A stretch of DNA of 64,000 bases, taken from contig CAIKNP010000001.1 of NCBI GenBank assembly GCA_903828785.1, positions 186,001 through 250,000 on the forward strand, in the 5' to 3' direction. The notes under the pieces were generated by a model. That model made no database searches, was not told the origin of the DNA, and worked only from the letters and a program-made list of their open reading frames with translations. The translations under genes and the position numbers were made by a program. Below, one piece after another: positions 1 through 64,000 of the stretch (position 1 is the stretch's first letter; each line of letters starts with the position of its first letter). Origin of the DNA: an uncultured Actinomycetes bacterium. Lineage in GTDB: Bacteria; Actinomycetota; Acidimicrobiia; Acidimicrobiales; RAAP-2.

Positions 1-2
1 CG

Positions 3-608
3 CAGTGCCACATCGTGGAAACCTCGACCAATTACGGCGTGGGCCTACTTAACACCGTGATAGTCCGCGAACGCGCTTCCGCCATGGGCCTCGGGGGCGT
101 CCTTGGCATACCGGTCAAAATTGGCTCCTACGAGGTTGCCTACGACCTCGCGAGTCGAGTCGCCAATGTGGGGGCCGCCCTCGCTGACGCTTTCGACGCC
201 ATCGATGGCTTGCAAGCCAGCGAAATTAGCCACGACCAACTGGTCGCCTCCACCTTTGACGTCGTGGCGAGCGGGTCCTACCTCACCTCCAGGGCTTGCG
301 TGAATTTCTACGTCAGCGATACCGAGGGACTTACCTTTACGGTAAAGGTCGCCGACCTTGACCCGGATGAAGACGAGTACAGCGCCGAGGACTTAGCCGA
401 GATGGCCGACGAACTCGTCGACCAGGCCGCGGTAGCTTCCGGAAGTTATCTCGTGGTGCTCAGCGTGGTGCCCGACTTTGACGACATGTTCGCCGACGAG
501 CCCTTTGACGGCGGGGACGAAGGTGACGATGAGGAGCTGGACGAGGATCCACTGGGGATCTACCTCGACACCGTGCGACGCGTCCTATCGGAAAATTTGC
601 CTGGCTAA
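3..608 (+). CDS. Hypothetical acidic protein, probably 5'-truncated by the window edge
   Basis: The frame is open from the window edge. The first in-frame start is GTG at 15, but it has no visible ribosome site or -10 box, so the true start may lie upstream; from that GTG the product is 197 residues. The N-terminal two thirds look globular with alternating hydrophobic segments. The C-terminal third is extremely acidic, with runs of D/E/G around residues 160-180, then a short helix ending in LSENLPG. I do not recognise the family and see no catalytic motif or membrane segment. Its TAA stop overlaps the TAG stop of the convergent VWA gene within the four bases 605-608, so there is no room for a terminator between them. 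Confidence 0.55.
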   Translation, partial: QCHIVETSTNYGVGLLNTVIVRERASAMGLGGVLGIPVKIGSYEVAYDLASRVANVGAALADAFDAIDGLQASEISHDQLVASTFDVVASGSYLTSRACVNFYVSDTEGLTFTVKVADLDPDEDEYSAEDLAEMADELVDQAAVASGSYLVVLSVVPDFDDMFADEPFDGGDEGDDEELDEDPLGIYLDTVRRVLSENLPG

Positions 609-2596
609 CCCGCTCGGCGGTGATTGACGAAGTCATCGAGCACGTAGACACCGAGTTCGTCCACCGACGTGTAGAAGGTTCGCCCCCCGTTGACTCGAGC
701 AATTTGCTCCACGAAGGGGAACTGGCTTCGTTCGATATCGAGGGCGAAGGTATTGATTATGACCCCCGCCTTGGTGCAACGCAAAACTTCCGCCATGGTC
801 TTTTCCAGGGTCTCGGGAACGGGAGGCCAGGAGAAGAAGGGTTCGCCGTTATCGAGGAGGTGCGCGGTGGGTTCGCCATCGGTGACCACGACGATTTGAC
901 AGTCACCCTTTTCCTGGCGCAAGAGGTGGCGACTAAGCGCCAGGGCGTGCTGCAAATTAGTGCCGTAGTTGTAGTCAATGGTGAGTCCGGGAATGTCTTC
1001 GATGCGCAGTTCCTGGGCGACCTCGCCAAAGCCAACGACCGCGACGAAATCACGCGGGAATTTGGAGCGGATGAGCTGGGTGAGTGCGAGGACCATTTTC
1101 TTGGCCGGAACCAAGTTGCCTCGCATCGCCATGGACAAGGAGAGGTCGATGGCGAAAACAGTGGCCGACCGCCGAGTGGCTTCAAACTCCTCCACCGCAA
1201 AGTCATCGGGATGCAAGCGCACCGGCGTACCAGGACCCTGACGAAAGACGGCGTTGCGCAGCGTTTCTGAGAGATGCAGCGAAAAAGGTTCACCGGGTTT
1301 CCAGGGCTTCGTCGTCTCTTCGCGGTCACCCCCTCGCGCGACGCTGGGCGAAGGGTGTGACCCCAAGGTTGGCGACCCACTCAACTGGCCAAAGAGATCC
1401 TTTAGGGCTTGTTGCCCAATTTGGCGAACGCCCTTGGCCGAGAGGGTCAAGCCTTCGCGGTCGCGGTCTATGAAACCGCGGTCGTGCAATTGGCGCAGAG
1501 CGGCACGAAGTTTTTCCACGTGGCGAGCGGCGTCGTCACCAAGATTTCGACGAAGAGCCTCGATGTCGACCTCGTCCAAGGAACGAGCCGCGCGCGATCC
1601 TTCGAGATAGGTTTCGAGGCCGCTGAGCTCGCCAAGCTGCTCCATCACCGAACGGGCTTCGGCGAAGGAGCCACCGTGCTGGCCGCGCATGCGTTGGGCG
1701 CGATCCCAGTCGACCGAGGGCAAGGCTTGGCGGAGATTGGAACTCAGGCGCGCCATGGAAAGATCGAGATTCATGTTCGTCATCACGTTGGCGAACATGC
1801 CCCGCAATTCGCGCTGCTGCTCGGCCGGCAGCGAATTAAACATTGCTTCGGCGGCGGCGGCCCGCTCCGCCATCATCCGCACGAGGTCCTCGAGTGAGGT
1901 AGCCCCCGGAAAGTAGGAGCCGAAGCGCTCCATGAACGAGGCGAAGGAGGGATCAAGTGCCTCACCACGGCGGTCCTGCTCGATCATGGTGGACAGTGCG
2001 TCCATCATCTCGCGTAAATCCTGCCATTCGTCGCTTTCGGGATCGCTCAGCATCTCCTTCGTCTTTTCGAAATAGGTGTTCAGGATGTCGGCGCGGATCT
2101 CCTCCATCATGGCCTCAAAGGATTCGCGCGCTTCGGTAGAAACGAATTCATATTGCTGAAAGCCCGAGAGTCGCTGATCAAGCCGATCGCCCATGAGCTC
2201 GCGTTGGCGCTCGCGTTCGCGTACCAAGTCCTGGGTCACTTCCAGTCGTCGCTCGTCACCGGATTCGTCCGCTTCAGCCAGGAGTTCCTGACCGGCGGCT
2301 TGCTCGAGGTCTTCAATCTCGTCGAGTCGCTGATGATACTTGAGCAACTCCCCTTCGGGGTCGAGGTCGCGCTCGAGGGCGCGCTTCTTCTCGCGTGTTT
2401 TGCCGAGTAATTCCTCAAGCCCAGCAATGCGCTCACCATCACGAGTGGTGTAGCCGTCTTGAAGAAAACGTTCAAGAGCGAGCTCGAGATCACCGTGCTC
2501 GAGGTAGTCCTCGCTCAGGAGTCGCAGGAGCTCCTCAGCGTCGGGGTCGTCATCGTCGTCCCCGCGGAACTGGCGAAAGCCGTAACGGATAGGCAC
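605..2596 (-). CDS. VWA-domain protein, ChlD-like partner of a MoxR ATPase
   Basis: A 663-residue protein with a long, charged, coiled-coil-rich N-terminal part (about residues 20-440) and a C-terminal von Willebrand factor A domain. The MIDAS metal site is visible as DLSLS near residue 484, with the conserved GTN near 545 and TDGEP near 572. Such proteins work with MoxR/ChlI-type AAA+ ATPases as metal-dependent adaptors or chaperones. Here the ATPase gene lies directly upstream with no gap: its TAG ends at 2597 and this GTG start is at 2596, so the two are surely co-translated. The substrate is unknown. It is not classical magnesium chelatase D, since no chlorophyll or cobaltochelatase genes are nearby. 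Confidence 0.85.
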   Translation of the reverse strand: MPIRYGFRQFRGDDDDDPDAEELLRLLSEDYLEHGDLELALERFLQDGYTTRDGERIAGLEELLGKTREKKRALERDLDPEGELLKYHQRLDEIEDLEQAAGQELLAEADESGDERRLEVTQDLVRERERQRELMGDRLDQRLSGFQQYEFVSTEARESFEAMMEEIRADILNTYFEKTKEMLSDPESDEWQDLREMMDALSTMIEQDRRGEALDPSFASFMERFGSYFPGATSLEDLVRMMAERAAAAEAMFNSLPAEQQRELRGMFANVMTNMNLDLSMARLSSNLRQALPSVDWDRAQRMRGQHGGSFAEARSVMEQLGELSGLETYLEGSRAARSLDEVDIEALRRNLGDDAARHVEKLRAALRQLHDRGFIDRDREGLTLSAKGVRQIGQQALKDLFGQLSGSPTLGSHPSPSVARGGDREETTKPWKPGEPFSLHLSETLRNAVFRQGPGTPVRLHPDDFAVEEFEATRRSATVFAIDLSLSMAMRGNLVPAKKMVLALTQLIRSKFPRDFVAVVGFGEVAQELRIEDIPGLTIDYNYGTNLQHALALSRHLLRQEKGDCQIVVVTDGEPTAHLLDNGEPFFSWPPVPETLEKTMAEVLRCTKAGVIINTFALDIERSQFPFVEQIARVNGGRTFYTSVDELGVYVLDDFVNHRRAG

Positions 2597-4021
2597 CTAG
2601 CGGTTCCTCGTGCGGTAGAGGGCTCGAGCGCCAGAAGCGTCCTTCGCCAAGCGCTTCGTGAGGTACAGCCCCTCCAGAATGAACTCGGCCGCCGAAGCCA
2701 GGGCACCGGGCGCCGGTTCGTCAACGAAGAGCCCTCGCGCCGCTGAGGCCAATTCGGGCATGCTGGCCAGAACGTTCAGGTACTCGGCGTCGGGTAGATC
2801 ATCGCCAACGTGCACGATGGCTTCTCCTTCGAAGGCTTCGACGATGGCTCCCGCGTCAGGCAAGATCACGTACTCCATAAAGGTCTGGCGCACGGCGAGG
2901 GAAACCATCGCGGCAATGACTTCGTTCGCGTCATTGTCGTAGAGGGTGTCGAACTCAATTTTCCCCTGGGTGGACTGGACACTGGCGGCCAAGTCACTAA
3001 TGCGAGGGGTGATGGTGGCGTCGTGCGTACGCAGGGCGCGTCGCCACGCGCTCGCGATGACCGTTTCGTAGTTCGCAATGGAGAGTCGTACTGACACACC
3101 GGACTTCTGAGAAATAGCGAGTGATTGACGGGCCACGTGACTAATTCGAGCGACAATGTCATCGATAAACCAAGGGACGTCAATTTCTCGATCCTTCAGT
3201 GGCAGGGTCGCTTCTTGCTTAATGATGGCCAATTCGGTGGCGACGTCGTGAGGATAGTGCGTTCGAATTTGGGAACCGAAGCGGTCCTTTAGCGGCGTAA
3301 TGAGTCGGCCGCGGTTGGTGTAGTCCTCAGGATTAGCGGTGGCAACCACCAAGACATCCAAGTCGAGACGCACGAGGTGGCCGCGAATCTGAACATCGCG
3401 CTCCTCGAGCACATTGAGCAAACCCACTTGAATACGCTCAGAAAGGTCGGGGAGCTCATTAATGGCGAAAATACCGCGATTCGATTTCGGTACTAATCCG
3501 TAGGAGAGGGCGCGGGGGTCATCTAAGAAGAGTCCTCCGGCCACCTTGATGGGGTCAATCTCGCCAATCAAGTCGGCCATTGAGGTGTCGGGTGACGCCA
3601 GTTTCTCCGCGAAGCGCTGGTCGCGGTGCACCCAGGCAACTGGCGTATCGTCGCCGTGCTCGGCGATGAGATCCTTCGCGAACACCGATATTGGATTGAA
3701 TGGATCATCTCGAACGGGCGAGTTCTCGACGACGGGAATCCATTCATCCAGTAATTGCGTCAGCGCACGGATGACTCTGGTCTTCGCCTGACCACGCTCG
3801 CCGAGAAGAATGATGTCGTGACCGGCCAGAAGGGCCGTCTCGATCTGGGGCAGAACCGTGTCTTCGTAGCCAATCACGCCCGCGGCGATTGGCTCTCCGT
3901 CTCGCAGGCGCTGTTCAAGGTTGGCGCGAATCTCGTCACGAATTGAACGTGATACGTAACCTGATGCTTTTAGAGCGCCAAGAGTTGTCGGACGGCTCAG
4001 CGTTGAGGGGGTGCTTGTCAT
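2597..4021 (-). CDS. MoxR-family AAA+ ATPase (magnesium-chelatase ChlI-like)
   Basis: A 474-residue ATPase with a Walker A-like loop GERGQAKT near residues 74-81, a segment GIFAINELPDLSERIQ typical of MoxR/ChlI proteins, and a sensor region VVATANPEDYTNRGR. It probably powers remodelling of a client together with the VWA protein encoded immediately downstream. I chose ATG 4021 rather than GTG 4048: a -10-like TATGGT lies exactly six bases before this ATG, as at other apparently leaderless genes here. The intervening GGAGAT could instead act as a closely spaced ribosome site. A dyad ATTGTCACAAT at 4041-4051 lies just upstream of the -10. Confidence 0.87.
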   Translation of the reverse strand: MTSTPSTLSRPTTLGALKASGYVSRSIRDEIRANLEQRLRDGEPIAAGVIGYEDTVLPQIETALLAGHDIILLGERGQAKTRVIRALTQLLDEWIPVVENSPVRDDPFNPISVFAKDLIAEHGDDTPVAWVHRDQRFAEKLASPDTSMADLIGEIDPIKVAGGLFLDDPRALSYGLVPKSNRGIFAINELPDLSERIQVGLLNVLEERDVQIRGHLVRLDLDVLVVATANPEDYTNRGRLITPLKDRFGSQIRTHYPHDVATELAIIKQEATLPLKDREIDVPWFIDDIVARISHVARQSLAISQKSGVSVRLSIANYETVIASAWRRALRTHDATITPRISDLAASVQSTQGKIEFDTLYDNDANEVIAAMVSLAVRQTFMEYVILPDAGAIVEAFEGEAIVHVGDDLPDAEYLNVLASMPELASAARGLFVDEPAPGALASAAEFILEGLYLTKRLAKDASGARALYRTRNR

Positions 4022-4027
4022 ATCTCC

Positions 4028-4033
4028 ACCATA
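4028..4033 (-). promoter_or_regulatory. -10 element of the moxR-like gene (leaderless type)
   Basis: On the minus strand TATGGT is followed by six bases (GGAGAT) and then ATG 4021. A start site about seven bases after the -10 would fall on or next to the A of the ATG. The six-base gap includes GGAG, so a very short leader with a ribosome site cannot be excluded. No good -35 box is seen. Confidence 0.45.
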
Positions 4034-4040
4034 CGCACCG

Positions 4041-4051
4041 ATTGTCACAAT
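4041..4051. promoter_or_regulatory. Possible operator dyad ATTGTCACAAT
   Basis: A perfect 5+1+5 palindrome lies seven bases upstream of the putative moxR -10, in the spacer/-35 region, where a repressor would block transcription. The size is at the edge of chance for one site, and no second copy was seen. Confidence 0.25.
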
Positions 4052-4159
4052 TTGCCACGAGAACCAAAGGGCTGGACCGCTTCCGACACTGACCCTGATG
4101 TCGTCTCGCGCTCAACAAGCCGGACTTGCTCGTCGGCGGTCGATACACTCTTTCTTCGA

Positions 4160-4176
4160 CCACACCTTTAGTGTGG
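4160..4176. repeat. CCACAC-CTTTA-GTGTGG inverted repeat in a divergent intergenic region
   Basis: A 6-bp inverted repeat with a 5-base loop lies between the divergent moxR-like and FAD-oxidoreductase genes. The same CCACAC/GTGTGG arms recur in a longer palindrome at 8835-8852. It may be a regulator site or a short hairpin. The rest of the gap 4034-4338 also holds an imperfect CTGGCC/GGCCAG hairpin at about 4259-4286; I see no gene in it. Confidence 0.4.
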
Positions 4177-4326
4177 CCGCCGCGTCAAATCACCTGTTCA
4201 ACATCGTTTCAGGGGAAAGTTCCCTCCCCGCACGTCGGCCGAGCCCTAGGTCGTAGCTCTGGCCTGGGTTGGTTTTTCGGCCAGGTGACACCCACGGCTG
4301 GCCCTCGAGAGGCGCAACCCGACCAC

Positions 4327-4332
4327 TAACCT
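4327..4332 (+). promoter_or_regulatory. -10 element of the FAD oxidoreductase gene (leaderless type)
   Basis: TAACCT lies six bases (GCAATC) before the GTG start at 4339. There is no purine-rich ribosome site in between, which suggests the transcript begins at the start codon. Confidence 0.5.
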
Positions 4333-4338
4333 GCAATC

Positions 4339-5547
4339 GTGCCTACGCAGACCGATGTCGTCATTGTTGGCGCCGGACTCGCTGGGCTGCGGGCGGCCCA
4401 GCTTCTCACGCAGCGGGGATTCACCGTTCGCCTCGTAGATTCCTCCGACCACGTTGGAGGAAGGGTGCACTCCTCCACCACTGATGGATTCATCCTCGAC
4501 CAAGGATTCCAACTCATAAACCCGAGCTACCCCGAGCTCGTGGCGTCGGGTGTTCTCGAGGAACTCGACCTGCGATCCTTTGCGCCCGCTCTTCGATTTA
4601 GCGATGGCGAGACCTCATTCGAGGTTGCTGACCCTCGCTACGCGCTGATGCCAAACCTCCGGGCCCTGGGTGGGCAACTCGCCCCGTCCGACGCCTTTAG
4701 CCTGTCACGACTTTTACTCGCTGCGCGTTTCACGTCGGCCACGCGACTCACCCGGGGTGCCGACCGAACGACCCTAGAGGGCTTGCTGGAAGTGGGACTG
4801 AGTCCCTCGGTCATCAACAAAGTTCTGCAACCTTTTTTACGCGGCACGATGCTGGACGAGACCTTGGAGACCTCTTGGCACTACGCCCAGCTCTTATTCA
4901 AATCCTTCGCTTCTGGACGTCCAGGGACGCCCGCTACTGGAGTGAGCGCTTTGCCACTGGCTCTGCTCAATAGCTCTCCCGCACTTCAACTTCATCTTCA
5001 CGAAGCAGTGACCGCCCTTACGGCCACCTCAGTTTCGACGAACACAGCTTCGTACTCGGCTCGTGCCGTCCTGGTGGCCACCGATCAAAGCACCGCCGCT
5101 GCCCTGATTGGAACCCCCGATACGGGCTGGCGCACCCAAACCGCTTATTGGTTCGCCACTCCCCAACTCGAAAAAAGTCAGCAATTCCGCATCGACACCA
5201 AGCGAGGCGTCTGGAACATGCTCGACGTCAGTTCGGTGGCTCCCGAGCGTGCGCCGAGCGGACGCGGTCTCGTCGTGGCGTCCGGCGTCGGCGACAGGGA
5301 TGATGCGCTGGTACGCAGTGACCTCGCTCGTCTCTACGACCTTGACGAAGGTGACGTCGTACTCATCGAACGCCAGGTAGTCACCCGCGCGCTCCCGAAA
5401 CTTACGACACCGCTGAATTGCACCAGGCCGGCGAGTCGGGGCGATCTCTTCGTCGCGGGCGACTGGATGCAGACCCCCTCCATTCAAGGAGCCCTAGTCA
5501 GCGGGCGACGGGCGGCGGACGCCATTACCGAACAGCTAGCGGCGTGA
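4339..5547 (+). CDS. FAD-dependent amine-oxidase/phytoene-desaturase-like oxidoreductase
   Basis: A 402-residue flavoprotein. The N-terminal FAD-binding dinucleotide fold is clear: GAGLAG at residues 11-16, then the VDSSDHVGGR segment where the acidic residue binds ribose and GGR follows. Near the C-terminus FVAGDWMQTPSIQGALVSG is the usual second FAD contact. The family spans amine oxidases, protoporphyrinogen oxidases and carotenoid desaturases, so the substrate cannot be named. It stands alone, divergent from the moxR pair, and starts at GTG directly after a -10 box. It is not the heme-pathway oxidase, which is encoded separately at 23.3 kb. Confidence 0.82.
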   Translation: MPTQTDVVIVGAGLAGLRAAQLLTQRGFTVRLVDSSDHVGGRVHSSTTDGFILDQGFQLINPSYPELVASGVLEELDLRSFAPALRFSDGETSFEVADPRYALMPNLRALGGQLAPSDAFSLSRLLLAARFTSATRLTRGADRTTLEGLLEVGLSPSVINKVLQPFLRGTMLDETLETSWHYAQLLFKSFASGRPGTPATGVSALPLALLNSSPALQLHLHEAVTALTATSVSTNTASYSARAVLVATDQSTAAALIGTPDTGWRTQTAYWFATPQLEKSQQFRIDTKRGVWNMLDVSSVAPERAPSGRGLVVASGVGDRDDALVRSDLARLYDLDEGDVVLIERQVVTRALPKLTTPLNCTRPASRGDLFVAGDWMQTPSIQGALVSGRRAADAITEQLAA

Positions 5548-5951
5548 AGTCGCGCGTGCGGGATCAATAGCGGACCGGGTGCGAAGGAGAAAATTGACAC
5601 GCGGTGGCCTTTCACCATCGAAGACTTCGAGCCCAGCGAGCGAATGACCGGGGCCGCACCAGACCCGAACGCGACGTCTACTGGAAGCCACTCTTTCATC
5701 CACTTCGCATGAACCAGCGCCATCCCTGATAGCGAGGGCAATTGTCCTTTCGAAAGGGAGTGAAATTCAGATTCGAAGCGTCAAGGGTAGAGCCACTCAT
5801 TGCCGGTGATTGGGTGAGCCGCCTTGGCCGGTTGATCAGTAGCCAGCACCGGGGAATGCGTCTTCGATGGTCAGGATTCGATTGATGCTGGTGAGGCGTG
5901 TCCGGTCGCAATCCCTGGGCTGGCAGCACACCTACCCGAGACGACGGACGC
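5548..5951. other. 404-bp intergenic region without a recognisable gene
   Basis: This gap separates the convergent FAD oxidoreductase and SDR genes. All short frames lack a plausible start and known motifs. One short plus-strand frame around 5566-5709 looks protein-like in composition but cannot be assigned and could be a remnant. No tRNA, strong hairpin with a U tract, or repeat was seen. Confidence 0.4.
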
Positions 5952-6638
5952 TCACGCTTTGGTGACAATGAACGCTTCGGCGGGTAAATCCTTCTCGCCA
6001 TGAGCAATTGCCTCGAGGACTCGGTCGACCACGACCTGCGGCTCCAGCCCCAGGGGCATCTTGGGCGCGGTACCTTCGAGGGCGCGGTTCACCAATCCCG
6101 TTTCACTATGGGGGGCTCGGACGTCGAGGACCTTGATCTTCTTCGCTCGCAACTCACGAGTCGCCACCGCCATGGCGGTCTTGGCGGCGACCTTGGAAGC
6201 ACAATACGCTCCCATGCCGGCTATCGCCATGTCGGCGGCCACACCGGTGAAGGAGGCCAGGAAGCCGTCGGGATTGACGCCTTCCCCAGCCAGCCTGATG
6301 ACGTTCATGGTCCCAATGGCGTTGACTGCCATCAACTCGGCGCCTACGCGTTCGCTTAGGTCATTAAAGGCCCCAAAGGCCACCACGCCCGCGCAGTTGA
6401 TGATGCCATCAACCGGGCGCCCGAGCGAAACCTCGGTGAAGGCTGACTCGAGTTCGCCCCGATCGCTAATCGAGGCGACGGCCACGGGTAGCCTGCCTAA
6501 GGTCTCATCGAGGCCCCTCGGATTTCGCACAATCAGCCGAACGTCAGCTCCTTGCTGGTGTAGCGAACGAGCCACGTGGCTGCCAAAAACCCCGGTGGCC
6601 CCGATCACCACAATTGTCTTGTTTTCAAAATACGTCAT
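5952..6638 (-). CDS. Short-chain dehydrogenase/reductase (SDR)
   Basis: A 228-residue Rossmann-fold oxidoreductase. GATGVFG near residues 13-19 is the NAD(P)-binding glycine motif. Serine at about 129 and the Y-x-x-x-K pair at about 145 and 149 (YCASK) form the usual catalytic triad, and NCAGVV replaces the typical NNAG. The substrate is unknown. The ATG at 6638 is preceded by AAGAAGGA at good spacing; a GTG one codon upstream (6641) is possible. It is transcribed divergently from the DCC protein gene. Confidence 0.87.
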   Translation of the reverse strand: MTYFENKTIVVIGATGVFGSHVARSLHQQGADVRLIVRNPRGLDETLGRLPVAVASISDRGELESAFTEVSLGRPVDGIINCAGVVAFGAFNDLSERVGAELMAVNAIGTMNVIRLAGEGVNPDGFLASFTGVAADMAIAGMGAYCASKVAAKTAMAVATRELRAKKIKVLDVRAPHSETGLVNRALEGTAPKMPLGLEPQVVVDRVLEAIAHGEKDLPAEAFIVTKA

Positions 6639-6776
6639 CACGCAATCCTTCTTCGTCGTGACGTCAGCGTACTAAGCCCACTGGCTCGATTCGACTCCCC
6701 CGCGCAGCGCCAAGGAAATTGCTGCTTCCTTGATCTCGTTCGAGCCCTACAGTTTTATGTGGAAAGAGGAGCATCA

Positions 6777-7175
6777 ATGGTGACCCAAAGACTCACCGTG
6801 CTGTACGACGGCGACTGCGGTTTGTGTCGGGCCTGCGTCAACTGGCTCGCGCGCCGAGACCTCGCGAGCCTGATTGAGTGCCTGCCCGCTTCAACCTGTA
6901 CCTGGGAAGACCTCGCCGATCTTCCCCTGAGCGACACGGTGATAGCTCGTGACCAGCGCGGCGTGACCTACCTAAGGTCGAACGCCGTGGCCAAATCCCT
7001 CAGCTTGTTGCCGGGTGGGTGGGGACGCGTCGGCAGATTCGTCCTAGCGACGAATTCTTTTTCCTCCATCCAGTCCATGAATGATTGGCTGTACCAGCTG
7101 ATCGCGAGGAATCGGCTCGAGGTGTCGAGGGTCCTCGTTCGCTTGCGCCTGCTCGACGAGCAGTGCACCGTGTAA
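6777..7175 (+). CDS. DCC-family thiol-disulfide oxidoreductase-like protein (DUF393)
   Basis: A 132-residue protein beginning with the family signature YDGDCGLCRACVNWL at about residues 10-24, a thioredoxin-like D-x-x-C-x-x-C redox motif. Family members are predicted thiol-disulfide oxidoreductases with few characterised substrates. The start is well defined: AGAGGAG six bases before ATG 6777. There is no signal peptide or membrane segment. Confidence 0.85.
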   Translation: MVTQRLTVLYDGDCGLCRACVNWLARRDLASLIECLPASTCTWEDLADLPLSDTVIARDQRGVTYLRSNAVAKSLSLLPGGWGRVGRFVLATNSFSSIQSMNDWLYQLIARNRLEVSRVLVRLRLLDEQCTV

Positions 7176-7331
7176 AGAACAGGGGATAGCCCGGTCACTC
7201 CCAATCGCTGAACGCGGGTCCAGGAGCGAGTCTGGTTGAGGTGACTAACTCGTAGCCAAACGAAAACCTCTCTTCAGAGATTTGGATAGGGCAAGATTCT
7301 GCACTCTTTGGAAATTTTCAGAGGGGAGCCG

Positions 7332-7480
7332 ACGATAAAAATCAAGACCACCGGAGACCTTGGAGCGCTGCTTCGAGACTGCCGTCGGGCCCTCGGCTGG
7401 GCACTCAAGGTCTCCATCAGCGAAGAACACAGTGGCTCGCTCACGCGCTCGGCCTCGGGCAACTCGCCCTTTCACTACCT
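7332..7480 (+). pseudogene. Decayed XRE/HipB-like helix-turn-helix gene
   Basis: Positions 7332-7400 encode TTGDLGALLRDCRRALGW, closely resembling the first helix of HipB/XRE DNA-binding domains, which normally continue with TQAELA. Here the same frame loses similarity, but the +2 frame continues with TQ at about 7403 and later with LGLGQLALSL, like the end of HipB-type proteins. The rest of the domain is missing, so a frameshift plus internal deletion is the simplest reading. An intact 94-codon frame (7308-7592) crosses the region and overlaps the next GTG by four bases, but only its start looks like a protein family. Confidence 0.45.
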
Positions 7481-7576
7481 TGACGCCTATCGCTCCCAGC
7501 AGAGCGCCGCGCGACGATGGCAAGCGATTTCACAGAATACAGTCATCCCCACTTGCTTAATACAACTACTTCCCAT

Positions 7577-7582
7577 TAACGT
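7577..7582 (+). promoter_or_regulatory. -10 element of the NiCoT permease gene (leaderless type)
   Basis: TAACGT lies exactly six bases (TGACGA) before GTG 7589, with no ribosome binding site. The arrangement matches the other leaderless candidates in this window. Confidence 0.45.
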
Positions 7583-7588
7583 TGACGA

Positions 7589-8779
7589 GTGACCCTGACC
7601 GCCTCGCCCTCCGCTGCTGAACGTTTCAGGGCTTCTTTTTCGCCCAATGAGTGGCGTCGCCTCTTTGGCATGTTCGGCATCATCGTGCTGCTACACGTGG
7701 TCGGTTTCACGCTGCTGCTTCTCGCGGCGCACACGCACAGCGTCGGGATGAAGACGTCGGCGATCGGCGTCGGTACCGGACTGCTCGCCTACACCCTGGG
7801 CATGCGGCACGCTTTTGACGCCGACCACATCGCCGCCATTGACAACACCACCCGAAAGTTCATGGCCGAGGGTAATCGCCCCATATCGGTCGGCTTTTTC
7901 TTCTCGCTCGGCCACTCCTCCGTGGTATTCCTCCTCACGCTGCTCCTGGGGCTGGGCGTCAAGGCTCTCGGCGGCCAGGTCCGCAACGCCAACTCGGGCC
8001 TCCACCGCTTCGGCGGCTTGGTGGGCACGCTCGTTTCGGGCAGCTTTCTCTACCTCATCGCGGCCCTCAACCTCTTCGTGCTTTGGGGCATCGTCAAACT
8101 CTTCATCGAAATGCGCCAGGGCCGCTTTAACGACGCCGAGTTGGAGAAGCACTTAAATGCTCGGGGCCTATTCATGCGCTTCTTCGGTAAATTGGCCCGC
8201 TCCATCGACCGTCCCGGCAAAATGTATCCCTTGGGATTCTTGTTCGGGCTGGGCTTTGACACCGCAACCGAGGTGGCCTTCTTGGTACTCGCCGGCACCT
8301 CAGTGGCGGCCGGACTCCCCCTCTGGGCGCTGCTCTCTTTGCCCATTCTCTTCGCCGCCGGCATGAGTCTGCTCGACACGATTGACGGCTCCTTCATGAA
8401 CTTCGCCTACGGCTGGGCCTTTTCGAAACCCGTGCGTAAGGTCTATTACAACATCACTATCACGGGACTCAGCGTGGTCGTCGCCTTCTACATCGGCACG
8501 TTGGAACTGATGCAGGTGCTGGCCACTCAATTGCACCTCTCGGGCGGTGTATGGAACTACGCCAGCAACTTCAACATCAATAAGGCGGGAATGGTGGTCG
8601 TCGCCATGTTCGTGATCATTTGGGCCGCCGCCCTCGCCTACTGGAAGGTGGGCAGGGTGGAGTCCCGCTGGGAAGCTGCGGCCACTCGGGCCCAGATCGC
8701 CCGGGGCGAGACTCCCAACGAGCACGCCGCGGGCATTACCCTCGGCGCCATCCACGCTCCCTTCACCATCGACGAATAG
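7589..8779 (+). CDS. HoxN/NixA-type nickel/cobalt permease (NiCoT)
   Basis: A 396-residue polytopic membrane protein that imports Ni2+ and/or Co2+. The family signature HAFDADHI is at about residues 74-81 in the second membrane segment. LGFDTATE (about 212-219) and the GMSLLDTIDGSF region carry the other conserved acidic residues. About eight hydrophobic segments are visible. Metal preference cannot be read from sequence, but nickel is plausible because nickel superoxide dismutase is encoded at 57.6 kb, and cobalt because B12-dependent IcmF is at 61-64 kb. GTG 7589 follows a -10 box by six bases. Confidence 0.92.
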   Translation: MTLTASPSAAERFRASFSPNEWRRLFGMFGIIVLLHVVGFTLLLLAAHTHSVGMKTSAIGVGTGLLAYTLGMRHAFDADHIAAIDNTTRKFMAEGNRPISVGFFFSLGHSSVVFLLTLLLGLGVKALGGQVRNANSGLHRFGGLVGTLVSGSFLYLIAALNLFVLWGIVKLFIEMRQGRFNDAELEKHLNARGLFMRFFGKLARSIDRPGKMYPLGFLFGLGFDTATEVAFLVLAGTSVAAGLPLWALLSLPILFAAGMSLLDTIDGSFMNFAYGWAFSKPVRKVYYNITITGLSVVVAFYIGTLELMQVLATQLHLSGGVWNYASNFNINKAGMVVVAMFVIIWAAALAYWKVGRVESRWEAAATRAQIARGETPNEHAAGITLGAIHAPFTIDE

Positions 8780-8803
8780 TTCGCGTCAAGCGTCCGTCGC
8801 GAT

Positions 8804-8852
8804 CGCCCCACCCGGGGCGGTAGCGGGTTTCGCTGCCACACTCGAGTGTGGC
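8804..8852. terminator. Tandem hairpins between convergent NiCoT and hutI
   Basis: CGCCCC-accc-GGGGCG (8804-8819) is followed by the perfect 18-base palindrome GCCACACTCGAGTGTGGC (8835-8852), which can fold as a 7-bp stem with a TCGA loop. The position between two convergent 3' ends suits a bidirectional terminator. No U tract is present. The second palindrome could also be a protein-binding dyad. Confidence 0.5.
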
Positions 8853-8919
8853 CTCGGCACCAGATCCGCGGCGCGTACTGAGGTCAGTCAGCCGGCGTGC
8901 CAGTAGCCGTCGTTGACGA

Positions 8920-10089
8920 TCACCGCGAGGGTGCGACCATGGGCGAAGCGAAGTGCACCAGGTCACTTCCCGGCCGGTAGGCCAGGTGGGCCGCTCGAGG
9001 CGCGTCCAGTACGACGTACTGTCCTCGAGACCCCACCTTCAACGAACCAATATCTGAACGTCGCAGGGCTCGGGCCCCGCCCAGCGTGGCGGACCACAGA
9101 GCTTCATCGAAGGTCATGCCCATCTCGCGCACCGCCAATGCGATAACGAAGCTCATGGAAGTGACGTAGGAAGTACCTGGATTACAGTCCGTGGCTATCG
9201 CCACGCTCACCCCGGCATCGAGTAGACGACGCGCCGACGGATAGGGCGACTTCGTGGAAAACTCCGCTCCCGGGAGCAGGGTCGCGACCGTCGACGAGTT
9301 GGCCAAGCGCTCCACGTCGTCGTCGCTGACGAAAGTGCAGTGATCCACACTCGCACAATCCATCTCCACCGCCAGAGCCACCCCACCCTTCTCACCAAGC
9401 TGGTTACCGTGAAGACGCAGTCCCTTCCCGGCCGCTCGTCCGGCCGCTAAAACGACCCGCGCCTCGTCCACGCTGAATGCGCCGCGGTCACAAAACACGT
9501 CGACCCATTTGGCCCCGGCGCAAGCGTCCATCATGGGACCCGTCACGAGATGGAGATACGCCTCGCGGTCAGTCAGGTATTCCTGGGGGACCACGTGGGC
9601 GCCGAGAAAGGTCACTTCCTCCGTGATCGCGGAGGCTATATCGATGAGTCGGGCTTCCCCGCTGACGTCGAGGGCGTAGCCCGACTTAATCTCCACGGTG
9701 GTGACGCCACCGCGCCGCAGGGCGGCGAGACGTTCGAGCGTTACCCGAGTCAGCTCCTCCCGGGAAGCCGCTCGGGTCGCTTCGACGGTGCGGCGTATAC
9801 CGCCCCCGTCGTAGGGGAGGCCGGCCATGCGGGCCTCGAACTCGTCGCTACGCTCTCCGGCGAAGACCAGATGCGTGTGCGAATCCACAAATCCCGGCAC
9901 CACGGCGCGGCCTTCGAGGTTGAGGATTTCGTCACAGGCCGGGGCGGCACTCGACGGCCCCAGCCACGCAACGAGACCGTCTTCAATGACGAAGGCCGCG
10001 TCGTTCAGCCGCCCCACCAGCGAGCCGTCACCCAGCGCCGGGTCGTTGGTCAGCAACTCACCACAGTTGGTGATGAGGGTGGAATTCAC
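8920..10089 (-). CDS. hutI: Imidazolonepropionase
   Basis: A 389-residue amidohydrolase that opens 4-imidazolone-5-propionate to N-formimino-glutamate, the third step of histidine breakdown. The metal-binding [12 protein letters not shown] segment, the KSGYALD motif, HGNQLG and the late ATDCNPG aspartate motif are all present and typical of HutI. It is the last gene of the hut operon. Its GTG start overlaps the hutU stop by four bases (GTGA), indicating translational coupling. Confidence 0.95.
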
Positions 10090-11744
10090 AAGCCTTCACG
10101 CATAGGGATGCGGACGCCACGAGTCCTAGCGGTTTCTTCGGCAATTTCGTAGCCGGCATCGACGTGGCGCATCACCCCGGTTCCGGGGTCGTTGGTCAAG
10201 ACCCGCTGAATCTTTTCTCGCGCGAGCGCCGTCCCGTCGGCGATGCACACTTGACCCGCGTGAATGGAGCGCCCTATACCGACCCCGCCGCCATGATGGA
10301 TAGACACCCACGAGGCACCCGAGGCGGTGTTGAGGAGAGCATTCAGGAGTGGCCAATCGGCGATGGCGTCGGAACCATCAAGCATGGCTTCGGTCTCTCG
10401 ATACGGCGACGCCACCGAACCCGAGTCCAAGTGGTCACGACCTATCGCTAAAGGTGCGCTAATTTCCCCCGAAGCGACCAGGTCATTGAACAAAACGCCC
10501 GCCTTGTCTCGTTCGCCGTAGCCCAGCCAGCAAATACGCGCGGGCAGACCTTGAAACTTCACCTTCTCCTGGGCTTTGGTAATCCAGCGGTGCAGCGGTT
10601 CATTATCGGGGAAGAGATCTAAGACCGCCCTGTCGCTTCGAGCGATATCGGCGGGGTCGCCCGACAGGGCGGCCCAGCGAAAGGGGCCCTTGCCTTCGGC
10701 GAAGAGGGGGCGGATGTAGGCCGGAACGAAACCGGGAAAGGCGAAGGCTCGTTCAAACCCGCCAGCCTGGGCCTCGCCGCGTATCGAGTTGCCGTAGTCG
10801 AACACTTCGCTTCCCGCGTCCATAAAGCCGACCATCGCTTCGACGTGCTTGGCCATGGAGACGCGAGCACGATCGGTGAACTCCTCGGGCTTCTTCTCGG
10901 CGTACTCGGCCCAATCGGCGAGTTCGATACCGTCAGGCAGGTAGCTCAAAGGATCATGCGCCGAGGTTTGGTCGGTGACGATATCAATGGGAACCCCTCG
11001 CCGCAGGAGTTCGGGGAAGATGCGCGCGGCGTTGCCCAAGAGACCCACTGATAGAGGGGTCTTCGTTCGCTTGGCCTCGAGGACACGATCGATCGCGTCG
11101 TCGAGACGGTCCGTCCACTCGTCCAGGTAGCCCTGCTCGACGCGGCGAGCCAGGCGCGAAGGATCAACGTCGACCACCAAACAGACGCCGTCGTTCATCG
11201 TGACGGCCAAGGGTTGAGCGCCACCCATACCACCGGCTCCTGCCGTGAGCGTCAGCGTCCCCGCCAACGTGCCACCGAAGCGCTTGGCGGCGACGGCGGC
11301 GAAGGTTTCGTAGGTACCTTGCAAGATGCCTTGGGTACCGATGTAGATCCAAGAACCAGCCGTCATCTGGCCGTACATGGTGAGGCCCAGAGCCTCCAAT
11401 CGACGGAATTCGGGCCACGTCGCCCAGTCGCCCACCAGGTTGGAGTTGGCGATGAGCACTCTCGGCGCCCACTCGTGCGTCTGGAAAACACCAACTGGTC
11501 GACCCGACTGAACGAGCATGGTTTCGTCGTTCTTCAGCGTCGTCAGCGTGCGCACTATCGCGTCATAACTACGCCAGTCACGCGCGGCTCGCCCGGTACC
11601 TCCGTACACGACGAGATCGTCGGGACGTTCCGCGACCTCGGGGTCGAGGTTGTTCTGCAGCATGCGCAGCGCACCCTCTTGTCCCCAACCCAGGGCTGTT
11701 CGGGTGCTTCCCCTCGGGGAGCGAACGACGCGGGCACCTTCCAT
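10086..11744 (-). CDS. hutU: Urocanate hydratase
   Basis: A 552-residue NAD+-dependent enzyme that hydrates urocanate to imidazolonepropionate. The start of the protein (AEGARVV-like [12 protein letters not shown], then [21 protein letters not shown]) and the [10 protein letters not shown] glycine-rich NAD-binding stretch are diagnostic. ATG 11744 gives the usual family length; the open frame continues upstream to 11876, but that part overlaps hutH and has no similarity. The gene follows hutH by 14 bases. Confidence 0.95.
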
Positions 11745-11758
11745 AGCGATTCTTCTTT

Positions 11759-13288
11759 CTATCCAATTTCGATCATGCTGCGCGCGAGCGCCAACAACTC
11801 GCCACTGCGCACCATGGCGCCGACGCGCATGAGCTCCGGCGACAACCAGCGGTCGGGGCCGGGGCCACCGGACCACTTGTTCACCACCTCAGCCACGGCC
11901 TGCGTGACGGGCGACGCAGTCAGGGGGGCACGCAGGGCCATTGCCCGGGCGCCCGCGACCAGTTCAATGGCCAAGACGTCGGCCAGGGCGTCGAGACTGC
12001 GACGCAGTTTGCGCGCCGCGTGCCAACCCATGGACACGTGATCTTCTTGCATCGCCGACGAAGGGATGGAGTCCACACTGGCGGGAACGGCTAGTCGTTT
12101 CATCTCCGAGACCAGGCCGGCCTGCGTGTACTGGGCAATCATCAGACCCGAATCAACTCCGGGGTTTTGGGCCAAGAAGGGAGGCAGGCCGTAATTGCGG
12201 TGCACGTCGAGCAGACGATCGGTTCGGCGTTCGGCCATCGAAGCCACGTCGGCCACGCAAATGGCGAGGAAATCGAGGACGTAGGCCACCGGGGCTCCGT
12301 GGAAGTTACCGTTTGAGACAATGCGACCGTCTTCGAGTACCGAAGGGTTGTCGATGGTGCTCATCAGTTCCACGTCCGCGACGCGGGCCGCGTGGTCGAA
12401 GGTATCACGGGCCGCGCCGTGCACTTGGGGAGCGCAGCGCAGGGAGTAGGCGTCTTGCACCTGCGAGGTATCGTCACGATGAGACGCCACCATGGGCGAG
12501 TTGGCCAAGAGTCGCGCCAGATTAGCGGCACTGGTACTTTGGCCGGGGTGAGGGCGCAGACGATGAATATCTGCGCGAAGCGTCTGGTCCGTGCCACGAA
12601 GGGCTTGTATCGAGAGTGACGCCGAAAGGTCGGCGGTGGCCAGCAAGGCCCTGCCGTCTTCAATTGCCATGATCAACTGCCCGAGCATGCCATCGGTGCC
12701 ATTCAGCAAGGCCAAACCTTCCTTTTCGGCGAGGATGACGGGCTGCAAGCCAGCGGCGGCTAAGGCCTGCGCTCCCGAGACCCGGCTACCGTCAGCGACG
12801 AAGGCCTCCCCCTCGCCCATCAACACCAGTGCGACGTGGGAGAGAGGCGCCAGGTCGCCGGAGCAGCCCAGCGAGCCGTAGTCGTAGACGACCGGGGTGA
12901 TGTGCGCGTTCAAGAGGTCGGCGTAGGCCTGAGCGGTGGAGGGGCGAACACCCGAGACGCCCGAACAAAGATTGGTGAGGCGACTGACCATCATGGCCCG
13001 CACCACCTCTACCTCAACGGGGCTACCCATGCCCGCCGCGTGGCTGCGCACGATGGCCCGCTGGAGTTCTTGACGTTGATCGGGGCTAACGAAAGTGGTG
13101 GCCAGGGAACCGAAGCCGGTCGATATGCCGTAGACGGGCGAGCCCGAGGTAACGAGAGCGTCAATAGCGCCGCGTTGACGAGCGAGTAGATCGAGGGTGT
13201 CGGCGCCCAAGGTGACCTGCGCCCCGTCCCGAGCGATAGCCAGCAACTCCTCACGGGTGAGGGGGCTTCGAGTGATGGTAATGCTCAT
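11759..13288 (-). CDS. hutH: Histidine ammonia-lyase
   Basis: A 509-residue enzyme that deaminates histidine to urocanate. The electrophilic MIO cofactor forms from the tripeptide at residues 142-144, here Cys-Ser-Gly in [14 protein letters not shown] instead of the commoner Ala-Ser-Gly; the family signature allows C at this place. The active-site YGISTGFG is at about 53-60. The GTG/ATG region at 13288 overlaps the hutG stop by four bases. Confidence 0.95.
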
Positions 13289-14178
13289 GGGATTCTCCTC
13301 GCGATACCAGCGGCGGCCTCTAAGAGCAGGAGAGCGGCCAGCCGCACCGTTCTTTCGTCCGCGGTATCTCGTTCAAGGTCTATTTCAGTGAAATCAATGG
13401 CTCGCACTCGGGCGTCCCGGGCGAGGCAGCGCACGGCGACGCGTAGTTCATCGGCACTCAATCCGCCGGGCGCCGCGGCGGGACAGCCCGGCACGACGGA
13501 ACGATCACAAACGTCCACGTCAATGTCGACGTACACCGGCCGGCCATCGGCGCCGGCGATGGCGAGGGCGTCTTTGAGGACGCCCATCAAGTCACTCGAT
13601 CGCAACTGCGAGCGAGGAATGATAGTGACCCCCCGGTGGCGAGCCTCGGCCGCGTAGTGGGCTGAATTTGAAAAATCGGCGAGACCGATCTGCACGACGT
13701 GGTTACCATCGAGTCCCTCGTCGAGCAATTGTCGGACGGGCGAACCATTGCTCACCCCCTCGCGCATATCCAGGTGAGCGTCGAGCGTAATCAGCCCCCA
13801 TCGACCGAGCTCGCCGGCCGCGAGAGCTCGCATCGCTCGCCAGGTGATGGCGTTGTCGCCACCGAGCAGGAGCCACGGTTCATCGCCGGAAACGAGGAGC
13901 GCCTCCAGTTGCCCCTCCACGTCAAGGTCCGCTTCTTCAAGATCACCATGATCGACGATGATGACTTCGTCGGCGAGGTCGATGTCTTCGTCGAAGACGT
14001 AGGTGGAGTAGCGCGATAGTGCGGCGCGCACCGCGACCGGAGTCGAAGCCGCCGACCGGGGCGTGACCGAGGTTCGGTAGGTGTGGGCACCCAGGAGCTT
14101 GATAGCGATTCGATCAGGGCGACTGCTCGAGGCAAGGAGCGTGCTCGCCGCGGGCCAGCGATCAGGAGAATTCACCAC
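13285..14178 (-). CDS. hutG: Arginase-family formimidoylglutamase
   Basis: A 297-residue ureohydrolase-fold protein. As first gene of the hut operon it most likely removes formamide from N-formimino-glutamate, giving glutamate. The DAHLDMR motif and the DIDVDVCDRS motif supply metal-binding aspartates. The first metal motif reads GGDNAITW, with Asn where the canonical GGDH histidine sits. Start is one of two adjacent GTG codons (14178 or 14175); a TAGAGT -10 box is seven bases upstream of the first, pointing to a leaderless operon transcript. No HutC-type regulator gene is adjacent. Confidence 0.85.
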   Translation of the reverse strand: MVNSPDRWPAASTLLASSSRPDRIAIKLLGAHTYRTSVTPRSAASTPVAVRAALSRYSTYVFDEDIDLADEVIIVDHGDLEEADLDVEGQLEALLVSGDEPWLLLGGDNAITWRAMRALAAGELGRWGLITLDAHLDMREGVSNGSPVRQLLDEGLDGNHVVQIGLADFSNSAHYAAEARHRGVTIIPRSQLRSSDLMGVLKDALAIAGADGRPVYVDIDVDVCDRSVVPGCPAAAPGGLSADELRVAVRCLARDARVRAIDFTEIDLERDTADERTVRLAALLLLEAAAGIARRIP

Positions 14179-14185
14179 GACAGCA

Positions 14186-14191
14186 ACTCTA
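14186..14191 (-). promoter_or_regulatory. -10 element of the hut operon (leaderless type)
   Basis: On the minus strand TAGAGT is followed by seven bases and then GTG 14178, the first codon of hutG. No ribosome site lies between. No clear -35 is seen. Confidence 0.45.
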
Positions 14192-14274
14192 CGCTCTGGA
14201 GGGGGCGTTCGACTGGCCTGTGCAACAGCGGGGAGCGTGAACGCACACGCGGTGGCCCCGTTACGGCTGTTCCC

Positions 14275-14781
14275 CTAGGGTGCTCCGACGTAGGTAGCGA
14301 ACGCCGCTTCCCAGTTCGTTTCGAAGATTCGTTGACCCTGGGCCAGGGTGAGAGAACCATCGCAGACCAAGGCGTGAATTCTGTTCTCGAGCCGGTCCTT
14401 CACCGACGCCCCCCAATAGATGTGGCGGGGTTCGGGCCAAAGATTTTGCACCGACCGGGGACTGCCGCCAACTTCTAAGGGGACGAGATGGTCTTCCTCG
14501 TAGGCGGAGGTTGAGAGGTTGCCGTTCAGGTTGTAGCCGGCGGCGAGTTGTTGACGCTTGAGCCCCGTGGTGTAGGAAGACGGTGGTCGAATTGTTTTGG
14601 TGTACCCCGAGACGCAAATAGTTGAATGAATCGTTGCCTGCGTCACCAGCTTGTTAATGGCTCCCGGTGTCAGTGATTTCGAAGGAAGACCGTTCGCGGT
14701 GGAGGCGGCTGCGCCGTCTCCGAGCAACAACAGCACGGTCGCGGCGGTAACGAGGATGCCGAGCAGTTCACGTAGCTTCAT
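14275..14781 (-). CDS. Secreted HNH-nuclease-like protein of unknown function
   Basis: A 168-residue protein with an N-terminal signal peptide (KLRE then a hydrophobic run to about residue 22, ending GAAAS). The mature part carries EEDHLVPLEVGGSP and NLWPEP, a pattern seen in small secreted proteins related to HNH endonucleases, followed by KDRLEN and a late C-x-G segment. The usual second catalytic histidine is not obvious, so nuclease activity is uncertain. ATG 14781 is chosen because GAAGGA lies about eight bases upstream and it gives a standard signal peptide; ATG 14790 is the alternative. Confidence 0.75.
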   Translation of the reverse strand: MKLRELLGILVTAATVLLLLGDGAAASTANGLPSKSLTPGAINKLVTQATIHSTICVSGYTKTIRPPSSYTTGLKRQQLAAGYNLNGNLSTSAYEEDHLVPLEVGGSPRSVQNLWPEPRHIYWGASVKDRLENRIHALVCDGSLTLAQGQRIFETNWEAAFATYVGAP

Positions 14782-14940
14782 GGCGGGCATCCTTCACTGA
14801 TTAGTAATCAACACGTTCTAGCACCTTCTCTTTGGGCACCATTGCTGCGTCGGCACAAACCATCACTGGGTTGGCTCGCGTGGATGCCAATCCCACTCGG
14901 CAGGCGCGTTTGAAGGAGAAGAAAGAAGTAGACCGATTGA

Positions 14941-14965
14941 CGCGCTGCGCTTAGCGCTCAGCGCG
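14941..14965 (-). terminator. Hairpin spanning the qcrB stop codon
   Basis: CGCGCTG (14941-14947) and CAGCGCG (14959-14965) form a 7-bp perfect stem whose 11-base loop contains the TAA stop of qcrB. Three more base pairs can form inside. It could end transcription of the ctaE-qcrCAB operon or protect its 3' end. There is no U tract. The rest of the gap to 14780 holds no recognisable gene. Confidence 0.4.
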
Positions 14966-16486
14966 GCGAATCCCGGAACCATCAGCGACAGCGGAAGGCT
15001 CGGTAACGAAGGTGGGGATGGGCTCGGCTTCGAGGTGATGGTTGGCGTCGTCGACGTACACCGGAGCGGCCGTCGCGACGTACTCACCGTCGACGGTCCG
15101 CGTAACGACATTGGTCGTCTTTCGCTTACCCGCACCGGCGAAACCCTGCATTTCTTTGCAGATCTTGTAGGTCACGGGGTAGGCAATCAGCGGCACCAAG
15201 ATGGTCAAGATACGCATGTCCAAGAGCACGGTGTTCAAGGAGACGCGGAAGAAGTTTGCCAGTACGTCGGTGGAGGAACCAATAAAGAGGATGGCGAGGA
15301 AGCTCGCCACGCTGACGCCAGCGGCCGTGCGCTTCGGACGCATACTCGGTCGGTCCAGCAGGTTGTGTAAGTCGTTGTCCTTGGTGAACTTACGTTCAAT
15401 AAGCGGCCAAGCGTAGACCAGGTTGAACAAGATACCGGGCAGCACCACCGCCGGTAGGGTGACTTCGAGCGGGATGGTATGTCCGAAGGCGCTGAATTCC
15501 CAGGCCGGCCAGATGCGCAGGGCGCCATCAAGGAAGCCCATGTAGAAGTCGGGCTGCACGGCGTAGGAAATTCGCGAGGCGTCGTAGAAACCAAACTGCC
15601 AAATGGGGTTGATCTGAGCAAAGGCCCCCAGGAGGGCAATGACGCCGGCCACCACGAAGAGGAATCCGGTGGTCTTGGCCATGAAGACTGGGAACATCGG
15701 CGAACCGACCACGTTTGTTTCGGTGCGACCCTTACCCGGGAACTGCGTGTGCTTCTGACGCACCAGCAGGGCCAGGTGTCCGCCGACCAGACCCAGCAAG
15801 ATCAACGGAATTATCAAGACGTGGATGATGAAGAAGCGCGGGATGATCACCGTGCCGGGGAAGTTGCCGCCAAAGAGGAACACGCCGACGTAACTACCCA
15901 CCACCGGGATGGACAAGACAATGGAGTACGCGATGCGCAGTCCGGTCCCCGACACGAGGTCGTCGGGGAGGGAGTAACCGAGAAAGCCCTCGATGATGGA
16001 CAGGACCAAGAGCGTGGTACCGATAATCCAGTTCGTCTCGCGGGGCTTGCGGAACGCGCCGGTGAAGAAAACGCGACCCATGTGCACCACGATGGAGCCC
16101 ACAAAAATGTCACAGGCCCAGTGGTGCATCTGGCGAGCCAGGAGACCGCCGCGCACCGCGAAAGAAAGGTCCACCGAGGAGGCGTAGGCCTGGGAGACCT
16201 TTTGTCCCACCAGAGGCAAGTACGTACCGCTATAGGTAACGACTGAGGAAGAGGGAACGTAGTACAGGGTGAGGTAAATTCCCGTGAGAAGCAGCACGAC
16301 GAAGGAGTAGAGCGCAATTTCACCCAGCATGAAGGACCAGTGATCGGGGAAAATCTTGTCCAGCAACGTGCGTCCACCCTTGGCAACGCCCAGGCGTTCA
16401 TCCAACTCATTGATGGCCTGGGAAATCTTGCCGTAGGGGCCGGCGGAGGCGAGCTGCGCCCTCTTGGTACTGGCGGTGTTGCTCAC
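14951..16486 (-). CDS. qcrB: Cytochrome bc1 complex cytochrome b subunit
   Basis: A 511-residue membrane protein, the heme b and quinol-oxidising core of the actinobacterial menaquinol-cytochrome c reductase. Multiple membrane helices are visible, with the paired histidines expected for two b hemes (for example in the LARQMHHWACDIFVGSIVVHMGR stretch, about residues 115-137, and later in the helix with FFIIHVLIIP). The C-terminal extension beyond about residue 400 is typical of actinobacterial QcrB. The GTG start overlaps the qcrA stop by four bases. Confidence 0.96.
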   Translation of the reverse strand: MSNTASTKRAQLASAGPYGKISQAINELDERLGVAKGGRTLLDKIFPDHWSFMLGEIALYSFVVLLLTGIYLTLYYVPSSSVVTYSGTYLPLVGQKVSQAYASSVDLSFAVRGGLLARQMHHWACDIFVGSIVVHMGRVFFTGAFRKPRETNWIIGTTLLVLSIIEGFLGYSLPDDLVSGTGLRIAYSIVLSIPVVGSYVGVFLFGGNFPGTVIIPRFFIIHVLIIPLILLGLVGGHLALLVRQKHTQFPGKGRTETNVVGSPMFPVFMAKTTGFLFVVAGVIALLGAFAQINPIWQFGFYDASRISYAVQPDFYMGFLDGALRIWPAWEFSAFGHTIPLEVTLPAVVLPGILFNLVYAWPLIERKFTKDNDLHNLLDRPSMRPKRTAAGVSVASFLAILFIGSSTDVLANFFRVSLNTVLLDMRILTILVPLIAYPVTYKICKEMQGFAGAGKRKTTNVVTRTVDGEYVATAAPVYVDDANHHLEAEPIPTFVTEPSAVADGSGIRRAER

Positions 16487-17421
16487 GAGCGACGCTCCCA
16501 GAATCCGGGACCCACGGGTTCGAGGTAATCCGATTGGCTTTGCAAATAGCCCATGGCGTCAACCTGCAGGGGGAGCTGCGGGAGCGGACGAGGCGCCGGA
16601 CCAAAGGTCGGCGTCGCTCCGTTGGTCACGTTGAACATTGACTGGTGGCAAGGGCACACCAGCAACTCGAGTTCTTGCTCGTAGAGACCGACCGGACAGC
16701 CCAAGTGCGTGCAGAGCTTGGAGTAAGCGACGTAGCCCTGGGGAGCCCAGGTCTCGCGGCCCTTGCGCGTAACGAAGTCTTGGTTGCTCAAACGAATGAG
16801 AACGGTCTGGTCAACGGCCTGACCATTGTCGGTATCTTGCAGACCCTCGGGAAACACCGTCGTGATCGAACCGATGGCCAGGTCACTGATGTTCACGCGG
16901 CGACCAGTGATGTCCACGAGGTACGTACCCTTGGCCCAGTCGGTGTGAAAGAGGATGCCCTTGGGCATGGGTCCGAGGCTCCGCAACAACTGAAAGGCCA
17001 TCGAAAGCGAGAAGATACCAACACCGGCACCCAGTAGGCCACCGAGCACCTTGCGACGTTTGAGGACGCCACCACCGCGTTCAACGATGGCCGCGGCGAA
17101 AGCGTCGCGGTCGGCCTGGGTATTTGCGAGACTGTGACGCTCCTCAACGAAGGGTCCTCGGGGCATCAAGTACTTGCCCCACGCAATCAGCCCGGCACCC
17201 AGGCAGGAAAAACCCCCACCCAAACTGGCACCCAGCGTCCACGCGGCCCAGTTCTTGACGTAGGCCACCATGAAGACGGCGCCGAGAAGAATTCCCAGCA
17301 AAAAGAGGAGAGCGATGACTCGCTCGACGAGTTGAGGTCGACGCGCCGCGGGTTGCAGCAAGGGGTGATCGGCGGAGAGGCCCGTGATACTGACCGGCGT
17401 GCGGTCTTCAGGCGTGCTCAT
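16483..17421 (-). CDS. qcrA: Rieske iron-sulfur subunit of cytochrome bc1 complex
   Basis: A 312-residue Rieske protein that passes electrons from menaquinol to the diheme cytochrome c. The [2Fe-2S] motifs are CTHLGC at 237-242 and CPCH at 256-259. Three hydrophobic segments in the N-terminal half (about 35-55, 60-80 and 125-145) match the three-helix anchor of actinobacterial QcrA. The ATG start overlaps the qcrC stop by four bases. Confidence 0.96.
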   Translation of the reverse strand: MSTPEDRTPVSITGLSADHPLLQPAARRPQLVERVIALLFLLGILLGAVFMVAYVKNWAAWTLGASLGGGFSCLGAGLIAWGKYLMPRGPFVEERHSLANTQADRDAFAAAIVERGGGVLKRRKVLGGLLGAGVGIFSLSMAFQLLRSLGPMPKGILFHTDWAKGTYLVDITGRRVNISDLAIGSITTVFPEGLQDTDNGQAVDQTVLIRLSNQDFVTRKGRETWAPQGYVAYSKLCTHLGCPVGLYEQELELLVCPCHQSMFNVTNGATPTFGPAPRPLPQLPLQVDAMGYLQSQSDYLEPVGPGFWERRS

Positions 17422-18323
17422 TCGTCTCGCTCCCCTACCCAGTAGCCAATCATCGCCAGGAGACCAACACCAATCAGCAGACCGACGAAGCCCTCGGCGA
17501 CTGGTCCAAGTCCACCGAGTCCCAGTCCGCCGACGTTACGGGGGTGCTGAATTTCACTGGTGACGTAGGCCACTATGTCACGAACCTGGTAGTCGCTCAA
17601 GTTACCGGTGAAACGGGGCATGTTGCCCGGACCCGTACGTATGGCCTCAACGATCTGATTGGCGGGAACGTGGTGCAGGGACGGCGCGTAGGTACTGAAT
17701 GCCAGGGCGTCACCCGCACCCTCAATCGTGTGGCAAGCCGCGCAGTTCAGCGCGAAGAGGGCGGCCCCGTTCGACACGTTGGCCCCTTGAAGATGTACCG
17801 ACGGAATCGCTGGGTAACTGGGGTCCAGCGAGTTCACCCAGGCCGAAATGGCCACCGCTTGAGCGGCGGTCAAACGGGGCTGTCCACGCATCGCCTGCAC
17901 CGCACGAGGGTTAGCGGCGGGCATACGACCCGACTCGACCCAGAAGTCAATGGTGGCTGCTCCTAGGCCGCGGAGATTTGGGTACGCGCCCGAGGTCCCG
18001 CCGGCCGGAACACCATCAGCTTGCGTCCCGTGGCAGGAAGCGCAGTTTTGCAAGTAGAGGGACTGCCCCAAAGCGATCAGAGTGGATGAGGGCACCTGGT
18101 AGGTGATAGCACCATCGCCGTAGGAGGTGATCGCCCCGGTCGAGGGATCCTTCACTACCGTCGAAGAGTTCGGCGTACCCGCGTTCCAGCGCGACGTTTG
18201 GTAGGGCAGGTTCGCGGTGGCGCTGTGGCTCGTCTTCGCGTCCGCAGCGACGGCGAAAATACTCAGTGGCGCCATGCTTAGAGTCACCGCGATGAGCAGA
18301 AGGGGGGCGTGACGAAGTCTCAT
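17418..18323 (-). CDS. qcrC: Diheme cytochrome c subunit of bc1 complex
   Basis: A 301-residue protein with an N-terminal signal/anchor, two c-type heme sites (CASCH at 94-98 and CAACH at 194-198), and a C-terminal membrane anchor at about 272-293. The two cytochrome domains replace a separate soluble cytochrome c, as in other actinobacteria that form bc1-aa3 supercomplexes. The gene follows ctaE by five bases. Confidence 0.95.
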   Translation of the reverse strand: MRLRHAPLLLIAVTLSMAPLSIFAVAADAKTSHSATANLPYQTSRWNAGTPNSSTVVKDPSTGAITSYGDGAITYQVPSSTLIALGQSLYLQNCASCHGTQADGVPAGGTSGAYPNLRGLGAATIDFWVESGRMPAANPRAVQAMRGQPRLTAAQAVAISAWVNSLDPSYPAIPSVHLQGANVSNGAALFALNCAACHTIEGAGDALAFSTYAPSLHHVPANQIVEAIRTGPGNMPRFTGNLSDYQVRDIVAYVTSEIQHPRNVGGLGLGGLGPVAEGFVGLLIGVGLLAMIGYWVGERDE

Positions 18324-18328
18324 AGCGG

Positions 18329-18925
18329 CTACTTGAGTAGGAAGAGGGCCGAGTACAGCCCAATCCAGACGACGTCCACGAAGTGCCAGTAGTAACTCAC
18401 GCCTTGGAAGGTCGAGAGCTCGCCGGGGTCACCCTGGGTGCCCCGCATGCGAAAGAGAAGAAACAACATGGCCACGAGACCAAGAAACACGTGCAAGCCG
18501 TGAATGCCGGTGGTGATGAAAAATACTGACCCGTACGAGTCGGTGTACCAGCGGGTCACCAAGTGGGTCCACTCATAAATCTGGTTACCCACGAAGACGG
18601 CACCCATCACGATGGTAATGACCACCCAGCGACGAGCTTCGGGGCGGCGCCGGTGCTCGATGAGCCACACCGCGTACTGCATGGTGAAGGAGGAGGCCAC
18701 CAGGATGATGGTGAAGATTCCCGACTGCAGAACATCCAGGTGCGTCCCGACGGGAGGCCACGAGGTGAGGTGGGCGCGAATCGTGAAGAGCGCCGCGAAG
18801 AGGCCCGAGAAGAACATCAGCTCGCTGCCGAGCCAAATCATCACACCGATAGCGAGCATCGGCGGGCGATCGTGAACGATCTTGTCCGACTTCGCCAGGT
18901 TCTCTAGGGGAATCGCCTGACTCAT
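18329..18925 (-). CDS. ctaE: Cytochrome c oxidase subunit III
   Basis: A 198-residue polytopic membrane protein with five hydrophobic helices. The typical GIHGLHVFLGL histidine helix and the C-terminal YWHFVDVVWIGL helix of heme-copper oxidase subunit III are present. It heads the ctaE-qcrC-qcrA-qcrB operon; ctaC and ctaD are not in the window. AAGGG directly abuts the ATG. A -10-like TAGAAA lies seven bases before the start, so it may also be leaderless. Confidence 0.94.
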   Translation of the reverse strand: MSQAIPLENLAKSDKIVHDRPPMLAIGVMIWLGSELMFFSGLFAALFTIRAHLTSWPPVGTHLDVLQSGIFTIILVASSFTMQYAVWLIEHRRRPEARRWVVITIVMGAVFVGNQIYEWTHLVTRWYTDSYGSVFFITTGIHGLHVFLGLVAMLFLLFRMRGTQGDPGELSTFQGVSYYWHFVDVVWIGLYSALFLLK

Positions 18926-18981
18926 CCCTTAATTTCTACCACCACGCGGGGGCCCCCCAGGGATTGTCGCGTTGATAGTTG

Positions 18982-21291
18982 TTATCGCAGGGTCTGGGGC
19001 AGTGCTCCCGAAGCCACAATGGCGAGTCGACGAGTCGGCCGCGTCATGGCCACGTAAAGGGTGCGTAGCCCCCGACTGGTCTCCGCCTTCGGATCCGACG
19101 AACCTCGACGAACTATCTCGCCAGGCTCGAGGACAATAACGCCGTCAAACTCGAGTCCGTTGGCTCCTTCGGCTCCGAGCACCACCAAATCTGCGGCCAG
19201 GCCCTTCGATTCCGCGGCCCGCGGATCAATGGCGGGCCAACCAGCGTCGTTCAACAGCCCGACAATTTCATCGATACGCGACGTTGTTACGATGACGGCC
19301 AGTCGACCGGGCGCGACCAGGGCAGCTTCTCGCGCCACCGCGGCGACGACCGCTGACGCAAAGGCGTCGGGTGACACCAAATCAACGGTGGGCTCAGAAC
19401 CCGCTCGACGTACCGGACGCGGCGGTTCAAGGTCAGTCGTGGCGGCCCGCAGAGTGGCGGCGGCGAAGTTCAGCACTTCCTCGGGGGTGCGGTAACTCAC
19501 GCTGAGATCCACTCGGGTTGGCGGTCGACGGGGCTCGAGCACGTCCAAGACGGCGTTCCACGATGCCGACGAGCCCGCCGTCGTGGCTTGTCCCATGTCG
19601 CCCACAATGGTCATGGAACCAGTGAGATCACGACGCTTGAGCACACGAAGCTCCATGGGTGAAAGGTCTTGGGTTTCGTCAACCACGATGTGGCCGTAGG
19701 TAACGAACTCCGCCTCATCGAGTTGGGCACTCAGCGAGGGCGTCAAGCGCTGCGCCTCCCGAAGGGCCGCGGCGCGAACCTCGGGTGAGAAGGCGTCAAG
19801 ATCGATGCCGTTTAAGATGCCCGAATCGACGGGCTTGACCTGCGAGCGAGGTCGCTTCCGTGGACCGAGGAGAACGCGGGCCTCGTCAATCAGGGCGGCG
19901 TCGGCCTTCGTCCACGCAATTTCGTCCAGACTGGCGCTGCGGGGACGAACCAGCAGGGCGAGTTCTTCGTCAGTGAACAATTCCCGACCCGCGGCCCGCA
20001 ACAGAGCCGGCGCTCCAAATAGATCGTGCAGGAGGTCTTGACCCGATAGGCGCGGCCAGATGCGCTGCACCACGAGTTTGAACTCCTTGCTCGCCCGAAT
20101 CAGGTCAGCCAATTCCTCAACCGCGTTGACCTCGTCGATACCCTCACTCAAAAACCGGGCGTGGTAACGCTGCGCCAACTTCAGGGCGAGCTCGCGACCC
20201 ACCGCACTGCGACGGGAGTTGTGGTTACCGGGTCGACGGCGCGCGCGCTCGACCACATCGGCGGTATCGGCTGGCTTGATAACAATTATGGCTCGGCCTG
20301 CCGGAATACTGACATCGTCGCGCAGCGCTCGCTGGCGAGTGCGCAGCGCGCGGGCGAGCAGGGTCGCCATGCGGGCGTCACCCTTTAACTGGTCAACTTC
20401 TTCACTCTCGTAGGCCGAAACCTCGACGTTGGTGACCAGTCCGGAAATTGTGGACAAGGTAACGCCCGACTCGCCCAAGGACGGGAGTACGTTCTCGATG
20501 TAATTCAAAAACAGGGGATTGGGCCCCACGACCAACACGCCTTGGCGCTCCAAGGTGGCGCGATAGGTGAAGAGCAGGTACGCCGCTCGGTGCAGGGCGA
20601 CGGCGGTCTTTCCCGTACCGGGACCACCTTGCACGAGCAGTACGCCGGGCAAAGGGGCCCGGATGATCTGGTCCTGCTCACCTTGAATTGTGGCAACGAT
20701 GTCGCCCATGGAACCCGTTCGGGCTCGACCAAGGGCCGCCAGCAGGGCTCCTGGTCCACCGAGCGCCATGCCCCCTTCGACCAGGCCTTCGGCGATGGTA
20801 ACCAGGGCCTCGCCTTCGGGCATGTGCAATTCACCCCGGGCGTCGGCGAAGTACTCGTCTTCGACGCTGAGCACTTCGTGTCCACGGATGGCGACGTGAC
20901 GACGACGCGACAGGCCCAAGGTTTCGACGCCGGTGGCTCGGTAGAAGGCCTCGGCTACCGGCGCGCGCCAGTCAACCACGAGCGGATTGAGTTCGTCGTC
21001 CGACACGGCCAATCGACCGATGTGGTAGTCATCACCCTCACTGCGGCCGTCGTCTGCGAAGTAATCAATGCGTCCAAAGAAGAGTGGTTGGTCCCCGATG
21101 GCGAGCTGCTCGAGGCGCTGCAGCGCCGTGGCCATGACGACGTCGCGCTCCACTAAATCGCCCGCGCCGCGCATGTTGGCGACGGCCGCGGTGTCACGCA
21201 GCCAACGGGCTTCACCGCGCATGTTGTCCAGGGCCGCCAGGGCGTGATTCAAGAAGCTCTGCTCTTCGGCAATCTCGCGCTCGTGTGCCAT
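18982..21291 (-). CDS. UvrD-like superfamily 1 helicase of the HelD/HelR type
   Basis: A 769-residue ATPase. The N-terminal charged coiled region HEREIAEEQSFLNHALAALD is the hallmark of HelD proteins, which push into RNA polymerase and recycle it. Walker A is GGPGTGKT at about 222-229, motif II reads VVDETQDLSPMEL, motif III contains GDMGQATTAGSS, and the C-terminal LYVAMTRPTRRL is motif VI. I prefer ATG 21291 because GAAAGGG lies five bases upstream; the TTG at 21327 is less likely. It is divergent from hemE. A DNA-repair role cannot be excluded. Confidence 0.88.
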   Translation of the reverse strand: MAHEREIAEEQSFLNHALAALDNMRGEARWLRDTAAVANMRGAGDLVERDVVMATALQRLEQLAIGDQPLFFGRIDYFADDGRSEGDDYHIGRLAVSDDELNPLVVDWRAPVAEAFYRATGVETLGLSRRRHVAIRGHEVLSVEDEYFADARGELHMPEGEALVTIAEGLVEGGMALGGPGALLAALGRARTGSMGDIVATIQGEQDQIIRAPLPGVLLVQGGPGTGKTAVALHRAAYLLFTYRATLERQGVLVVGPNPLFLNYIENVLPSLGESGVTLSTISGLVTNVEVSAYESEEVDQLKGDARMATLLARALRTRQRALRDDVSIPAGRAIIVIKPADTADVVERARRRPGNHNSRRSAVGRELALKLAQRYHARFLSEGIDEVNAVEELADLIRASKEFKLVVQRIWPRLSGQDLLHDLFGAPALLRAAGRELFTDEELALLVRPRSASLDEIAWTKADAALIDEARVLLGPRKRPRSQVKPVDSGILNGIDLDAFSPEVRAAALREAQRLTPSLSAQLDEAEFVTYGHIVVDETQDLSPMELRVLKRRDLTGSMTIVGDMGQATTAGSSASWNAVLDVLEPRRPPTRVDLSVSYRTPEEVLNFAAATLRAATTDLEPPRPVRRAGSEPTVDLVSPDAFASAVVAAVAREAALVAPGRLAVIVTTSRIDEIVGLLNDAGWPAIDPRAAESKGLAADLVVLGAEGANGLEFDGVIVLEPGEIVRRGSSDPKAETSRGLRTLYVAMTRPTRRLAIVASGALPQTLR

Positions 21292-21405
21292 GCAGCCCTT
21301 TCCGTAGGCGCCAAAGGCGTCTGTCAAGTCTAGGCGTTCGCTTCACGACCCCCAGCGTCGAGATCGTGGTACGCCCGCCTAGGCTGTTTGCGACCAAGGA
21401 GCAGC

Positions 21406-22440
21406 GTGAGCGACCCCGTATTTCTTAAAGCCTGTCGTGGCGAGTCCGTAGACCACGTCCCCGTGTGGTTTATGCGCCAAGCCGGTCGTTCCCTACCCGA
21501 ATATCGTGCCCTGCGCGGGAGTGGCTCAATTCTCGAGGCCATCGCCAATCCCGAAGTCGCCTGCGAAGTCACCATGCAACCGGTGCGTCGCTATGGCGTT
21601 GACGCCGCCGTACTGTTCTCCGATATCGTCGTGCCGTATCACGCCATAGGTTTCGGAGTTGACGTCGTGCCGGGCCGCGGTCCGGTTATCGCCCAACCCT
21701 TCACTTCATCGACGGACCTGGCGCGCCTACGCGACCTCAGCGACAATGACATTGCCCACGTCACCCAAACGGTAGACCTCGTGGTTGAACAACTCTCGGC
21801 AACGAACACTCCGCTCATTGGTTTCGCCGGGGCGCCGTTTACGGTGGCGAGCTATCTGGTCGAAGGTGCGCCGACGCGTGAATTCGCCGTAATCAAATCG
21901 CTAATGCACGCCGACCCCGTTTTATTCGACCAGTTGCTCGATCGATTAGTCGACATTACGGTGGCTTTCTTGCGCGCCCAGGTGGCCCACGGTGCTCGAG
22001 CCCTACAACTCTTTGACTCCTGGGCCGGCAGTTTGTCGCGCGACGAATACCGCCGCTTCGCTTTGCCCGCTACCCAGCGAGTGCTCGATGGCGTAGCCGA
22101 TTTAAAGGTACCGACCATCCTCTTTGGTGTCGGGACCGGTGAATTGCTCCCCTTGATGGCCACGGCTGGGTCATCAGTGCTGGGCATCGACTGGCACGTC
22201 GATCTCGACGAAGGCCGTCGCCGAGCGGGCAAGCCCATCCAGGGCAATCTCGATCCCGCCCGCTGCCTCGCCGGTGTGGATCTTGGGGTTCAAGCGGCGC
22301 GCGAAGTCCTCGCGCGAGCCGGCCGCGAAGCCGGGTACATTTTTAATCTGGGACACGGCGTTTTGCCGGCTACCGACCCCGCAGTGCTGGAGGCCATCGT
22401 CCGGGTGGTCCACGAAGAAGGAATGGCAGGCGTGCAATGA
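21406..22440 (+). CDS. hemE: Uroporphyrinogen decarboxylase
   Basis: A 344-residue enzyme converting uroporphyrinogen III to coproporphyrinogen III in the cytoplasm. The signature PVWFMRQAGRSLPEYR (about residues 18-33) with its substrate-binding arginines and the FSDIVVPY aspartate region are present. GTG 21406 is preceded by AAGGAG at good spacing, and a -10-like TAGGCT lies at 21380-21385. Its TGA overlaps the hemH ATG by four bases. Confidence 0.96.
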   Translation: MSDPVFLKACRGESVDHVPVWFMRQAGRSLPEYRALRGSGSILEAIANPEVACEVTMQPVRRYGVDAAVLFSDIVVPYHAIGFGVDVVPGRGPVIAQPFTSSTDLARLRDLSDNDIAHVTQTVDLVVEQLSATNTPLIGFAGAPFTVASYLVEGAPTREFAVIKSLMHADPVLFDQLLDRLVDITVAFLRAQVAHGARALQLFDSWAGSLSRDEYRRFALPATQRVLDGVADLKVPTILFGVGTGELLPLMATAGSSVLGIDWHVDLDEGRRRAGKPIQGNLDPARCLAGVDLGVQAAREVLARAGREAGYIFNLGHGVLPATDPAVLEAIVRVVHEEGMAGVQ

Positions 22441-23345
22441 AAACCGGAGTTCTCGTGATGGCCTACGGTACCCCCACGACGCCCGCGGCGGTGGAACCGT
22501 ACTACACCCGTATTCGCCACGGTCGACCCCCGACCCCCGAGCTCTTAAAGGAACTCCAGGATCGCTACAACGACCTCGGCGGTACCTCGCCCCTCGCGGC
22601 GCGTACCGCGGCGCAAGTGGCCGGCATCGCGGCGCAGCTCGACGCTCGATTCCCCGGTCAGTTCGACGTGCGCTTTGGCTCGAAGTACGAACCACCCATG
22701 ATTGAAGACGTCGCACCCTCCTTCGTCGAGGATGGCTTTGAGCACGTCATTGGCTTGGTGCTCGCTCCGCACTCTTCGTCGATGTCCACCACTCAGTACA
22801 TGGACCGCGCCCGAGCCTGTCTCGGCGATCAGTTGCGCTTCACCGAAATTCACTCGTGGTGGGACAATCCGGCCTTCGTCGCCATCATTGCGCAGCGAGT
22901 CAATGACGCCCTGGCCACTATTCCCCTCACCCGGTTGGCCACCACTGAGGTCTTGTTCTCAGCCCACTCACTCCCCCAAAAGATTTTGGCGAATGGTGAC
23001 AACTACCCCGACCAGCTGCGCGACTCGGCCCAGTTGGCCGCCGACGCCGCCGGTCTCACGTCGTGGGACTTGGCGTGGCAGTCGGCCGGTCGCACCGCGG
23101 ACCCTTGGATTGGTCCCGACATCTTGCAGGTCCTTCGCGAGAAGCACGAAGCGGGCATTACCGACGTCGTCTCCTGCCCCATAGGTTTCGTCTCGGACCA
23201 CCTCGAAGTGCTCTTCGACATTGACATTCAGGCCCAAGAACTCGCTGGGCAGTTGGGCCTGAACCTGGTGCGCACCACTTCACTCAACGACGATCCCGCT
23301 TTTATGTCAATGCTGGCGGATGTGGTGGCGGCGCAGATCGCATGA
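22437..23345 (+). CDS. hemH: Ferrochelatase (coproporphyrin III ferrochelatase type)
   Basis: A 302-residue metal chelatase that inserts iron into the porphyrin. VLVMAYGTP at the start, PHSSSMSTTQY with the conserved histidine, the LFSAHSLPQKI motif and SCPIGFVSDHLEVLFDID are typical. In Gram-positive-type bacteria this enzyme uses coproporphyrin III and the symbol cpfC applies. The heme-forming decarboxylase HemQ/ChdC is not in the window. It overlaps hemE and hemY by four bases at each end. Confidence 0.95.
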   Translation: MKTGVLVMAYGTPTTPAAVEPYYTRIRHGRPPTPELLKELQDRYNDLGGTSPLAARTAAQVAGIAAQLDARFPGQFDVRFGSKYEPPMIEDVAPSFVEDGFEHVIGLVLAPHSSSMSTTQYMDRARACLGDQLRFTEIHSWWDNPAFVAIIAQRVNDALATIPLTRLATTEVLFSAHSLPQKILANGDNYPDQLRDSAQLAADAAGLTSWDLAWQSAGRTADPWIGPDILQVLREKHEAGITDVVSCPIGFVSDHLEVLFDIDIQAQELAGQLGLNLVRTTSLNDDPAFMSMLADVVAAQIA

Positions 23346-24775
23346 CCCGGCCGAGCGTCGTCATCGTTGGTGGCGGCATCAGTGGACTCTGCGCGGCCTA
23401 CGAACTCAGTGGCGGTGTCCAGGGGCCGAGCGCGACGACTCCCCGTATCGAACTCATCGAGGCCGGCCCTCGCTTCGGCGGATCGATGGCCACCGCCTCC
23501 TTCGCCGACCGCACAATCGACTTGGGGGCAGATGGTTTCCTCGGTCGTCGCCCCGAAGCGGTGACGTTAGCTCGCGACCTGGGGCTCGGTGAGCGTCTCG
23601 AAGAAATTGCCGCCAGTGGCGCCAGTATCTATCTCGGCGGCCAACTCGACTCGCTGCCCACGGAGTCAGTCCTAGGGGTGCCGACCAGTCGAGCCTCCCT
23701 AAAGTCCCTGCGCGGTCTCCCCCGCGTTGCCCGGCGTCAAGCCTGGCGTGACGAGCACTTCGCTCGCCGCTACCAGCCCAGCGGCGACGTCAGCATCGGG
23801 GAAATTCTGCGAGCCAAGCTCGGCGGCACCTTGACCTACCAACTCATAGAACCAATGATCGGCGGCATTCAGGCCGGTCGCGTCGACGAGCTCTCCGCCG
23901 AATCAGTCTTTCCCGCCCTATTGACGGCCGCGCGTCGCAAGGGGTCATTAATGAAGAACTTAAAGACGACGAATCCCGTCTTGCCCGGTCCCGCTGCCCA
24001 GTTAGCCCTCGGCCCAGTCTTCTACTCGCTTACCACCGGCGTCGCGTCTATGGTCGACGCTCTGGTGGCGGAACTCACCGAGCGGGGGGTCCTCCTTCGA
24101 CCCAACGTCGAAGTCGTCGCCCTACGTCAACGCCCCCTATCGGCGTACCCCTGGGAAGTTGACACCATGGACACGGTCACCGCGGCCTCGCTGGTGGTCT
24201 TGGCCACGCCTGCGGCGGTCACCGGCCGCTTAGCCGGTTCGTACCACGCTGACCTGCAGCGCCTCCGGCAGATTCCTAACGCCGGCACGGCCATGATTAC
24301 GATGCAGTTCTCGAAGAAAGACCTGTCCCTCCCGGCCCACGGCACGGGCGTTCTGATTCCCTTGGGCACACCCCTCGGTGACGACTTGTTCCTCACCACC
24401 GCTCTAACCTTCCTCGACCGTAAGTGGCCCCACTTACGTCGGGAGGATGACGTCCTGGTGCGCGCTCACGTGGGTCGTAGTGACGACCGACGGTGGTCGA
24501 TCGAGAACGACGCCGCCTTGACCGCGCGGGTGGTGCGGGAACTGCAACTCGTTCTTTCCAGCTCTGCCTCCCCCACGAATTCACTCGTGCAGCGCTGGCC
24601 TGAGGGGCTGCCGCAGTATTTCGTGGGCCACGCGCAGGTGGTCGAACGGGCCAAGGCGGCCGCGAAGGGACTGAACCTGATTCTCGCGGGCAACGCCTAC
24701 GACGGCGTTGGTATTCCCGCGTGCATTGGCAGTGGCCGCGCGGCGGGACGTTACGCCTCAGAGCACCTGCTCTAG
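23342..24775 (+). CDS. hemY: Coproporphyrinogen/protoporphyrinogen oxidase, oxygen-dependent
   Basis: A 477-residue FAD enzyme that aromatises the porphyrinogen ring (cgoX in the coproporphyrin-dependent scheme). FAD-binding GGGISG is at about residues 10-15, followed by IEAGPRFGGS. The C-terminal LILAGNAYDGVGIPACIGSGR is diagnostic of HemY. It is the last gene of the hemE-hemH-hemY operon, starting within the hemH stop (ATGA). Confidence 0.95.
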   Translation: MTRPSVVIVGGGISGLCAAYELSGGVQGPSATTPRIELIEAGPRFGGSMATASFADRTIDLGADGFLGRRPEAVTLARDLGLGERLEEIAASGASIYLGGQLDSLPTESVLGVPTSRASLKSLRGLPRVARRQAWRDEHFARRYQPSGDVSIGEILRAKLGGTLTYQLIEPMIGGIQAGRVDELSAESVFPALLTAARRKGSLMKNLKTTNPVLPGPAAQLALGPVFYSLTTGVASMVDALVAELTERGVLLRPNVEVVALRQRPLSAYPWEVDTMDTVTAASLVVLATPAAVTGRLAGSYHADLQRLRQIPNAGTAMITMQFSKKDLSLPAHGTGVLIPLGTPLGDDLFLTTALTFLDRKWPHLRREDDVLVRAHVGRSDDRRWSIENDAALTARVVRELQLVLSSSASPTNSLVQRWPEGLPQYFVGHAQVVERAKAAAKGLNLILAGNAYDGVGIPACIGSGRAAGRYASEHLL

Positions 24776-24825
24776 CTCGCGTCGCCCGCCCGCGCTCGTC
24801 CTTGTCTTTTGACCCGGACTCGTGG

Positions 24826-25278
24826 CTACTGGAAACCACCGCTCAAGGCCGCGGCGAAGCCAATCAACAAGATCAGCAGCGCCCAGAACGATGCGCTGAC
24901 GATGACGGCCGCGAGCGCGATACCGGCACCCGTCGCTCGTCGTCGAGTCAGTCGAACCAGGGCCACAATGCCTAGGGGCAGGGCGAGGAGGGCCGAGGCA
25001 ATGATCAAGAAAAATATCGTCGCTGATCGAACGTTCAACCCCGCCACCAAGGCGAGAACGTAATCCACCACGGGCAAAAGGGCCATAGCGAGGGCCACTT
25101 TGGCCATTCGCGCACCGAGCTGGTCGAGCGGTCGCGTGAGTGCACCACCGCACTGGCCGCAAAACGTTGCCGCCGAGTCGCGAGAGGCACCACAGTTAGG
25201 ACAATGGTTTTGCTTGATTGCCGACCCTTCTTCCCTCGGTCTGGCGCTGCCGTCTCGGCGGCGCACGATGCCGACCAC
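24826..25278 (-). CDS. Zinc-ribbon membrane protein of unknown function
   Basis: A 150-residue protein. Residues 26-46 hold a zinc ribbon with two C-x-x-C pairs (CPNC and CGQC), followed by a linker and three hydrophobic segments at about 59-78, 84-106 and 120-143. This architecture is common in small actinobacterial proteins similar to DUF4190; no function is established. It converges with hemY, with a 50-base gap. GTG 25278 is chosen because a -10-like TAAGGT lies six bases upstream. Confidence 0.75.
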   Translation of the reverse strand: MVGIVRRRDGSARPREEGSAIKQNHCPNCGASRDSAATFCGQCGGALTRPLDQLGARMAKVALAMALLPVVDYVLALVAGLNVRSATIFFLIIASALLALPLGIVALVRLTRRRATGAGIALAAVIVSASFWALLILLIGFAAALSGGFQ

Positions 25279-25284
25279 ATCACC

Positions 25285-25290
25285 ACCTTA
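25285..25290 (-). promoter_or_regulatory. -10 element of the zinc-ribbon protein gene (leaderless type)
   Basis: Minus-strand TAAGGT is followed by six bases (GGTGAT) and then GTG 25278. The spacing equals that of the other leaderless candidates. Confidence 0.4.
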
Positions 25291-25416
25291 GCGAGTGGCT
25301 CAGTTCACCCCCGTTCAAGGGTGATGTGCCCCAAGAATTGTGAGGCGCACGATAAAGTACCCATCGTTGCCCCTCTACTACAGGTCCGAAATTGCGGCGA
25401 ACGAAAGAGTTTGATT

Positions 25417-26157
25417 ATGAACCACAATCTGCGAGTTGAAAGCGTCATTATCAGCGGGCACGACGGCCATCAGCAAGAGGCGTACCTCGCCCAACCCACC
25501 GACGTCGAGCGCTGTGGTTCGGTAGTGGTGATTCACCACATGCCCGGCTACGACGCGGCGACTCGCGAAATTGTGCGCCGCTTCGCCGCCAACGGCTTCA
25601 CCGCCCTCATGCCCAATTTGTACCATCGTGAAGCCCCGGGGGCCAGTCCCGACGACGCCGCGGCCTTCGTGCGCGCCAACGGGGGCGTTCCCGACGAGCG
25701 CCTGGTCGGAGACGTTAAGGGAGCCATGGACTACTTGAAGGCCTTGCCGAGTTCGAATGGGAAAGTCGCTTCAATCGGTTTTTGTTCCGGTGGCCGCCAG
25801 TCGGTCTTGGCTGGCTGTCGGCTACCCCTTGATGGTGTCATCGACTGCTACGGTGCCTTTGTCGCCGTTGACCCGCCCGCCGACTCACCCTTGAAAATGA
25901 CCTCGGTCATCGGCGAAATTGGGGCGCTGCGAGGTGAATTCCTCGGACTCTTTGGCGCCGAAGACCAGTACCCGTCGGTGGAGCAGAATGAACTCCTCGC
26001 CGCCGCTCTTTCCGCCGCGGGCAAGACCTTCACCATTCGTACCTACGAAGGGGCTGGTCACGGCTTCTTCGCCGTGGACCGGCCGTCGTACCGCCCCGAG
26101 GCGGCCAACGAGGGTTGGAAGGAAATCCTTGGTTTCCTCGAGCGCGTGGTGGCGTAG
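25417..26157 (+). CDS. Dienelactone hydrolase-family alpha/beta hydrolase
   Basis: A 246-residue cytoplasmic hydrolase. The nucleophile motif is GFCSGG with Cys123, as in dienelactone hydrolases; the acid is probably the Asp near 183 (FGAEDQY) and the histidine is in GAGHGFF near 216. Family members cleave dienelactones or other esters in aromatic breakdown, but no aromatic pathway genes are nearby and the substrate is open. ATG 25417 has a weak GAAAGAG eight bases upstream. A small DUF6295-like gene starts three bases after its stop. Confidence 0.85.
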   Translation: MNHNLRVESVIISGHDGHQQEAYLAQPTDVERCGSVVVIHHMPGYDAATREIVRRFAANGFTALMPNLYHREAPGASPDDAAAFVRANGGVPDERLVGDVKGAMDYLKALPSSNGKVASIGFCSGGRQSVLAGCRLPLDGVIDCYGAFVAVDPPADSPLKMTSVIGEIGALRGEFLGLFGAEDQYPSVEQNELLAAALSAAGKTFTIRTYEGAGHGFFAVDRPSYRPEAANEGWKEILGFLERVVA

Positions 26158-26159
26158 AC

Positions 26160-26432
26160 GTGTGTACCTACGAACGCGAAACACTGCCGGTGCGCGCGAG
26201 CGGTAAGACGGCCAGCGGCTGGGCCAGCATGACTGAGGCCACCGTGTACTTCGATCACCCGGTCCACTTTGCTGCCGGTCACGCCCTCATGATTGACCTA
26301 CGCGACCCCGCCGCCGGACCCAGCCAACGAGTTGCGCTGGAGTTGAGTGCCACCTCGGCGCGTGCGCTGGCGGAATCGATTTTGCGAACCCTCGACTCGA
26401 CACCCGCCCGTTTGCTGAGTGAACTCTCGTAG
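26160..26432 (+). CDS. Small DUF6295-like protein
   Basis: A 90-residue protein starting MCTYERE and containing GWASMTEATVYFDHPVHF, a pattern I recognise from the actinobacterial DUF6295 family, whose function is unknown. The start is GTG 26160, two bases after the dienelactone hydrolase stop, so the two are likely co-expressed. The frame is also open upstream, but that part overlaps the hydrolase and is not needed for the family match. Confidence 0.7.
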   Translation: MCTYERETLPVRASGKTASGWASMTEATVYFDHPVHFAAGHALMIDLRDPAAGPSQRVALELSATSARALAESILRTLDSTPARLLSELS

Positions 26433-26458
26433 CGTGCGCCGCCCTCGGCCGGCGAGCG

Positions 26459-26941
26459 CTAGAGGTAGTACCCGGAGTGCAGGTAGACGCAGGGCACACC
26501 TTCGCTGATGTACATCACGTGATTCTTCGGATCGTCCTCGAGAGCGAGTCGAACGTCAAAGCCGTACACGCGTAACTCGTTAAGAGTGCTGCGCTTGTAG
26601 CTGTCAATGCCCGAATAGTCACCGTGTTCGCGCGTAATTAGCAGATCCCAGCGCAAACCCAATCGTTCGAGCCACTCGATGGTGTGGGGCTGCACCCGCC
26701 GCGGGCGACCGGTGACCAAAATGATCTGCAGCGAAGAGTCGAGTAGCTCGAGAAGCCGCTGTGTTTCGGCGATGACCGGATCGCTCCCGCAGGCTTCGAA
26801 GAAACCCTTCCAATCACCACGGTCGAGATAGTGTTGGCGCCCCGCGGCGTCGGCTAAGACGCCGTCAATGTCGAAGATGATGGCTTGGCCGGCCACCACG
26901 GGGGTGGTGCGCCAGTACCAGTGATCGGGATGTGGGGACAT
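26459..26941 (-). CDS. HAD-superfamily phosphatase, polynucleotide-kinase-phosphatase-like
   Basis: A 160-residue protein with HAD motif I FDIDGVLAD (the DxD nucleophile and acid), motif II VTGRP with the threonine, a lysine in SYKRSTL, and motif III in ALEDDPKN. The spacing resembles the phosphatase domain of T4 Pnk-like proteins and acid-phosphatase-like HADs. The kinase domain is absent. The substrate is unknown; nucleic acid ends or small phosphate esters are possible. ATG 26941 starts four bases from a -10-like TACCGT. It is divergent from the MprF-like gene. Confidence 0.78.
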   Translation of the reverse strand: MSPHPDHWYWRTTPVVAGQAIIFDIDGVLADAAGRQHYLDRGDWKGFFEACGSDPVIAETQRLLELLDSSLQIILVTGRPRRVQPHTIEWLERLGLRWDLLITREHGDYSGIDSYKRSTLNELRVYGFDVRLALEDDPKNHVMYISEGVPCVYLHSGYYL

Positions 26942-26944
26942 TTG

Positions 26945-26955
26945 TACGGTACCGT
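26945..26955. promoter_or_regulatory. Palindromic bidirectional -10 region
   Basis: ACGGTACCGT (26946-26955) is a perfect 10-base palindrome. It contains TACGGT on the plus strand (26945-26950) and TACCGT on the minus strand (26951-26946), so overlapping -10 boxes could drive the divergent HAD and MprF-like genes from one site. Confidence 0.35.
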
Positions 26956-26989
26956 CTCGTGTGAAGTGCTCGTCTGCGAGACTAGTGGG

Positions 26990-29959
26990 GTGAGTGGCGA
27001 AGCAATTCAGACCCGTAGCGTCGGATACGGTCAGCGGGTCTTGGTCCTGAGTGACCTGGAACTCGACGGCCACGTCCAGCCCGCTCGGAGTGCTGCGCAG
27101 CGCTTGGCAGACCTCCTCGGTGACCTCGATGACCCGGCCATCGTCGTCATCGCGGGAAACTTCTTCGCCCCGGTGGACGCCCTCACCGAGACGGTGGCGT
27201 CCGCCTGGCGCGCCCACCCCGAACTGCGCAACGCCATCGCCACTTTCTGTGCCAAGCCTGACCACGATTTCATTCTGGTTCCCGGAGCGCGCGACCACGC
27301 GTTGCGACACGACCAAGGCGCGCGAGCGCTAGTCGAGGCGCTGGGCATTGAAATCGTGGCCCACCTGCGACTCGACCTGAAAACCGCGAGCGGAAGCGAG
27401 AAGGTCGAAGTCGTGGCCGGCCGCGTCGAGGCACCGGGCGACGACCAGTACGTCGTTGAGCACCTCGACGATCCGCTTTCGCTCCCGCGTTTCGTCACCT
27501 CGCGGACCCTCTACCGCCGCTTCGGTGCGGTGTTGTGGTTGCTCCTCGCGGGCGTTCTCGGCTGGGACCTCTTTAACACGATGACTCGCGTGGTGGGTTT
27601 GATAATCCACCACCACTACAAGGTCCACGCTCCCCATCCCGAGGGCCTCGCGGGTAACGTGCTCTTGAATTTGGTCATTCTCGTCGTCGTCGAGGCGCTG
27701 GCCATTATCGTCATCAATAACGCCGTTCGGCGACGTTTTCGCTGGCGACACGCCGCGAGTGAGAGTGTGTTCAGCGAGCCCCTCACGCTGACCCGTGTTG
27801 GTGAACTCGACGCCATCGCCTTCGCCCTCGAGAGCATCGCGGCTGGCGTCAGCGGTGTCATCGTCGGTGGGGCCACGCGACCGGCCCTCGCCTACCTCGA
27901 CGAAGGTTTTTGCGCCTCACCCGGCCCCTCGCGCTTGGTCACCACCGAACGCGACGCCGCCTTGGGCCTGCCCAGTGTTTTCGTTGACGTGCAGCGCTTC
28001 AGCGTCATAGAACTCGAAGCTGGTGCCTCGGTAAATCTTCGTCTTTCCGGTAGTGGCGTCGACGTTCCCTCGGGCACCTGGCTGGAGCGACTGGTCATGC
28101 GCGGCGCCGTGCAACCCGGCTTGCCCGACAGCGACGAAATCGTCGGAACCTGGCCCGACGGGCAACCCTTTCCGGCCAACCCCACTCGTCTGCTCGACGG
28201 ACGTCGCCAACGCTCCATACGACGCTGGGCGAGTGGCTTACTCTTCCTCGACGGCCTCATCACCATTATCTCCACGACGTCGCCACCGCTGCGTAGCCAT
28301 CTCCGCGTGGTGCTGAACTACCTCCCCCTCGGTGTTGCCCAGTCGGCGGCCGTCGTGGCGGCCATCGCCGGAGTGGCCATGATCATGCTGGCCCGGGGAA
28401 TTCGTCGGGGTCAGCGTCGCGCCTGGTACGTCGCGCAGTTCACCCTCGCCGTGACCACCGTGGCGCACGCCACGCGCGGAGGCAGCGTGAACTCCTCGGT
28501 CATCGCCGCCGGCCTTTTCTTTTTCCTCCTCTGGCAGCGGCGAAACTTCACCGCGCAGACTGACCGCAGCAGCGTCGCGGCGACCCTGCCTCGCCTCGCG
28601 CTCATCGCCCTCACCGCGGTGTTCGCGGCGACCATCGGTATCGAAGCAGCGGACCGCAACCATCCAAACCTCCTGCTCCCGAGTTGGCCCACCGTCGTCG
28701 TGGCCTGCGCCGAACGGCTCGCCGGTATTTTGGTCATCAGGATTCCCGACCGACTCAGCGACTTCGTTGATCCCGTACTCCTGGTCATTGGCATTTCACT
28801 CTTCGTCACCCTTCTCTACGTGCTGTCACGACCAGTGGTCGATCGTCGCTTGTCCGCGCCCGGCTTCAGTGCCGAACGTCGCGTGGTGGAATACCGAGCG
28901 AGGGATATTGTTCGACGCCACGGTCGAGGGACCCTCGATTACTTCGCCCTGCGCGACGACAAACAATTCTTCTTCCTGCGCGACTCACTCGTCGCCTACG
29001 CCGTCTACGGCGGTATCGCCCTGCTCTCACCCGACCCCATTGGCCCGGAAGCCGAACGGGCCGACGTCCTAGCGGCCTTTCGAAGTTTCGCCGAAAGCCA
29101 CGGTTGGTCCATCGCCGTCATGGCCGCCGGAGCCGACTGGTTACCCATCTACCACGCCGCCGGCCTACACTCGCTGTACCTGGGTGACGAAGCCATCGTG
29201 GATATCCAGAATTTCACCCTCGAGGGGGGCAAGATGAAGGGCCTGCGGCAGGCCTGTACCCGTCTCGCGCGCCACGGCTACACCGTGGAGTTTTGTGATC
29301 CAGCCACTATTGATCCTTCGCAGGTATCGGGTGTCTTGGATCTGGTGGCCATGATGCGCCGTGGTGAAGACGAGCGGGGCTTTTCCATGATGCTCGGCCG
29401 ACTCTTTGACCCCAAGGACAAGGGGCTTCTCATGACCATCGTGCGCGGACCCGATGGCCGACCGGCGGCCGCGTGCCAGTTCGTGCCTTCGCCCGCCATC
29501 AAGGGTTTCTCCCTGGACCTCATGCGACGCGATCCCGGAGATCACCCCAACGGACTCATTGACTACGCCCTCTGTTCCACCATTGAACATTTGCGGTCCC
29601 AGGGGGCTCAGGGATTGAGTCTCAATTTCTCGGCTTTTCGCAGCGTGCTCGACGGGGAGCGTGGCGACGGAACGTGGACCAAAATTGAGCGCTGGACCCT
29701 GCTGCGAATTTCGGGCGTTTTACCCATCGCCACCCTGTGGACCTTCAACGCCAAATACCAACCTCGTTGGTTACCTCGCCACATCGTCTATCCGGCCATA
29801 GAGAACTTTGTTCCCACGGTGGCGGCCATTCTCCGCGCGGAGTCCCTCACGGAGATACCCGTGCTCGGTCGCTTTCTCGCCAACGACCCCACCAACCGTC
29901 CGGGCACGGTGGTGCCCCCCGACGTGCTCGCCGCGGCGCAGGCGGCCGACCAGTCCTAA
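26990..29959 (+). CDS. MprF/LysX-like phosphatidylglycerol lysyltransferase-domain protein with N-terminal phosphoesterase-like domain
   Basis: A 989-residue membrane protein. Residues 10-160 resemble a calcineurin-type phosphoesterase, but its metal motifs are altered: SDLEL for SDLHL, AGNF for AGDF, PGARDH for PGNHD. Two membrane segments follow (about 178-250), then a soluble stretch, then about five more (about 410-600). The C-terminal 350 residues match the DUF2156/LPG-synthase domain that moves an amino acid from aminoacyl-tRNA to a lipid in MprF and LysX. No lysyl-tRNA synthetase domain is fused, unlike mycobacterial LysX. The start is uncertain; GTG 26966 is an alternative. Its TAA shares bases with the stop of the convergent ATP-grasp gene. 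Confidence 0.8.
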   Translation: MSGEAIQTRSVGYGQRVLVLSDLELDGHVQPARSAAQRLADLLGDLDDPAIVVIAGNFFAPVDALTETVASAWRAHPELRNAIATFCAKPDHDFILVPGARDHALRHDQGARALVEALGIEIVAHLRLDLKTASGSEKVEVVAGRVEAPGDDQYVVEHLDDPLSLPRFVTSRTLYRRFGAVLWLLLAGVLGWDLFNTMTRVVGLIIHHHYKVHAPHPEGLAGNVLLNLVILVVVEALAIIVINNAVRRRFRWRHAASESVFSEPLTLTRVGELDAIAFALESIAAGVSGVIVGGATRPALAYLDEGFCASPGPSRLVTTERDAALGLPSVFVDVQRFSVIELEAGASVNLRLSGSGVDVPSGTWLERLVMRGAVQPGLPDSDEIVGTWPDGQPFPANPTRLLDGRRQRSIRRWASGLLFLDGLITIISTTSPPLRSHLRVVLNYLPLGVAQSAAVVAAIAGVAMIMLARGIRRGQRRAWYVAQFTLAVTTVAHATRGGSVNSSVIAAGLFFFLLWQRRNFTAQTDRSSVAATLPRLALIALTAVFAATIGIEAADRNHPNLLLPSWPTVVVACAERLAGILVIRIPDRLSDFVDPVLLVIGISLFVTLLYVLSRPVVDRRLSAPGFSAERRVVEYRARDIVRRHGRGTLDYFALRDDKQFFFLRDSLVAYAVYGGIALLSPDPIGPEAERADVLAAFRSFAESHGWSIAVMAAGADWLPIYHAAGLHSLYLGDEAIVDIQNFTLEGGKMKGLRQACTRLARHGYTVEFCDPATIDPSQVSGVLDLVAMMRRGEDERGFSMMLGRLFDPKDKGLLMTIVRGPDGRPAAACQFVPSPAIKGFSLDLMRRDPGDHPNGLIDYALCSTIEHLRSQGAQGLSLNFSAFRSVLDGERGDGTWTKIERWTLLRISGVLPIATLWTFNAKYQPRWLPRHIVYPAIENFVPTVAAILRAESLTEIPVLGRFLANDPTNRPGTVVPPDVLAAAQAADQS

Positions 29960-30795
29960 GACAGACGTCCGGCGATCGCCACTGCTAATCGGTCAGCGGC
30001 CGAAGGCTCGAAGGTCAAAAAGAGGCTGGGCTCAACGAGTTCGAGCTCCATCAATTGCCAACCGGACGGGGCCGCCACGACGTCGACGCGGGCGTAGAGG
30101 AGCTTGGCGAAGCGACCGACCAAGAGCTGTTCGGCGAGGGCCAGGGCCTCGGGCTCAGTAACGTCGCGGGTCATCTGCTCGCGGCGAAAGAGGGCGTCGC
30201 GCGCGTCGGCGGGCGTGTTGAGCATGGCCCCCTTGGCCATGGCGTGAGAGAACTCCCCGTCAATAAATATCATCGCGTGTTCACCAAAGAGATCAACGGT
30301 TTGCACGTAGGGCTGAATGATGACGCTGCGGCCCTTGGCGTGCAGGGCGGCGACGTGGGCACTGGCCCGCTCGGTTTCGCGGGCCCGGTAGCGATCGGCG
30401 TCGATGGAACCCGCGCCGACGGCTGGTTTCACCACGAAGTCCACGTCGGGAAAGATGGGCGTTTCCCCCCGTTCACAGAAACTCGTCGGAACGATGGGTA
30501 CGCCACTCGCCGCGAGGTCGGCCAGGTAGTGCTTGTCGGTGGAATACTCGACCACGTCGTAGGGGTTGAGCAAGCGAGGTCTCGCCTTGGCCCACTCGAG
30601 GAATTCGAGTCGACGAGGACTGTAGTCCCAGGTGGAGCGAATGACGGTGAGATCGTAGGACTCCCAGTCCACCGTGACGTCGTCCCAAACGCAGAGGTCA
30701 GCGTGCAGGCCAGCCCTTTCGAGGGCCGACAGGAGCAGTGGGGTGTCGACGTCGACATTTTCACCCCGGCACGTGGCTACGGCGACGCGCTTCAT
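29956..30795 (-). CDS. ATP-grasp ligase of unknown substrate
   Basis: A 279-residue protein of the glutathione-synthetase-like ATP-grasp fold. The N-terminal RSTWDYSPRR and NPYDVVEYSTDKHYLADLAASG segments, the VVKPAVGAGS nucleotide-binding lysine and glycine loop, and the late LYARVDVV and MELELVEPSLFL metal-binding acidic residues are visible. Relatives include uncharacterised actinobacterial ligases and, more distantly, the DcsG-type ligase. Its ATG overlaps the TAA of nuoN by one base (TAATG), so it is translated as the fifteenth gene of the nuo operon, although no role in complex I is known. Confidence 0.82.
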   Translation of the reverse strand: MKRVAVATCRGENVDVDTPLLLSALERAGLHADLCVWDDVTVDWESYDLTVIRSTWDYSPRRLEFLEWAKARPRLLNPYDVVEYSTDKHYLADLAASGVPIVPTSFCERGETPIFPDVDFVVKPAVGAGSIDADRYRARETERASAHVAALHAKGRSVIIQPYVQTVDLFGEHAMIFIDGEFSHAMAKGAMLNTPADARDALFRREQMTRDVTEPEALALAEQLLVGRFAKLLYARVDVVAAPSGWQLMELELVEPSLFLTFEPSAADRLAVAIAGRLS

Positions 30796-32264
30796 TACTG
30801 GAAGAGCAGAGTGGCGTGCGAACTAATGCTGGTGATCAGACCGGGGTCGACGCCCACGACCACGGTGGTCAGCACGCCGAAGCCCACCACGACGCGCGTG
30901 GCCCAGGGTACGACCAGCGGGGCGAGGGTTTCGTCCACGTCGGCGTAGAGGGTGGTGGTCCAGCGAAGGTAGGCGAAGGCGGCCACCGCGGCGCCCATCA
31001 TCGCCACGACGGCGCCCCAGACGTTGCCGGCGTCCAGGGTCGCGGCGAGGACTCCGAATTTCGCGTCAAAGCCCGTCGTGAAGGGAACACCAAGTTGCGA
31101 AAGCAGCAAGACGGCCAGGGAGGCGGCCAGCCAGGGATTGCGTCGACTCAGCCCCTGGTACCGAGTGAGAGCGTGGTCACTGTCGCCAGGACCACTGACC
31201 AGTCCGACGATGGCGAAGGTGGCCAAGACCACGGGCCCGTAGGTCACGACGTAGAACGTGGTGGCGGCGACTCCGCTCGCGGTACCGGCCCAGATGCCCA
31301 GCAGCACGAACCCGGACTGGGTCACCGAGGCGTAGGCCAGGAGACGCTTGGCGTTGCTCTGCTGGATGGTCAGTAGGGCACCGGTGGCGATGGAGGCCAC
31401 GATGAGACCAAAGAACAAGGGACGCCAGGTACTCTGCTGACTCCCCAGGGCGACCACCATGATGCGCACCAGGGCGGCGAAGGCACCGGCCCAGACGATA
31501 GAGGCGTGGGCGCCACTCAGGGGGGTGGGCTCACCCTCGTAGACGTCGGGGGCCCAGAAGTGGAAGGGGGCCGCTTCGACCTTAAAGACAAAGGCCACCA
31601 GCATCAGTCCCCCGCCCGCGAGGAGCAGTCCCGGGTGCAGGAGGTGGTTGCTCCCGAGGAAGTAGGCGATGTTGGTCAAATTCGTCGTTCCGGTGGCCCC
31701 GTAGGTGAGGGCCACCCCGTAGATGAAGATGGCCGCAGCAAAACCACCCAGCAGGAAGTACTTCATGGCCGACTCGGCCGAGGCCTGTCGACGTCGGTTA
31801 AAGGCAATGAGACAGTAGAGGGCGATGGACAAGATCTCGAGGCCGAGAAAAACAATGATCAGGTCGTTGGCCTGGGCCATGAGGATGGCGCCGCCGGCGG
31901 CCAACAACACCAGCATCTGGTACTCGGCTCCCACGATGCCTTCACGACGCTGCCAGTCGTGGCCATTCAAGACGGCCAGGATGAGCGAGACGGCAATGCC
32001 CGCGGTCATGAGAACGCCGAAGGGGTCGTAGACGATGGCCCCCGCGGCCGTCACCGAAGAACCGTATCGATCCAACTCGTACCACTGCACCAGCGTCGTG
32101 CCCAGCACGGCCAATCCGGCAACCACCGCCGTCCAGGTGGCCAGACTCGTGGCAATGCGCCGACGCATGAGGGCGGTGAGCATCAAGAGCTTCAAGGCGG
32201 CGGCCGTCACCAGGAGGAAGGGCAACAGCGCTAGGTAGTTAATAGCGGGTACGTGCAAGGTCAC
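30795..32264 (-). CDS. nuoN: NADH-quinone oxidoreductase subunit N
   Basis: A 489-residue antiporter-like proton-pumping membrane subunit of complex I. It has about fourteen hydrophobic helices, the conserved glutamate helix LIIVFLGLEILSIALY, the lysine region after PFHFWAPDVYEG, and the broken-helix lysine. It is the last of the 14 nuo genes. Its GTG/ATG start overlaps the nuoM stop by four bases. Confidence 0.95.
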   Translation of the reverse strand: MTLHVPAINYLALLPFLLVTAAALKLLMLTALMRRRIATSLATWTAVVAGLAVLGTTLVQWYELDRYGSSVTAAGAIVYDPFGVLMTAGIAVSLILAVLNGHDWQRREGIVGAEYQMLVLLAAGGAILMAQANDLIIVFLGLEILSIALYCLIAFNRRRQASAESAMKYFLLGGFAAAIFIYGVALTYGATGTTNLTNIAYFLGSNHLLHPGLLLAGGGLMLVAFVFKVEAAPFHFWAPDVYEGEPTPLSGAHASIVWAGAFAALVRIMVVALGSQQSTWRPLFFGLIVASIATGALLTIQQSNAKRLLAYASVTQSGFVLLGIWAGTASGVAATTFYVVTYGPVVLATFAIVGLVSGPGDSDHALTRYQGLSRRNPWLAASLAVLLLSQLGVPFTTGFDAKFGVLAATLDAGNVWGAVVAMMGAAVAAFAYLRWTTTLYADVDETLAPLVVPWATRVVVGFGVLTTVVVGVDPGLITSISSHATLLFQ

Positions 32265-33763
32265 TTCGACACTCCCGACGGTGAGACGTGGGTCACGAGC
32301 GCCGTCACCGCAGTGCTGATGCGACTGAGCACGGGTCCGGGAAAGACACCCAGCACGACGATGAGAACCACCATGGGCACGACCGCCGCGCGCTCACGCG
32401 ACGAAACGTCGGGCAACTCGGCGTTGGTCGCGTCGACGGCGCCGTGAAAAGAGCGTTGGTAGGCCCAGAGCCAGTAGGCGGCTGAAGCGACCACCCCCAA
32501 GGTGGCGGCCAGAGCCCACCAGGCGTGCGTGCCGAAGGTGCCGATCAAGATGAGGTACTCGCCCACGAAGCCCGACAGACCGGGTAGTCCCATGGTGGCC
32601 AGCATCAAGAGAGTGAAGATACCGGCGTACACCGGCATGGGGCGCTGCAGTCCACCAAGTTCGGCGATGGTGACATTCGCCCGACGACGTTCGAGGTAGC
32701 CCACCAGCAAGAAAATGCCGATCGTGATGAGACCGTGGTTCAGCATCAAGAACACCGCGCCCTGGGTGCCGATGACCGAACCCGACATCACGCCCAAGGT
32801 GATGAAGCCCATCTGGCTGAGCGAGGAGTAGGCAATAAAGGTACGCAAGTTCTTGGCGGTGCAGGCGACCAGCGCACCGTAAAGAATGGAGATAATGGCC
32901 AGGGTCAGCATCACTGGCCGAACCGTCGACTGGGCAGCTGGCAAGAGCCCGACGGCAAAGCGCAAGAGACCGTAGGTGCCGAGCTTGGACAGCAGGGCCG
33001 ACATCTCGACACCGGCGGCGGCCGGGGCCTGCTCGTAGGTGGAGGGGGACCAGGTGTGCAGTGGCCAGATCGGCGCCTTGACCGCGAAGGCCACGGCGAA
33101 GCCCGCGAAGAGCCAAATGGACACCACGTGTGAGGTCGTCGTTTGGCCAATGGCGCCGTAGGCGAAGGTCAATGCGCCACCAAACTCGTGAACGTGAGTG
33201 ACACCGAGATAGATAATGGCGACCAACATGAAGGCCGAACCGAGGAAGGTGTAGAGGAAGAACTTCATCGCCGCGGCTCGTCCTTGCAGGCCACCCCAGC
33301 GGGTAAGCATGAAGTAGCAGGGCAGCAAGATCAAATCAAAGAAGATGAAGAATTCCAAGAGGTCGTGGGCCAGGAAGCAACCCATCGAACAACCCAAGAG
33401 CAACAACTGCCACGCGACGTACGAGCCCTCGTCACGTCGGTCACGTGCGCCGAGCAAAGCGAAGAGCACCGTTACCGCCGTTAGGACCACCAACCAGATG
33501 GAGATTCCGTCAACGGCCAGGTCGTAGGCCAGGCCCAAGGGATTGGACAGAACGTGGCGAACCGCAAAGTCGAAACCCTGCGCCCCCGCGACCGTGCTCT
33601 TGTAGGAGAAGGCCACGAAGAGACTGAGTGCGACTTCAATGGCCGACGTCACGACCGCCACCAGGTAGGCCGCACCCTGTCGTCGACGAAGTACGAGGGC
33701 GACGGCGGCCCCGACGAAGGGCAGCAGCAGCAAGAGACTAAGCCATACTGACGAGTGCATCAC
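32261..33763 (-). CDS. nuoM: NADH-quinone oxidoreductase subunit M
   Basis: A 500-residue antiporter-like subunit in the membrane arm. The conserved LLEFFIFFDLILLPCYFM glutamate-bearing helix, the APIWPLHTWSPSTYEQAP lysine/histidine loop and the KNLRTFIAYSSLSQMG helix are diagnostic of NuoM. It overlaps both neighbours, nuoL and nuoN, by four bases. Confidence 0.96.
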   Translation of the reverse strand: MMHSSVWLSLLLLLPFVGAAVALVLRRRQGAAYLVAVVTSAIEVALSLFVAFSYKSTVAGAQGFDFAVRHVLSNPLGLAYDLAVDGISIWLVVLTAVTVLFALLGARDRRDEGSYVAWQLLLLGCSMGCFLAHDLLEFFIFFDLILLPCYFMLTRWGGLQGRAAAMKFFLYTFLGSAFMLVAIIYLGVTHVHEFGGALTFAYGAIGQTTTSHVVSIWLFAGFAVAFAVKAPIWPLHTWSPSTYEQAPAAAGVEMSALLSKLGTYGLLRFAVGLLPAAQSTVRPVMLTLAIISILYGALVACTAKNLRTFIAYSSLSQMGFITLGVMSGSVIGTQGAVFLMLNHGLITIGIFLLVGYLERRRANVTIAELGGLQRPMPVYAGIFTLLMLATMGLPGLSGFVGEYLILIGTFGTHAWWALAATLGVVASAAYWLWAYQRSFHGAVDATNAELPDVSSRERAAVVPMVVLIVVLGVFPGPVLSRISTAVTALVTHVSPSGVSK

Positions 33764-35625
33764 GAGCCCACCTTCGCTACGAGGTAGACAACAATGACCG
33801 CGACGCCCAAGACCATGGCCAGGGCGTAGTGGCGCACAAAACCAGATTGCAACTTACTCAAACCCTCGGAGGAACGACGCATCCGCGACGCGCTGCCCAT
33901 GACGGCAGCGTCAATGACGCGTTCTTCAATGACCGTACCCGAGAAGGCCGCGAGCGAGGTGAGCGGGCGTCCAATGGTGGCGTCGTAGGCGTCATCCCAG
34001 TGCCACACCTGTTCGAAGAAGGACTTTTCCAACCTGGGGTTCTCGTGGCGGTCACGCCAGAGCGAGAAGGCCGCGAGCAGCCCAATGACGGCCGCGATGA
34101 CGTCGGCAACGGCCAGGCTTATCTGCAATCCCGAACTCTGCGCCACGACCGCCGTGGTGGCGAAGGAGGGGCTGAGGAAGGTTTCAAGGGTGTGTTGGTG
34201 CAGCCAGGGCAGGTCCAGTAGTCCACCGAGCACGCTGAGGGCCGCGAGGATCACGAGGGGAACCGTCATGACCCAGGGTGACTCGTGAGGTTCGCCATGG
34301 AAGCTCTCGCGGAAGCGTTCATTGCCGCGGAAAGTGAGCACGAAGAGTCGAGTCATGTAGTACGCGGTGAGGATGGCGGTCAGGAGACCCAGCGCGTAGA
34401 GCGCTTTGTTGAGCGCGTAGAGGCTGGTCAACACCGCGCCCTTGGCCCAGAATCCCGCCAAGGGGGGCACGCCTGAAATAGTTAACCAACCGATAAGAAA
34501 GGTGGGGAAGGTCAGCGGCAGGTACTTGGCTAAGCCGCCCATGCGACGCATGTCCTGCTCCCCGTGCAGTGAGTGAATGACCGAACCCGAACCGAGAAAG
34601 AGCAGTGCCTTGAAGAAGGCGTGGGCAATCATCAAGAAAAGGGCGGCACCGTAGGCACCAACGCCGACCGCGAGCACCATGTACCCGATTTGCGAAACGG
34701 TGGAGAAGGCCAGGACCTTCTTGATGTCCTTCTGGGCGGTCGCAATGGTGGCGGCCACGAAGGCGGTGAGGCCACCAATAACGGCGATAGTTGCTCGTCC
34801 GTTGGCCGAAAGAGCCAAGACCGGCGACATGCGCACCAGCAGAAAAACGCCGGCCGTGACCATGGTGGCGGCGTGGATCAGGGCTGAGACGGGGGTTGGT
34901 CCCTCCATCGCGTCGGGAAGCCAGTTAAAGAGAGGGATCTGCGCGCTTTTCCCGGTGGCGGCGAGGAGCAGCGCGAGCACGATGAGAGTGGCCGTCGTTG
35001 GCGAGAGCGTACTGGCCAGGGAGAAAATCGTCGTGTATGTCAAGGTGTGCAGGTGGTTAAAGAGCAGGAACATGGCGGCCAGGAGACCGATGTCACCCAC
35101 CCGGTTATACAAGAAAGCCTTTTTGCCAGCACTGGCGGCGCTGTCACGGTCAAAGTAGTAACTCACCAACCAGTAGGAGCAGGCGCCGACGCCCTCCCAG
35201 CCGACGAAGGTCTGCAGCAAATTGTCGGACAGGACCAACACGAGCATGGAGAAGACGAAGAGGTTGAGGTAGAGGAAGAACTTGCACACATCGCGGTCAC
35301 CGGCCATGTAGCCCATGGAATATAAGTGAATAAGGGTAGAAATACCGGTGACGAAGAGACACATGGTCAGGGCCAGAGGGTCGACGTAGAGGCCCGCGGG
35401 GACTTGCAAGGTGCCGGCGGAAATCCAGTTGAAGAGGTGGATGGTGACGGCAGTTTCGTGGTGGAGGTACAAGTAGAATGTCACCAGCGTCGCGACAAAA
35501 CTGCCAAATACCGCCGTCGTCGCAACGATACCCGCACCTCGTTCGGACAATTCCGAACCATTAAACAGCACCAGCGCGAAACCCAGGAGGGGGAAAAGAA
35601 CAATAAGGAGGGCGACGTGTGCCAT
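33760..35625 (-). CDS. nuoL: NADH-quinone oxidoreductase subunit L
   Basis: A 621-residue subunit, the distal proton pump of complex I. GWEGVGACSYWLVSYYFDR, IPLFNWLPDAMEGPTPVSALIHAATMV-type motifs and KKVLAFSTVSQIGYM are present. The C-terminal amphipathic lateral helix lies at about 540-600, ending with a final membrane anchor. It starts two bases after nuoK. Confidence 0.96.
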   Translation of the reverse strand: MAHVALLIVLFPLLGFALVLFNGSELSERGAGIVATTAVFGSFVATLVTFYLYLHHETAVTIHLFNWISAGTLQVPAGLYVDPLALTMCLFVTGISTLIHLYSMGYMAGDRDVCKFFLYLNLFVFSMLVLVLSDNLLQTFVGWEGVGACSYWLVSYYFDRDSAASAGKKAFLYNRVGDIGLLAAMFLLFNHLHTLTYTTIFSLASTLSPTTATLIVLALLLAATGKSAQIPLFNWLPDAMEGPTPVSALIHAATMVTAGVFLLVRMSPVLALSANGRATIAVIGGLTAFVAATIATAQKDIKKVLAFSTVSQIGYMVLAVGVGAYGAALFLMIAHAFFKALLFLGSGSVIHSLHGEQDMRRMGGLAKYLPLTFPTFLIGWLTISGVPPLAGFWAKGAVLTSLYALNKALYALGLLTAILTAYYMTRLFVLTFRGNERFRESFHGEPHESPWVMTVPLVILAALSVLGGLLDLPWLHQHTLETFLSPSFATTAVVAQSSGLQISLAVADVIAAVIGLLAAFSLWRDRHENPRLEKSFFEQVWHWDDAYDATIGRPLTSLAAFSGTVIEERVIDAAVMGSASRMRRSSEGLSKLQSGFVRHYALAMVLGVAVIVVYLVAKVGS

Positions 35626-35627
35626 GT

Positions 35628-35933
35628 TTAGCCCTTCAACTCGCTGAGCTCGTCCACGGAGGTAGAGGTGCGTCGGCGGAAAACCGCCACCACAATGCCG
35701 AGTCCGACCGTCACCTCGGCGGCCGCTACGACCATGACGAAAAAGACGCTCACCTGACCGCCGACGTCACTGAGAGTGCGCGCGAAGCTCACGAAGGTCA
35801 GATTGACGGCGTTGAGCATAAGTTCAATACACATGAACATGATGATCGCGCTACGCCGCGTGAGGAAGCCGAAACAACCAACGCCAAAGAGCAGGGCGGC
35901 CAGCACGAGGTACCAGGCGGCGGGGACGTTCAC
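35628..35933 (-). CDS. nuoK: NADH-quinone oxidoreductase subunit K
   Basis: A 101-residue membrane subunit with three helices and the two conserved buried glutamates (in [15 protein letters not shown] and [15 protein letters not shown]). The ATG/GTG start at 35933 overlaps the nuoJ stop by four bases. Confidence 0.95.
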
Positions 35934-36493
35934 GCGACCTCCTCACCCACGCGCGGACGTTCCTTACGGGCCAGATTGACCGCCCCAATGACGGCGATCA
36001 GAAGGAGTGCTCCCGTCGCCTCGAAGGCGATGAGGTAGGTGGTGAAGACGGCGTCTCCGATTTGGGTGATGTTGCCCGAACCCGGCGCGAGGGGCACGCC
36101 GTTGGTCGAAACGGATGGGACGCCGCTAACCCAGTGTGACGAGGCGATGAGGGCAATCACGCCCAGTACCACAATGCCCACACCCAGGGCGGCCAAGAAA
36201 CGTTGACCCGCCAGGGGTTCGACCTCGCGGTGGGAGTGTCGGTCGATACCGAGGAACATAATGACGAAGAGGAAGAGCACCACGATGGCACCGGCGTACA
36301 CGATGATCTCCACCGCCGCCAGGAAGTCGGCCTGCTGGGCGAGGAAGCCCAGAGCCACGCCGAAGAGACTGAGGATAAGACTAAGAGCGGCGTGCACCGG
36401 ATTGCGAACGAGCAGAACACCAAGCGCCCCACCCAGCGTCATCAGGGCACAGACGACGAAGACCGCCAACGAGGGAAAGGCGTAGGCAATCAC
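35930..36493 (-). CDS. nuoJ: NADH-quinone oxidoreductase subunit J
   Basis: A 187-residue membrane subunit with five helices. The conserved tyrosine/glycine-rich helix [22 protein letters not shown] contains the pi-bulge implicated in coupling. It overlaps nuoI and nuoK by four bases each. Confidence 0.94.
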
Positions 36494-37245
36494 TTCGTCC
36501 CCTTGGGCTTGAGTCGCTCCGACTGTTCTTGGAGTTTACGCAGTACGGGAGCCAGACCACGGTCTTCGGCCAGTTTGTCCTGGGACGATAGGTGGGGGGC
36601 GAACTCGTGACGAATCGATTTGCTCCCCGTCGCTTCGTCGTCTCGTTGGCCACTCTGGCCACCCTCCGCGGCGCGAACCCCGAAGCCCAGATCTCCGCTC
36701 CATTGAGTGATTCCTTCGAAGTCCGCATCACCCGAGGGTGAGGTTGCCCGCATCCAACCACCCGTCATTTCGGCTTCACCGCTGCGCCAGTCTTCCCAGG
36801 GCAAACGCTGGGGGAAACCCTGGTCATCGACGAGGAGTTCGGCCTTGGTATAGATCGCGTCGGCGCGGTTGGTGAAGGAGAACTCGAAGAGTTTCGACTC
36901 AGTGATGGCTTGCGTGGGGCAGGCCTCAACGCAGAGGTCGCAGTGAATGCAGCGTAGATAGTTGATCTCGTACACGAAGCCGTAACGTTCGCCCGGCGAA
37001 ACGGGGTGATCGACCGGGTTATCGAGTCCCCGTACACGAATGCAACCCACCGGGCAAACACCAGCGCACAATTCACAGCCAATGCACTTTTCCATGCCGT
37101 CTTCGTAGCGGTTAAGGACGTGGCGACCATGCTGACGAGGCTGCTTGGCGCGCTTGACCTTGGGGTACGAACTGGTCACCGCGGGACGAGCCAGGTGCTG
37201 CAGGGTTAAGCGAAAGCCACCAAAGAAGTCCGACCACTTCGCCAT
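36490..37245 (-). CDS. nuoI: NADH-quinone oxidoreductase subunit I with long C-terminal tail
   Basis: A 251-residue peripheral subunit carrying two [4Fe-4S] clusters: CIGCELCAGVCP at about 54-65 and CIHCDLCVEACP at about 98-109. The ferredoxin core ends near residue 150. About 95 more residues follow, hydrophilic, Gly/Ser/Asp-rich then Lys-rich (ending LKPKGTK), well beyond the usual 160-220 residues. Its ATG overlaps the nuoH TAA by one base (TAATG). Confidence 0.94.
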   Translation of the reverse strand: MAKWSDFFGGFRLTLQHLARPAVTSSYPKVKRAKQPRQHGRHVLNRYEDGMEKCIGCELCAGVCPVGCIRVRGLDNPVDHPVSPGERYGFVYEINYLRCIHCDLCVEACPTQAITESKLFEFSFTNRADAIYTKAELLVDDQGFPQRLPWEDWRSGEAEMTGGWMRATSPSGDADFEGITQWSGDLGFGVRAAEGGQSGQRDDEATGSKSIRHEFAPHLSSQDKLAEDRGLAPVLRKLQEQSERLKPKGTK

Positions 37246-38483
37246 TACTCCTCCTCCGCCTCGAGCTTGGGTTCCATCATGCTGTGAATGATCGCGCCGG
37301 GCCAGGGGCGCTGGGCCACCGTGGGCAAGATGGCGGACTTAGTCGCGCGCTCGCCACCAATAGTGAAACTCCTCGCCAAAACGACACCGGCCAGAATGAC
37401 GACGCCCAGGGTTCCAATGCCCCAGGCGCGATTAATCATGAATCCAGCGACCACCAACAACCAACCGAGACTCAGCGGGATGAGGCGCTTCCAGCCGAGA
37501 TCCATCACTTGGTCGTAGCGGAAGCGCGGCAGGGCGGCGCGGAACCAGATGTAGCAGAAGGCGAAAAAGACCGTCTTACCCACCATCCACATAATGGGGA
37601 AGACCCAGTGCAAGTGCGGAATGTTTGGCACGTAGCCGGCGGGGCCGCCGAAGAACAAAGTCACGATGATGGCCGACTGGGTAATGGTGTTCATGAACTC
37701 CGAGAGGAAGAACAGGGCGAAACGCAACGAGGAGTATTCCGTGTGGAATCCGCCGACCAATTCGGACTCGGCCTCGACCACGTCGAAGGGCGGGCGATTC
37801 AGCTCAGCGGTGATGGCGATGAGGTAAATGGCGAAGGGAACGAGTCCAAGACGAATGAGGTTCCAGTGCCACACCCCCTGCGACTGGGCGGTCACGATGT
37901 CGTGGGTGGAGAGTGAACCGGTGATCAGGACAACGGTGACGATGGTGAGGCCCAAGGCCGCCTCGTAGGAGATCATCTGAGCACTGGCGCGCACCGAGGA
38001 CATCAGGGGGTACTTCGAACCCGAAGCCCAGCCCGCCAGCATCACGCCGTAGACCGAAATACCGGACATGGCGAGCATCACCAGGATGCCCATCGGTGGG
38101 TTGGCCACCTGCAACTGAATGGGGTAGCCCGCGATGGTAACGGTGCCCCCGAGAGGAACGATGCCGAAGGTGATGATGGCGGGCACGAGCGCCAGGTAGG
38201 GCGCCAACTTGAAGACGAAGCGGTCGGCTTCGGTGGGCACAATGTCCTCTTTGAAGAAGAGTTTGATGCCGTCAGCCAGCGTCTGCAGGATACCGAAGGG
38301 TCCCCAGCGTTCTGGTCCGATTCGACTCTGCATGTCGGAGATGGCCTTGCGTTCGAACCAGATCATCAAGATGACCGAGGTCATGATGACACCGAAGCCC
38401 ACTACCACCTTGATGAGCACGATGAGGATAATGATCCACGTCGTCGCATTGGAAAGAAGCGGGTCCACCGTGGCCAAATTCAT
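37245..38483 (-). CDS. nuoH: NADH-quinone oxidoreductase subunit H
   Basis: A 412-residue membrane subunit at the quinone chamber. IGPERWGPFGILQTLADGIKLFFKED at about 56-81 and the AELNRPPFDVVEAESELVGGFHTEYS loop with its conserved acidic residues identify NuoH. The start at 38483 overlaps the nuoG stop by four bases. Confidence 0.96.
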   Translation of the reverse strand: MNLATVDPLLSNATTWIIILIVLIKVVVGFGVIMTSVILMIWFERKAISDMQSRIGPERWGPFGILQTLADGIKLFFKEDIVPTEADRFVFKLAPYLALVPAIITFGIVPLGGTVTIAGYPIQLQVANPPMGILVMLAMSGISVYGVMLAGWASGSKYPLMSSVRASAQMISYEAALGLTIVTVVLITGSLSTHDIVTAQSQGVWHWNLIRLGLVPFAIYLIAITAELNRPPFDVVEAESELVGGFHTEYSSLRFALFFLSEFMNTITQSAIIVTLFFGGPAGYVPNIPHLHWVFPIMWMVGKTVFFAFCYIWFRAALPRFRYDQVMDLGWKRLIPLSLGWLLVVAGFMINRAWGIGTLGVVILAGVVLARSFTIGGERATKSAILPTVAQRPWPGAIIHSMMEPKLEAEEE

Positions 38484-41062
38484 TGGGACGCCAATCGAAC
38501 GTCACTGATGCCCTTACCCGAATCAAGCAGGTACTGCTGAACCGACTGGGCGCCCGTCGCGAACCCGAGGACCAGGGTTCCGGGAACGACGTCCTCGTCG
38601 GCGCACACGGTGCCCGCGAAGGAACCCTTGCTTCCCGTCACGATGACATTGTCACCATCAGCAAAACTCAGTCGGTCCAAATCGGCGCGACGCACGCGCA
38701 AGACGGGCACTTCAACCAGCGGTCGCAGAGCGGGTGAGCCACCCATGGCGACGCCCTGGTCGTAGAGACGGCGAGCCAACACCACGCGCAGGGCGTAGGC
38801 GTCGGCGAGCGGACTAGTGACGCTAGGAATGGTCACGTCGGACCACGACAGTGCGTTGGTTACGCCCAAGGCATCGGCGTCAATCATGTCGACGCTTCCA
38901 CTGGTGGCGGCGGCGCGGTTCGTGCGGGTAGAGCGAATGCCGGGGAAGGCCATGGGGTCCATGGTTCCTCGTCGAGTTGGGGTGACCGAGCCCCCGATGA
39001 CGACGCCATCGAAGTGCTGATCCTGCAATACCGAAAGCGCCGGGTAACCCAGCGTTTCCTCGATCGTTTGGGCGACCTGGGCGATCGAAAGACAACCGAG
39101 GTTTTGACCACAGGCTTCGGCGAGTTCCGCCGCGATAGCCACGTCGGACCAGGCGGAACCGGGACCAGAAATTTTGGGCGTTACGGCGGTGACTCGGCCT
39201 TCAATGTTCGTTACCGTGCCACTGCGTTCGTGAGCGACGAGTGCGGGTAAAACGACGTCAGCGTAGGCCAGAGTTGCTGATCCGTGTCCCGTCACGGCCA
39301 CCACGCTGACCCCCACGCTCAATGCCGACTGCGCCAAGGCGCCACCGTCGGCCATGTTGCCCAGGAGATCACCACCGAGGAGGAGAAGAGATTTTTGCGT
39401 GCCATCACGCAGCGCTTCGAGCTGAGCGATGGTGTCTCTCCCCCGCTGGGGGCTACGAACACGACCCGGCCGAAGCTGCGGACTTAGCCCCATGTCCAGC
39501 GCCCCGCGGACGTTCGAGCGCCGCAGCGCGGGGAGGAAACGGGCCTTAGGGAATCCGGCCACGAGGAGTCCGATAGCCTCCTCGACGAAGACCGAGGACT
39601 CCGCCATATTGGGCCGCCCCACCACGAACACCACGCCGCTGCCGTCACCCAGCAGCGCTCGCGCTTGCGTCATCGTGGCGTCGTTGAGGAGCATTCCCTT
39701 GGGCGCCACGCCCTCAATCAGGGCCTTCGCGACCAGAGCAACTTCGCCCGGACGAGTGGCCAGCGAGTGTGTGGCCACCGCGGTTAAAGCGCTGGGACCG
39801 GTGCGGAATTCCACCAGAGAGCGGTGGTGTCGCACCACGTTTTCACGCAGTCGCAAGAAAAGGACGGGGAGTTCTTCGCGCAGATCACCCGTGATGGTGA
39901 CGACCACCCGGGCTTTCGCTGCGTCATCAATGGTGGCGGCGGGCAGGGCCTGGATCAGCACGGGGTCGAGCCCATCATCGAACTGGGCGTCGAGGTGATC
40001 GCTCCCCAGGACACCTCGCACGAAACGCTCCCAGGCGAAGGCGGCTTCGTTGGTGAGTGACGCTCCGCCAATTGCGCCCACGGCGTCACCACCGTGCTCA
40101 GTCAGCAAAGCGGCGGCCCGCTGGAGCGCTTCGTCCCACGAGGTGGGCGTCAGAACGCCCCCGACGCGCACCATGGGTTGCGTGATACGCGTGGCTCGCG
40201 AGAGCGGCGATGAAGAGTCAGGATTACCGTCAACACTGTCGAGGCTGAAACGACCCTTGTCACAGAGCCAGCCCTGGTTGACCCCTTCGGCATCGACGCC
40301 GAGGACGCGAGAAAGTCGGTCACCCGATGACTGCACCGCAATCCGACAGCCCACGGCGCAAGTCGTGCAGGTACTTTCGACCTGTTCGAGGTCCCAGGGA
40401 CGTGCACTGAAGCGGTAGGGCTTGGTGGTGAGAGCACCCACCGGACAAATCTGCACGGTGTTACCCGAAAAGATGGAGTCGAAGGGTTCGCTCGGTGAAG
40501 TGGCCACTTCAATCAGGTCGCCGCGGCCCGCGAAGGCAATCTGTGGATCGCCCGCCACGTCAGCGGCAAAACGTGTACAGCGGGAACACTGAATGCAGCG
40601 TTCCCGGTCCAGCAAAACGTTCGCGCCAATTTCAATCGGCTTAACGAAGTGTCGCTTCTCTTCAATAAATCGGGTCTCGCCTGAGCCGTGACTAAGGGTT
40701 TGGTCCTGCAAGGGGCACTCGCCACCCTTGTCACACACGGGGCAGTCCAGCGGGTGATTGGCGAGCAGGAATTCCAAGACGCCGTCTTGGGCCTTCTTCA
40801 CCTTCTCCGAGTCGGTAATCACGTTCATGCCGTCGGAAACCTTGATGTAGCAGGCCGGCTGCAGAGTCGCGCCACGGGGTCCATCGACTTCGACGAGACA
40901 CATGCGACAGACCCCTACGGGCTCCATGCGCGGGTGGTAGCAAAAACGCGGAACGAAGGTACCGGCCCGCTCGGCGACCTCAATAAGTAGCTCCCCCGGC
41001 GCGGCGTCGACGGCGCGACCATTGACCGTAACGGTCACCTTGGTGCGAATCGCGTCAGTCAT
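38480..41062 (-). CDS. nuoG: NADH-quinone oxidoreductase subunit G
   Basis: An 860-residue iron-sulfur subunit of the hydrophilic arm. The N-terminal [2Fe-2S] ligands are in CYHPRMEPVGVCRMC and the distal C of CPVCDKGGECPLQ-type sites. CIQCSRC and the CTTCAVGC region carry further clusters, followed by a molybdopterin-oxidoreductase-like domain. ATG 41062 is chosen: TGGAGG lies nine bases upstream, and the longer upstream frame overlaps nuoF without similarity. It overlaps the nuoF end by eight bases. Confidence 0.95.
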   Translation of the reverse strand: MTDAIRTKVTVTVNGRAVDAAPGELLIEVAERAGTFVPRFCYHPRMEPVGVCRMCLVEVDGPRGATLQPACYIKVSDGMNVITDSEKVKKAQDGVLEFLLANHPLDCPVCDKGGECPLQDQTLSHGSGETRFIEEKRHFVKPIEIGANVLLDRERCIQCSRCTRFAADVAGDPQIAFAGRGDLIEVATSPSEPFDSIFSGNTVQICPVGALTTKPYRFSARPWDLEQVESTCTTCAVGCRIAVQSSGDRLSRVLGVDAEGVNQGWLCDKGRFSLDSVDGNPDSSSPLSRATRITQPMVRVGGVLTPTSWDEALQRAAALLTEHGGDAVGAIGGASLTNEAAFAWERFVRGVLGSDHLDAQFDDGLDPVLIQALPAATIDDAAKARVVVTITGDLREELPVLFLRLRENVVRHHRSLVEFRTGPSALTAVATHSLATRPGEVALVAKALIEGVAPKGMLLNDATMTQARALLGDGSGVVFVVGRPNMAESSVFVEEAIGLLVAGFPKARFLPALRRSNVRGALDMGLSPQLRPGRVRSPQRGRDTIAQLEALRDGTQKSLLLLGGDLLGNMADGGALAQSALSVGVSVVAVTGHGSATLAYADVVLPALVAHERSGTVTNIEGRVTAVTPKISGPGSAWSDVAIAAELAEACGQNLGCLSIAQVAQTIEETLGYPALSVLQDQHFDGVVIGGSVTPTRRGTMDPMAFPGIRSTRTNRAAATSGSVDMIDADALGVTNALSWSDVTIPSVTSPLADAYALRVVLARRLYDQGVAMGGSPALRPLVEVPVLRVRRADLDRLSFADGDNVIVTGSKGSFAGTVCADEDVVPGTLVLGFATGAQSVQQYLLDSGKGISDVRLASQ

Positions 41063-42359
41063 GCGGGCAGCCTCCATTGACGACGTGGGTGACAAATTCT
41101 TCACGGAACATCTTGATCGCCGACACCACCGACGAGGGTATGGAGGGACCCAGCACGCAAATAGTCGTTTGCTGGGGCGGCCAAGAAATTCCCGGCGCGA
41201 TGTTGTCACAGAGGTCGAGCAAGAGATCGATGTCTTCGAGGCGACCGCCACCGTGTTCGAGTCGGTACATCACGCGCTCTATCCATCCCGAACCTTCACG
41301 GCAGGGGGTGCACTGACCACACGACTCACGCGAGAAGAACTTGGTGATGCGCCACACCGCGCGTACCACGCAACTGTCCTCGTCCAGCACGACCACCGAA
41401 CCCGAACCGAGCATCGAACCGAGGGCCCCGACCTCGTCTTGCCCCAAGGGGGTGTCGAGTAATTCGGGCCCGAACCAGGGCGCAGAAACCCCGCCAGGAA
41501 TAATCGCCTTAAGGGCCTTAGCGCCGGGAATGCCGCCTCCTAAAGCCGGATCAAAAATCAGGTCTCGGAAGGTGTTCTTCACCATTTCGATCTCGAAGAC
41601 GCCGGGATTGTTGACCCGCCCAGCCAAGGCGAAGAGACGAGTACCGGTCGAACGTCCTTCACCCAAGGCGGCGAAAGCGGCCCCTCCATTGAGAACAATC
41701 CAGGGCAGATTCGACATGGTTTCGACGTTGTTCACGACCGTGGGCTCACCGTACAGACCAGTGACGGCGGGGAAGAAGGGGGGCTTGATGCGAGGGAAAC
41801 CCCGCTTGCCCTCGAGCGCTTCAATGAGGGCGGTTTCTTCGCCACAGATGTACGCGCCGGCGCCACAGTGCACCACGATGTCGAGGGAGAAGTCGTGGCC
41901 AAAGATGCGCTGGCCCAGCGCCCCTTGGGCGTAGGCATCATTGACGGCCTGCTGCACGCGCTCCAGTCCGAGGGCGAACTCGCCCCGAAGGAAAATGAAG
42001 ACCTGACTGACCTGCAAGGCGTAGGCCGCGATGATCACGCCCTCCACCAATTGGTGAGGTTCCCGCTCGACCAGGTAGTGGTCCTTAAAGGTGGCCGGTT
42101 CAGATTCGTCACCGTTCACGACCAAGTACGACAAGGGGGACTTGCGCAGCATTGACCACTTACGACCGGCCGGAAAACCGGCGCCGCCACGTCCCAGTAG
42201 GGAGGCCGCGTCAACCTCGGCGGCTACTTCTTCGGGGAACATGCCGAGCGCCTTCTTGAGCGCACTGAAGCCACCGGTTTCGAGGAAGCGGCTCAGGGTG
42301 AAGCTGTCGTCGTAGTCACGACGCGACGAGACAATGCGGGGAGCGGTAAGGGCGGCCAT
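41055..42359 (-). CDS. nuoF: NADH-quinone oxidoreductase subunit F
   Basis: A 434-residue NADH-binding flavoprotein. GRGGAGFPAGRKWS (about 57-70) binds NADH/FMN, YICGEETALIEALEGKRG is the second FMN segment, and ESCGQCTPCREG plus a later cysteine hold the N3 [4Fe-4S] cluster. Its ATG overlaps the nuoE TAA by one base (TAATG). Confidence 0.97.
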   Translation of the reverse strand: MAALTAPRIVSSRRDYDDSFTLSRFLETGGFSALKKALGMFPEEVAAEVDAASLLGRGGAGFPAGRKWSMLRKSPLSYLVVNGDESEPATFKDHYLVEREPHQLVEGVIIAAYALQVSQVFIFLRGEFALGLERVQQAVNDAYAQGALGQRIFGHDFSLDIVVHCGAGAYICGEETALIEALEGKRGFPRIKPPFFPAVTGLYGEPTVVNNVETMSNLPWIVLNGGAAFAALGEGRSTGTRLFALAGRVNNPGVFEIEMVKNTFRDLIFDPALGGGIPGAKALKAIIPGGVSAPWFGPELLDTPLGQDEVGALGSMLGSGSVVVLDEDSCVVRAVWRITKFFSRESCGQCTPCREGSGWIERVMYRLEHGGGRLEDIDLLLDLCDNIAPGISWPPQQTTICVLGPSIPSSVVSAIKMFREEFVTHVVNGGCPHD

Positions 42360-42985
42360 TAGGGCTTCTCCACCTTTGCCGCGTCACGCTGAGCACGGGC
42401 CGCGGCGGCGTTCGACCGTTGGGCGGCGAGTTCCTCACGACTCACGCGCAGACCGCCCTGTCGGCGAACGCGCACGAGGGTGCCGTGGGAGGGGACTTCG
42501 TGATCAAGCTGCCCTTCACGCAACTGGTCAATGACCTGGTCGAAGGCCTGGGTCGTCGTCGTGCGCACGTAACGGTGATTGATTTGAACGCAGGGTGCAC
42601 GGTCACAATCCGCCAGACACTCGGTTTCCTCCAAGGTGAAGAGACCATCGGCTGAAGTGCTCCCAATGGCGCAGCCCAGAGAGCGAACGGCGTGGTCGAG
42701 CATCTCTTGGGCCCCGTTGAGTAAGCAGGCAATATTGGTGCACACTCCGACGACGTATCGACCCACGGGCTCGAGGTGAATCATGTCGTAAAAAGCGGCG
42801 GTGCCCCGAACGTCGGCGGCACTCGTACCGGTCAACTCGGCTATCTCCACGATGGCCGGTTCACTCAAGTAACCGTCTTGCTCCTGAGCAAGGTGCAGCA
42901 GGGGCAGCATGGCCGAACGCGCGCGCGGGTAGAGCGAGACCAGTTCTTCGGCACGGTGGCGGATGTCGGGACGCAGGTGACTCAT
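42359..42985 (-). CDS. nuoE: NADH-quinone oxidoreductase subunit E
   Basis: A 208-residue thioredoxin-fold [2Fe-2S] subunit. Cluster ligands are the cysteines in VCTNIAC and in ECLADCDRAPC. The C-terminal 40 residues are a charged Ala/Arg-rich tail not needed for the fold. ATG 42985 overlaps the nuoD stop by four bases; the open frame upstream lies inside nuoD and is not coding. Confidence 0.95.
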   Translation of the reverse strand: MSHLRPDIRHRAEELVSLYPRARSAMLPLLHLAQEQDGYLSEPAIVEIAELTGTSAADVRGTAAFYDMIHLEPVGRYVVGVCTNIACLLNGAQEMLDHAVRSLGCAIGSTSADGLFTLEETECLADCDRAPCVQINHRYVRTTTTQAFDQVIDQLREGQLDHEVPSHGTLVRVRRQGGLRVSREELAAQRSNAAAARAQRDAAKVEKP

Positions 42986-44331
42986 CGGTCCACCTCGCCC
43001 ATGACCGGGTCCACCGTCGAGATGACGGTAACGGTGTCCGACATTGATCCACCGCGCATCAACAGTGGGACCGCTTGAAGATTCGTGAAGCTGGGTGCGC
43101 GCGTGTGCATGCGGTAGGGCTTGGCGCCACCGGAGGAGACGAGGTAGCACCCCAGTTCACCCCGTGGTGATTCGATACCAACGTAGGTTTCGCCTTCGGG
43201 CACGTGAAATCCTTCGGTAAAGAGTTTGAAGTGGTGAATGAGCGCTTCCATGGACTCACCAATGCGAGCCCGCGGCGGCGGGGTGACCTTAGGGTCTTGG
43301 CTGCGGTAATCCCCCGAGGGCATGCGCTCGAGGCACTGGCGAATGATACGAACCGATTCACGAATCTCGTTCAAGCGAATTGCGTATCGGTCGAAGTTGT
43401 CCCCGTAGGTACCGACGATGACGTCAAATTCCACCTGGTCGTAGGCGAGGTAGGGCATCGCGCGTCGCAAGTCCCAGGCCACGCCAGTGGATCGCAAAAG
43501 CGGACCAGTGAGACCCAGCGAGAGGGCCTCTTCGGCGGTAATGGGAGCCACGCCAATCATGCGCTGGCGAAAAATGGGTTGACCAGTCAACAGGGTGTCG
43601 TACTCGTAGGTACGGTCGTTGATGGTGTCGCAGATGACTTCGATGTCGTCTTCCCAGCCGTCGGGTAGGTCCGCGGCGACGCCACCCGGGCGCACGTAGT
43701 TCAGGTTAAGACGCAAGCCGGCAATTTTTTCGAAGAAGGCCAGAATGAGCTCGCGTTCACGCAAGCCGTAAATCATCATCGAGGTAGACCCGAGGTCCAT
43801 ACCACTGGTGGCGAGCCACACGAGGTGAGACGAGATGCGGTTTAGCTCGTTCATCATCATCCGAATCCAGGTGGCCCTGGCCGGAATGTCAATGTCGAGC
43901 AAGGATTCAACTGCGAGGCAATACGCCGTCTCGTTACCCACGGGACTTAAGTAGTCCATGCGGGTGACGTTGGTTCCGCCCTGCATGAAACTCAGGTTTT
44001 CGGCGGTCTTTTCCATTCCGGTGTGCAGGTAGCCAATAACCGCTTTCGTGCGCATGACGAATTCGCCATCGAGTTCCAGCATGAGGCGCAAGACGCCGTG
44101 CGTACTGGGGTGCGAGGGACCCATGTTGATGATCATGCGCTCGTCGTCGGGATTTTCGATGTCGATCGAGTTGGGGTCGAGTTTGAGCCCCTGCAAGCGC
44201 AAGACCGCTCCTACCTCACGCCCCAGCTCCTCCGCATTGACTTCCTCGCGAGGCTTCAGTTCCTGGGAGCCTTCGTTCACCCCGGCGGCCAAAATGTCCA
44301 GCCGATCGACGTTGCGTACCTGCGTCGTCAT
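42982..44331 (-). CDS. nuoD: NADH-quinone oxidoreductase subunit D
   Basis: A 449-residue subunit lining the quinone site, related to the large subunit of NiFe hydrogenases but without metal cysteines. NMGPSHPSTHGVLRL carries the conserved histidine, and YLSPVGNETAYCLAVE and the C-terminal SPRGELGCYLVSSGG segment are diagnostic. It overlaps nuoC and nuoE by four bases. Confidence 0.97.
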   Translation of the reverse strand: MTTQVRNVDRLDILAAGVNEGSQELKPREEVNAEELGREVGAVLRLQGLKLDPNSIDIENPDDERMIINMGPSHPSTHGVLRLMLELDGEFVMRTKAVIGYLHTGMEKTAENLSFMQGGTNVTRMDYLSPVGNETAYCLAVESLLDIDIPARATWIRMMMNELNRISSHLVWLATSGMDLGSTSMMIYGLRERELILAFFEKIAGLRLNLNYVRPGGVAADLPDGWEDDIEVICDTINDRTYEYDTLLTGQPIFRQRMIGVAPITAEEALSLGLTGPLLRSTGVAWDLRRAMPYLAYDQVEFDVIVGTYGDNFDRYAIRLNEIRESVRIIRQCLERMPSGDYRSQDPKVTPPPRARIGESMEALIHHFKLFTEGFHVPEGETYVGIESPRGELGCYLVSSGGAKPYRMHTRAPSFTNLQAVPLLMRGGSMSDTVTVISTVDPVMGEVDR

Positions 44332-44822
44332 CGCGGACCGGGCCCATCTTTGAACTGCACCGGCACGCTGCCGACGGAGTAATCCTTGCGCAAGGGATGG
44401 CCCTCCCAGTCTTCGGGCATCAAGATTCTTGAGAGGTCGGGGTGTCCGTCAAAGAGGATGCCGAACATGTCGTAGACCTCACGCTCGGGCGCCTCGGTAC
44501 CGGCGTAGAGCGAAAAGAGTGAGGTCACTCGAGGGGCGTCGTCTCCCGCCATGACCCGTACTCGTACCCGCTGACGCTTCGACATGCTGAGGAAGTTGGC
44601 GACCACCTCGAAACGAGTCCCGGTGACGCCTTCGGGCAGAGGTCGCCCAGGGTGCTCGAGATAGTCAACGCCACAAACGTCAAGGCAGAGTTCAAAGCCG
44701 TCGTCGCGTAGCGCACGCACCGTGGCGAGATAGTCATCGGGTCGAACGAAGCAGACGGCGTCAGCGGCGCGTCCTTCGCTCCAAATCGCTTGCGCGGGCG
44801 CGTCGGCGGGAACCGTAATCAC
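44328..44822 (-). CDS. nuoC: NADH-quinone oxidoreductase subunit C
   Basis: A 164-residue hydrophilic subunit. The [36 protein letters not shown] stretch is the family signature. GTG 44822 is chosen because it overlaps the nuoB TGA by four bases (GTGA), the rule in this operon; the open frame continues upstream inside nuoB without similarity. Confidence 0.94.
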
Positions 44823-45382
44823 TTCGGTGTTCCTAGGCGAACAGTCACGGGGACCTCGGGGGTCCAATCCGATCCGTGGTCGTCGAGGTGCACCGGCGTT
44901 CCACTGGCTCGACGCTTCATAATTTCCCCGGTACGAATTAATTCGTGCAAGGTCAAGATCGCGTGCATCAGTGTCTCGGGCGAAGGCGGACATCCGGGCG
45001 CGTACACGTCGACCGGCACTATTTGATCGACGCCTTGCACGATGGCGTAGTTGTTAAAGAGCCCGCCCGAGGAAGCACAGACGCCCATAGAAATCACGTA
45101 TTTCGGCTCGGCCATTTGGTCGTAGACCTGTCGCAAGACCGGCGCCATCTTCTGACTCACTCGGCCCGCGACAATCATGAGGTCACCCTGCCGGGGGGAG
45201 TTGCGGAACACTTCCATGCCGAATCGAGCGAGGTCGAAGTCAGCGCCACCGGTGGCCATCATTTCGATGGCGCAACAGGCCAGACCGAAGGAGACCGGCC
45301 AAAGGGAAGCCCGACGGGCCCACTGAACCAGATCCTCGACGCGACCGGTCAAGAAGTTGTGCTGAAGATCCTCGATACCCAC
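44819..45382 (-). CDS. nuoB: NADH-quinone oxidoreductase subunit B
   Basis: A 187-residue subunit with the terminal N2 [4Fe-4S] cluster. The tandem cysteines are Cys36-Cys37 in [14 protein letters not shown]; others lie in MGVCASSGG and VYAPGCPP. The GTG start at 45382 directly follows the nuoA stop without a gap. Confidence 0.97.
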
Positions 45383-45835
45383 TTAGGCCACAAGCTCGCT
45401 TTCGCGACCGATGCGCACGATTGTTGAGGCCGAACTGCGTGCGGGCATCGCTTCGGTTAACACGGCTTTTGGTCCCCACGACAAGGCACCTTCGCTCACG
45501 AGGTAGAGCAAGGAACCAAAGACGGTGAGGGAGAAAATCGCAATTTCAATCAGACCAAAGGTCCCCACCTGTCGGAAGACGACGGCGAAGGGGTACAGGA
45601 AGACCACCTCAATATCAAAGATGACGAAGATCATTGCCACGAGATAGAAGCGAACGGGGAATCGCGCCGGCGGCTCAAACTCGGGAACGATGCCGCACTC
45701 GTAGGGGGCGAGCTTGGCTTCCGTCGGGCGCTTCTTGGGGGCTACCAATTTGGAAGCGAGGAAGGAAAGCGATGCGAAAAGTACGCCGACGACCAAGAGA
45801 CACAGGAGGGGGAAGTACTGAATCACGAACTTCAT
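45383..45835 (-). CDS. nuoA: NADH-quinone oxidoreductase subunit A
   Basis: A 150-residue membrane subunit with three helices. YECGIVPEFEPPARFPVRFYLVAMIFVIFDIEVVFLYPFAV is split by the quinone-site loop and is typical of NuoA, with its conserved Asp and Glu. It opens the nuo operon. ATG 45835 is chosen by family length; the ribosome site is weak (GTAGG) and the promoter must lie in the 64 bases shared with the divergent menaquinone reductase gene. Confidence 0.94.
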   Translation of the reverse strand: MKFVIQYFPLLCLLVVGVLFASLSFLASKLVAPKKRPTEAKLAPYECGIVPEFEPPARFPVRFYLVAMIFVIFDIEVVFLYPFAVVFRQVGTFGLIEIAIFSLTVFGSLLYLVSEGALSWGPKAVLTEAMPARSSASTIVRIGRESELVA

Positions 45836-45878
45836 CCTACAAAGCCGTAGACCCCCCAAGCCGTATCCAAGCTCGAGA

Positions 45879-45891
45879 GATAGCACCTATC
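45879..45891. promoter_or_regulatory. GATAG-CAC-CTATC dyad between nuoA and the menaquinone reductase gene
   Basis: A 5+3+5 perfect dyad overlaps the -10 (45888-45893) of the plus-strand gene and lies about 45 bases upstream of nuoA. A protein bound here could control both divergent genes. It is short, and no second copy is known. Confidence 0.3.
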
Positions 45892-45893
45892 CT
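45888..45893 (+). promoter_or_regulatory. -10 element of the menaquinone reductase gene (leaderless type)
   Basis: TATCCT lies six bases (GTCGTA) before GTG 45900. There is no ribosome binding site in the gap, so a leaderless transcript is likely. Confidence 0.5.
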
Positions 45894-45899
45894 GTCGTA

Positions 45900-47237
45900 G
45901 TGTCCAAACTCATCGCCACCGCCTCCACCACCCCCCTCTTCGATGTCGTCATTATCGGCGCTGGCCCCAGTGGCTCCGCTTGTGCCTACTGGCTGGCGCG
46001 CGCTGGATGGAAGGTCTGCCTCATCGAAAAGAAGACCTTTCCTCGGGAAAAAACGTGCGGCGACGGGTTGACCCCGCGCAGCGTGTACCAACTCCAGCAA
46101 ATGGGCCTCGAAAGTGACGTAGCCGCGCACGGTCACAAGTACAACGGCCTTCGCTCCTTCGGCTTTGGCGCCTCGCTGGAATTGCAGTGGCCCGAGCACC
46201 CGGTGTTTCCCAACTACGGCTACACCATCACCCGCTTCAACCTCGACGGCCTCGTCGCCGAGAAGGCCGCGAGTGAGGGTGCGACCTTGCTGACCGGCTG
46301 CGAAGTGGTCGACCTGCTGAACGTGACGCCCGCCACCCAAGAGCGACTCGGCGGTGCGTCGGGGGCCGTGGTAAAGGACAAGGAGAGTGGCGAGACGGCG
46401 GAAATTCGCGCACGCTACGTCATTGTGGCCGACGGTCAGAATTCCCGCATTGGCCGGGCCTTGGGCACGAATCGCAACCGTGATTGGCCCATGGGCATGG
46501 CGTTGCGCGGCTACTACAGCAGTGATCGCCACGCCGAACCCTGGATTGACTCCCACCTCGATATTCGTGATCCCAACGGTCAGGTCGTTCCCGGTTACGG
46601 CTGGATTTTCCCGCTGGGGGACGGACGCGTCAATGTTGGTGTGGGACTGCTGTCCACCGGTGGCGCCTGGAAGGGAGTGAACACCACCAAGTTGCAGGAA
46701 TACTTCGTCTCGCAAACGGCCGAGGCCTGGGGACTCAACGAGCAAAGCTGCCTCGGTGATCCCACGGGCGGACGGCTCCCCATGGGACTCGCCATTGGAC
46801 CGCGTGTCGGACCCAACACCGTCGCTATTGGTGACGCCACCGGCACCGTCAATCCCTTCAATGGAGAAGGGATCGCCTACGGCTACGAATCGGGTCGACT
46901 CGCCGCTGGCGTCGTCGGCCAGGCCCTTCTCGAGAACAATCCAGATGTTCTGCGGCTGTACGAAGAACGTATGGAAGCCAACTACGGGGATTACTACAAG
47001 GTGGCTCGCGCCTTCGTGCGACTCATTTCCGAGCCGCGCATCTTGAGCGCTTGCGTCGGCGCGGGACTGCGCATCAAGCCGGTTATGACCGAATTACTCG
47101 CCATCATGGCCAACCTTATGGACAACGATCACCGCGGCCCCGCCGAAGTTGGCTACCGCGCGCTGGTGAAATTAGCGGACGTTATCCCCGACAAGGCCTT
47201 CACCGCCCTGCTGGCCAACGTTGGCGGCGGCGAGTAA
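45900..47237 (+). CDS. menJ: Geranylgeranyl reductase-family FAD enzyme, probable menaquinone reductase
   Basis: A 445-residue flavoprotein. GAGPSGSACA at about 22-31 binds FAD, and EKKTFPREKTCGDGLTPRSV and GDATGTVNPFNGEGIAYGYESG are family motifs. Members saturate prenyl chains; the mycobacterial MenJ reduces one double bond of menaquinone. Placement divergent from nuoA, the main menaquinone-reducing complex, supports that role, but chlorophyll- or archaeal-lipid-type substrates are excluded only by context. GTG 45900 follows a -10 box by six bases. Confidence 0.85.
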   Translation: MSKLIATASTTPLFDVVIIGAGPSGSACAYWLARAGWKVCLIEKKTFPREKTCGDGLTPRSVYQLQQMGLESDVAAHGHKYNGLRSFGFGASLELQWPEHPVFPNYGYTITRFNLDGLVAEKAASEGATLLTGCEVVDLLNVTPATQERLGGASGAVVKDKESGETAEIRARYVIVADGQNSRIGRALGTNRNRDWPMGMALRGYYSSDRHAEPWIDSHLDIRDPNGQVVPGYGWIFPLGDGRVNVGVGLLSTGGAWKGVNTTKLQEYFVSQTAEAWGLNEQSCLGDPTGGRLPMGLAIGPRVGPNTVAIGDATGTVNPFNGEGIAYGYESGRLAAGVVGQALLENNPDVLRLYEERMEANYGDYYKVARAFVRLISEPRILSACVGAGLRIKPVMTELLAIMANLMDNDHRGPAEVGYRALVKLADVIPDKAFTALLANVGGGE

Positions 47238-47317
47238 GCCAGCAAGAGCGGACGGGCTTCGCAAAGAGCAATTACGCTTCCCTTGGTGGTTATAAAGCGA
47301 AGAGCAGCTTCAGTCCG

Positions 47318-48157
47318 GTGATTCCTTCCTTCATTATCTTCCTTCGCGAGGGCATCGAAGCTTCGATGATTGTCGCGATGCTCCTGGCGTACCTCAACAA
47401 AACTGGTAAACGACAGTACTTTCGCGACGTGTACGTGGGTGTCGGCGCCGCGCTGCTCCTGGTGATCGTGGGGGGTATCGCCGTCTACCTCGCGGTACGC
47501 CACTACAGCGGATCAAACGTCCAAACCTATATTGAGACCACTACCTACCTGCTCGCCGCCCTCTTTTTGACCCTCATGACCTTCTGGATGAGTCGGCACG
47601 CCCGCAGCATGAACACCGAACTTCAGACCCGTTCCGACGTCGCCCTCAGCAGTGGAAAGCGTTGGGGACTCGGCGTGCTGAGCGCACAAGCGGTGGGGCG
47701 CGAGGGTCTCGAAACGATGGTCTTCACCCTGGCCATCCTCTTCACCAACACCTCCCAGGCCGGCACACCCTTACAGGGTCGGGGGGTCTTGGTGGGCGCC
47801 ATCAGCGGCCTCGCGGTGGCCCTCGGTCTGAGTTACCTGATGTACAAAATGGGAACGAAGATAAATCTCAAGGTGTTCTTCCGAGTCCTCGGCGTGGTTC
47901 TGATGATTTTCGCCGCGGGACTGATCGCCGACGCCGTCGAAAATTTGCAGTCCTTAGGCTGGTTAAAGGTGGGCACGCAGGTCCTCTGGCACTCGGGAAA
48001 TGTGTTAAATGAGGGATCGAACCTCGGCGATATCGCCCACTCACTTCTCGGCTACGCCCAGTCGCCCACCCTGGCGCAAGCGGTGGTGTGGGTACTCTAC
48101 GTAGGGGTGAGCGTTAGTTACTTCCTCGCCATAGGGCGACGCCCCCAACGCAGTTAA
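47318..48157 (+). CDS. FTR1-family iron permease
   Basis: A 279-residue membrane protein with seven hydrophobic helices. The two iron-binding R-E-x-x-E-type motifs are REGIE (residues 9-13) and REGLE near 128-132, as in FTR1/EfeU. No periplasmic partner (EfeO, EfeB) or multicopper oxidase is adjacent. The start GTG 47318 puts the first helix at the N-terminus; the frame is open further upstream inside and past menJ. It ends in a TTAA shared with the convergent membrane protein gene. Confidence 0.88.
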   Translation: MIPSFIIFLREGIEASMIVAMLLAYLNKTGKRQYFRDVYVGVGAALLLVIVGGIAVYLAVRHYSGSNVQTYIETTTYLLAALFLTLMTFWMSRHARSMNTELQTRSDVALSSGKRWGLGVLSAQAVGREGLETMVFTLAILFTNTSQAGTPLQGRGVLVGAISGLAVALGLSYLMYKMGTKINLKVFFRVLGVVLMIFAAGLIADAVENLQSLGWLKVGTQVLWHSGNVLNEGSNLGDIAHSLLGYAQSPTLAQAVVWVLYVGVSVSYFLAIGRRPQRS

Positions 48158-49272
48158 GCCGCGACGCCCGACGAAGGGGCAATGTGGCTCACCATGACGT
48201 TCGTCAAGCTGGTCACCAAAGATCGTGCCGTCGGCCAGGACGAAGACAGTATGAAGAAGGTTGTTTCGTAGTGCCCTTGCGTCGCAACGACGACGAAGAG
48301 GTGCGCGCTCACACTGGCCAAGCTGGTGCTCGAGGTGAGGGCGACCGTGGCCACGCCCACTCGGTGAAAACCCTTGGCGAAAGTGAGCACGGACAGGGCT
48401 TTACCGTCACTGACCCGAGGGTTACTACTGGAAGATGCTTCGACGAGGTCGGCACTTACGTTGGCGAAACAGCTACTAAAGCGCGGTGAACGCATCTCGG
48501 CGGTATCTCGCTGCACCATGGACAACTGCGGGTAGTACTGGACGTAGGAAGCGACTTCCAGGCCCCCCGCTCGCGAGGAACTGAAGACCGAAGAAGCCAC
48601 TTGGTAGAGGGGCAGTTGCCCGGCCGCCCCGTACATACGGTCGGCGGCGTTGCTGATGCCCATGCAGTGCTGAAAAGCGCGCACGGCTACTTCGTACACC
48701 GAATTGGCGGCGGGGGCGGTAGTGGTCGTGGTGTAATTCGTCTTGAAGACCTGGTTCGCCGGACCAACCAGATTGGCGAGGAGGGGATCAGTGGACACCG
48801 ACCACGACCCGGGCAAGTCGGAAAGGCGCAAATTGAGCGCCTGTAGGGCCGACTCGGCAGAAGCTTGGCGGTGACGAGATTCCCACCGCGTTCCCAGGTA
48901 TCCGGCCGACGAAAGGAGGGCGACTACCAGGGCCGCCGTCAGCCCCGTCAAGGCGCCGCGCGTTCGCTCCACTCGCCCACCGGCTAACAGCACGAAGGGG
49001 GTAAGTTCGTCAAAGCGACGGCGAGCACTGGTACGCCATTCAAAGGTACGCCCATCGATCGTCGCCGACAAGCTGGTGCGGCCCGGACTGCGCAGCAAGC
49101 GCACATCTCCCATGACGGACCAGGGAATTTGCCACGCCACCGGATCAACGCCGGCCAGCTGCGTGAGGGAATGCTCATTGAGCAAGAGCGTTACCGGGTC
49201 CGTTGGACCCTTAGGCGTGAAACTCTCGTTGACGCGCCATCCCTCACTACGCAGTGCGTTCGTACCGGTCAA
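48154..49272 (-). CDS. Membrane-anchored protein of unknown function
   Basis: A 372-residue protein. Residues 1-95 look like a cytoplasmic beta-rich domain (LLLNEHSLTQL, WQIPWSVMGDVRLLRSPG, ATIDGRTFEWRTSARRRFDEL), possibly PH-like. One membrane helix lies at about 108-126, and the remaining 245 residues, Ser/Thr/Ala-rich with two or three cysteines, would be outside the cell. I know no family for it. It is the last gene of the hem cluster, 28 bases after hemB. The annotated start is TTG; a later start is possible. Confidence 0.6.
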   Translation of the reverse strand: MTGTNALRSEGWRVNESFTPKGPTDPVTLLLNEHSLTQLAGVDPVAWQIPWSVMGDVRLLRSPGRTSLSATIDGRTFEWRTSARRRFDELTPFVLLAGGRVERTRGALTGLTAALVVALLSSAGYLGTRWESRHRQASAESALQALNLRLSDLPGSWSVSTDPLLANLVGPANQVFKTNYTTTTTAPAANSVYEVAVRAFQHCMGISNAADRMYGAAGQLPLYQVASSVFSSSRAGGLEVASYVQYYPQLSMVQRDTAEMRSPRFSSCFANVSADLVEASSSSNPRVSDGKALSVLTFAKGFHRVGVATVALTSSTSLASVSAHLFVVVATQGHYETTFFILSSSWPTARSLVTSLTNVMVSHIAPSSGVAA

Positions 49273-49300
49273 GGCCTTCCTCCCACTTCACGCCTCAGGA

Positions 49301-50278
49301 TCAGGACAAGGTTTCGGCGACGTCCGCCGCGAAGTAGGTAAGGATCATGTCCGCGCCGGCCCGTCGAACCGCCGTTAACTGTTCAAGGGCCACGGCTGGC
49401 CCGTCAATCCAGCCTCGCTCGGCCGCCGCGTGAATCATGGCGTACTCCCCCGACACGTGGTACGCGGCGACGGGTACGTCAAGCTCGCGACGCAGGTCGC
49501 TGACGACGTCGAGGTAGGTCATGGCGGGCTTCACCATCACAATGTCGGCGCCCTCTTGCACGTCGAGCCGCGCTTCACGGAGGGATTCGCGACGGTTGTG
49601 GTAGTCCTGCTGGTACGCCCGACGATTACCGCCGTTGATAATTTGCACGTCCACTGCTTCGCGGAAGGGGCCGTAGAGCGCACTGGCGTACTTGGCGCTG
49701 TAGGCCATAATGACCGTTTCGCTGAAACCAGACTGGTCGAGAGCCTGGCGTATGGCGCCAACTTGGCCGTCCATCATGCCGCTGGGCCCAACCACGGCGG
49801 CTCCGGCTCGAGCTTGCGCCACCGCCTGGCGAGCGTAGAGCTCGATGGTCAGGTCGTTATCAACCGTCCCGTCGTCGCGCACCACGCCGCAGTGGCCGTG
49901 ATCAGTGAACTCATCGAGGCAGGTGTCCGCCATAACTAAAAGTTCGTCACCGAACTCATCGCGCAAGCGCCGAAGGGCTACCTGAATGATGCCGTTCTCG
50001 TCCCAGGCTTGGGACCCCGTCGCGTCCTTGGTCGCCGGCAAGCCGAAGAGAATGATGCCGCCCACCTGGCGTTCAGCCAGACGGCGCGCCTCATCCACCA
50101 AGGAATCGAGCGTGTGCTGGAACTGACCCGGCAAGGAAGAAATGGGCGTCGGGGATGGGCGTCCCTCCGCCACGAAGAGCGGCGCAATCAACTGCGAAGG
50201 CGTCAGCGTGGTCTCGGCGACAAGGCGTCGAAGGGCGCTGGTTCGTCGAAGGCGGCGGGGGCGCTCAGCAGGAAACAT
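49301..50278 (-). CDS. hemB: Delta-aminolevulinic acid dehydratase (porphobilinogen synthase)
   Basis: A 325-residue enzyme joining two 5-aminolevulinate molecules to porphobilinogen. The metal-site segment reads ADTCLDEFTDHGHCG, the Schiff-base lysines are in MAYSAKYASALYGPFREA and MVKPAMTYLD. It starts at ATG 50278, 29 bases after the solute-binding-fold gene. Confidence 0.96.
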   Translation of the reverse strand: MFPAERPRRLRRTSALRRLVAETTLTPSQLIAPLFVAEGRPSPTPISSLPGQFQHTLDSLVDEARRLAERQVGGIILFGLPATKDATGSQAWDENGIIQVALRRLRDEFGDELLVMADTCLDEFTDHGHCGVVRDDGTVDNDLTIELYARQAVAQARAGAAVVGPSGMMDGQVGAIRQALDQSGFSETVIMAYSAKYASALYGPFREAVDVQIINGGNRRAYQQDYHNRRESLREARLDVQEGADIVMVKPAMTYLDVVSDLRRELDVPVAAYHVSGEYAMIHAAAERGWIDGPAVALEQLTAVRRAGADMILTYFAADVAETLS

Positions 50279-50307
50279 GCTTCTAGCCTAGGTCGGGCGT
50301 GGCCACA

Positions 50308-51201
50308 TTAGGCATTGAAACCTTCGTCGACGAGGCTCGTGGCTCGGTCCACGATGTCGTCATCGGTTAAATACCCACCAAATCGACGACGCAGTTGGAC
50401 GAGAGTGTCGAGTGACGAGGCATCGACGTGCCCATCGGGTACGAGGCCCATTCGCTCATCTCGAATCACCGTCAGGTGTGCTTTCGCCTGCTCACGGTCC
50501 AGTCCGAGGACTTCTTCGATGACTGCGAGGGCCGCTCCCTCGTTCGCGGTGTCGAGCACCCACGCCGCCGCCGCCAGGAGTAGCGAACGTAGTTGGCGCG
50601 CGACTGCTCCATTCACCCCGCGACGGCCGGCGAGGACTGTCCCGAGATAGGGACCGATGTCGGTGACCCGCCCGTAGTTGCGACACCCCGCGTCACTGGC
50701 CCGCAGTTCATTGCTCGCGTTCAAAATGGTGGCGGCGCACTGTCCCGCCATGAGAGCGTTCGCCCGCTGGGGCGTGACCCCGAGGGCGACCACTTCGAGG
50801 TCCGAGCGCGAGATGTCCAGTCGAGCGAGCAGTTCGTACGCCACGAAGGCGAAGCCCGAGGTCGCAACGTCCACCGCGAAGGGTCTACCCGGCAGTTCAG
50901 CCGGCGAAAGTCCCGGCGCGCACCACAATCCCAAGTCCAGTCCCCGGTCAAGAGCAGCGTAGATGGTCAAGTCCATCAAGGTCGCGAGCGGATTCGTCGC
51001 TATGAACTGATAGGCCAGGACATTGTCCGGACCGGTAAGAACGAAATCCAGTTCGCCGCTGGCGAGGGCGGCAAACTGCGCGGGTGACGAGACCACGCTG
51101 ACCTCCTCGATCACGAGTCCGGCGGCGTGCACGCTTCCGCTGCGCTCCGCGACCGCGAGGAGCAATGACTTAGTGAAGGTCCCCAGGCGCAGTGTCGTCA
51201 T
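50308..51201 (-). CDS. Periplasmic-binding-fold protein (SsuA/THI5-like) without signal peptide
   Basis: A 297-residue protein with the two-lobe solute-binding fold of NMT1/THI5/SsuA relatives: RLGTF-KSLLLAVAERSG at the start, then ALASGELDFVLTGPDN and a hinge before GRPFAVDVATSGFAFVAYELL. There is no signal peptide or lipobox from ATG 51201, and no permease or ATPase gene nearby, so transport is doubtful; some proteins of this fold are cytosolic enzymes or sensors. Its start overlaps the aldehyde dehydrogenase stop by four bases, suggesting a shared pathway. Confidence 0.72.
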   Translation of the reverse strand: MTTLRLGTFTKSLLLAVAERSGSVHAAGLVIEEVSVVSSPAQFAALASGELDFVLTGPDNVLAYQFIATNPLATLMDLTIYAALDRGLDLGLWCAPGLSPAELPGRPFAVDVATSGFAFVAYELLARLDISRSDLEVVALGVTPQRANALMAGQCAATILNASNELRASDAGCRNYGRVTDIGPYLGTVLAGRRGVNGAVARQLRSLLLAAAAWVLDTANEGAALAVIEEVLGLDREQAKAHLTVIRDERMGLVPDGHVDASSLDTLVQLRRRFGGYLTDDDIVDRATSLVDEGFNA

Positions 51202-52712
51202 GGCCTCGGAGGCCACGAGGGCATCACACCACGTCCCGAGGGGAAGCGGACATTCTTGGCGCGCACAAACTCGAGCAGCGTCTCCGCGCTGTACTCACGT
51301 CCGTAGCCCGAGCCCTTAACGCCGCCGAAGGGAGAGCCAATAAAGGTGCGTCGGGTGTACTGGTTCACAAAGACCATGCCGACTTCGAGACGCGGTGCCA
51401 GGCGCGCCGCTCGACCTTCGTCAGCGGTACAAATGGCCGCGGTGAGTCCGTACTCGCTGTCGTTGGCAATCTCGACGGCCTCGTCATCACTGGCAAAAGT
51501 CATCAGGGCGGCTACGGGACCAAAGACTTCCTCGCGGGCGATGGTCATGCTCCGGGTCACGTCGCCAAAAATACGCGGGGCCACCCAAAAGCCCTCGGGA
51601 TTGAGGTGTTCGGGTAACGAGCCTTCAAATAACAAGGTCGCTCCCTCCTTCATGGTTGTGGCCACGTACGAAGCGACCCGTTCTTGCTGGCGCCGATCGA
51701 CCATGGGCCCGATGTCGGTCGCCGGATCAAGGGGCTCACCGACCACCAGGCCTTTCGCGGCGGCCACGAACTTTTCGGCAAACTCGTCGTAGAGCGACTC
51801 GTGCACCACCAGGCGCGACGTCGACGTGCAGGCCATGGCGTTGTTGTAGAACATACCCTCGATGGCCACCCGTACGGCGGCGTCCACGTTGGCGTCGTCG
51901 AGCACCAGCAGCGCGTTCTTCCCGCCCAATTCGAGGGTGACGTAGGTGAGGTGCTCCGCCGCGGCCTGCATCACCTTGCGACCGGTCTGGGTCGACCCAG
52001 TGAAGGTCACTCGCTCGATACGTCGATGGGCGAGCAGGGCCGGACCAGCGTCCAGGCCGTTGACCGCGTTAAGCACCCCCGGAGGCAAGACCGTATTGGC
52101 GAGCTCGATGAGGCGCAGTATCGCCAGGGGGGCCTGCTCACCGGGCTTGACGACCACGGTATTACCCGCCGCCAAGGCGGGGGCACACTTCTTGGCGACG
52201 TGTTGCACTGGCCAGTTGAAGGGCAAAATTGCCGCGACGACGCCGTAGGGTTCGAAGGTCACGTGCGCTTCGACCGGACCCTGGTGCAAGAGCTGACCGT
52301 GGATGGTGTCGGCAATACCCGCGTAGTAGTCAAAATTGGTGTGACTGGACACCACGTCGACCAGCAGTGCGTCGCGCTTCGGTTTACCCACTTCGCGAGC
52401 GCAGAGTTCCGCCAACTCCTCGGCATGGTCGCGAATAACGGCGGCCACCTGGCGCAAATACCCAGCGCGTTCGCGTGGTGAGAGGTCACGCCAGATGGTC
52501 TCGTAGGCGTGGCGGGCGCTCAGCACCGCTCGGTCGACGAGATCTCGTTCGGCCACGGCGACCCGAGCCAGCACGGCCCCACTGGACGCTTCGTGCACGT
52601 CGTAGGTGGCGGCCCCGTCGGGCAGGGCCCAGGCCCCGTCGATGAAGGCACCCCAGAGTGGGTGGGAAACAAGTACGGCGTCCGAAAGGGCCGAGTGTTG
52701 ATTGCTGGTCAT
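51198..52712 (-). CDS. NAD(P)-dependent aldehyde dehydrogenase
   Basis: A 504-residue enzyme of the ALDH superfamily. FNWPVQHVAKKCAPALAAGN binds cofactor, FTGSTQTGR is the glycine loop, the general-base glutamate is in LELGGKNALLVLDD, and the catalytic cysteine is in NNAMACTSTSRL. The aldehyde is unknown. ATG 52712 is preceded by GGGGGAAGA; the longer frame runs into the hemD region and is not supported. It is coupled to the binding-fold gene downstream. Confidence 0.9.
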   Translation of the reverse strand: MTSNQHSALSDAVLVSHPLWGAFIDGAWALPDGAATYDVHEASSGAVLARVAVAERDLVDRAVLSARHAYETIWRDLSPRERAGYLRQVAAVIRDHAEELAELCAREVGKPKRDALLVDVVSSHTNFDYYAGIADTIHGQLLHQGPVEAHVTFEPYGVVAAILPFNWPVQHVAKKCAPALAAGNTVVVKPGEQAPLAILRLIELANTVLPPGVLNAVNGLDAGPALLAHRRIERVTFTGSTQTGRKVMQAAAEHLTYVTLELGGKNALLVLDDANVDAAVRVAIEGMFYNNAMACTSTSRLVVHESLYDEFAEKFVAAAKGLVVGEPLDPATDIGPMVDRRQQERVASYVATTMKEGATLLFEGSLPEHLNPEGFWVAPRIFGDVTRSMTIAREEVFGPVAALMTFASDDEAVEIANDSEYGLTAAICTADEGRAARLAPRLEVGMVFVNQYTRRTFIGSPFGGVKGSGYGREYSAETLLEFVRAKNVRFPSGRGVMPSWPPRP

Positions 52713-52779
52713 TCTTCCCCCATTGTCGTCCTTGAAACTAGCCAAGGAGTGAGTGGCTGTGATTAAAAACTTTTCGTGG

Positions 52780-53496
52780 TCATGGTCGCGGCGCCACGGT
52801 GGGCCAAAGATCAGCCAGCGAGTCGTCCCATCCGACGTGAACGCGGGCATGCGTCTCGCGTACCGCGCGTCCCGTTGAATTTCCCGGCACGATTACCACC
52901 GTCGCTGGATCAACGTAGGGAGCAGCGACGCGCCAGGCGGAGGGGGCCCCAATAAAGAGGGCATCCGCCCCTCGAATGACGTCGACCTCGTGAGCCGTGA
53001 GGGTCCGTGGCGCGGTGGCGTAGCAGTGGACCTGATCGACACGAATTCCCCGTTCTCGCAAAGCAGTGGGAAGTTCGGGCTGCATCTCGAGCGCTCCCAG
53101 CATCAAGACGGGTCCGGCGACGACGTGACCGACGAGGCCCTGCGCTCCATCCTCACTGCAATACGCCACGGTGAATCCGCGCTCGATGAGAAGCTTTTCC
53201 GTCACTCGGCCCACCGCGTAAACCTGCACCCCGTGGCTCAGCGAATCACGAACGAGTTCGAGGTAGTCGCCCGCCCTCGCGCTCGAAACTACGAAGGCGG
53301 CGTAGGGTTCGGGTGGCGCCAAGGTCGCCAGCTGGGCGCGCACCTGCGCCACCGACGACCACCGCGTCGTGGTGAGTGGTACGTCCAGCACGAGTGCGTC
53401 GCTGGGCAGCCGGTCGAGGAGCTCGGCACGCAACCGTCCTTCACGAGTGTTCACCACCCGCAATCCCCCCGCCCCGCTTGCCGGGTAGATATTCAT
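52780..53496 (-). CDS. hemD: Uroporphyrinogen-III synthase
   Basis: A 238-residue enzyme that cyclises hydroxymethylbilane with inversion of ring D. Sequence conservation in this family is weak; assignment rests on the two-lobe fold pattern (VVSSARAGDYL, VYAVGRVTEKLLIERGF, FIGAPSAWRVAAPYV, VIVPGNSTGRAVRE) and on overlapping hemC by four bases. Confidence 0.88.
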   Translation of the reverse strand: MNIYPASGAGGLRVVNTREGRLRAELLDRLPSDALVLDVPLTTTRWSSVAQVRAQLATLAPPEPYAAFVVSSARAGDYLELVRDSLSHGVQVYAVGRVTEKLLIERGFTVAYCSEDGAQGLVGHVVAGPVLMLGALEMQPELPTALRERGIRVDQVHCYATAPRTLTAHEVDVIRGADALFIGAPSAWRVAAPYVDPATVVIVPGNSTGRAVRETHARVHVGWDDSLADLWPTVAPRP

Positions 53497-54404
53497 GGGA
53501 GGAGGAGGCCTCCGCCGCAGTCGTCGCGCAGGTGCCGAGCCACTGCGCCACCCAGCGCCGTAGGGTCAGCGCCGTGGCGGACGTGACGCACGGAGGAGCT
53601 GCCATCGGGGGCAATCATGGCCGCGGAAATGCGTATGCCACCATCCGTCACCTGTGCCCAGGCGGCCACCGGCAGTGAACAGCCCGCGCCCAGTTCACGT
53701 AAGAAGGCGCGCTCCGCGTGCACCGCAGTCCCCACCTCGGGTAGGTGCAGCGCGGCCAGCAAGGTCATGGTCGCCTCGTCATCGCTACGACATTCCAGTG
53801 CGAGCGCCCCTTGACCAACTTGTGGAATAAACCACTCGGGATCAAGGTACTCCGCCACTTGGTCTAATTGTCCCAAGCGCTCCAGCGCCGCCGCGGCGGC
53901 CACGATGGCGTCGACACCATTACGACCACTAGCGGCCAGTCGCGTTGCCATGTTGCCGCGCAGTTCCACAATGTTGAGGTCGGGGCGGCGCTCCAGCAGG
54001 AGAGCTCGTCGCCGGGGAGACCCCGTCGCCACGGTGGCCCCCGGGCCCAGTCCGGCGAGACTGCGTCCGACGAGAACGTCGCGAGGGTCGAGCCGTTCGG
54101 CAATCGCTCGCAAGGTCAAGCCCTCGGGCGACGCACTAGGCAGGTCCTTGGCTGAATGCACCGCAACATCCGCGTCGCCGCGCAGTACCGCCTGTTGAAT
54201 TTCGACGGCGAATATTCCCTCACCACCGAGCGAGGCGAGCGATTCACCCGAGCGTCGGTCGCCGTTGGTACTCAGTGGGACCAGGGTGACCGTCACGCCC
54301 ATCGCTCGCAATCGAGCAGCAACTCGTTCGGTCTGGTCCAGCGCTAGGGGAGATTGGCGAGTAGCCAGCCGAACGGTCACGGGGCCACGAGTCATTACGA
54401 CCAT
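53493..54404 (-). CDS. hemC: Hydroxymethylbilane synthase (porphobilinogen deaminase)
   Basis: A 303-residue enzyme polymerising four porphobilinogens. LATRQSPLALDQTE is the start motif, HSAKDLPS the substrate-binding arginine/lysine region, and the dipyrromethane cofactor cysteine lies in ELGAGCSLPVAA near residue 240. ATG 54404 is one base after the rex stop; ATG 54395 also fits. hemA, usually between rex and hemC in actinobacteria, is absent. Confidence 0.95.
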   Translation of the reverse strand: MVVMTRGPVTVRLATRQSPLALDQTERVAARLRAMGVTVTLVPLSTNGDRRSGESLASLGGEGIFAVEIQQAVLRGDADVAVHSAKDLPSASPEGLTLRAIAERLDPRDVLVGRSLAGLGPGATVATGSPRRRALLLERRPDLNIVELRGNMATRLAASGRNGVDAIVAAAAALERLGQLDQVAEYLDPEWFIPQVGQGALALECRSDDEATMTLLAALHLPEVGTAVHAERAFLRELGAGCSLPVAAWAQVTDGGIRISAAMIAPDGSSSVRHVRHGADPTALGGAVARHLRDDCGGGLLLP

Positions 54405-54405
54405 T

Positions 54406-55131
54406 CTACGGGACGTTCGACGACGGCCCCGAAGCGGTGATTCCTAGCGACTGCAACACGCCCCCAGCGAAGTTCAGGGAGTGGAGCATGTGGGAGACGA
54501 GGATCTGCAGCTCAATCGAGAAGTCGACGTAGTGCACTACGACGCCGATGGGCACATTAACGACGGTGGGCGCAAAGTTCAAAATCGCCTTTACTCCCGC
54601 CGCCACGAGTTGGTCGGCCACTTCTTGTGCGGCCGCGGCCGGAACCGTGATGACGCCTACCGACGCGGCCAGTATGGGCTCATCAATGGAGCGAACAATT
54701 TGGCCGCCAATTTCCTTGCCAATCACGCTCGGGCTGGCGTCGTAGAGGGCGGTGAGTTGCGCCCCGTGGATCAGGAAATTCGAACTGTTGACCAGGGCTT
54801 GACCAAGGTTGCCCATTCCCACCACCACTACTGAATAGTTTCGGTCGTGGCCGAGGGCCTCGCCGATTTTCGTCCGTAGCAGGGCGACGTCGTAGCCTGA
54901 GCCTCGTACCCCGAGTTGACCCATGCCCGCGAGGTCGCGTCGCACGGTGGTCGCCGTGACCCCGGTCAAGGTAGCGATGGTTGACGAGTCGATTGTCGCA
55001 ATTCCTTGACGGGAATAGCCTTCGATGACGCGCTGGTAGATGGGCAATCGGGCGATAGTAGGGTTCGAGAGCGAGCGACCGCGAATTCCTTTGACGCTCG
55101 CGGGACTCTTGTCCCTTCGGTTCACCCGCAC
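54406..55131 (-). CDS. rex: Redox-sensing transcriptional repressor Rex
   Basis: A 241-residue NADH-sensing repressor. A winged helix-turn-helix lies at about 27-90 (IARLPIYQRVIEGY, then LTGVTATTVRRDLAGMGQLG), followed by a Rossmann domain with GMGNLGQALV at about 105-114 that binds NAD(H), and a C-terminal dimer-swap helix. It typically controls respiratory and heme genes according to the NADH/NAD+ ratio. It starts at GTG 55131, three bases after proC. No clear Rex operator was found upstream of nuo, qcr or this cluster. Confidence 0.93.
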   Translation of the reverse strand: MRVNRRDKSPASVKGIRGRSLSNPTIARLPIYQRVIEGYSRQGIATIDSSTIATLTGVTATTVRRDLAGMGQLGVRGSGYDVALLRTKIGEALGHDRNYSVVVVGMGNLGQALVNSSNFLIHGAQLTALYDASPSVIGKEIGGQIVRSIDEPILAASVGVITVPAAAAQEVADQLVAAGVKAILNFAPTVVNVPIGVVVHYVDFSIELQILVSHMLHSLNFAGGVLQSLGITASGPSSNVP

Positions 55132-55134
55132 GAT

Positions 55135-55941
55135 TTACCTGACCAGCGACCGACTGCGTTCGGCGGCCGCGGCAACCGCCTCTAAGAACGCCGCGCGAAC
55201 AGCCCGGCCCTCGAGCATCCGCAAACCCGCCGCGGTAACTCCACCCGGGGACGTCACCTGGTACCGAAGTTCTTCAGGACTTTCCCCGGACGCGGCGAGC
55301 AGGGCAGCCGATCCCTCGAAAGTGGCCACCACCATTTGGCGGGAAATCTCTCGAGAAAGTCCCTGGTGGACGCCGGCCTCGATCAATGCCTCAACCACGA
55401 GATAGAGGTAGGCCGGCATGGGACCCGAGAGCCCCGACACGGCGTCAATCTGGCGCTCGGTCACCCGCACAACGAGCCCCACGGCCCCGAGAACTGATTC
55501 GGCCCAATCGAGATCTGCGCTAGTGCAGTGGGCGCCGCCAGTAATGGCCGAGACCCCCTTGCCCACCACGACCGGCGTATTGGGCATAGAGCGGATAACG
55601 GCCACGGGGGTGGCAAAACAAGCTTGCAAGCGCTCAGTCGTGAGTCCCGCCACCACCGAGAGCAGACGAGTCACGCCCATTACCCCGCAGAGGCGAGCAA
55701 TCCCTTCGGCGTAATCAGGTTTGACACAGAGCACCACACCGGTGCCGGGGCTGAGGTACTCAGCTTCCAGCGAAGTCTCGACGCGAACCCCGGGAAAGCG
55801 ATCACGAAGAAGCTGCGCTTTGGCGTCCCCCCGTTGAATAATGAGTAATTCTTCGGGAGCGCACCAGTGCGCGTTCAAGAGACCCGCCACCAAGGCGGCC
55901 CCCATACGGCCACCGCCAAAAACAAGTAGTCGATAGGTCAT
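55135..55941 (-). CDS. proC: Pyrroline-5-carboxylate reductase
   Basis: A 268-residue NAD(P)H enzyme making proline in the last biosynthetic step. FGGGRMGAALVAGLL binds cofactor, VVAGLT and SMPNTP are core motifs, and the C-terminal YQVTSPGGVTAAGLRMLE is diagnostic. The gene lies 46 bases after the glycosyltransferase gene and three bases before rex. Confidence 0.95.
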   Translation of the reverse strand: MTYRLLVFGGGRMGAALVAGLLNAHWCAPEELLIIQRGDAKAQLLRDRFPGVRVETSLEAEYLSPGTGVVLCVKPDYAEGIARLCGVMGVTRLLSVVAGLTTERLQACFATPVAVIRSMPNTPVVVGKGVSAITGGAHCTSADLDWAESVLGAVGLVVRVTERQIDAVSGLSGPMPAYLYLVVEALIEAGVHQGLSREISRQMVVATFEGSAALLAASGESPEELRYQVTSPGGVTAAGLRMLEGRAVRAAFLEAVAAAAERSRSLVR

Positions 55942-55987
55942 ACGTCAACGATAGTTGACCTGCGAGAACGAAGTCCGGTCGCCACTT

Positions 55988-57205
55988 TCAGCACGCAACG
56001 AGCTCGCTGTTACGCCGTTGTTCAATGAGGGCCACCAGGGAAGAGGCTGCCGATGACCACGAGTACTGCTGCGCGAGTTCCACCGCGCGCAGCGCGAAAA
56101 ATCCCTCTTGATCAGCCACGATAACTTCCTCAACGGCATCGGCCCACGCCACCGGGCTACGGTCCTCGAGCAAGAGTCCGTTCACCCCCGGCTGGACCAG
56201 GGTGGTGAGCCCCCCGACCGCGCTCGCGATTACCGGAGTACCACAGGAGCTCGACTCCAGGGCCACCAGTCCAAAGCTTTCCGAGCGCGAGGGCACGAGG
56301 GTCACCGAAGCGGCGCGCATCCACGAAGACAACATCACGTGCGACTGGGGGGCCACGAAGCGAACGTGATCAATTACCCCCGCCTCGGTCACTCGACGTC
56401 GAAGTTGGCTTAATTCACCTAGCCCGCTCGGACCAGAAGGGCCGCCGATCAGGGCCAAGGTGGCGTCGTGGCCGCGCTGGCGCATTTCGATCAGTGTTTC
56501 TACGGCCAGCTCAACACCCTTGAGGGCCTGAATGCGACCAACGTAGAGCAGCAGGGCCCCCTCGGACTTCAATCCCAAGGCGCTACGAGCGGCCTGGCGA
56601 TTACCGGGGGCGAAGTAGGCCCTTTCCACCCCCAAGGGCACCACGGCAATGCGGGTGGGGTCGGCGTTGTAATAGTGCACGAACTGATCGCGTTCCACGT
56701 CGCAACTCGCCAGCACGACGTCGGCGCATTCAAAAATGGCCTTCTCCTCAACGGCGCGCATGGCGGACTCCGCTTCGAAGTGGTCGGCCTTCACAAGCTC
56801 AAGCGTGTGAAAAGTGACCACGAGGGGGATGGAGCGCTCGTGCTTTAAGGCGTGACCCACCATCGCGGCCAGCCAGTAATTCGCGTGGATGGCGTCGGGC
56901 CCGCCGATGCGGTCGAAGATGGTCGAAACACCCTGACGAAACACGTCAAGGTAATCAAGTAGTTCGTAGCGCTCGAGCGGCCGCAAAGGTCCGGCCGTCA
57001 CGTAATGCACGACGTAGCCCGGTTCGACCTTGACCTGGTCAGGCACCCAAGGATTCTCACGCCGGGTGAAGGTGTGCACCTCGTGACCTTGGCGCGCCGC
57101 GGCGGTGGCAATCTCTCGCGTGTACACGTTGGCTCCACCGGCCGAGGACGTACCCGCCTGCGCCTGGGGATCGGTGTGGAAGAGAATCTCGGCAATCCGG
57201 GTCAC
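55988..57205 (-). CDS. GT4-family glycosyltransferase, MshA-like
   Basis: A 405-residue GT-B enzyme. The N-terminal SSAGGANVYTREIA glycine motif and HTDPQAQAG resemble MshA, which adds GlcNAc to inositol phosphate for mycothiol. The C-terminal donor-site motif is SRSESFGLVALESSSCGTPVIAS with the catalytic glutamates, and YVGRIQALKGVEL precedes it. No mshB, mshC or mshD gene is in the window, so a sucrose- or lipid-directed role is possible. GTG 57205 follows a TAGGCT -10 by six bases. Confidence 0.8.
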   Translation of the reverse strand: MTRIAEILFHTDPQAQAGTSSAGGANVYTREIATAAARQGHEVHTFTRRENPWVPDQVKVEPGYVVHYVTAGPLRPLERYELLDYLDVFRQGVSTIFDRIGGPDAIHANYWLAAMVGHALKHERSIPLVVTFHTLELVKADHFEAESAMRAVEEKAIFECADVVLASCDVERDQFVHYYNADPTRIAVVPLGVERAYFAPGNRQAARSALGLKSEGALLLYVGRIQALKGVELAVETLIEMRQRGHDATLALIGGPSGPSGLGELSQLRRRVTEAGVIDHVRFVAPQSHVMLSSWMRAASVTLVPSRSESFGLVALESSSCGTPVIASAVGGLTTLVQPGVNGLLLEDRSPVAWADAVEEVIVADQEGFFALRAVELAQQYSWSSAASSLVALIEQRRNSELVAC

Positions 57206-57211
57206 CGCCCC

Positions 57212-57217
57212 AGCCTA
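57212..57217 (-). promoter_or_regulatory. -10 element of the glycosyltransferase-proC-rex-hem cluster (leaderless type)
   Basis: Minus-strand TAGGCT is followed by GGGGCG and then GTG 57205. The six-base gap could also act as a poor ribosome site, but the spacing matches the leaderless pattern. It may drive the whole minus-strand cluster down to 48.2 kb. Confidence 0.45.
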
Positions 57218-57254
57218 ACGGTGAATCCCGACTAATTGAGTCGGAATTTACTGC

Positions 57255-57554
57255 TCAAGGATCCAGCCACACGAGGTAGCGGACGTTTCGTTCGGGAACC
57301 GGCCCAAAGTCCCTGGAATCGGTGGAAAATGCTGGGTTGTCGCCGCGAAGTTCAAGGGAGCGGCCGTGACGAGCAACGCAACGCTTCACCAAGAGGTCCG
57401 GTCCTCGGCCCTCGACGTGTACGACGACGACGTCGCCCACTCGCACCCGGCGCCAGCGGCGTAGCGCCAGCACTTCCTGCCCCGGCAATAGCGTTGGCAA
57501 CATCGAGGGCCCCTCGATGATTACCCGACGAATCCAAAAGCTCACGAGACGCAC
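57255..57554 (-). CDS. sodX: Nickel superoxide dismutase maturation peptidase (S24/S26 family)
   Basis: A 99-residue serine-lysine peptidase of the signal-peptidase/LexA type. The nucleophile is Ser17 in EGPSMLPTL and the general base is Lys57 in LLVKRCVA; GDNPAFSTDSR is the third conserved box. It removes the N-terminal extension of pre-SodN so that histidine becomes residue 1. It is encoded divergently from sodN, with 79 bases between. GTG 57554 follows TACCAT by seven bases. Confidence 0.92.
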   Translation of the reverse strand: MRLVSFWIRRVIIEGPSMLPTLLPGQEVLALRRWRRVRVGDVVVVHVEGRGPDLLVKRCVARHGRSLELRGDNPAFSTDSRDFGPVPERNVRYLVWLDP

Positions 57555-57561
57555 GAGCGCA

Positions 57562-57567
57562 ATGGTA
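57562..57567 (-). promoter_or_regulatory. -10 element of sodX (leaderless type)
   Basis: Minus-strand TACCAT precedes GTG 57554 by seven bases. On the plus strand the same gap (57555-57633) holds TATCCT at 57580-57585 as a possible sodN -10, about 50 bases before the sodN ATG. No Nur-type TTGCA-N5-TGCAA box was seen. Confidence 0.4.
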
Positions 57568-57633
57568 CGCCACGGTGACTATCCTGACCTAGTAGTAATC
57601 GGTCATAAAGACCTCGAATCGAAAGGTGAAGCC

Positions 57634-58047
57634 ATGACGCTTCGTTCACTTATTACCGCTCTGGTGTCGACGACACCTGCTCTTAGGGCCTCGGCCCACT
57701 GCGACCTGCCTTGCGGCGTTTACGACCCAGCCCAGGCCCGCATCGACGCGCAGTCGGTGAAGGCCTGCATGGAGAAGTACGCAGCGTCGAGTGACCCCGA
57801 CTTCAAGACCCGTGCACTGATCATCAAAGAAGAGCGTTGCGAGGCCGTGAAGCACCACCTCTGGGTCCTGTGGACGGACTACTTCAAGCCCGAGCACCTG
57901 ACCGCCTACCCCAACTTGCACGACCTTTTCTGGCAGGCCACGAAGTCGGCCGGCGAAGCGAAGAAGACCAACGACGTCGCGGTCGCCGAGCGCTTGCTCG
58001 CCGAAATTGACCACATTGCTGAGATCTTCTGGGCGACCAAGAAGTAG
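57634..58047 (+). CDS. sodN: Nickel superoxide dismutase precursor
   Basis: A 137-residue precursor. The nickel hook HCDLPCGVYDP begins at residue 22; after removal of the first 21 residues the amino group and His1, plus Cys2 and Cys6 of the mature enzyme, bind nickel. The remaining four-helix bundle (KEERCEAVKHHLWVLWTDYFKPEHL and YPNLHDLFWQATKSAGE) matches the family. It detoxifies superoxide in the cytoplasm. ATG 57634 has AAAGGTG eight bases upstream and, unlike many neighbours, a real leader. It is paired with divergent sodX and followed by a strong terminator. Confidence 0.96.
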   Translation: MTLRSLITALVSTTPALRASAHCDLPCGVYDPAQARIDAQSVKACMEKYAASSDPDFKTRALIIKEERCEAVKHHLWVLWTDYFKPEHLTAYPNLHDLFWQATKSAGEAKKTNDVAVAERLLAEIDHIAEIFWATKK

Positions 58048-58054
58048 TCACGTA

Positions 58055-58080
58055 GCGAGCCTCTCGAGGGAGGGGCTCGC
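58055..58080. terminator. Strong hairpin terminator after sodN
   Basis: GCGAGCCTCTC and GAGGGGCTCGC form an 11-bp stem (one T-G wobble) with a GAGG tetraloop, starting eight bases after the sodN stop. No long T run follows. Its place between convergent genes suits termination from both sides. Confidence 0.75.
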
Positions 58081-58088
58081 TTGGTGAA

Positions 58089-58700
58089 TCAGGAGTGGGG
58101 CGAATGCCACTCGCGATGGTGGCGGTGACCACGCTGACCGGTGCGATGGTTCGCCATGACGTTCACGTGCGGTACCACCAGGCTGGTTGAGAGCCCGTGG
58201 AAGTGGTGGCGCAAGTGGCGATGTGACGCGAGGAAACTCAGCCCAAGGGTCAAAATACTCATGGCGGCCAGGCTCACGGGAATGGACGTGTAGTCACTCA
58301 ACTGGCCGACGGCAATCTGCGCGATCGGCCCGACAACCAATGGGATAACTGCCAGGAGCGTATACATCGACTCGCGGTGCGCCACGGGGGTAGCGCGCTG
58401 CAGGATCGAGGTGATGAGCGAGGCGTTCATGAGCAGCGCAAAGCCGATCGGCAGGGTCGCGGCCACCGCTAACAGGCTCGTGGCCGCCGAGTGGCCGCCG
58501 GAGCGGTGTTCCGCGACGGCCATCACCGCCAGCCCCAGTCCCGCAATGATGAAACACCAGCCTTGCACCTTGGACCAGGACACTCGACCATGGAGGCGTC
58601 GCACGGCGAACACGACAAAGATTCCTCCGAGCAACGACCCGCTCTCGAGGAGGGCCAACACTTCGGCGCTGGTCGACAAGGTGCTGGCAATTGCCGCCAA
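58089..58700 (-). CDS. Half-size MFS-like membrane protein with histidine-rich tail, possibly truncated
   Basis: About 203 residues with six hydrophobic helices whose pattern (GSLLGGIFVVFAVRRLHGR, LPIGFALLMNASLITSILQR, PLVVGPIAQIAVGQLSD) matches the second half of a major facilitator, helices 7-12. No first half exists: the frame hits a TAA inside the upstream zinc-finger gene. It is either a truncated gene or a real half transporter. The C-terminal 45 residues contain about 12 histidines (RHLRHHFH, GHRHHREWHSPH), a likely metal-binding tail. It converges on sodN. The annotated start is TTG 58700; no good ribosome site is seen. Confidence 0.5.
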   Translation of the reverse strand: MAAIASTLSTSAEVLALLESGSLLGGIFVVFAVRRLHGRVSWSKVQGWCFIIAGLGLAVMAVAEHRSGGHSAATSLLAVAATLPIGFALLMNASLITSILQRATPVAHRESMYTLLAVIPLVVGPIAQIAVGQLSDYTSIPVSLAAMSILTLGLSFLASHRHLRHHFHGLSTSLVVPHVNVMANHRTGQRGHRHHREWHSPHS

Positions 58701-58711
58701 GCCTTGGAAAC

Positions 58712-58900
58712 CTAGGCGAGTTCGGGATGAGCAGGACAGTTAGCCAACAAGGGGTTGGCGATCAAGTCGTCGTCAGCAATCGGTGATTGGCAGACCTGAC
58801 AAGAGCGGTAGTTCCCCGCCCGAAGACGCTCCAGGGCTCGTTCCACATCGCGCAGGGTGGTGTCAATCGCGGTCACGGTTTCGTTCGTGATTTCACTCAT
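58712..58900 (-). CDS. TraR/DksA-like small zinc-finger protein
   Basis: A 62-residue protein: a helical N-terminal half (TAIDTTLRDVERALERLRAGNYRSC) and a zinc site made of C-x-x-C (CQVC, residues 36-39) and C-P-A-H (56-59). The pattern fits the C-terminal zinc domain of TraR/DksA proteins, which bind the RNA polymerase secondary channel, but it lacks the long coiled coil. The last zinc ligand being histidine is a variation. ATG 58900 follows TACGCT by seven bases. The half-MFS gene starts 11 bases after its stop. Confidence 0.75.
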   Translation of the reverse strand: MSEITNETVTAIDTTLRDVERALERLRAGNYRSCQVCQSPIADDDLIANPLLANCPAHPELA

Positions 58901-58907
58901 GGCGTCC

Positions 58908-58913
58908 AGCGTA
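58908..58913 (-). promoter_or_regulatory. -10 element of the TraR/DksA-like gene (leaderless type)
   Basis: Minus-strand TACGCT precedes ATG 58900 by seven bases (GGACGCC). No ribosome site is visible. Confidence 0.45.
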
Positions 58914-59166
58914 GTCCGAGGGTCTCCCTCGCGCTGGTGAGGAAGGGGCGCGATTCAATGGCGCGTCGAAGGACGTCGAGGTGAAGACGCGAGAGAAGCC
59001 CACGAAGGACTTGCCCATCCCCAGTAGGGTCGCAATCACGGGCGCGCCCCGGCCCTGAGTGCTGAGGGAGAAATCCTCGAGCGGGACGGGGAAGGAGGGG
59101 CAAAACGTTTGCACTAACCTGTGGTGTCCGGAGTCGTACTTTTGTCTTTGCAAATTTCCGTCCGTC
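58914..59166. other. Intergenic region before tRNA-Lys
   Basis: This 253-bp stretch has only short frames without recognised motifs. A TAACCT (about 59117) and a TACTTT (about 59135) upstream of the tRNA could be -10 boxes, but spacing to a -35 is poor. Confidence 0.3.
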
Positions 59167-59242
59167 GGGCCGCTAGCTCATCGGGAAGAGCAGGGGACTT
59201 TTAATCCCAAGGTGCCGGGATCGAGACCCGGGCGGCCCACCA
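59167..59242 (+). tRNA. tRNA-Lys (anticodon UUU)
   Basis: The 76-base gene folds as a cloverleaf: acceptor GGGCCGC pairs perfectly with GCGGCCC, D stem GCTC/GAGC, anticodon loop CTTTTAA giving UUU, variable region AGGTG, T stem CCGGG/CCCGG, discriminator A and encoded CCA. Two oddities: the top pair of the anticodon stem is G-A, and the T loop reads ATCGAGA with A instead of the usual T at position 54. Confidence 0.93.
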
Positions 59243-59350
59243 GCAAGAGTTGCGTTTCGTGGTTGAAGCCTGCCGGCTTTCCGGGTCTTTGCCTTCGGCC
59301 GGAAGAAGGTCGGCACGCCGCGCGGAAGGGCCGCCTCTCTGGCCGTGGGT

Positions 59351-59367
59351 CTCAAGCAGCCCTTGAG
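59351..59367. terminator. Hairpin between tRNA-Lys and the acyl-CoA dehydrogenase gene
   Basis: CTCAAG-cagcc-CTTGAG forms a 6-bp stem that GG/CC can extend with a bulge. It lies downstream of both the plus-strand tRNA and the minus-strand acyl-CoA dehydrogenase. No T run follows, so termination is only likely. The rest of 59243-59411 contains nothing else I recognise. Confidence 0.35.
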
Positions 59368-59411
59368 CCCCACGTGATTACCGGTGAGCGGTGCTGGATC
59401 AGTGCTGGCCC

Positions 59412-61214
59412 TTAGGAAATTTTTGCGTCACGGGCCACTCCGAAGGTCACCGCCTCGGCAAATCCCTTGGCCGACGACAGCACGTGCGCAACGAAAAAGT
59501 TGCATTCGCCGACGGCACGCTGGCGAGCCGCCTCGTCACCACTCCACGTCGACAGGGCTCGGCGAGTCATGAGATAAGCCCCAGCCGTTACCGCAAGAAG
59601 CTGGAGATAGGGAGTGGCGCCCGCCACGGCATCTATTCGCGATTGCTCCAGTTGCTCGAGCATCCATTCACTCGCGGCACCGACTTGGTCAATGGCTTCG
59701 CGTAGGCCACGAAAGCTTGGTGCCAATGCGTGGGAGGGCTCGTAGCCTTCGGGGATGACGGCGCGCATCTGATCAGTAAGTTCCCGTAGCCAGCGTCCCT
59801 GGTCACGGGGGATCTTGCGCAGGATGAGATCGAGGGCCTGGATACCGTTGGTTCCCTCATAAATCGGACCGATGCGCGCGTCACGTAGGTACTGCGCCAT
59901 GCCGAACTCTTCGACGTACCCAACCCCACCGAGCACCTGGACGCCCTCGGACGCGGCGCCAAAGCCAATGTCGGTGGCCCAGGCTTTGGCCACTGGTGTG
60001 AGGAGGTCAGCGAAATTTCTCCCGCGCTCGCGATCGGCGTCACTGCTGGCGTACCGAGCCTGATCTTCGTAGGATTTCACGGTCAGTGACAACATGCGCG
60101 AGGCCTTCGTCGTGGTGGATATTCGTAGCAACATCCTCTGAACGTCGGGATGCTCGATGATGGCCGAAGGCACGGGGGCCGACGCCGTCTCGGCGCGCCC
60201 CTGCCGGCGATCTCGGGCGTAGGCGGTGGCGGCTTGCAGGACGCGTTCGCCGACGCCGGGTCCCTCTGAGCCAATTGAGAGGCGCGCCGCATTCATCATC
60301 GTGAACATGACCTGCATACCACCGTGCAGGGGGCCGACGAGCTGTCCCCGAGCGCCGTCAAATGCCATGACGCAGGTGGGGCTGGCGTGAATACCCAGTT
60401 TCTCCTCCACTCGTAAGCAGCGAAGAGCGTTGCGAAGAGGTGAGGACTCCCCGGACGACTCAATGAACTTCGGCACGGCGAAGAGTGAGAGACCCTTCGT
60501 ACCCGCTGGCGCATCGGGCGTGCGAGCCAGCACTAAGTGAATGATGTTTTCACTGAGATCGTGCTCGCCCCAGGTAATAAAGATTTTGGTTCCGCTCACG
60601 AACCACTGCTCACCGTCGAAGTGCGCCGCCGTGCGTATGGCCCCCAGGTCAGAACCGGCGTCGGGCTCGGTGAGGTTCATCGTGCCCGTCCACTCACCGG
60701 TCAAGAGCCGGGGAAGAAAGGCCGCCTTTTGTTCGTCACTCCCCCACTGGAGCAACGCCTCAATTGCTCCTTGAGTCAGCACGGGATTGAGCGAAAGGGC
60801 GAGATTCGCTGAAGCAAAGATCTCCTGCATAGCCAGTCCCACCGAACCGGGGAACCCGCCACCCCCGAACGCCGGTGAAAAGGGCAAGGCGCCCCAGCCA
60901 CCCTCGACGTAGCGGGCGTAGGCCTGTCGCAGAGAGGCGGGCAGCGTCACGCTCGCATCCTCAGCGTGGTACGTGGCCCCCTCGATATCGCCCGTTCGAT
61001 TGGTGGGTGCGATGACCTGCGAGGCTAAACGACCGAATTCCTCGAGCACCATACGCACCGCAGCAGTGTCGATGTCACGGTAGCAATCGAGTTTCAGGAG
61101 CTCCGTGAGGCCAGCGACCTCGAGGGCCACCATGTATTCATCCACCGGCGCTCGGTAGGGCGAATCACCGCTGGGCAGTGCTGAAGTCGACACGCCCGGA
61201 ACGTTCGCGTCCAT
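59412..61214 (-). CDS. Acyl-CoA dehydrogenase, long DmdC-like type
   Basis: A 600-residue flavoprotein. MNLTEPDAGSDLGAIRTAA and the GTKIFITWGEHD region bind FAD and substrate, and VFTMMNAARLSIGSEGPGVGERVLQ with QVLGGVGYVEEFGMAQYLRDARIGPIYEGTNGIQALDL is the C-terminal helical part. Length and the extra C-terminal domain match 3-methylmercaptopropionyl-CoA dehydrogenase DmdC and its relatives, whose substrates vary; dmdA, dmdB and dmdD are not here. ATG 61214 shares a base with the icmF TGA (TGATG), so it is coupled to icmF; GTG 61217 is an alternative start. Confidence 0.9.
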   Translation of the reverse strand: MDANVPGVSTSALPSGDSPYRAPVDEYMVALEVAGLTELLKLDCYRDIDTAAVRMVLEEFGRLASQVIAPTNRTGDIEGATYHAEDASVTLPASLRQAYARYVEGGWGALPFSPAFGGGGFPGSVGLAMQEIFASANLALSLNPVLTQGAIEALLQWGSDEQKAAFLPRLLTGEWTGTMNLTEPDAGSDLGAIRTAAHFDGEQWFVSGTKIFITWGEHDLSENIIHLVLARTPDAPAGTKGLSLFAVPKFIESSGESSPLRNALRCLRVEEKLGIHASPTCVMAFDGARGQLVGPLHGGMQVMFTMMNAARLSIGSEGPGVGERVLQAATAYARDRRQGRAETASAPVPSAIIEHPDVQRMLLRISTTTKASRMLSLTVKSYEDQARYASSDADRERGRNFADLLTPVAKAWATDIGFGAASEGVQVLGGVGYVEEFGMAQYLRDARIGPIYEGTNGIQALDLILRKIPRDQGRWLRELTDQMRAVIPEGYEPSHALAPSFRGLREAIDQVGAASEWMLEQLEQSRIDAVAGATPYLQLLAVTAGAYLMTRRALSTWSGDEAARQRAVGECNFFVAHVLSSAKGFAEAVTFGVARDAKIS

Positions 61215-64000
61215 CACATGTTGCGGCGATAGACGCCGCCGACTTCAAAGAGTGTTTCGGTAATTTGTCCGAGTGAGGCGTACTTCACCGTTTCGAGTAA
61301 TTCGGCAAAAACGTTGTCGCCACGGAGAACCACATCGCGAAGACGAGCCAGCGCCGCCGGCGCACGGTCGGCGTGTCGCTGGTGGAAATCAGCGAGGCGG
61401 CGAATCTGCCCCTGTTTCTCCTCCTCGGTTCCCCGCGCCAACTCGAGCGTGCCCAGCGCGACTTCCTCGCTAGGCGCGACGAAGGTGTTCACGCCCACGA
61501 TGGGGAGCGATCCGTCGTGCTTCTTGTGTTCGTAGAGCATCGAATCATCCTGGATACGACCTCGCTGGTAGCCCGTTTCCATGGCTCCGAGAACGCCACC
61601 GCGTTCCGAAATGCGATCGAGTTCGGCCAGCACCGCGGCCTCCACCAGGTCGGTGAGTTCCTCGACCACGAAACTCCCCTGGAGGGGGTTTTCGTTCATG
61701 CTCAGCCCCCACTCCTGGTTGATAATCATCTGGATGGCGAGGGCGCGGCGCACCGATTCGGTCGAGGGAGTTGTCACCGCTTCGTCGTAAGCGTTGGTGT
61801 GCAGGGAGTTCGCGTTGTCGTACATCGCGCACAGTGCCTGCAGCGTGGTGCGAATGTCGTTGAAGGACATTTCCTGGGCGTGCAGGGAGCGTCCCGACGT
61901 CTGCACGTGGTACTTAAGTTTTTGCGATTTCCCGTTTCCCTGGTATTTGTCACGGATGGCGATGGCCCAAATGCGCCGAGCGACACGCCCAATGACCGTG
62001 TATTCGGGGTCCATGCCGTTGGAGAAGAAGAAGGAAAAGTTCGACGCGAAGTCGTCAATCGCCATGCCCCTCGCCAAGTAGGCCTCGACGTAGGTGAAGC
62101 CGTTGGCCAAGGTGAAAGCCAATTGCGTTATAGGGTTCGCCCCCGCTTCGGCGATGTGGTAGCCCGAAATCGAAACGGAGTAGAAGTTTTTCACCTCGTT
62201 CGCGACAAAGTACTCCTGGATGTCGGCCATCACCCCCAGTGAAAATTCGGTGGAGAAGATGCAGGTATTTTGTCCCTGGTCTTCCTTCAAAATGTCGGCC
62301 TGCACGGTACCGCGCACCGTGCGCAGGACCTGGGCCCGTATCGTTTGCGCTTCCTCGGCGGAGGGTGCTCGGTGATGCGACGCTTCGAAGGCGTCGAGTT
62401 GCTGATCAATGGCCGTATTGAGAAACATGGCGAGAATCGTGGGGGCGGGTCCGTTGATAGTCATAGACACGGAGGTCGAGGGGTCGCAGAGATTGAATCC
62501 CCCGTAGAGGGTTTTCATGTCGTCCAGAGTGGCCACCGAGACGCCCGAAGTCCCGACCTTGCCATAAATGTCGGGCGCCAGGTTGGGATCTCGACCGTAG
62601 AGCGTCACCGAATCAAAGGCCGTGGAGAGCCGCGTGGCCGGTTGCCCCTTACTGAGGAGATGAAAGCGCAGATTGGTGCGCTGGGGATCGCCCTCTCCGG
62701 CAAACATGCGCGCCGGATCTTCGTTGGCGCGCTTGAAGGGAAAGACGCCCGCGGTGAAGGGGAAGTGGCCCGGCAGGTGTTCACTGCGCAACCAGCGGAG
62801 GAGCTCGGCGCGGTCGGTCCATCGTGGGAGGGTGACTCGATCCACCATGGTGCCGGACAATGAGACGCGTTGCAAGGGGCTGTCGCCCGAGTCCGAATCA
62901 CCTTTCTTTGACGCCCAGTCGTCTCGCAGTTGCTCGAAGTCATCGAGTAGTTCCCGACTCCTTGGGTCGACCGCCCGCGTCACATCCTCGAGCAAGGCGA
63001 GCAACTCGCTGGGCAGATCGGCCTGGCCCTTCTCGTGAAGGAGCGCGACCGTTGCCCCAACCTGATGATCACGGCGCAAAGCGGCCACCAAAGTCTCGGT
63101 GTTCTCGTGATAGCCGCGGACTGTTTCGCACACCTCGGCGAGGTAGCGCGTACGCGTACCGGGGATGATCGCCGACGTTGGCGCCGAGTACCGCGAGCGA
63201 ACGGGCTCGAGCAAGGGCGTGCGAACACGTAGACCATGGTGCACCAACTGATCGCGGAGGTATTGGTAGAGCGCCGTGGTTCCTTCGTCATTAAAGCGCG
63301 AGGCAATGGTGCCAAAGACGGGGGCGGCGTCGGGGCTCTGGTCCGCGCTGGGGTGGCTGCGAAACCACTGACGGCATACCGAACGCCGCGCGTCTTCGGC
63401 CCCCCGACGATCGAACTTATTAATCGCGACCGCTCCCGCAAGGTCAATCATCTCAATCTTCTCCAGCTGCGACGCGGCGCCGAACTCGGGAGTCATGACG
63501 TACATCGAAAGGTCCGATACGTCCGCCACCGCGCCGTCACCTTGGCCGATGCCCGGCGTTTCCAAAATGATGAGGTCAAACTGCGCCGCCTGACAAGCCC
63601 GAATCACGTCAGTGATGAAGGTGGGCACTTCGTTTCGACTATCGCGCGTCGCCATCGAGCGAAAGAAGATCGATGGCGAGTCAATGGCGTTCATGCGGAT
63701 GCGGTCACCGAGCAGAGCCCCGCCACCTCGCCGCTTACTGGGATCAACCGCGAGGACCGCCACTCGAAGCGCGTCACCCTGGTCCAGGCGAATTCGCAAA
63801 ATGAGTTCATCAATGAGCGAGGACTTCCCCGCACCACCGGTACCCGTGATGCCCAGAACGGTGGCGGGATTCGCACTGGCCGCCTGGTAGATGTCCTCAC
63901 GAAGCTGATGACTGAGTTCGCCCGCTTCGATACAAGTAATCAAACGAGCCAGGTACTTGGGGTCGTCACCGCTCAGATCGGCCAGGCTGGCAACACCTTC
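61214..64000 (-). CDS. icmF: Fused isobutyryl-CoA mutase IcmF (5' end outside window)
   Basis: At least 928 residues; the frame is open to the window edge and the N-terminal B12-binding domain (about 150 residues) must lie beyond it. Present are the G-protein chaperone domain, with P-loop GTGGAGKSS, DPSKRRGGGALLGDR, ETPGIGQ and NKFD, then a linker and the TIM-barrel substrate domain. FFSNGMDPEY is typical of IcmF, whereas methylmalonyl-CoA mutase has a different motif there. It interconverts isobutyryl-CoA and n-butyryl-CoA using adenosylcobalamin, probably in branched-chain acid breakdown with the coupled acyl-CoA dehydrogenase. Confidence 0.95.
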   Translation of the reverse strand, partial: EGVASLADLSGDDPKYLARLITCIEAGELSHQLREDIYQAASANPATVLGITGTGGAGKSSLIDELILRIRLDQGDALRVAVLAVDPSKRRGGGALLGDRIRMNAIDSPSIFFRSMATRDSRNEVPTFITDVIRACQAAQFDLIILETPGIGQGDGAVADVSDLSMYVMTPEFGAASQLEKIEMIDLAGAVAINKFDRRGAEDARRSVCRQWFRSHPSADQSPDAAPVFGTIASRFNDEGTTALYQYLRDQLVHHGLRVRTPLLEPVRSRYSAPTSAIIPGTRTRYLAEVCETVRGYHENTETLVAALRRDHQVGATVALLHEKGQADLPSELLALLEDVTRAVDPRSRELLDDFEQLRDDWASKKGDSDSGDSPLQRVSLSGTMVDRVTLPRWTDRAELLRWLRSEHLPGHFPFTAGVFPFKRANEDPARMFAGEGDPQRTNLRFHLLSKGQPATRLSTAFDSVTLYGRDPNLAPDIYGKVGTSGVSVATLDDMKTLYGGFNLCDPSTSVSMTINGPAPTILAMFLNTAIDQQLDAFEASHHRAPSAEEAQTIRAQVLRTVRGTVQADILKEDQGQNTCIFSTEFSLGVMADIQEYFVANEVKNFYSVSISGYHIAEAGANPITQLAFTLANGFTYVEAYLARGMAIDDFASNFSFFFSNGMDPEYTVIGRVARRIWAIAIRDKYQGNGKSQKLKYHVQTSGRSLHAQEMSFNDIRTTLQALCAMYDNANSLHTNAYDEAVTTPSTESVRRALAIQMIINQEWGLSMNENPLQGSFVVEELTDLVEAAVLAELDRISERGGVLGAMETGYQRGRIQDDSMLYEHKKHDGSLPIVGVNTFVAPSEEVALGTLELARGTEEEKQGQIRRLADFHQRHADRAPAALARLRDVVLRGDNVFAELLETVKYASLGQITETLFEVGGVYRRNM

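Follow-up and report, generated by a model that had tools for sequence, protein, structure and literature searches.

A degenerate metallophosphoesterase domain of predicted LpxH fold, fused to an MprF/LysX-type lipid aminoacyltransferase in uncultured actinobacteria

Bacterial surface charge, and resistance to acid and to cationic peptides, are set by lysyl-lipid synthases, whose regulation is, to our knowledge, poorly understood. In MprF, a lysyl/alanyl-phosphatidylglycerol synthase-flippase, a synthase membrane region and an LPG_synthase_C domain are combined with a flippase domain, and the absence of a fused lysyl-tRNA synthetase is normal; the LysX type carries such a synthetase and lacks the MprF flippase. 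In a further variant, LysX2, an MprF-like domain lies outside the cytoplasm and four transmembrane (TM) segments are predicted (PMC8974105). The phosphoesterase closest to the domain described below is LpxH, the UDP-2,3-diacylglucosamine pyrophosphatase. According to one LpxH study, its metal ligands are D8, H10, D41, N79, H114, H195 and H197, the ligand Asn is followed by an Arg (R80 in Pseudomonas aeruginosa) where the rest of the superfamily has a His, and the acyl chains are bound by a helical cap that interrupts the fold after strand 6 and before the last helix (PMC6286764).

The two families meet in a single gene of the window, the 64,000-nucleotide stretch of DNA from an uncultured member of the Acidimicrobiales that was analysed here (Table 1). 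No description of a phosphoesterase-synthase fusion was found in the one open-access library searched, mostly at the level of titles and abstract openings, and LysX2 is a different variant (PMC8974105).

Table 1. Features of the fusion gene, in window coordinates.
Feature	Residues	Position	Strand	Remarks
Whole gene, degenerate metallophosphoesterase and MprF/LysX-type synthase fusion	1-989	26990..29959	+	989 aa, GTG start
Complete degenerate metallophosphoesterase of predicted LpxH fold, TM hairpin inside	~14-395	27029..28174	+	AlphaFold2 model, LpxH match
Motif I, SDLEL	21-25	27050..27064	+	canonical SDxH; D22 kept, H to E24
Motif II, AGNF	55-58	27152..27163	+	canonical GD; D to N57
Motif III, PGARDH	98-103	27281..27298	+	canonical GNHD; N to A100, H to R101
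Motif IV, VVAGRV		27410..27427	+	canonical VEHGH; ligand His to A143
Predicted TM hairpin between motifs IV and V	179-250	27524..27739	+	model helices 179-206 and 220-250; hydropathy peak 224-242
His-rich hairpin loop, predicted extracytoplasmic	200-222	27587..27655	+	5 His in 23 residues
Motif V, IVGGATRPAL		27860..27889	+	canonical TGHTHxPE; both His gone, G294 and T296
Synthase membrane region	398-613	28181..28828	+	six model helices of at least 16 residues; NCBIfam matches
LPG_synthase_C catalytic domain	640-934	28907..29791	+	PF09924, E 5.6e-63; aligns with AlaPGS and LysPGS structures

The frame stays open from the GTG to the end of the gene. With a TTG at 26885 as start the protein would be 35 residues longer; the GTG start is supported by most same-genus relatives, in which the aligned part sets in between residues 1 and 8 counted from that GTG. 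The initial annotation had placed an LPG-synthase domain in the C-terminal half, and this is borne out: LPG_synthase_C is the sole significant Pfam domain of the protein (213.2 bits, cut-off 27.5). The NCBIfam models for LysX (residues 410-960) and MprF (residues 408-949) also match, both below their whole-protein cut-offs, together with one other weak match. The same half is matched by sequence to the structures of MprF, AlaPGS and LysPGS, and a fold search with the full-length predicted model (pLDDT 81.3, pTM 0.77) returns MprF structures on top, with about 560 aligned columns. Judged from its sequence, the protein is an MprF/LysX-type lipid aminoacyltransferase made of a synthase membrane region and a catalytic domain. 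It differs from MprF in having no flippase domain (no PF03706 match within it up to E 1); in that position stands a degenerate phosphoesterase that contains a TM hairpin. Like LysX it is a synthase without the MprF flippase, but it has an N-terminal phosphoesterase module and no tRNA-synthetase domain matched by Pfam or NCBIfam. The missing lysyl-tRNA synthetase had been remarked on before; the absence stands and is less telling than was claimed, being the rule for MprF.

The genome of the window is 96.48% complete and holds one LPG_synthase_C domain, three CDP-alcohol phosphatidyltransferase matches and no Metallophos match (the control search detected that family in all 14 genomes). On other contigs it has class II Lys/Asp-type synthetase matches (PF00152), and the aminoacyl donor is plausibly an ordinary aminoacyl-tRNA. 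A separate gene, an open frame of 355 aa, gives the one PF03706 flippase-family match; to take its product for the flippase is a guess, since members of PF03706 also have other roles. The gene order is widely shared: the full series hemE, hemH, hemY, HAD, fusion, ATP-grasp, nuoN and nuoM is found at 29 of the 53 related loci that exceed 12.5 kb, and the HAD gene at 48 of them. Many actinobacteria of this lineage come from peat, judged by the names of their metagenome-assembled genomes (palsa, bog, fen).

For the N-terminal domain (N-domain), the initial annotation described a calcineurin fold over 160 residues with three altered metal motifs. SDLEL, AGNF and PGARDH are indeed present, but the tally was too small, since blocks IV and V are altered as well. 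All five motif blocks thus deviate, one of eight metal or catalytic positions is kept, and from the dinuclear ligand set D, H, D, N, H, H, H the protein retains D22 alone. The fold prediction was confirmed in kind. An AlphaFold2 model of residues 1-405, built with 75 homologues (pLDDT 86.9, pTM 0.83), has Haemophilus influenzae LpxH as its top Foldseek match (E 9.9e-6); VIA-align places Escherichia coli LpxH at Z 17.5 (rmsd 3.0, 181 residues), the best solved match, and its first 23 rows are all LpxH entries. Vps29 and DNA polymerase B subunits, which share the calcineurin-type fold, are also among the structural matches; these are largely non-catalytic scaffolds, soluble and engaged in protein-protein contacts rather than membrane-bound.

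The extent of the domain had to be revised. At least one fifth of the aligned structural-match rows span model residues 12-390. A free-standing protein from a genome of the same order (L031, genome G026) contains this domain with every motif in its canonical form (SDLHL, AGDCFE, PGNHD, EHGH, GHTH) and clears the Pfam Metallophos cut-off (30.3 bits, cut-off 21.5); alignment to it takes the window domain to about residue 395 and places the hairpin after block IV and before block V. A short domain of 160 residues was rejected, because the structural matches cover 12-390 and the GHTH of L031 lies beyond the hairpin. A profile of mostly intact N-domains run against PDB sequences was of little help (best E 0.0039, scIg12), so the predicted model and the Pfam matches of relatives are the basis of the fold assignment.

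The comparison with LpxH goes beyond the fold, as in both proteins motif blocks IV and V are separated by an insertion; the hairpin follows the equivalent of H114 and precedes that of H195, like the LpxH cap (PMC6286764). The inserted elements differ, a three-helix acyl-chain cap in LpxH and a predicted TM hairpin here. The N-domain is also down from seven metal ligands to one, and where LpxH reads Asn-Arg, the intact relatives described below read Asn-His and the window protein Ala-Arg, with the ligand Asn lost (LpxH residues from PMC6286764).

Positive charges cluster on either side of the hairpin, with three Lys or Arg in the eight residues before it and five in the 16 after, against two in the 23-residue loop. 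By the positive-inside rule, the Arg-rich flanks suggest that the loop lies outside. The loop is also distinctive in composition. Among the 103 of 108 N-domain rows with enough sequence for a count, 71 have at least four loop His; in these, His makes up 22% of the loop on average, compared with 1.8% of the remaining domain, and in 70 the loop tops every other stretch of the same length. Sorted by the synthase tree, loops of this kind occur in 69 of 74 rows in the clade of the window's genus and in two of 29 outside it (L106 and L111). The five exceptions inside the clade have one or two loop His, and rows with all eight motif positions have none or one. A response of this loop to pH or metal is a tentative idea, and a doubtful one.

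How widely are the fusion and its motif loss shared? The fusion protein was matched in 32 of 41 searched genomes and an N-domain profile in 36 of 296 genomes of the class, the window's own included in both counts, which argues that the fusion is not a matter of chance. A profile led by intact members matched 70 of 396 genomes of the phylum, 27 of them weakly (best E at least 6.6e-9, partial profile); these 27 may be ordinary phosphoesterases. After removal of 33 of 141 N-domain reading frames whose core was common to a kept row, 108 non-redundant rows remained, nine of them gapped at one or more motif positions, mostly as contig-edge fragments. Four rows keep all eight positions, one keeps four, two keep three, twelve keep two and 89 keep none or one, so that nearly all sampled members of the family have altered motifs. 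The four complete rows are the fused L134, L136 and L138 and the free-standing L031; the phylum search added two complete fused proteins (L183 and L184, genomes G411 and G499) and one with five positions (G360), bringing the fusion with all eight positions intact to five genomes. These five and L031 read GNHD in motif III. In a Pfam scan of the first four, L134 and L136, like L031, lie above the Metallophos cut-off and L138 lies below it, at 19.3. Proteins that retain three to five positions may still bind metal.

Distant free-standing copies occur in other actinobacteria as open frames of 448-554 aa. They share the domain profile along its length, and their motif blocks are intact where read; in several the first block falls outside the aligned stretch and is unread. 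No synthase gene was detected by profile next to the free-standing phosphoesterases at 13 loci (L186-L198). LPG_synthase_C was found anywhere in four of 17 picked genomes with free-standing copies, leaving 13 without it, which indicates a phosphoesterase independent of the synthase. In the N-domain tree (36 chosen rows) the distant free-standing copies are outermost, followed by the free-standing L186 and then by the fused proteins. The intact L031, entered there as L198, sits among the fused proteins, so it has probably lost its synthase. The order of motif losses depends on the root, which in the N-domain tree is set by the distant free-standing copies as outgroup and in the synthase tree (64 rows, thinned from 107) is a midpoint used for drawing. 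If ligands are not regained, the best trees require three losses, in the G360 line, in the G150/G122 line and in the large group that contains the window. This is a best-tree count and not a firm minimum: support for the position of the G360 line is weak (89/66 in the synthase tree, an open fork in the N-domain tree), and the starred branches of the synthase tree alone force just one change for the intact set. The replacement residues recur, in part through shared ancestry: of the 108 rows, 92 have Gly in place of the first GHTH His and 68 have Asn in place of the motif II Asp.

The fold, the fusion and the motif loss are well supported by these computations, and the fusion architecture together with the loss of the canonical metal site can be regarded as practically certain. 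Could the likeness of the N-terminus to a phosphoesterase nevertheless be chance or convergence? Residues 1-180 of the window protein give a single Pfam match below threshold, to DNA_pol_E_B (E 8.7e-4), which we take to be a calcineurin-type B subunit. An unbroken series of fused homologues leads, however, to proteins above the Pfam Metallophos cut-off, and LpxH is the best solved match to the predicted fold; chance resemblance was rejected on these grounds and is hardly credible. Somewhat less far-fetched, though still very improbable, is that the N-domain remains an enzyme with unorthodox chemistry, using D22 and new residues with one metal or none. D22 is kept in 90 of 108 rows and the fold is predicted to be intact, but the window protein has substitutions at the other seven positions (A, R, A, G and T at five of these), and in H. 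influenzae LpxH alanine at individual ligand residues is reported to cost three to five orders of magnitude of activity (PMC6286764).

Why, then, is the dead domain kept? Its dN/dS lies between 0.058 and 0.336 in 15 close pairs (those that passed a similarity filter, drawn from 74 proteins and not independent of each other), compared with 0.013-0.178 for the catalytic domain, and exceeds that of the catalytic domain in 12 of the 15. On this measure the dead N-domain is constrained by purifying selection, less strictly than the catalytic domain. The initial annotation had allowed that homologues with intact motifs would point to simple sequence drift. Such homologues were found, but drift as the sole account was rejected: the loss is clade-wide, the best trees require three losses and purifying selection persists, which together argue against mere drift in one sequence. 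It is possible that the domain is a structural remnant without a ligand or regulatory role, and that the synthase needs it as an N-terminal anchor or folding partner. The faster evolution of the N-domain would suit such a remnant, as would two proteins from the same order, L027 with the N-domain partly deleted and L026, a 613-aa synthase reading frame in which no N-domain was found and whose contig starts only about 0.8 kb upstream; these suggest that the domain is dispensable in some cases. We nevertheless consider a remnant unlikely. Its dN/dS values are low and its model is confidently folded, the replacement residues recur, if perhaps partly through shared ancestry, and the His-rich loop of the window's clade would be superfluous in a mere remnant.

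The explanation that we prefer, with a probability of roughly 0.55, is that a lipid aminoacyltransferase has retained a pseudo-phosphoesterase as a module that is embedded in the membrane and binds lipid or has a regulatory role. The synthase would be aminoacyl-tRNA-dependent, with six predicted TM helices and a cytosolic catalytic domain, and the LpxH-fold module would occupy the place of the MprF flippase. With the TM hairpin as its cap, the old active site would be turned towards the lipid head groups on the inner face of the membrane, next to the synthase. The ancestral fusion probably worked as a lipid phospho- or pyrophosphohydrolase bound to the membrane and drew on a lipid pool common with the synthase, for example in making or clearing the acceptor; that the intact fusion was once catalytic we consider likely. 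In the lineage of the window catalysis would have been lost and the fold retained as a pseudoenzyme. The dead domain would most likely bind a lipid head group or position the synthase, and so regulate or present the acceptor; taken by itself, such a present role has about even odds. If the domain acts as a sensor, as was first suggested for lipids or nucleotides, the membrane hairpin modelled in place of the LpxH acyl-chain cap favours lipid. The His-rich outside loop may add a response to pH or metal in the window's clade. The product, made with an ordinary aminoacyl-tRNA as donor, would probably be flipped by the separate PF03706 protein.

A bolder version, which we think improbable, would make the protein a gated aminoacyltransferase, converted from a bifunctional enzyme that dephosphorylated and aminoacylated lipids. 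Its dead half would read the head group inside and its His-rich loop pH or metal outside, tuning surface charge to acidity, and the intact relatives would represent an undescribed enzyme that remodels lipids in two steps and supplies its own acceptor.

One fusion spans the range from eight intact positions down to one or none, and the step from enzyme to pseudoenzyme can thus be traced and tested within a single domain. The intact versions suggest that lipid phosphohydrolysis is an unrecognised partner activity of aminoacyl-lipid synthesis, and the His-rich loop offers a concrete sensor hypothesis.

The fusion is closely flanked on both sides by genes on the opposite strand (see table). Downstream, an ATP-grasp gene meets it tail to tail, with a 4-bp overlap at the fusion's stop codon, and encodes a product similar to the D-cycloserine synthetase DcsG, at a score below the cut-off (251.8 versus 360 bits). 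In the gene-order comparison, this neighbor was found in 43 of the 53 related loci longer than 12.5 kb.

Genes flanking the fusion (window coordinates) and the class II synthetase gene elsewhere in the same genome (G000)
Feature	Position	Strand	Assignment	Loci
Divergent HAD-family gene	26459-26941	-	Pfam HAD_PNKP	
ATP-grasp gene	29956-30795	-	DcsG-like, sub-cut-off	
Class II synthetase, two frames	G000:C9:28339-29350		LysRS-like	L181, L182

The LysRS-like synthetase of this genome is broken into frames of 447 and 146 aa, a split that reflects either a sequencing error or a real break. No match to PF00149 (Metallophos) was obtained at E up to 0.001 in the G000 sequence searched; as a control, the family was matched in 14/14 reference genomes.

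Two relatives carry variant architectures. The fusion at L027 (G027:C67) has a shortened N-domain, without the hairpin and the middle motifs, which is an erosion of the domain under way. The 904-aa open frame at L034 (G028:C199) has an extra hydrophobic C-terminal region beyond the LPG synthase domain and is perhaps another fusion type.

Upstream, the HAD-family gene (Pfam HAD_PNKP, E 9.1e-11 over 26459-26929) starts with an ATG at 26941, separated by roughly 48 bp from the start codon of the fusion. The same gene accompanies the fusion in 48 of the 53 long loci, and a functional tie between the two is therefore possible.
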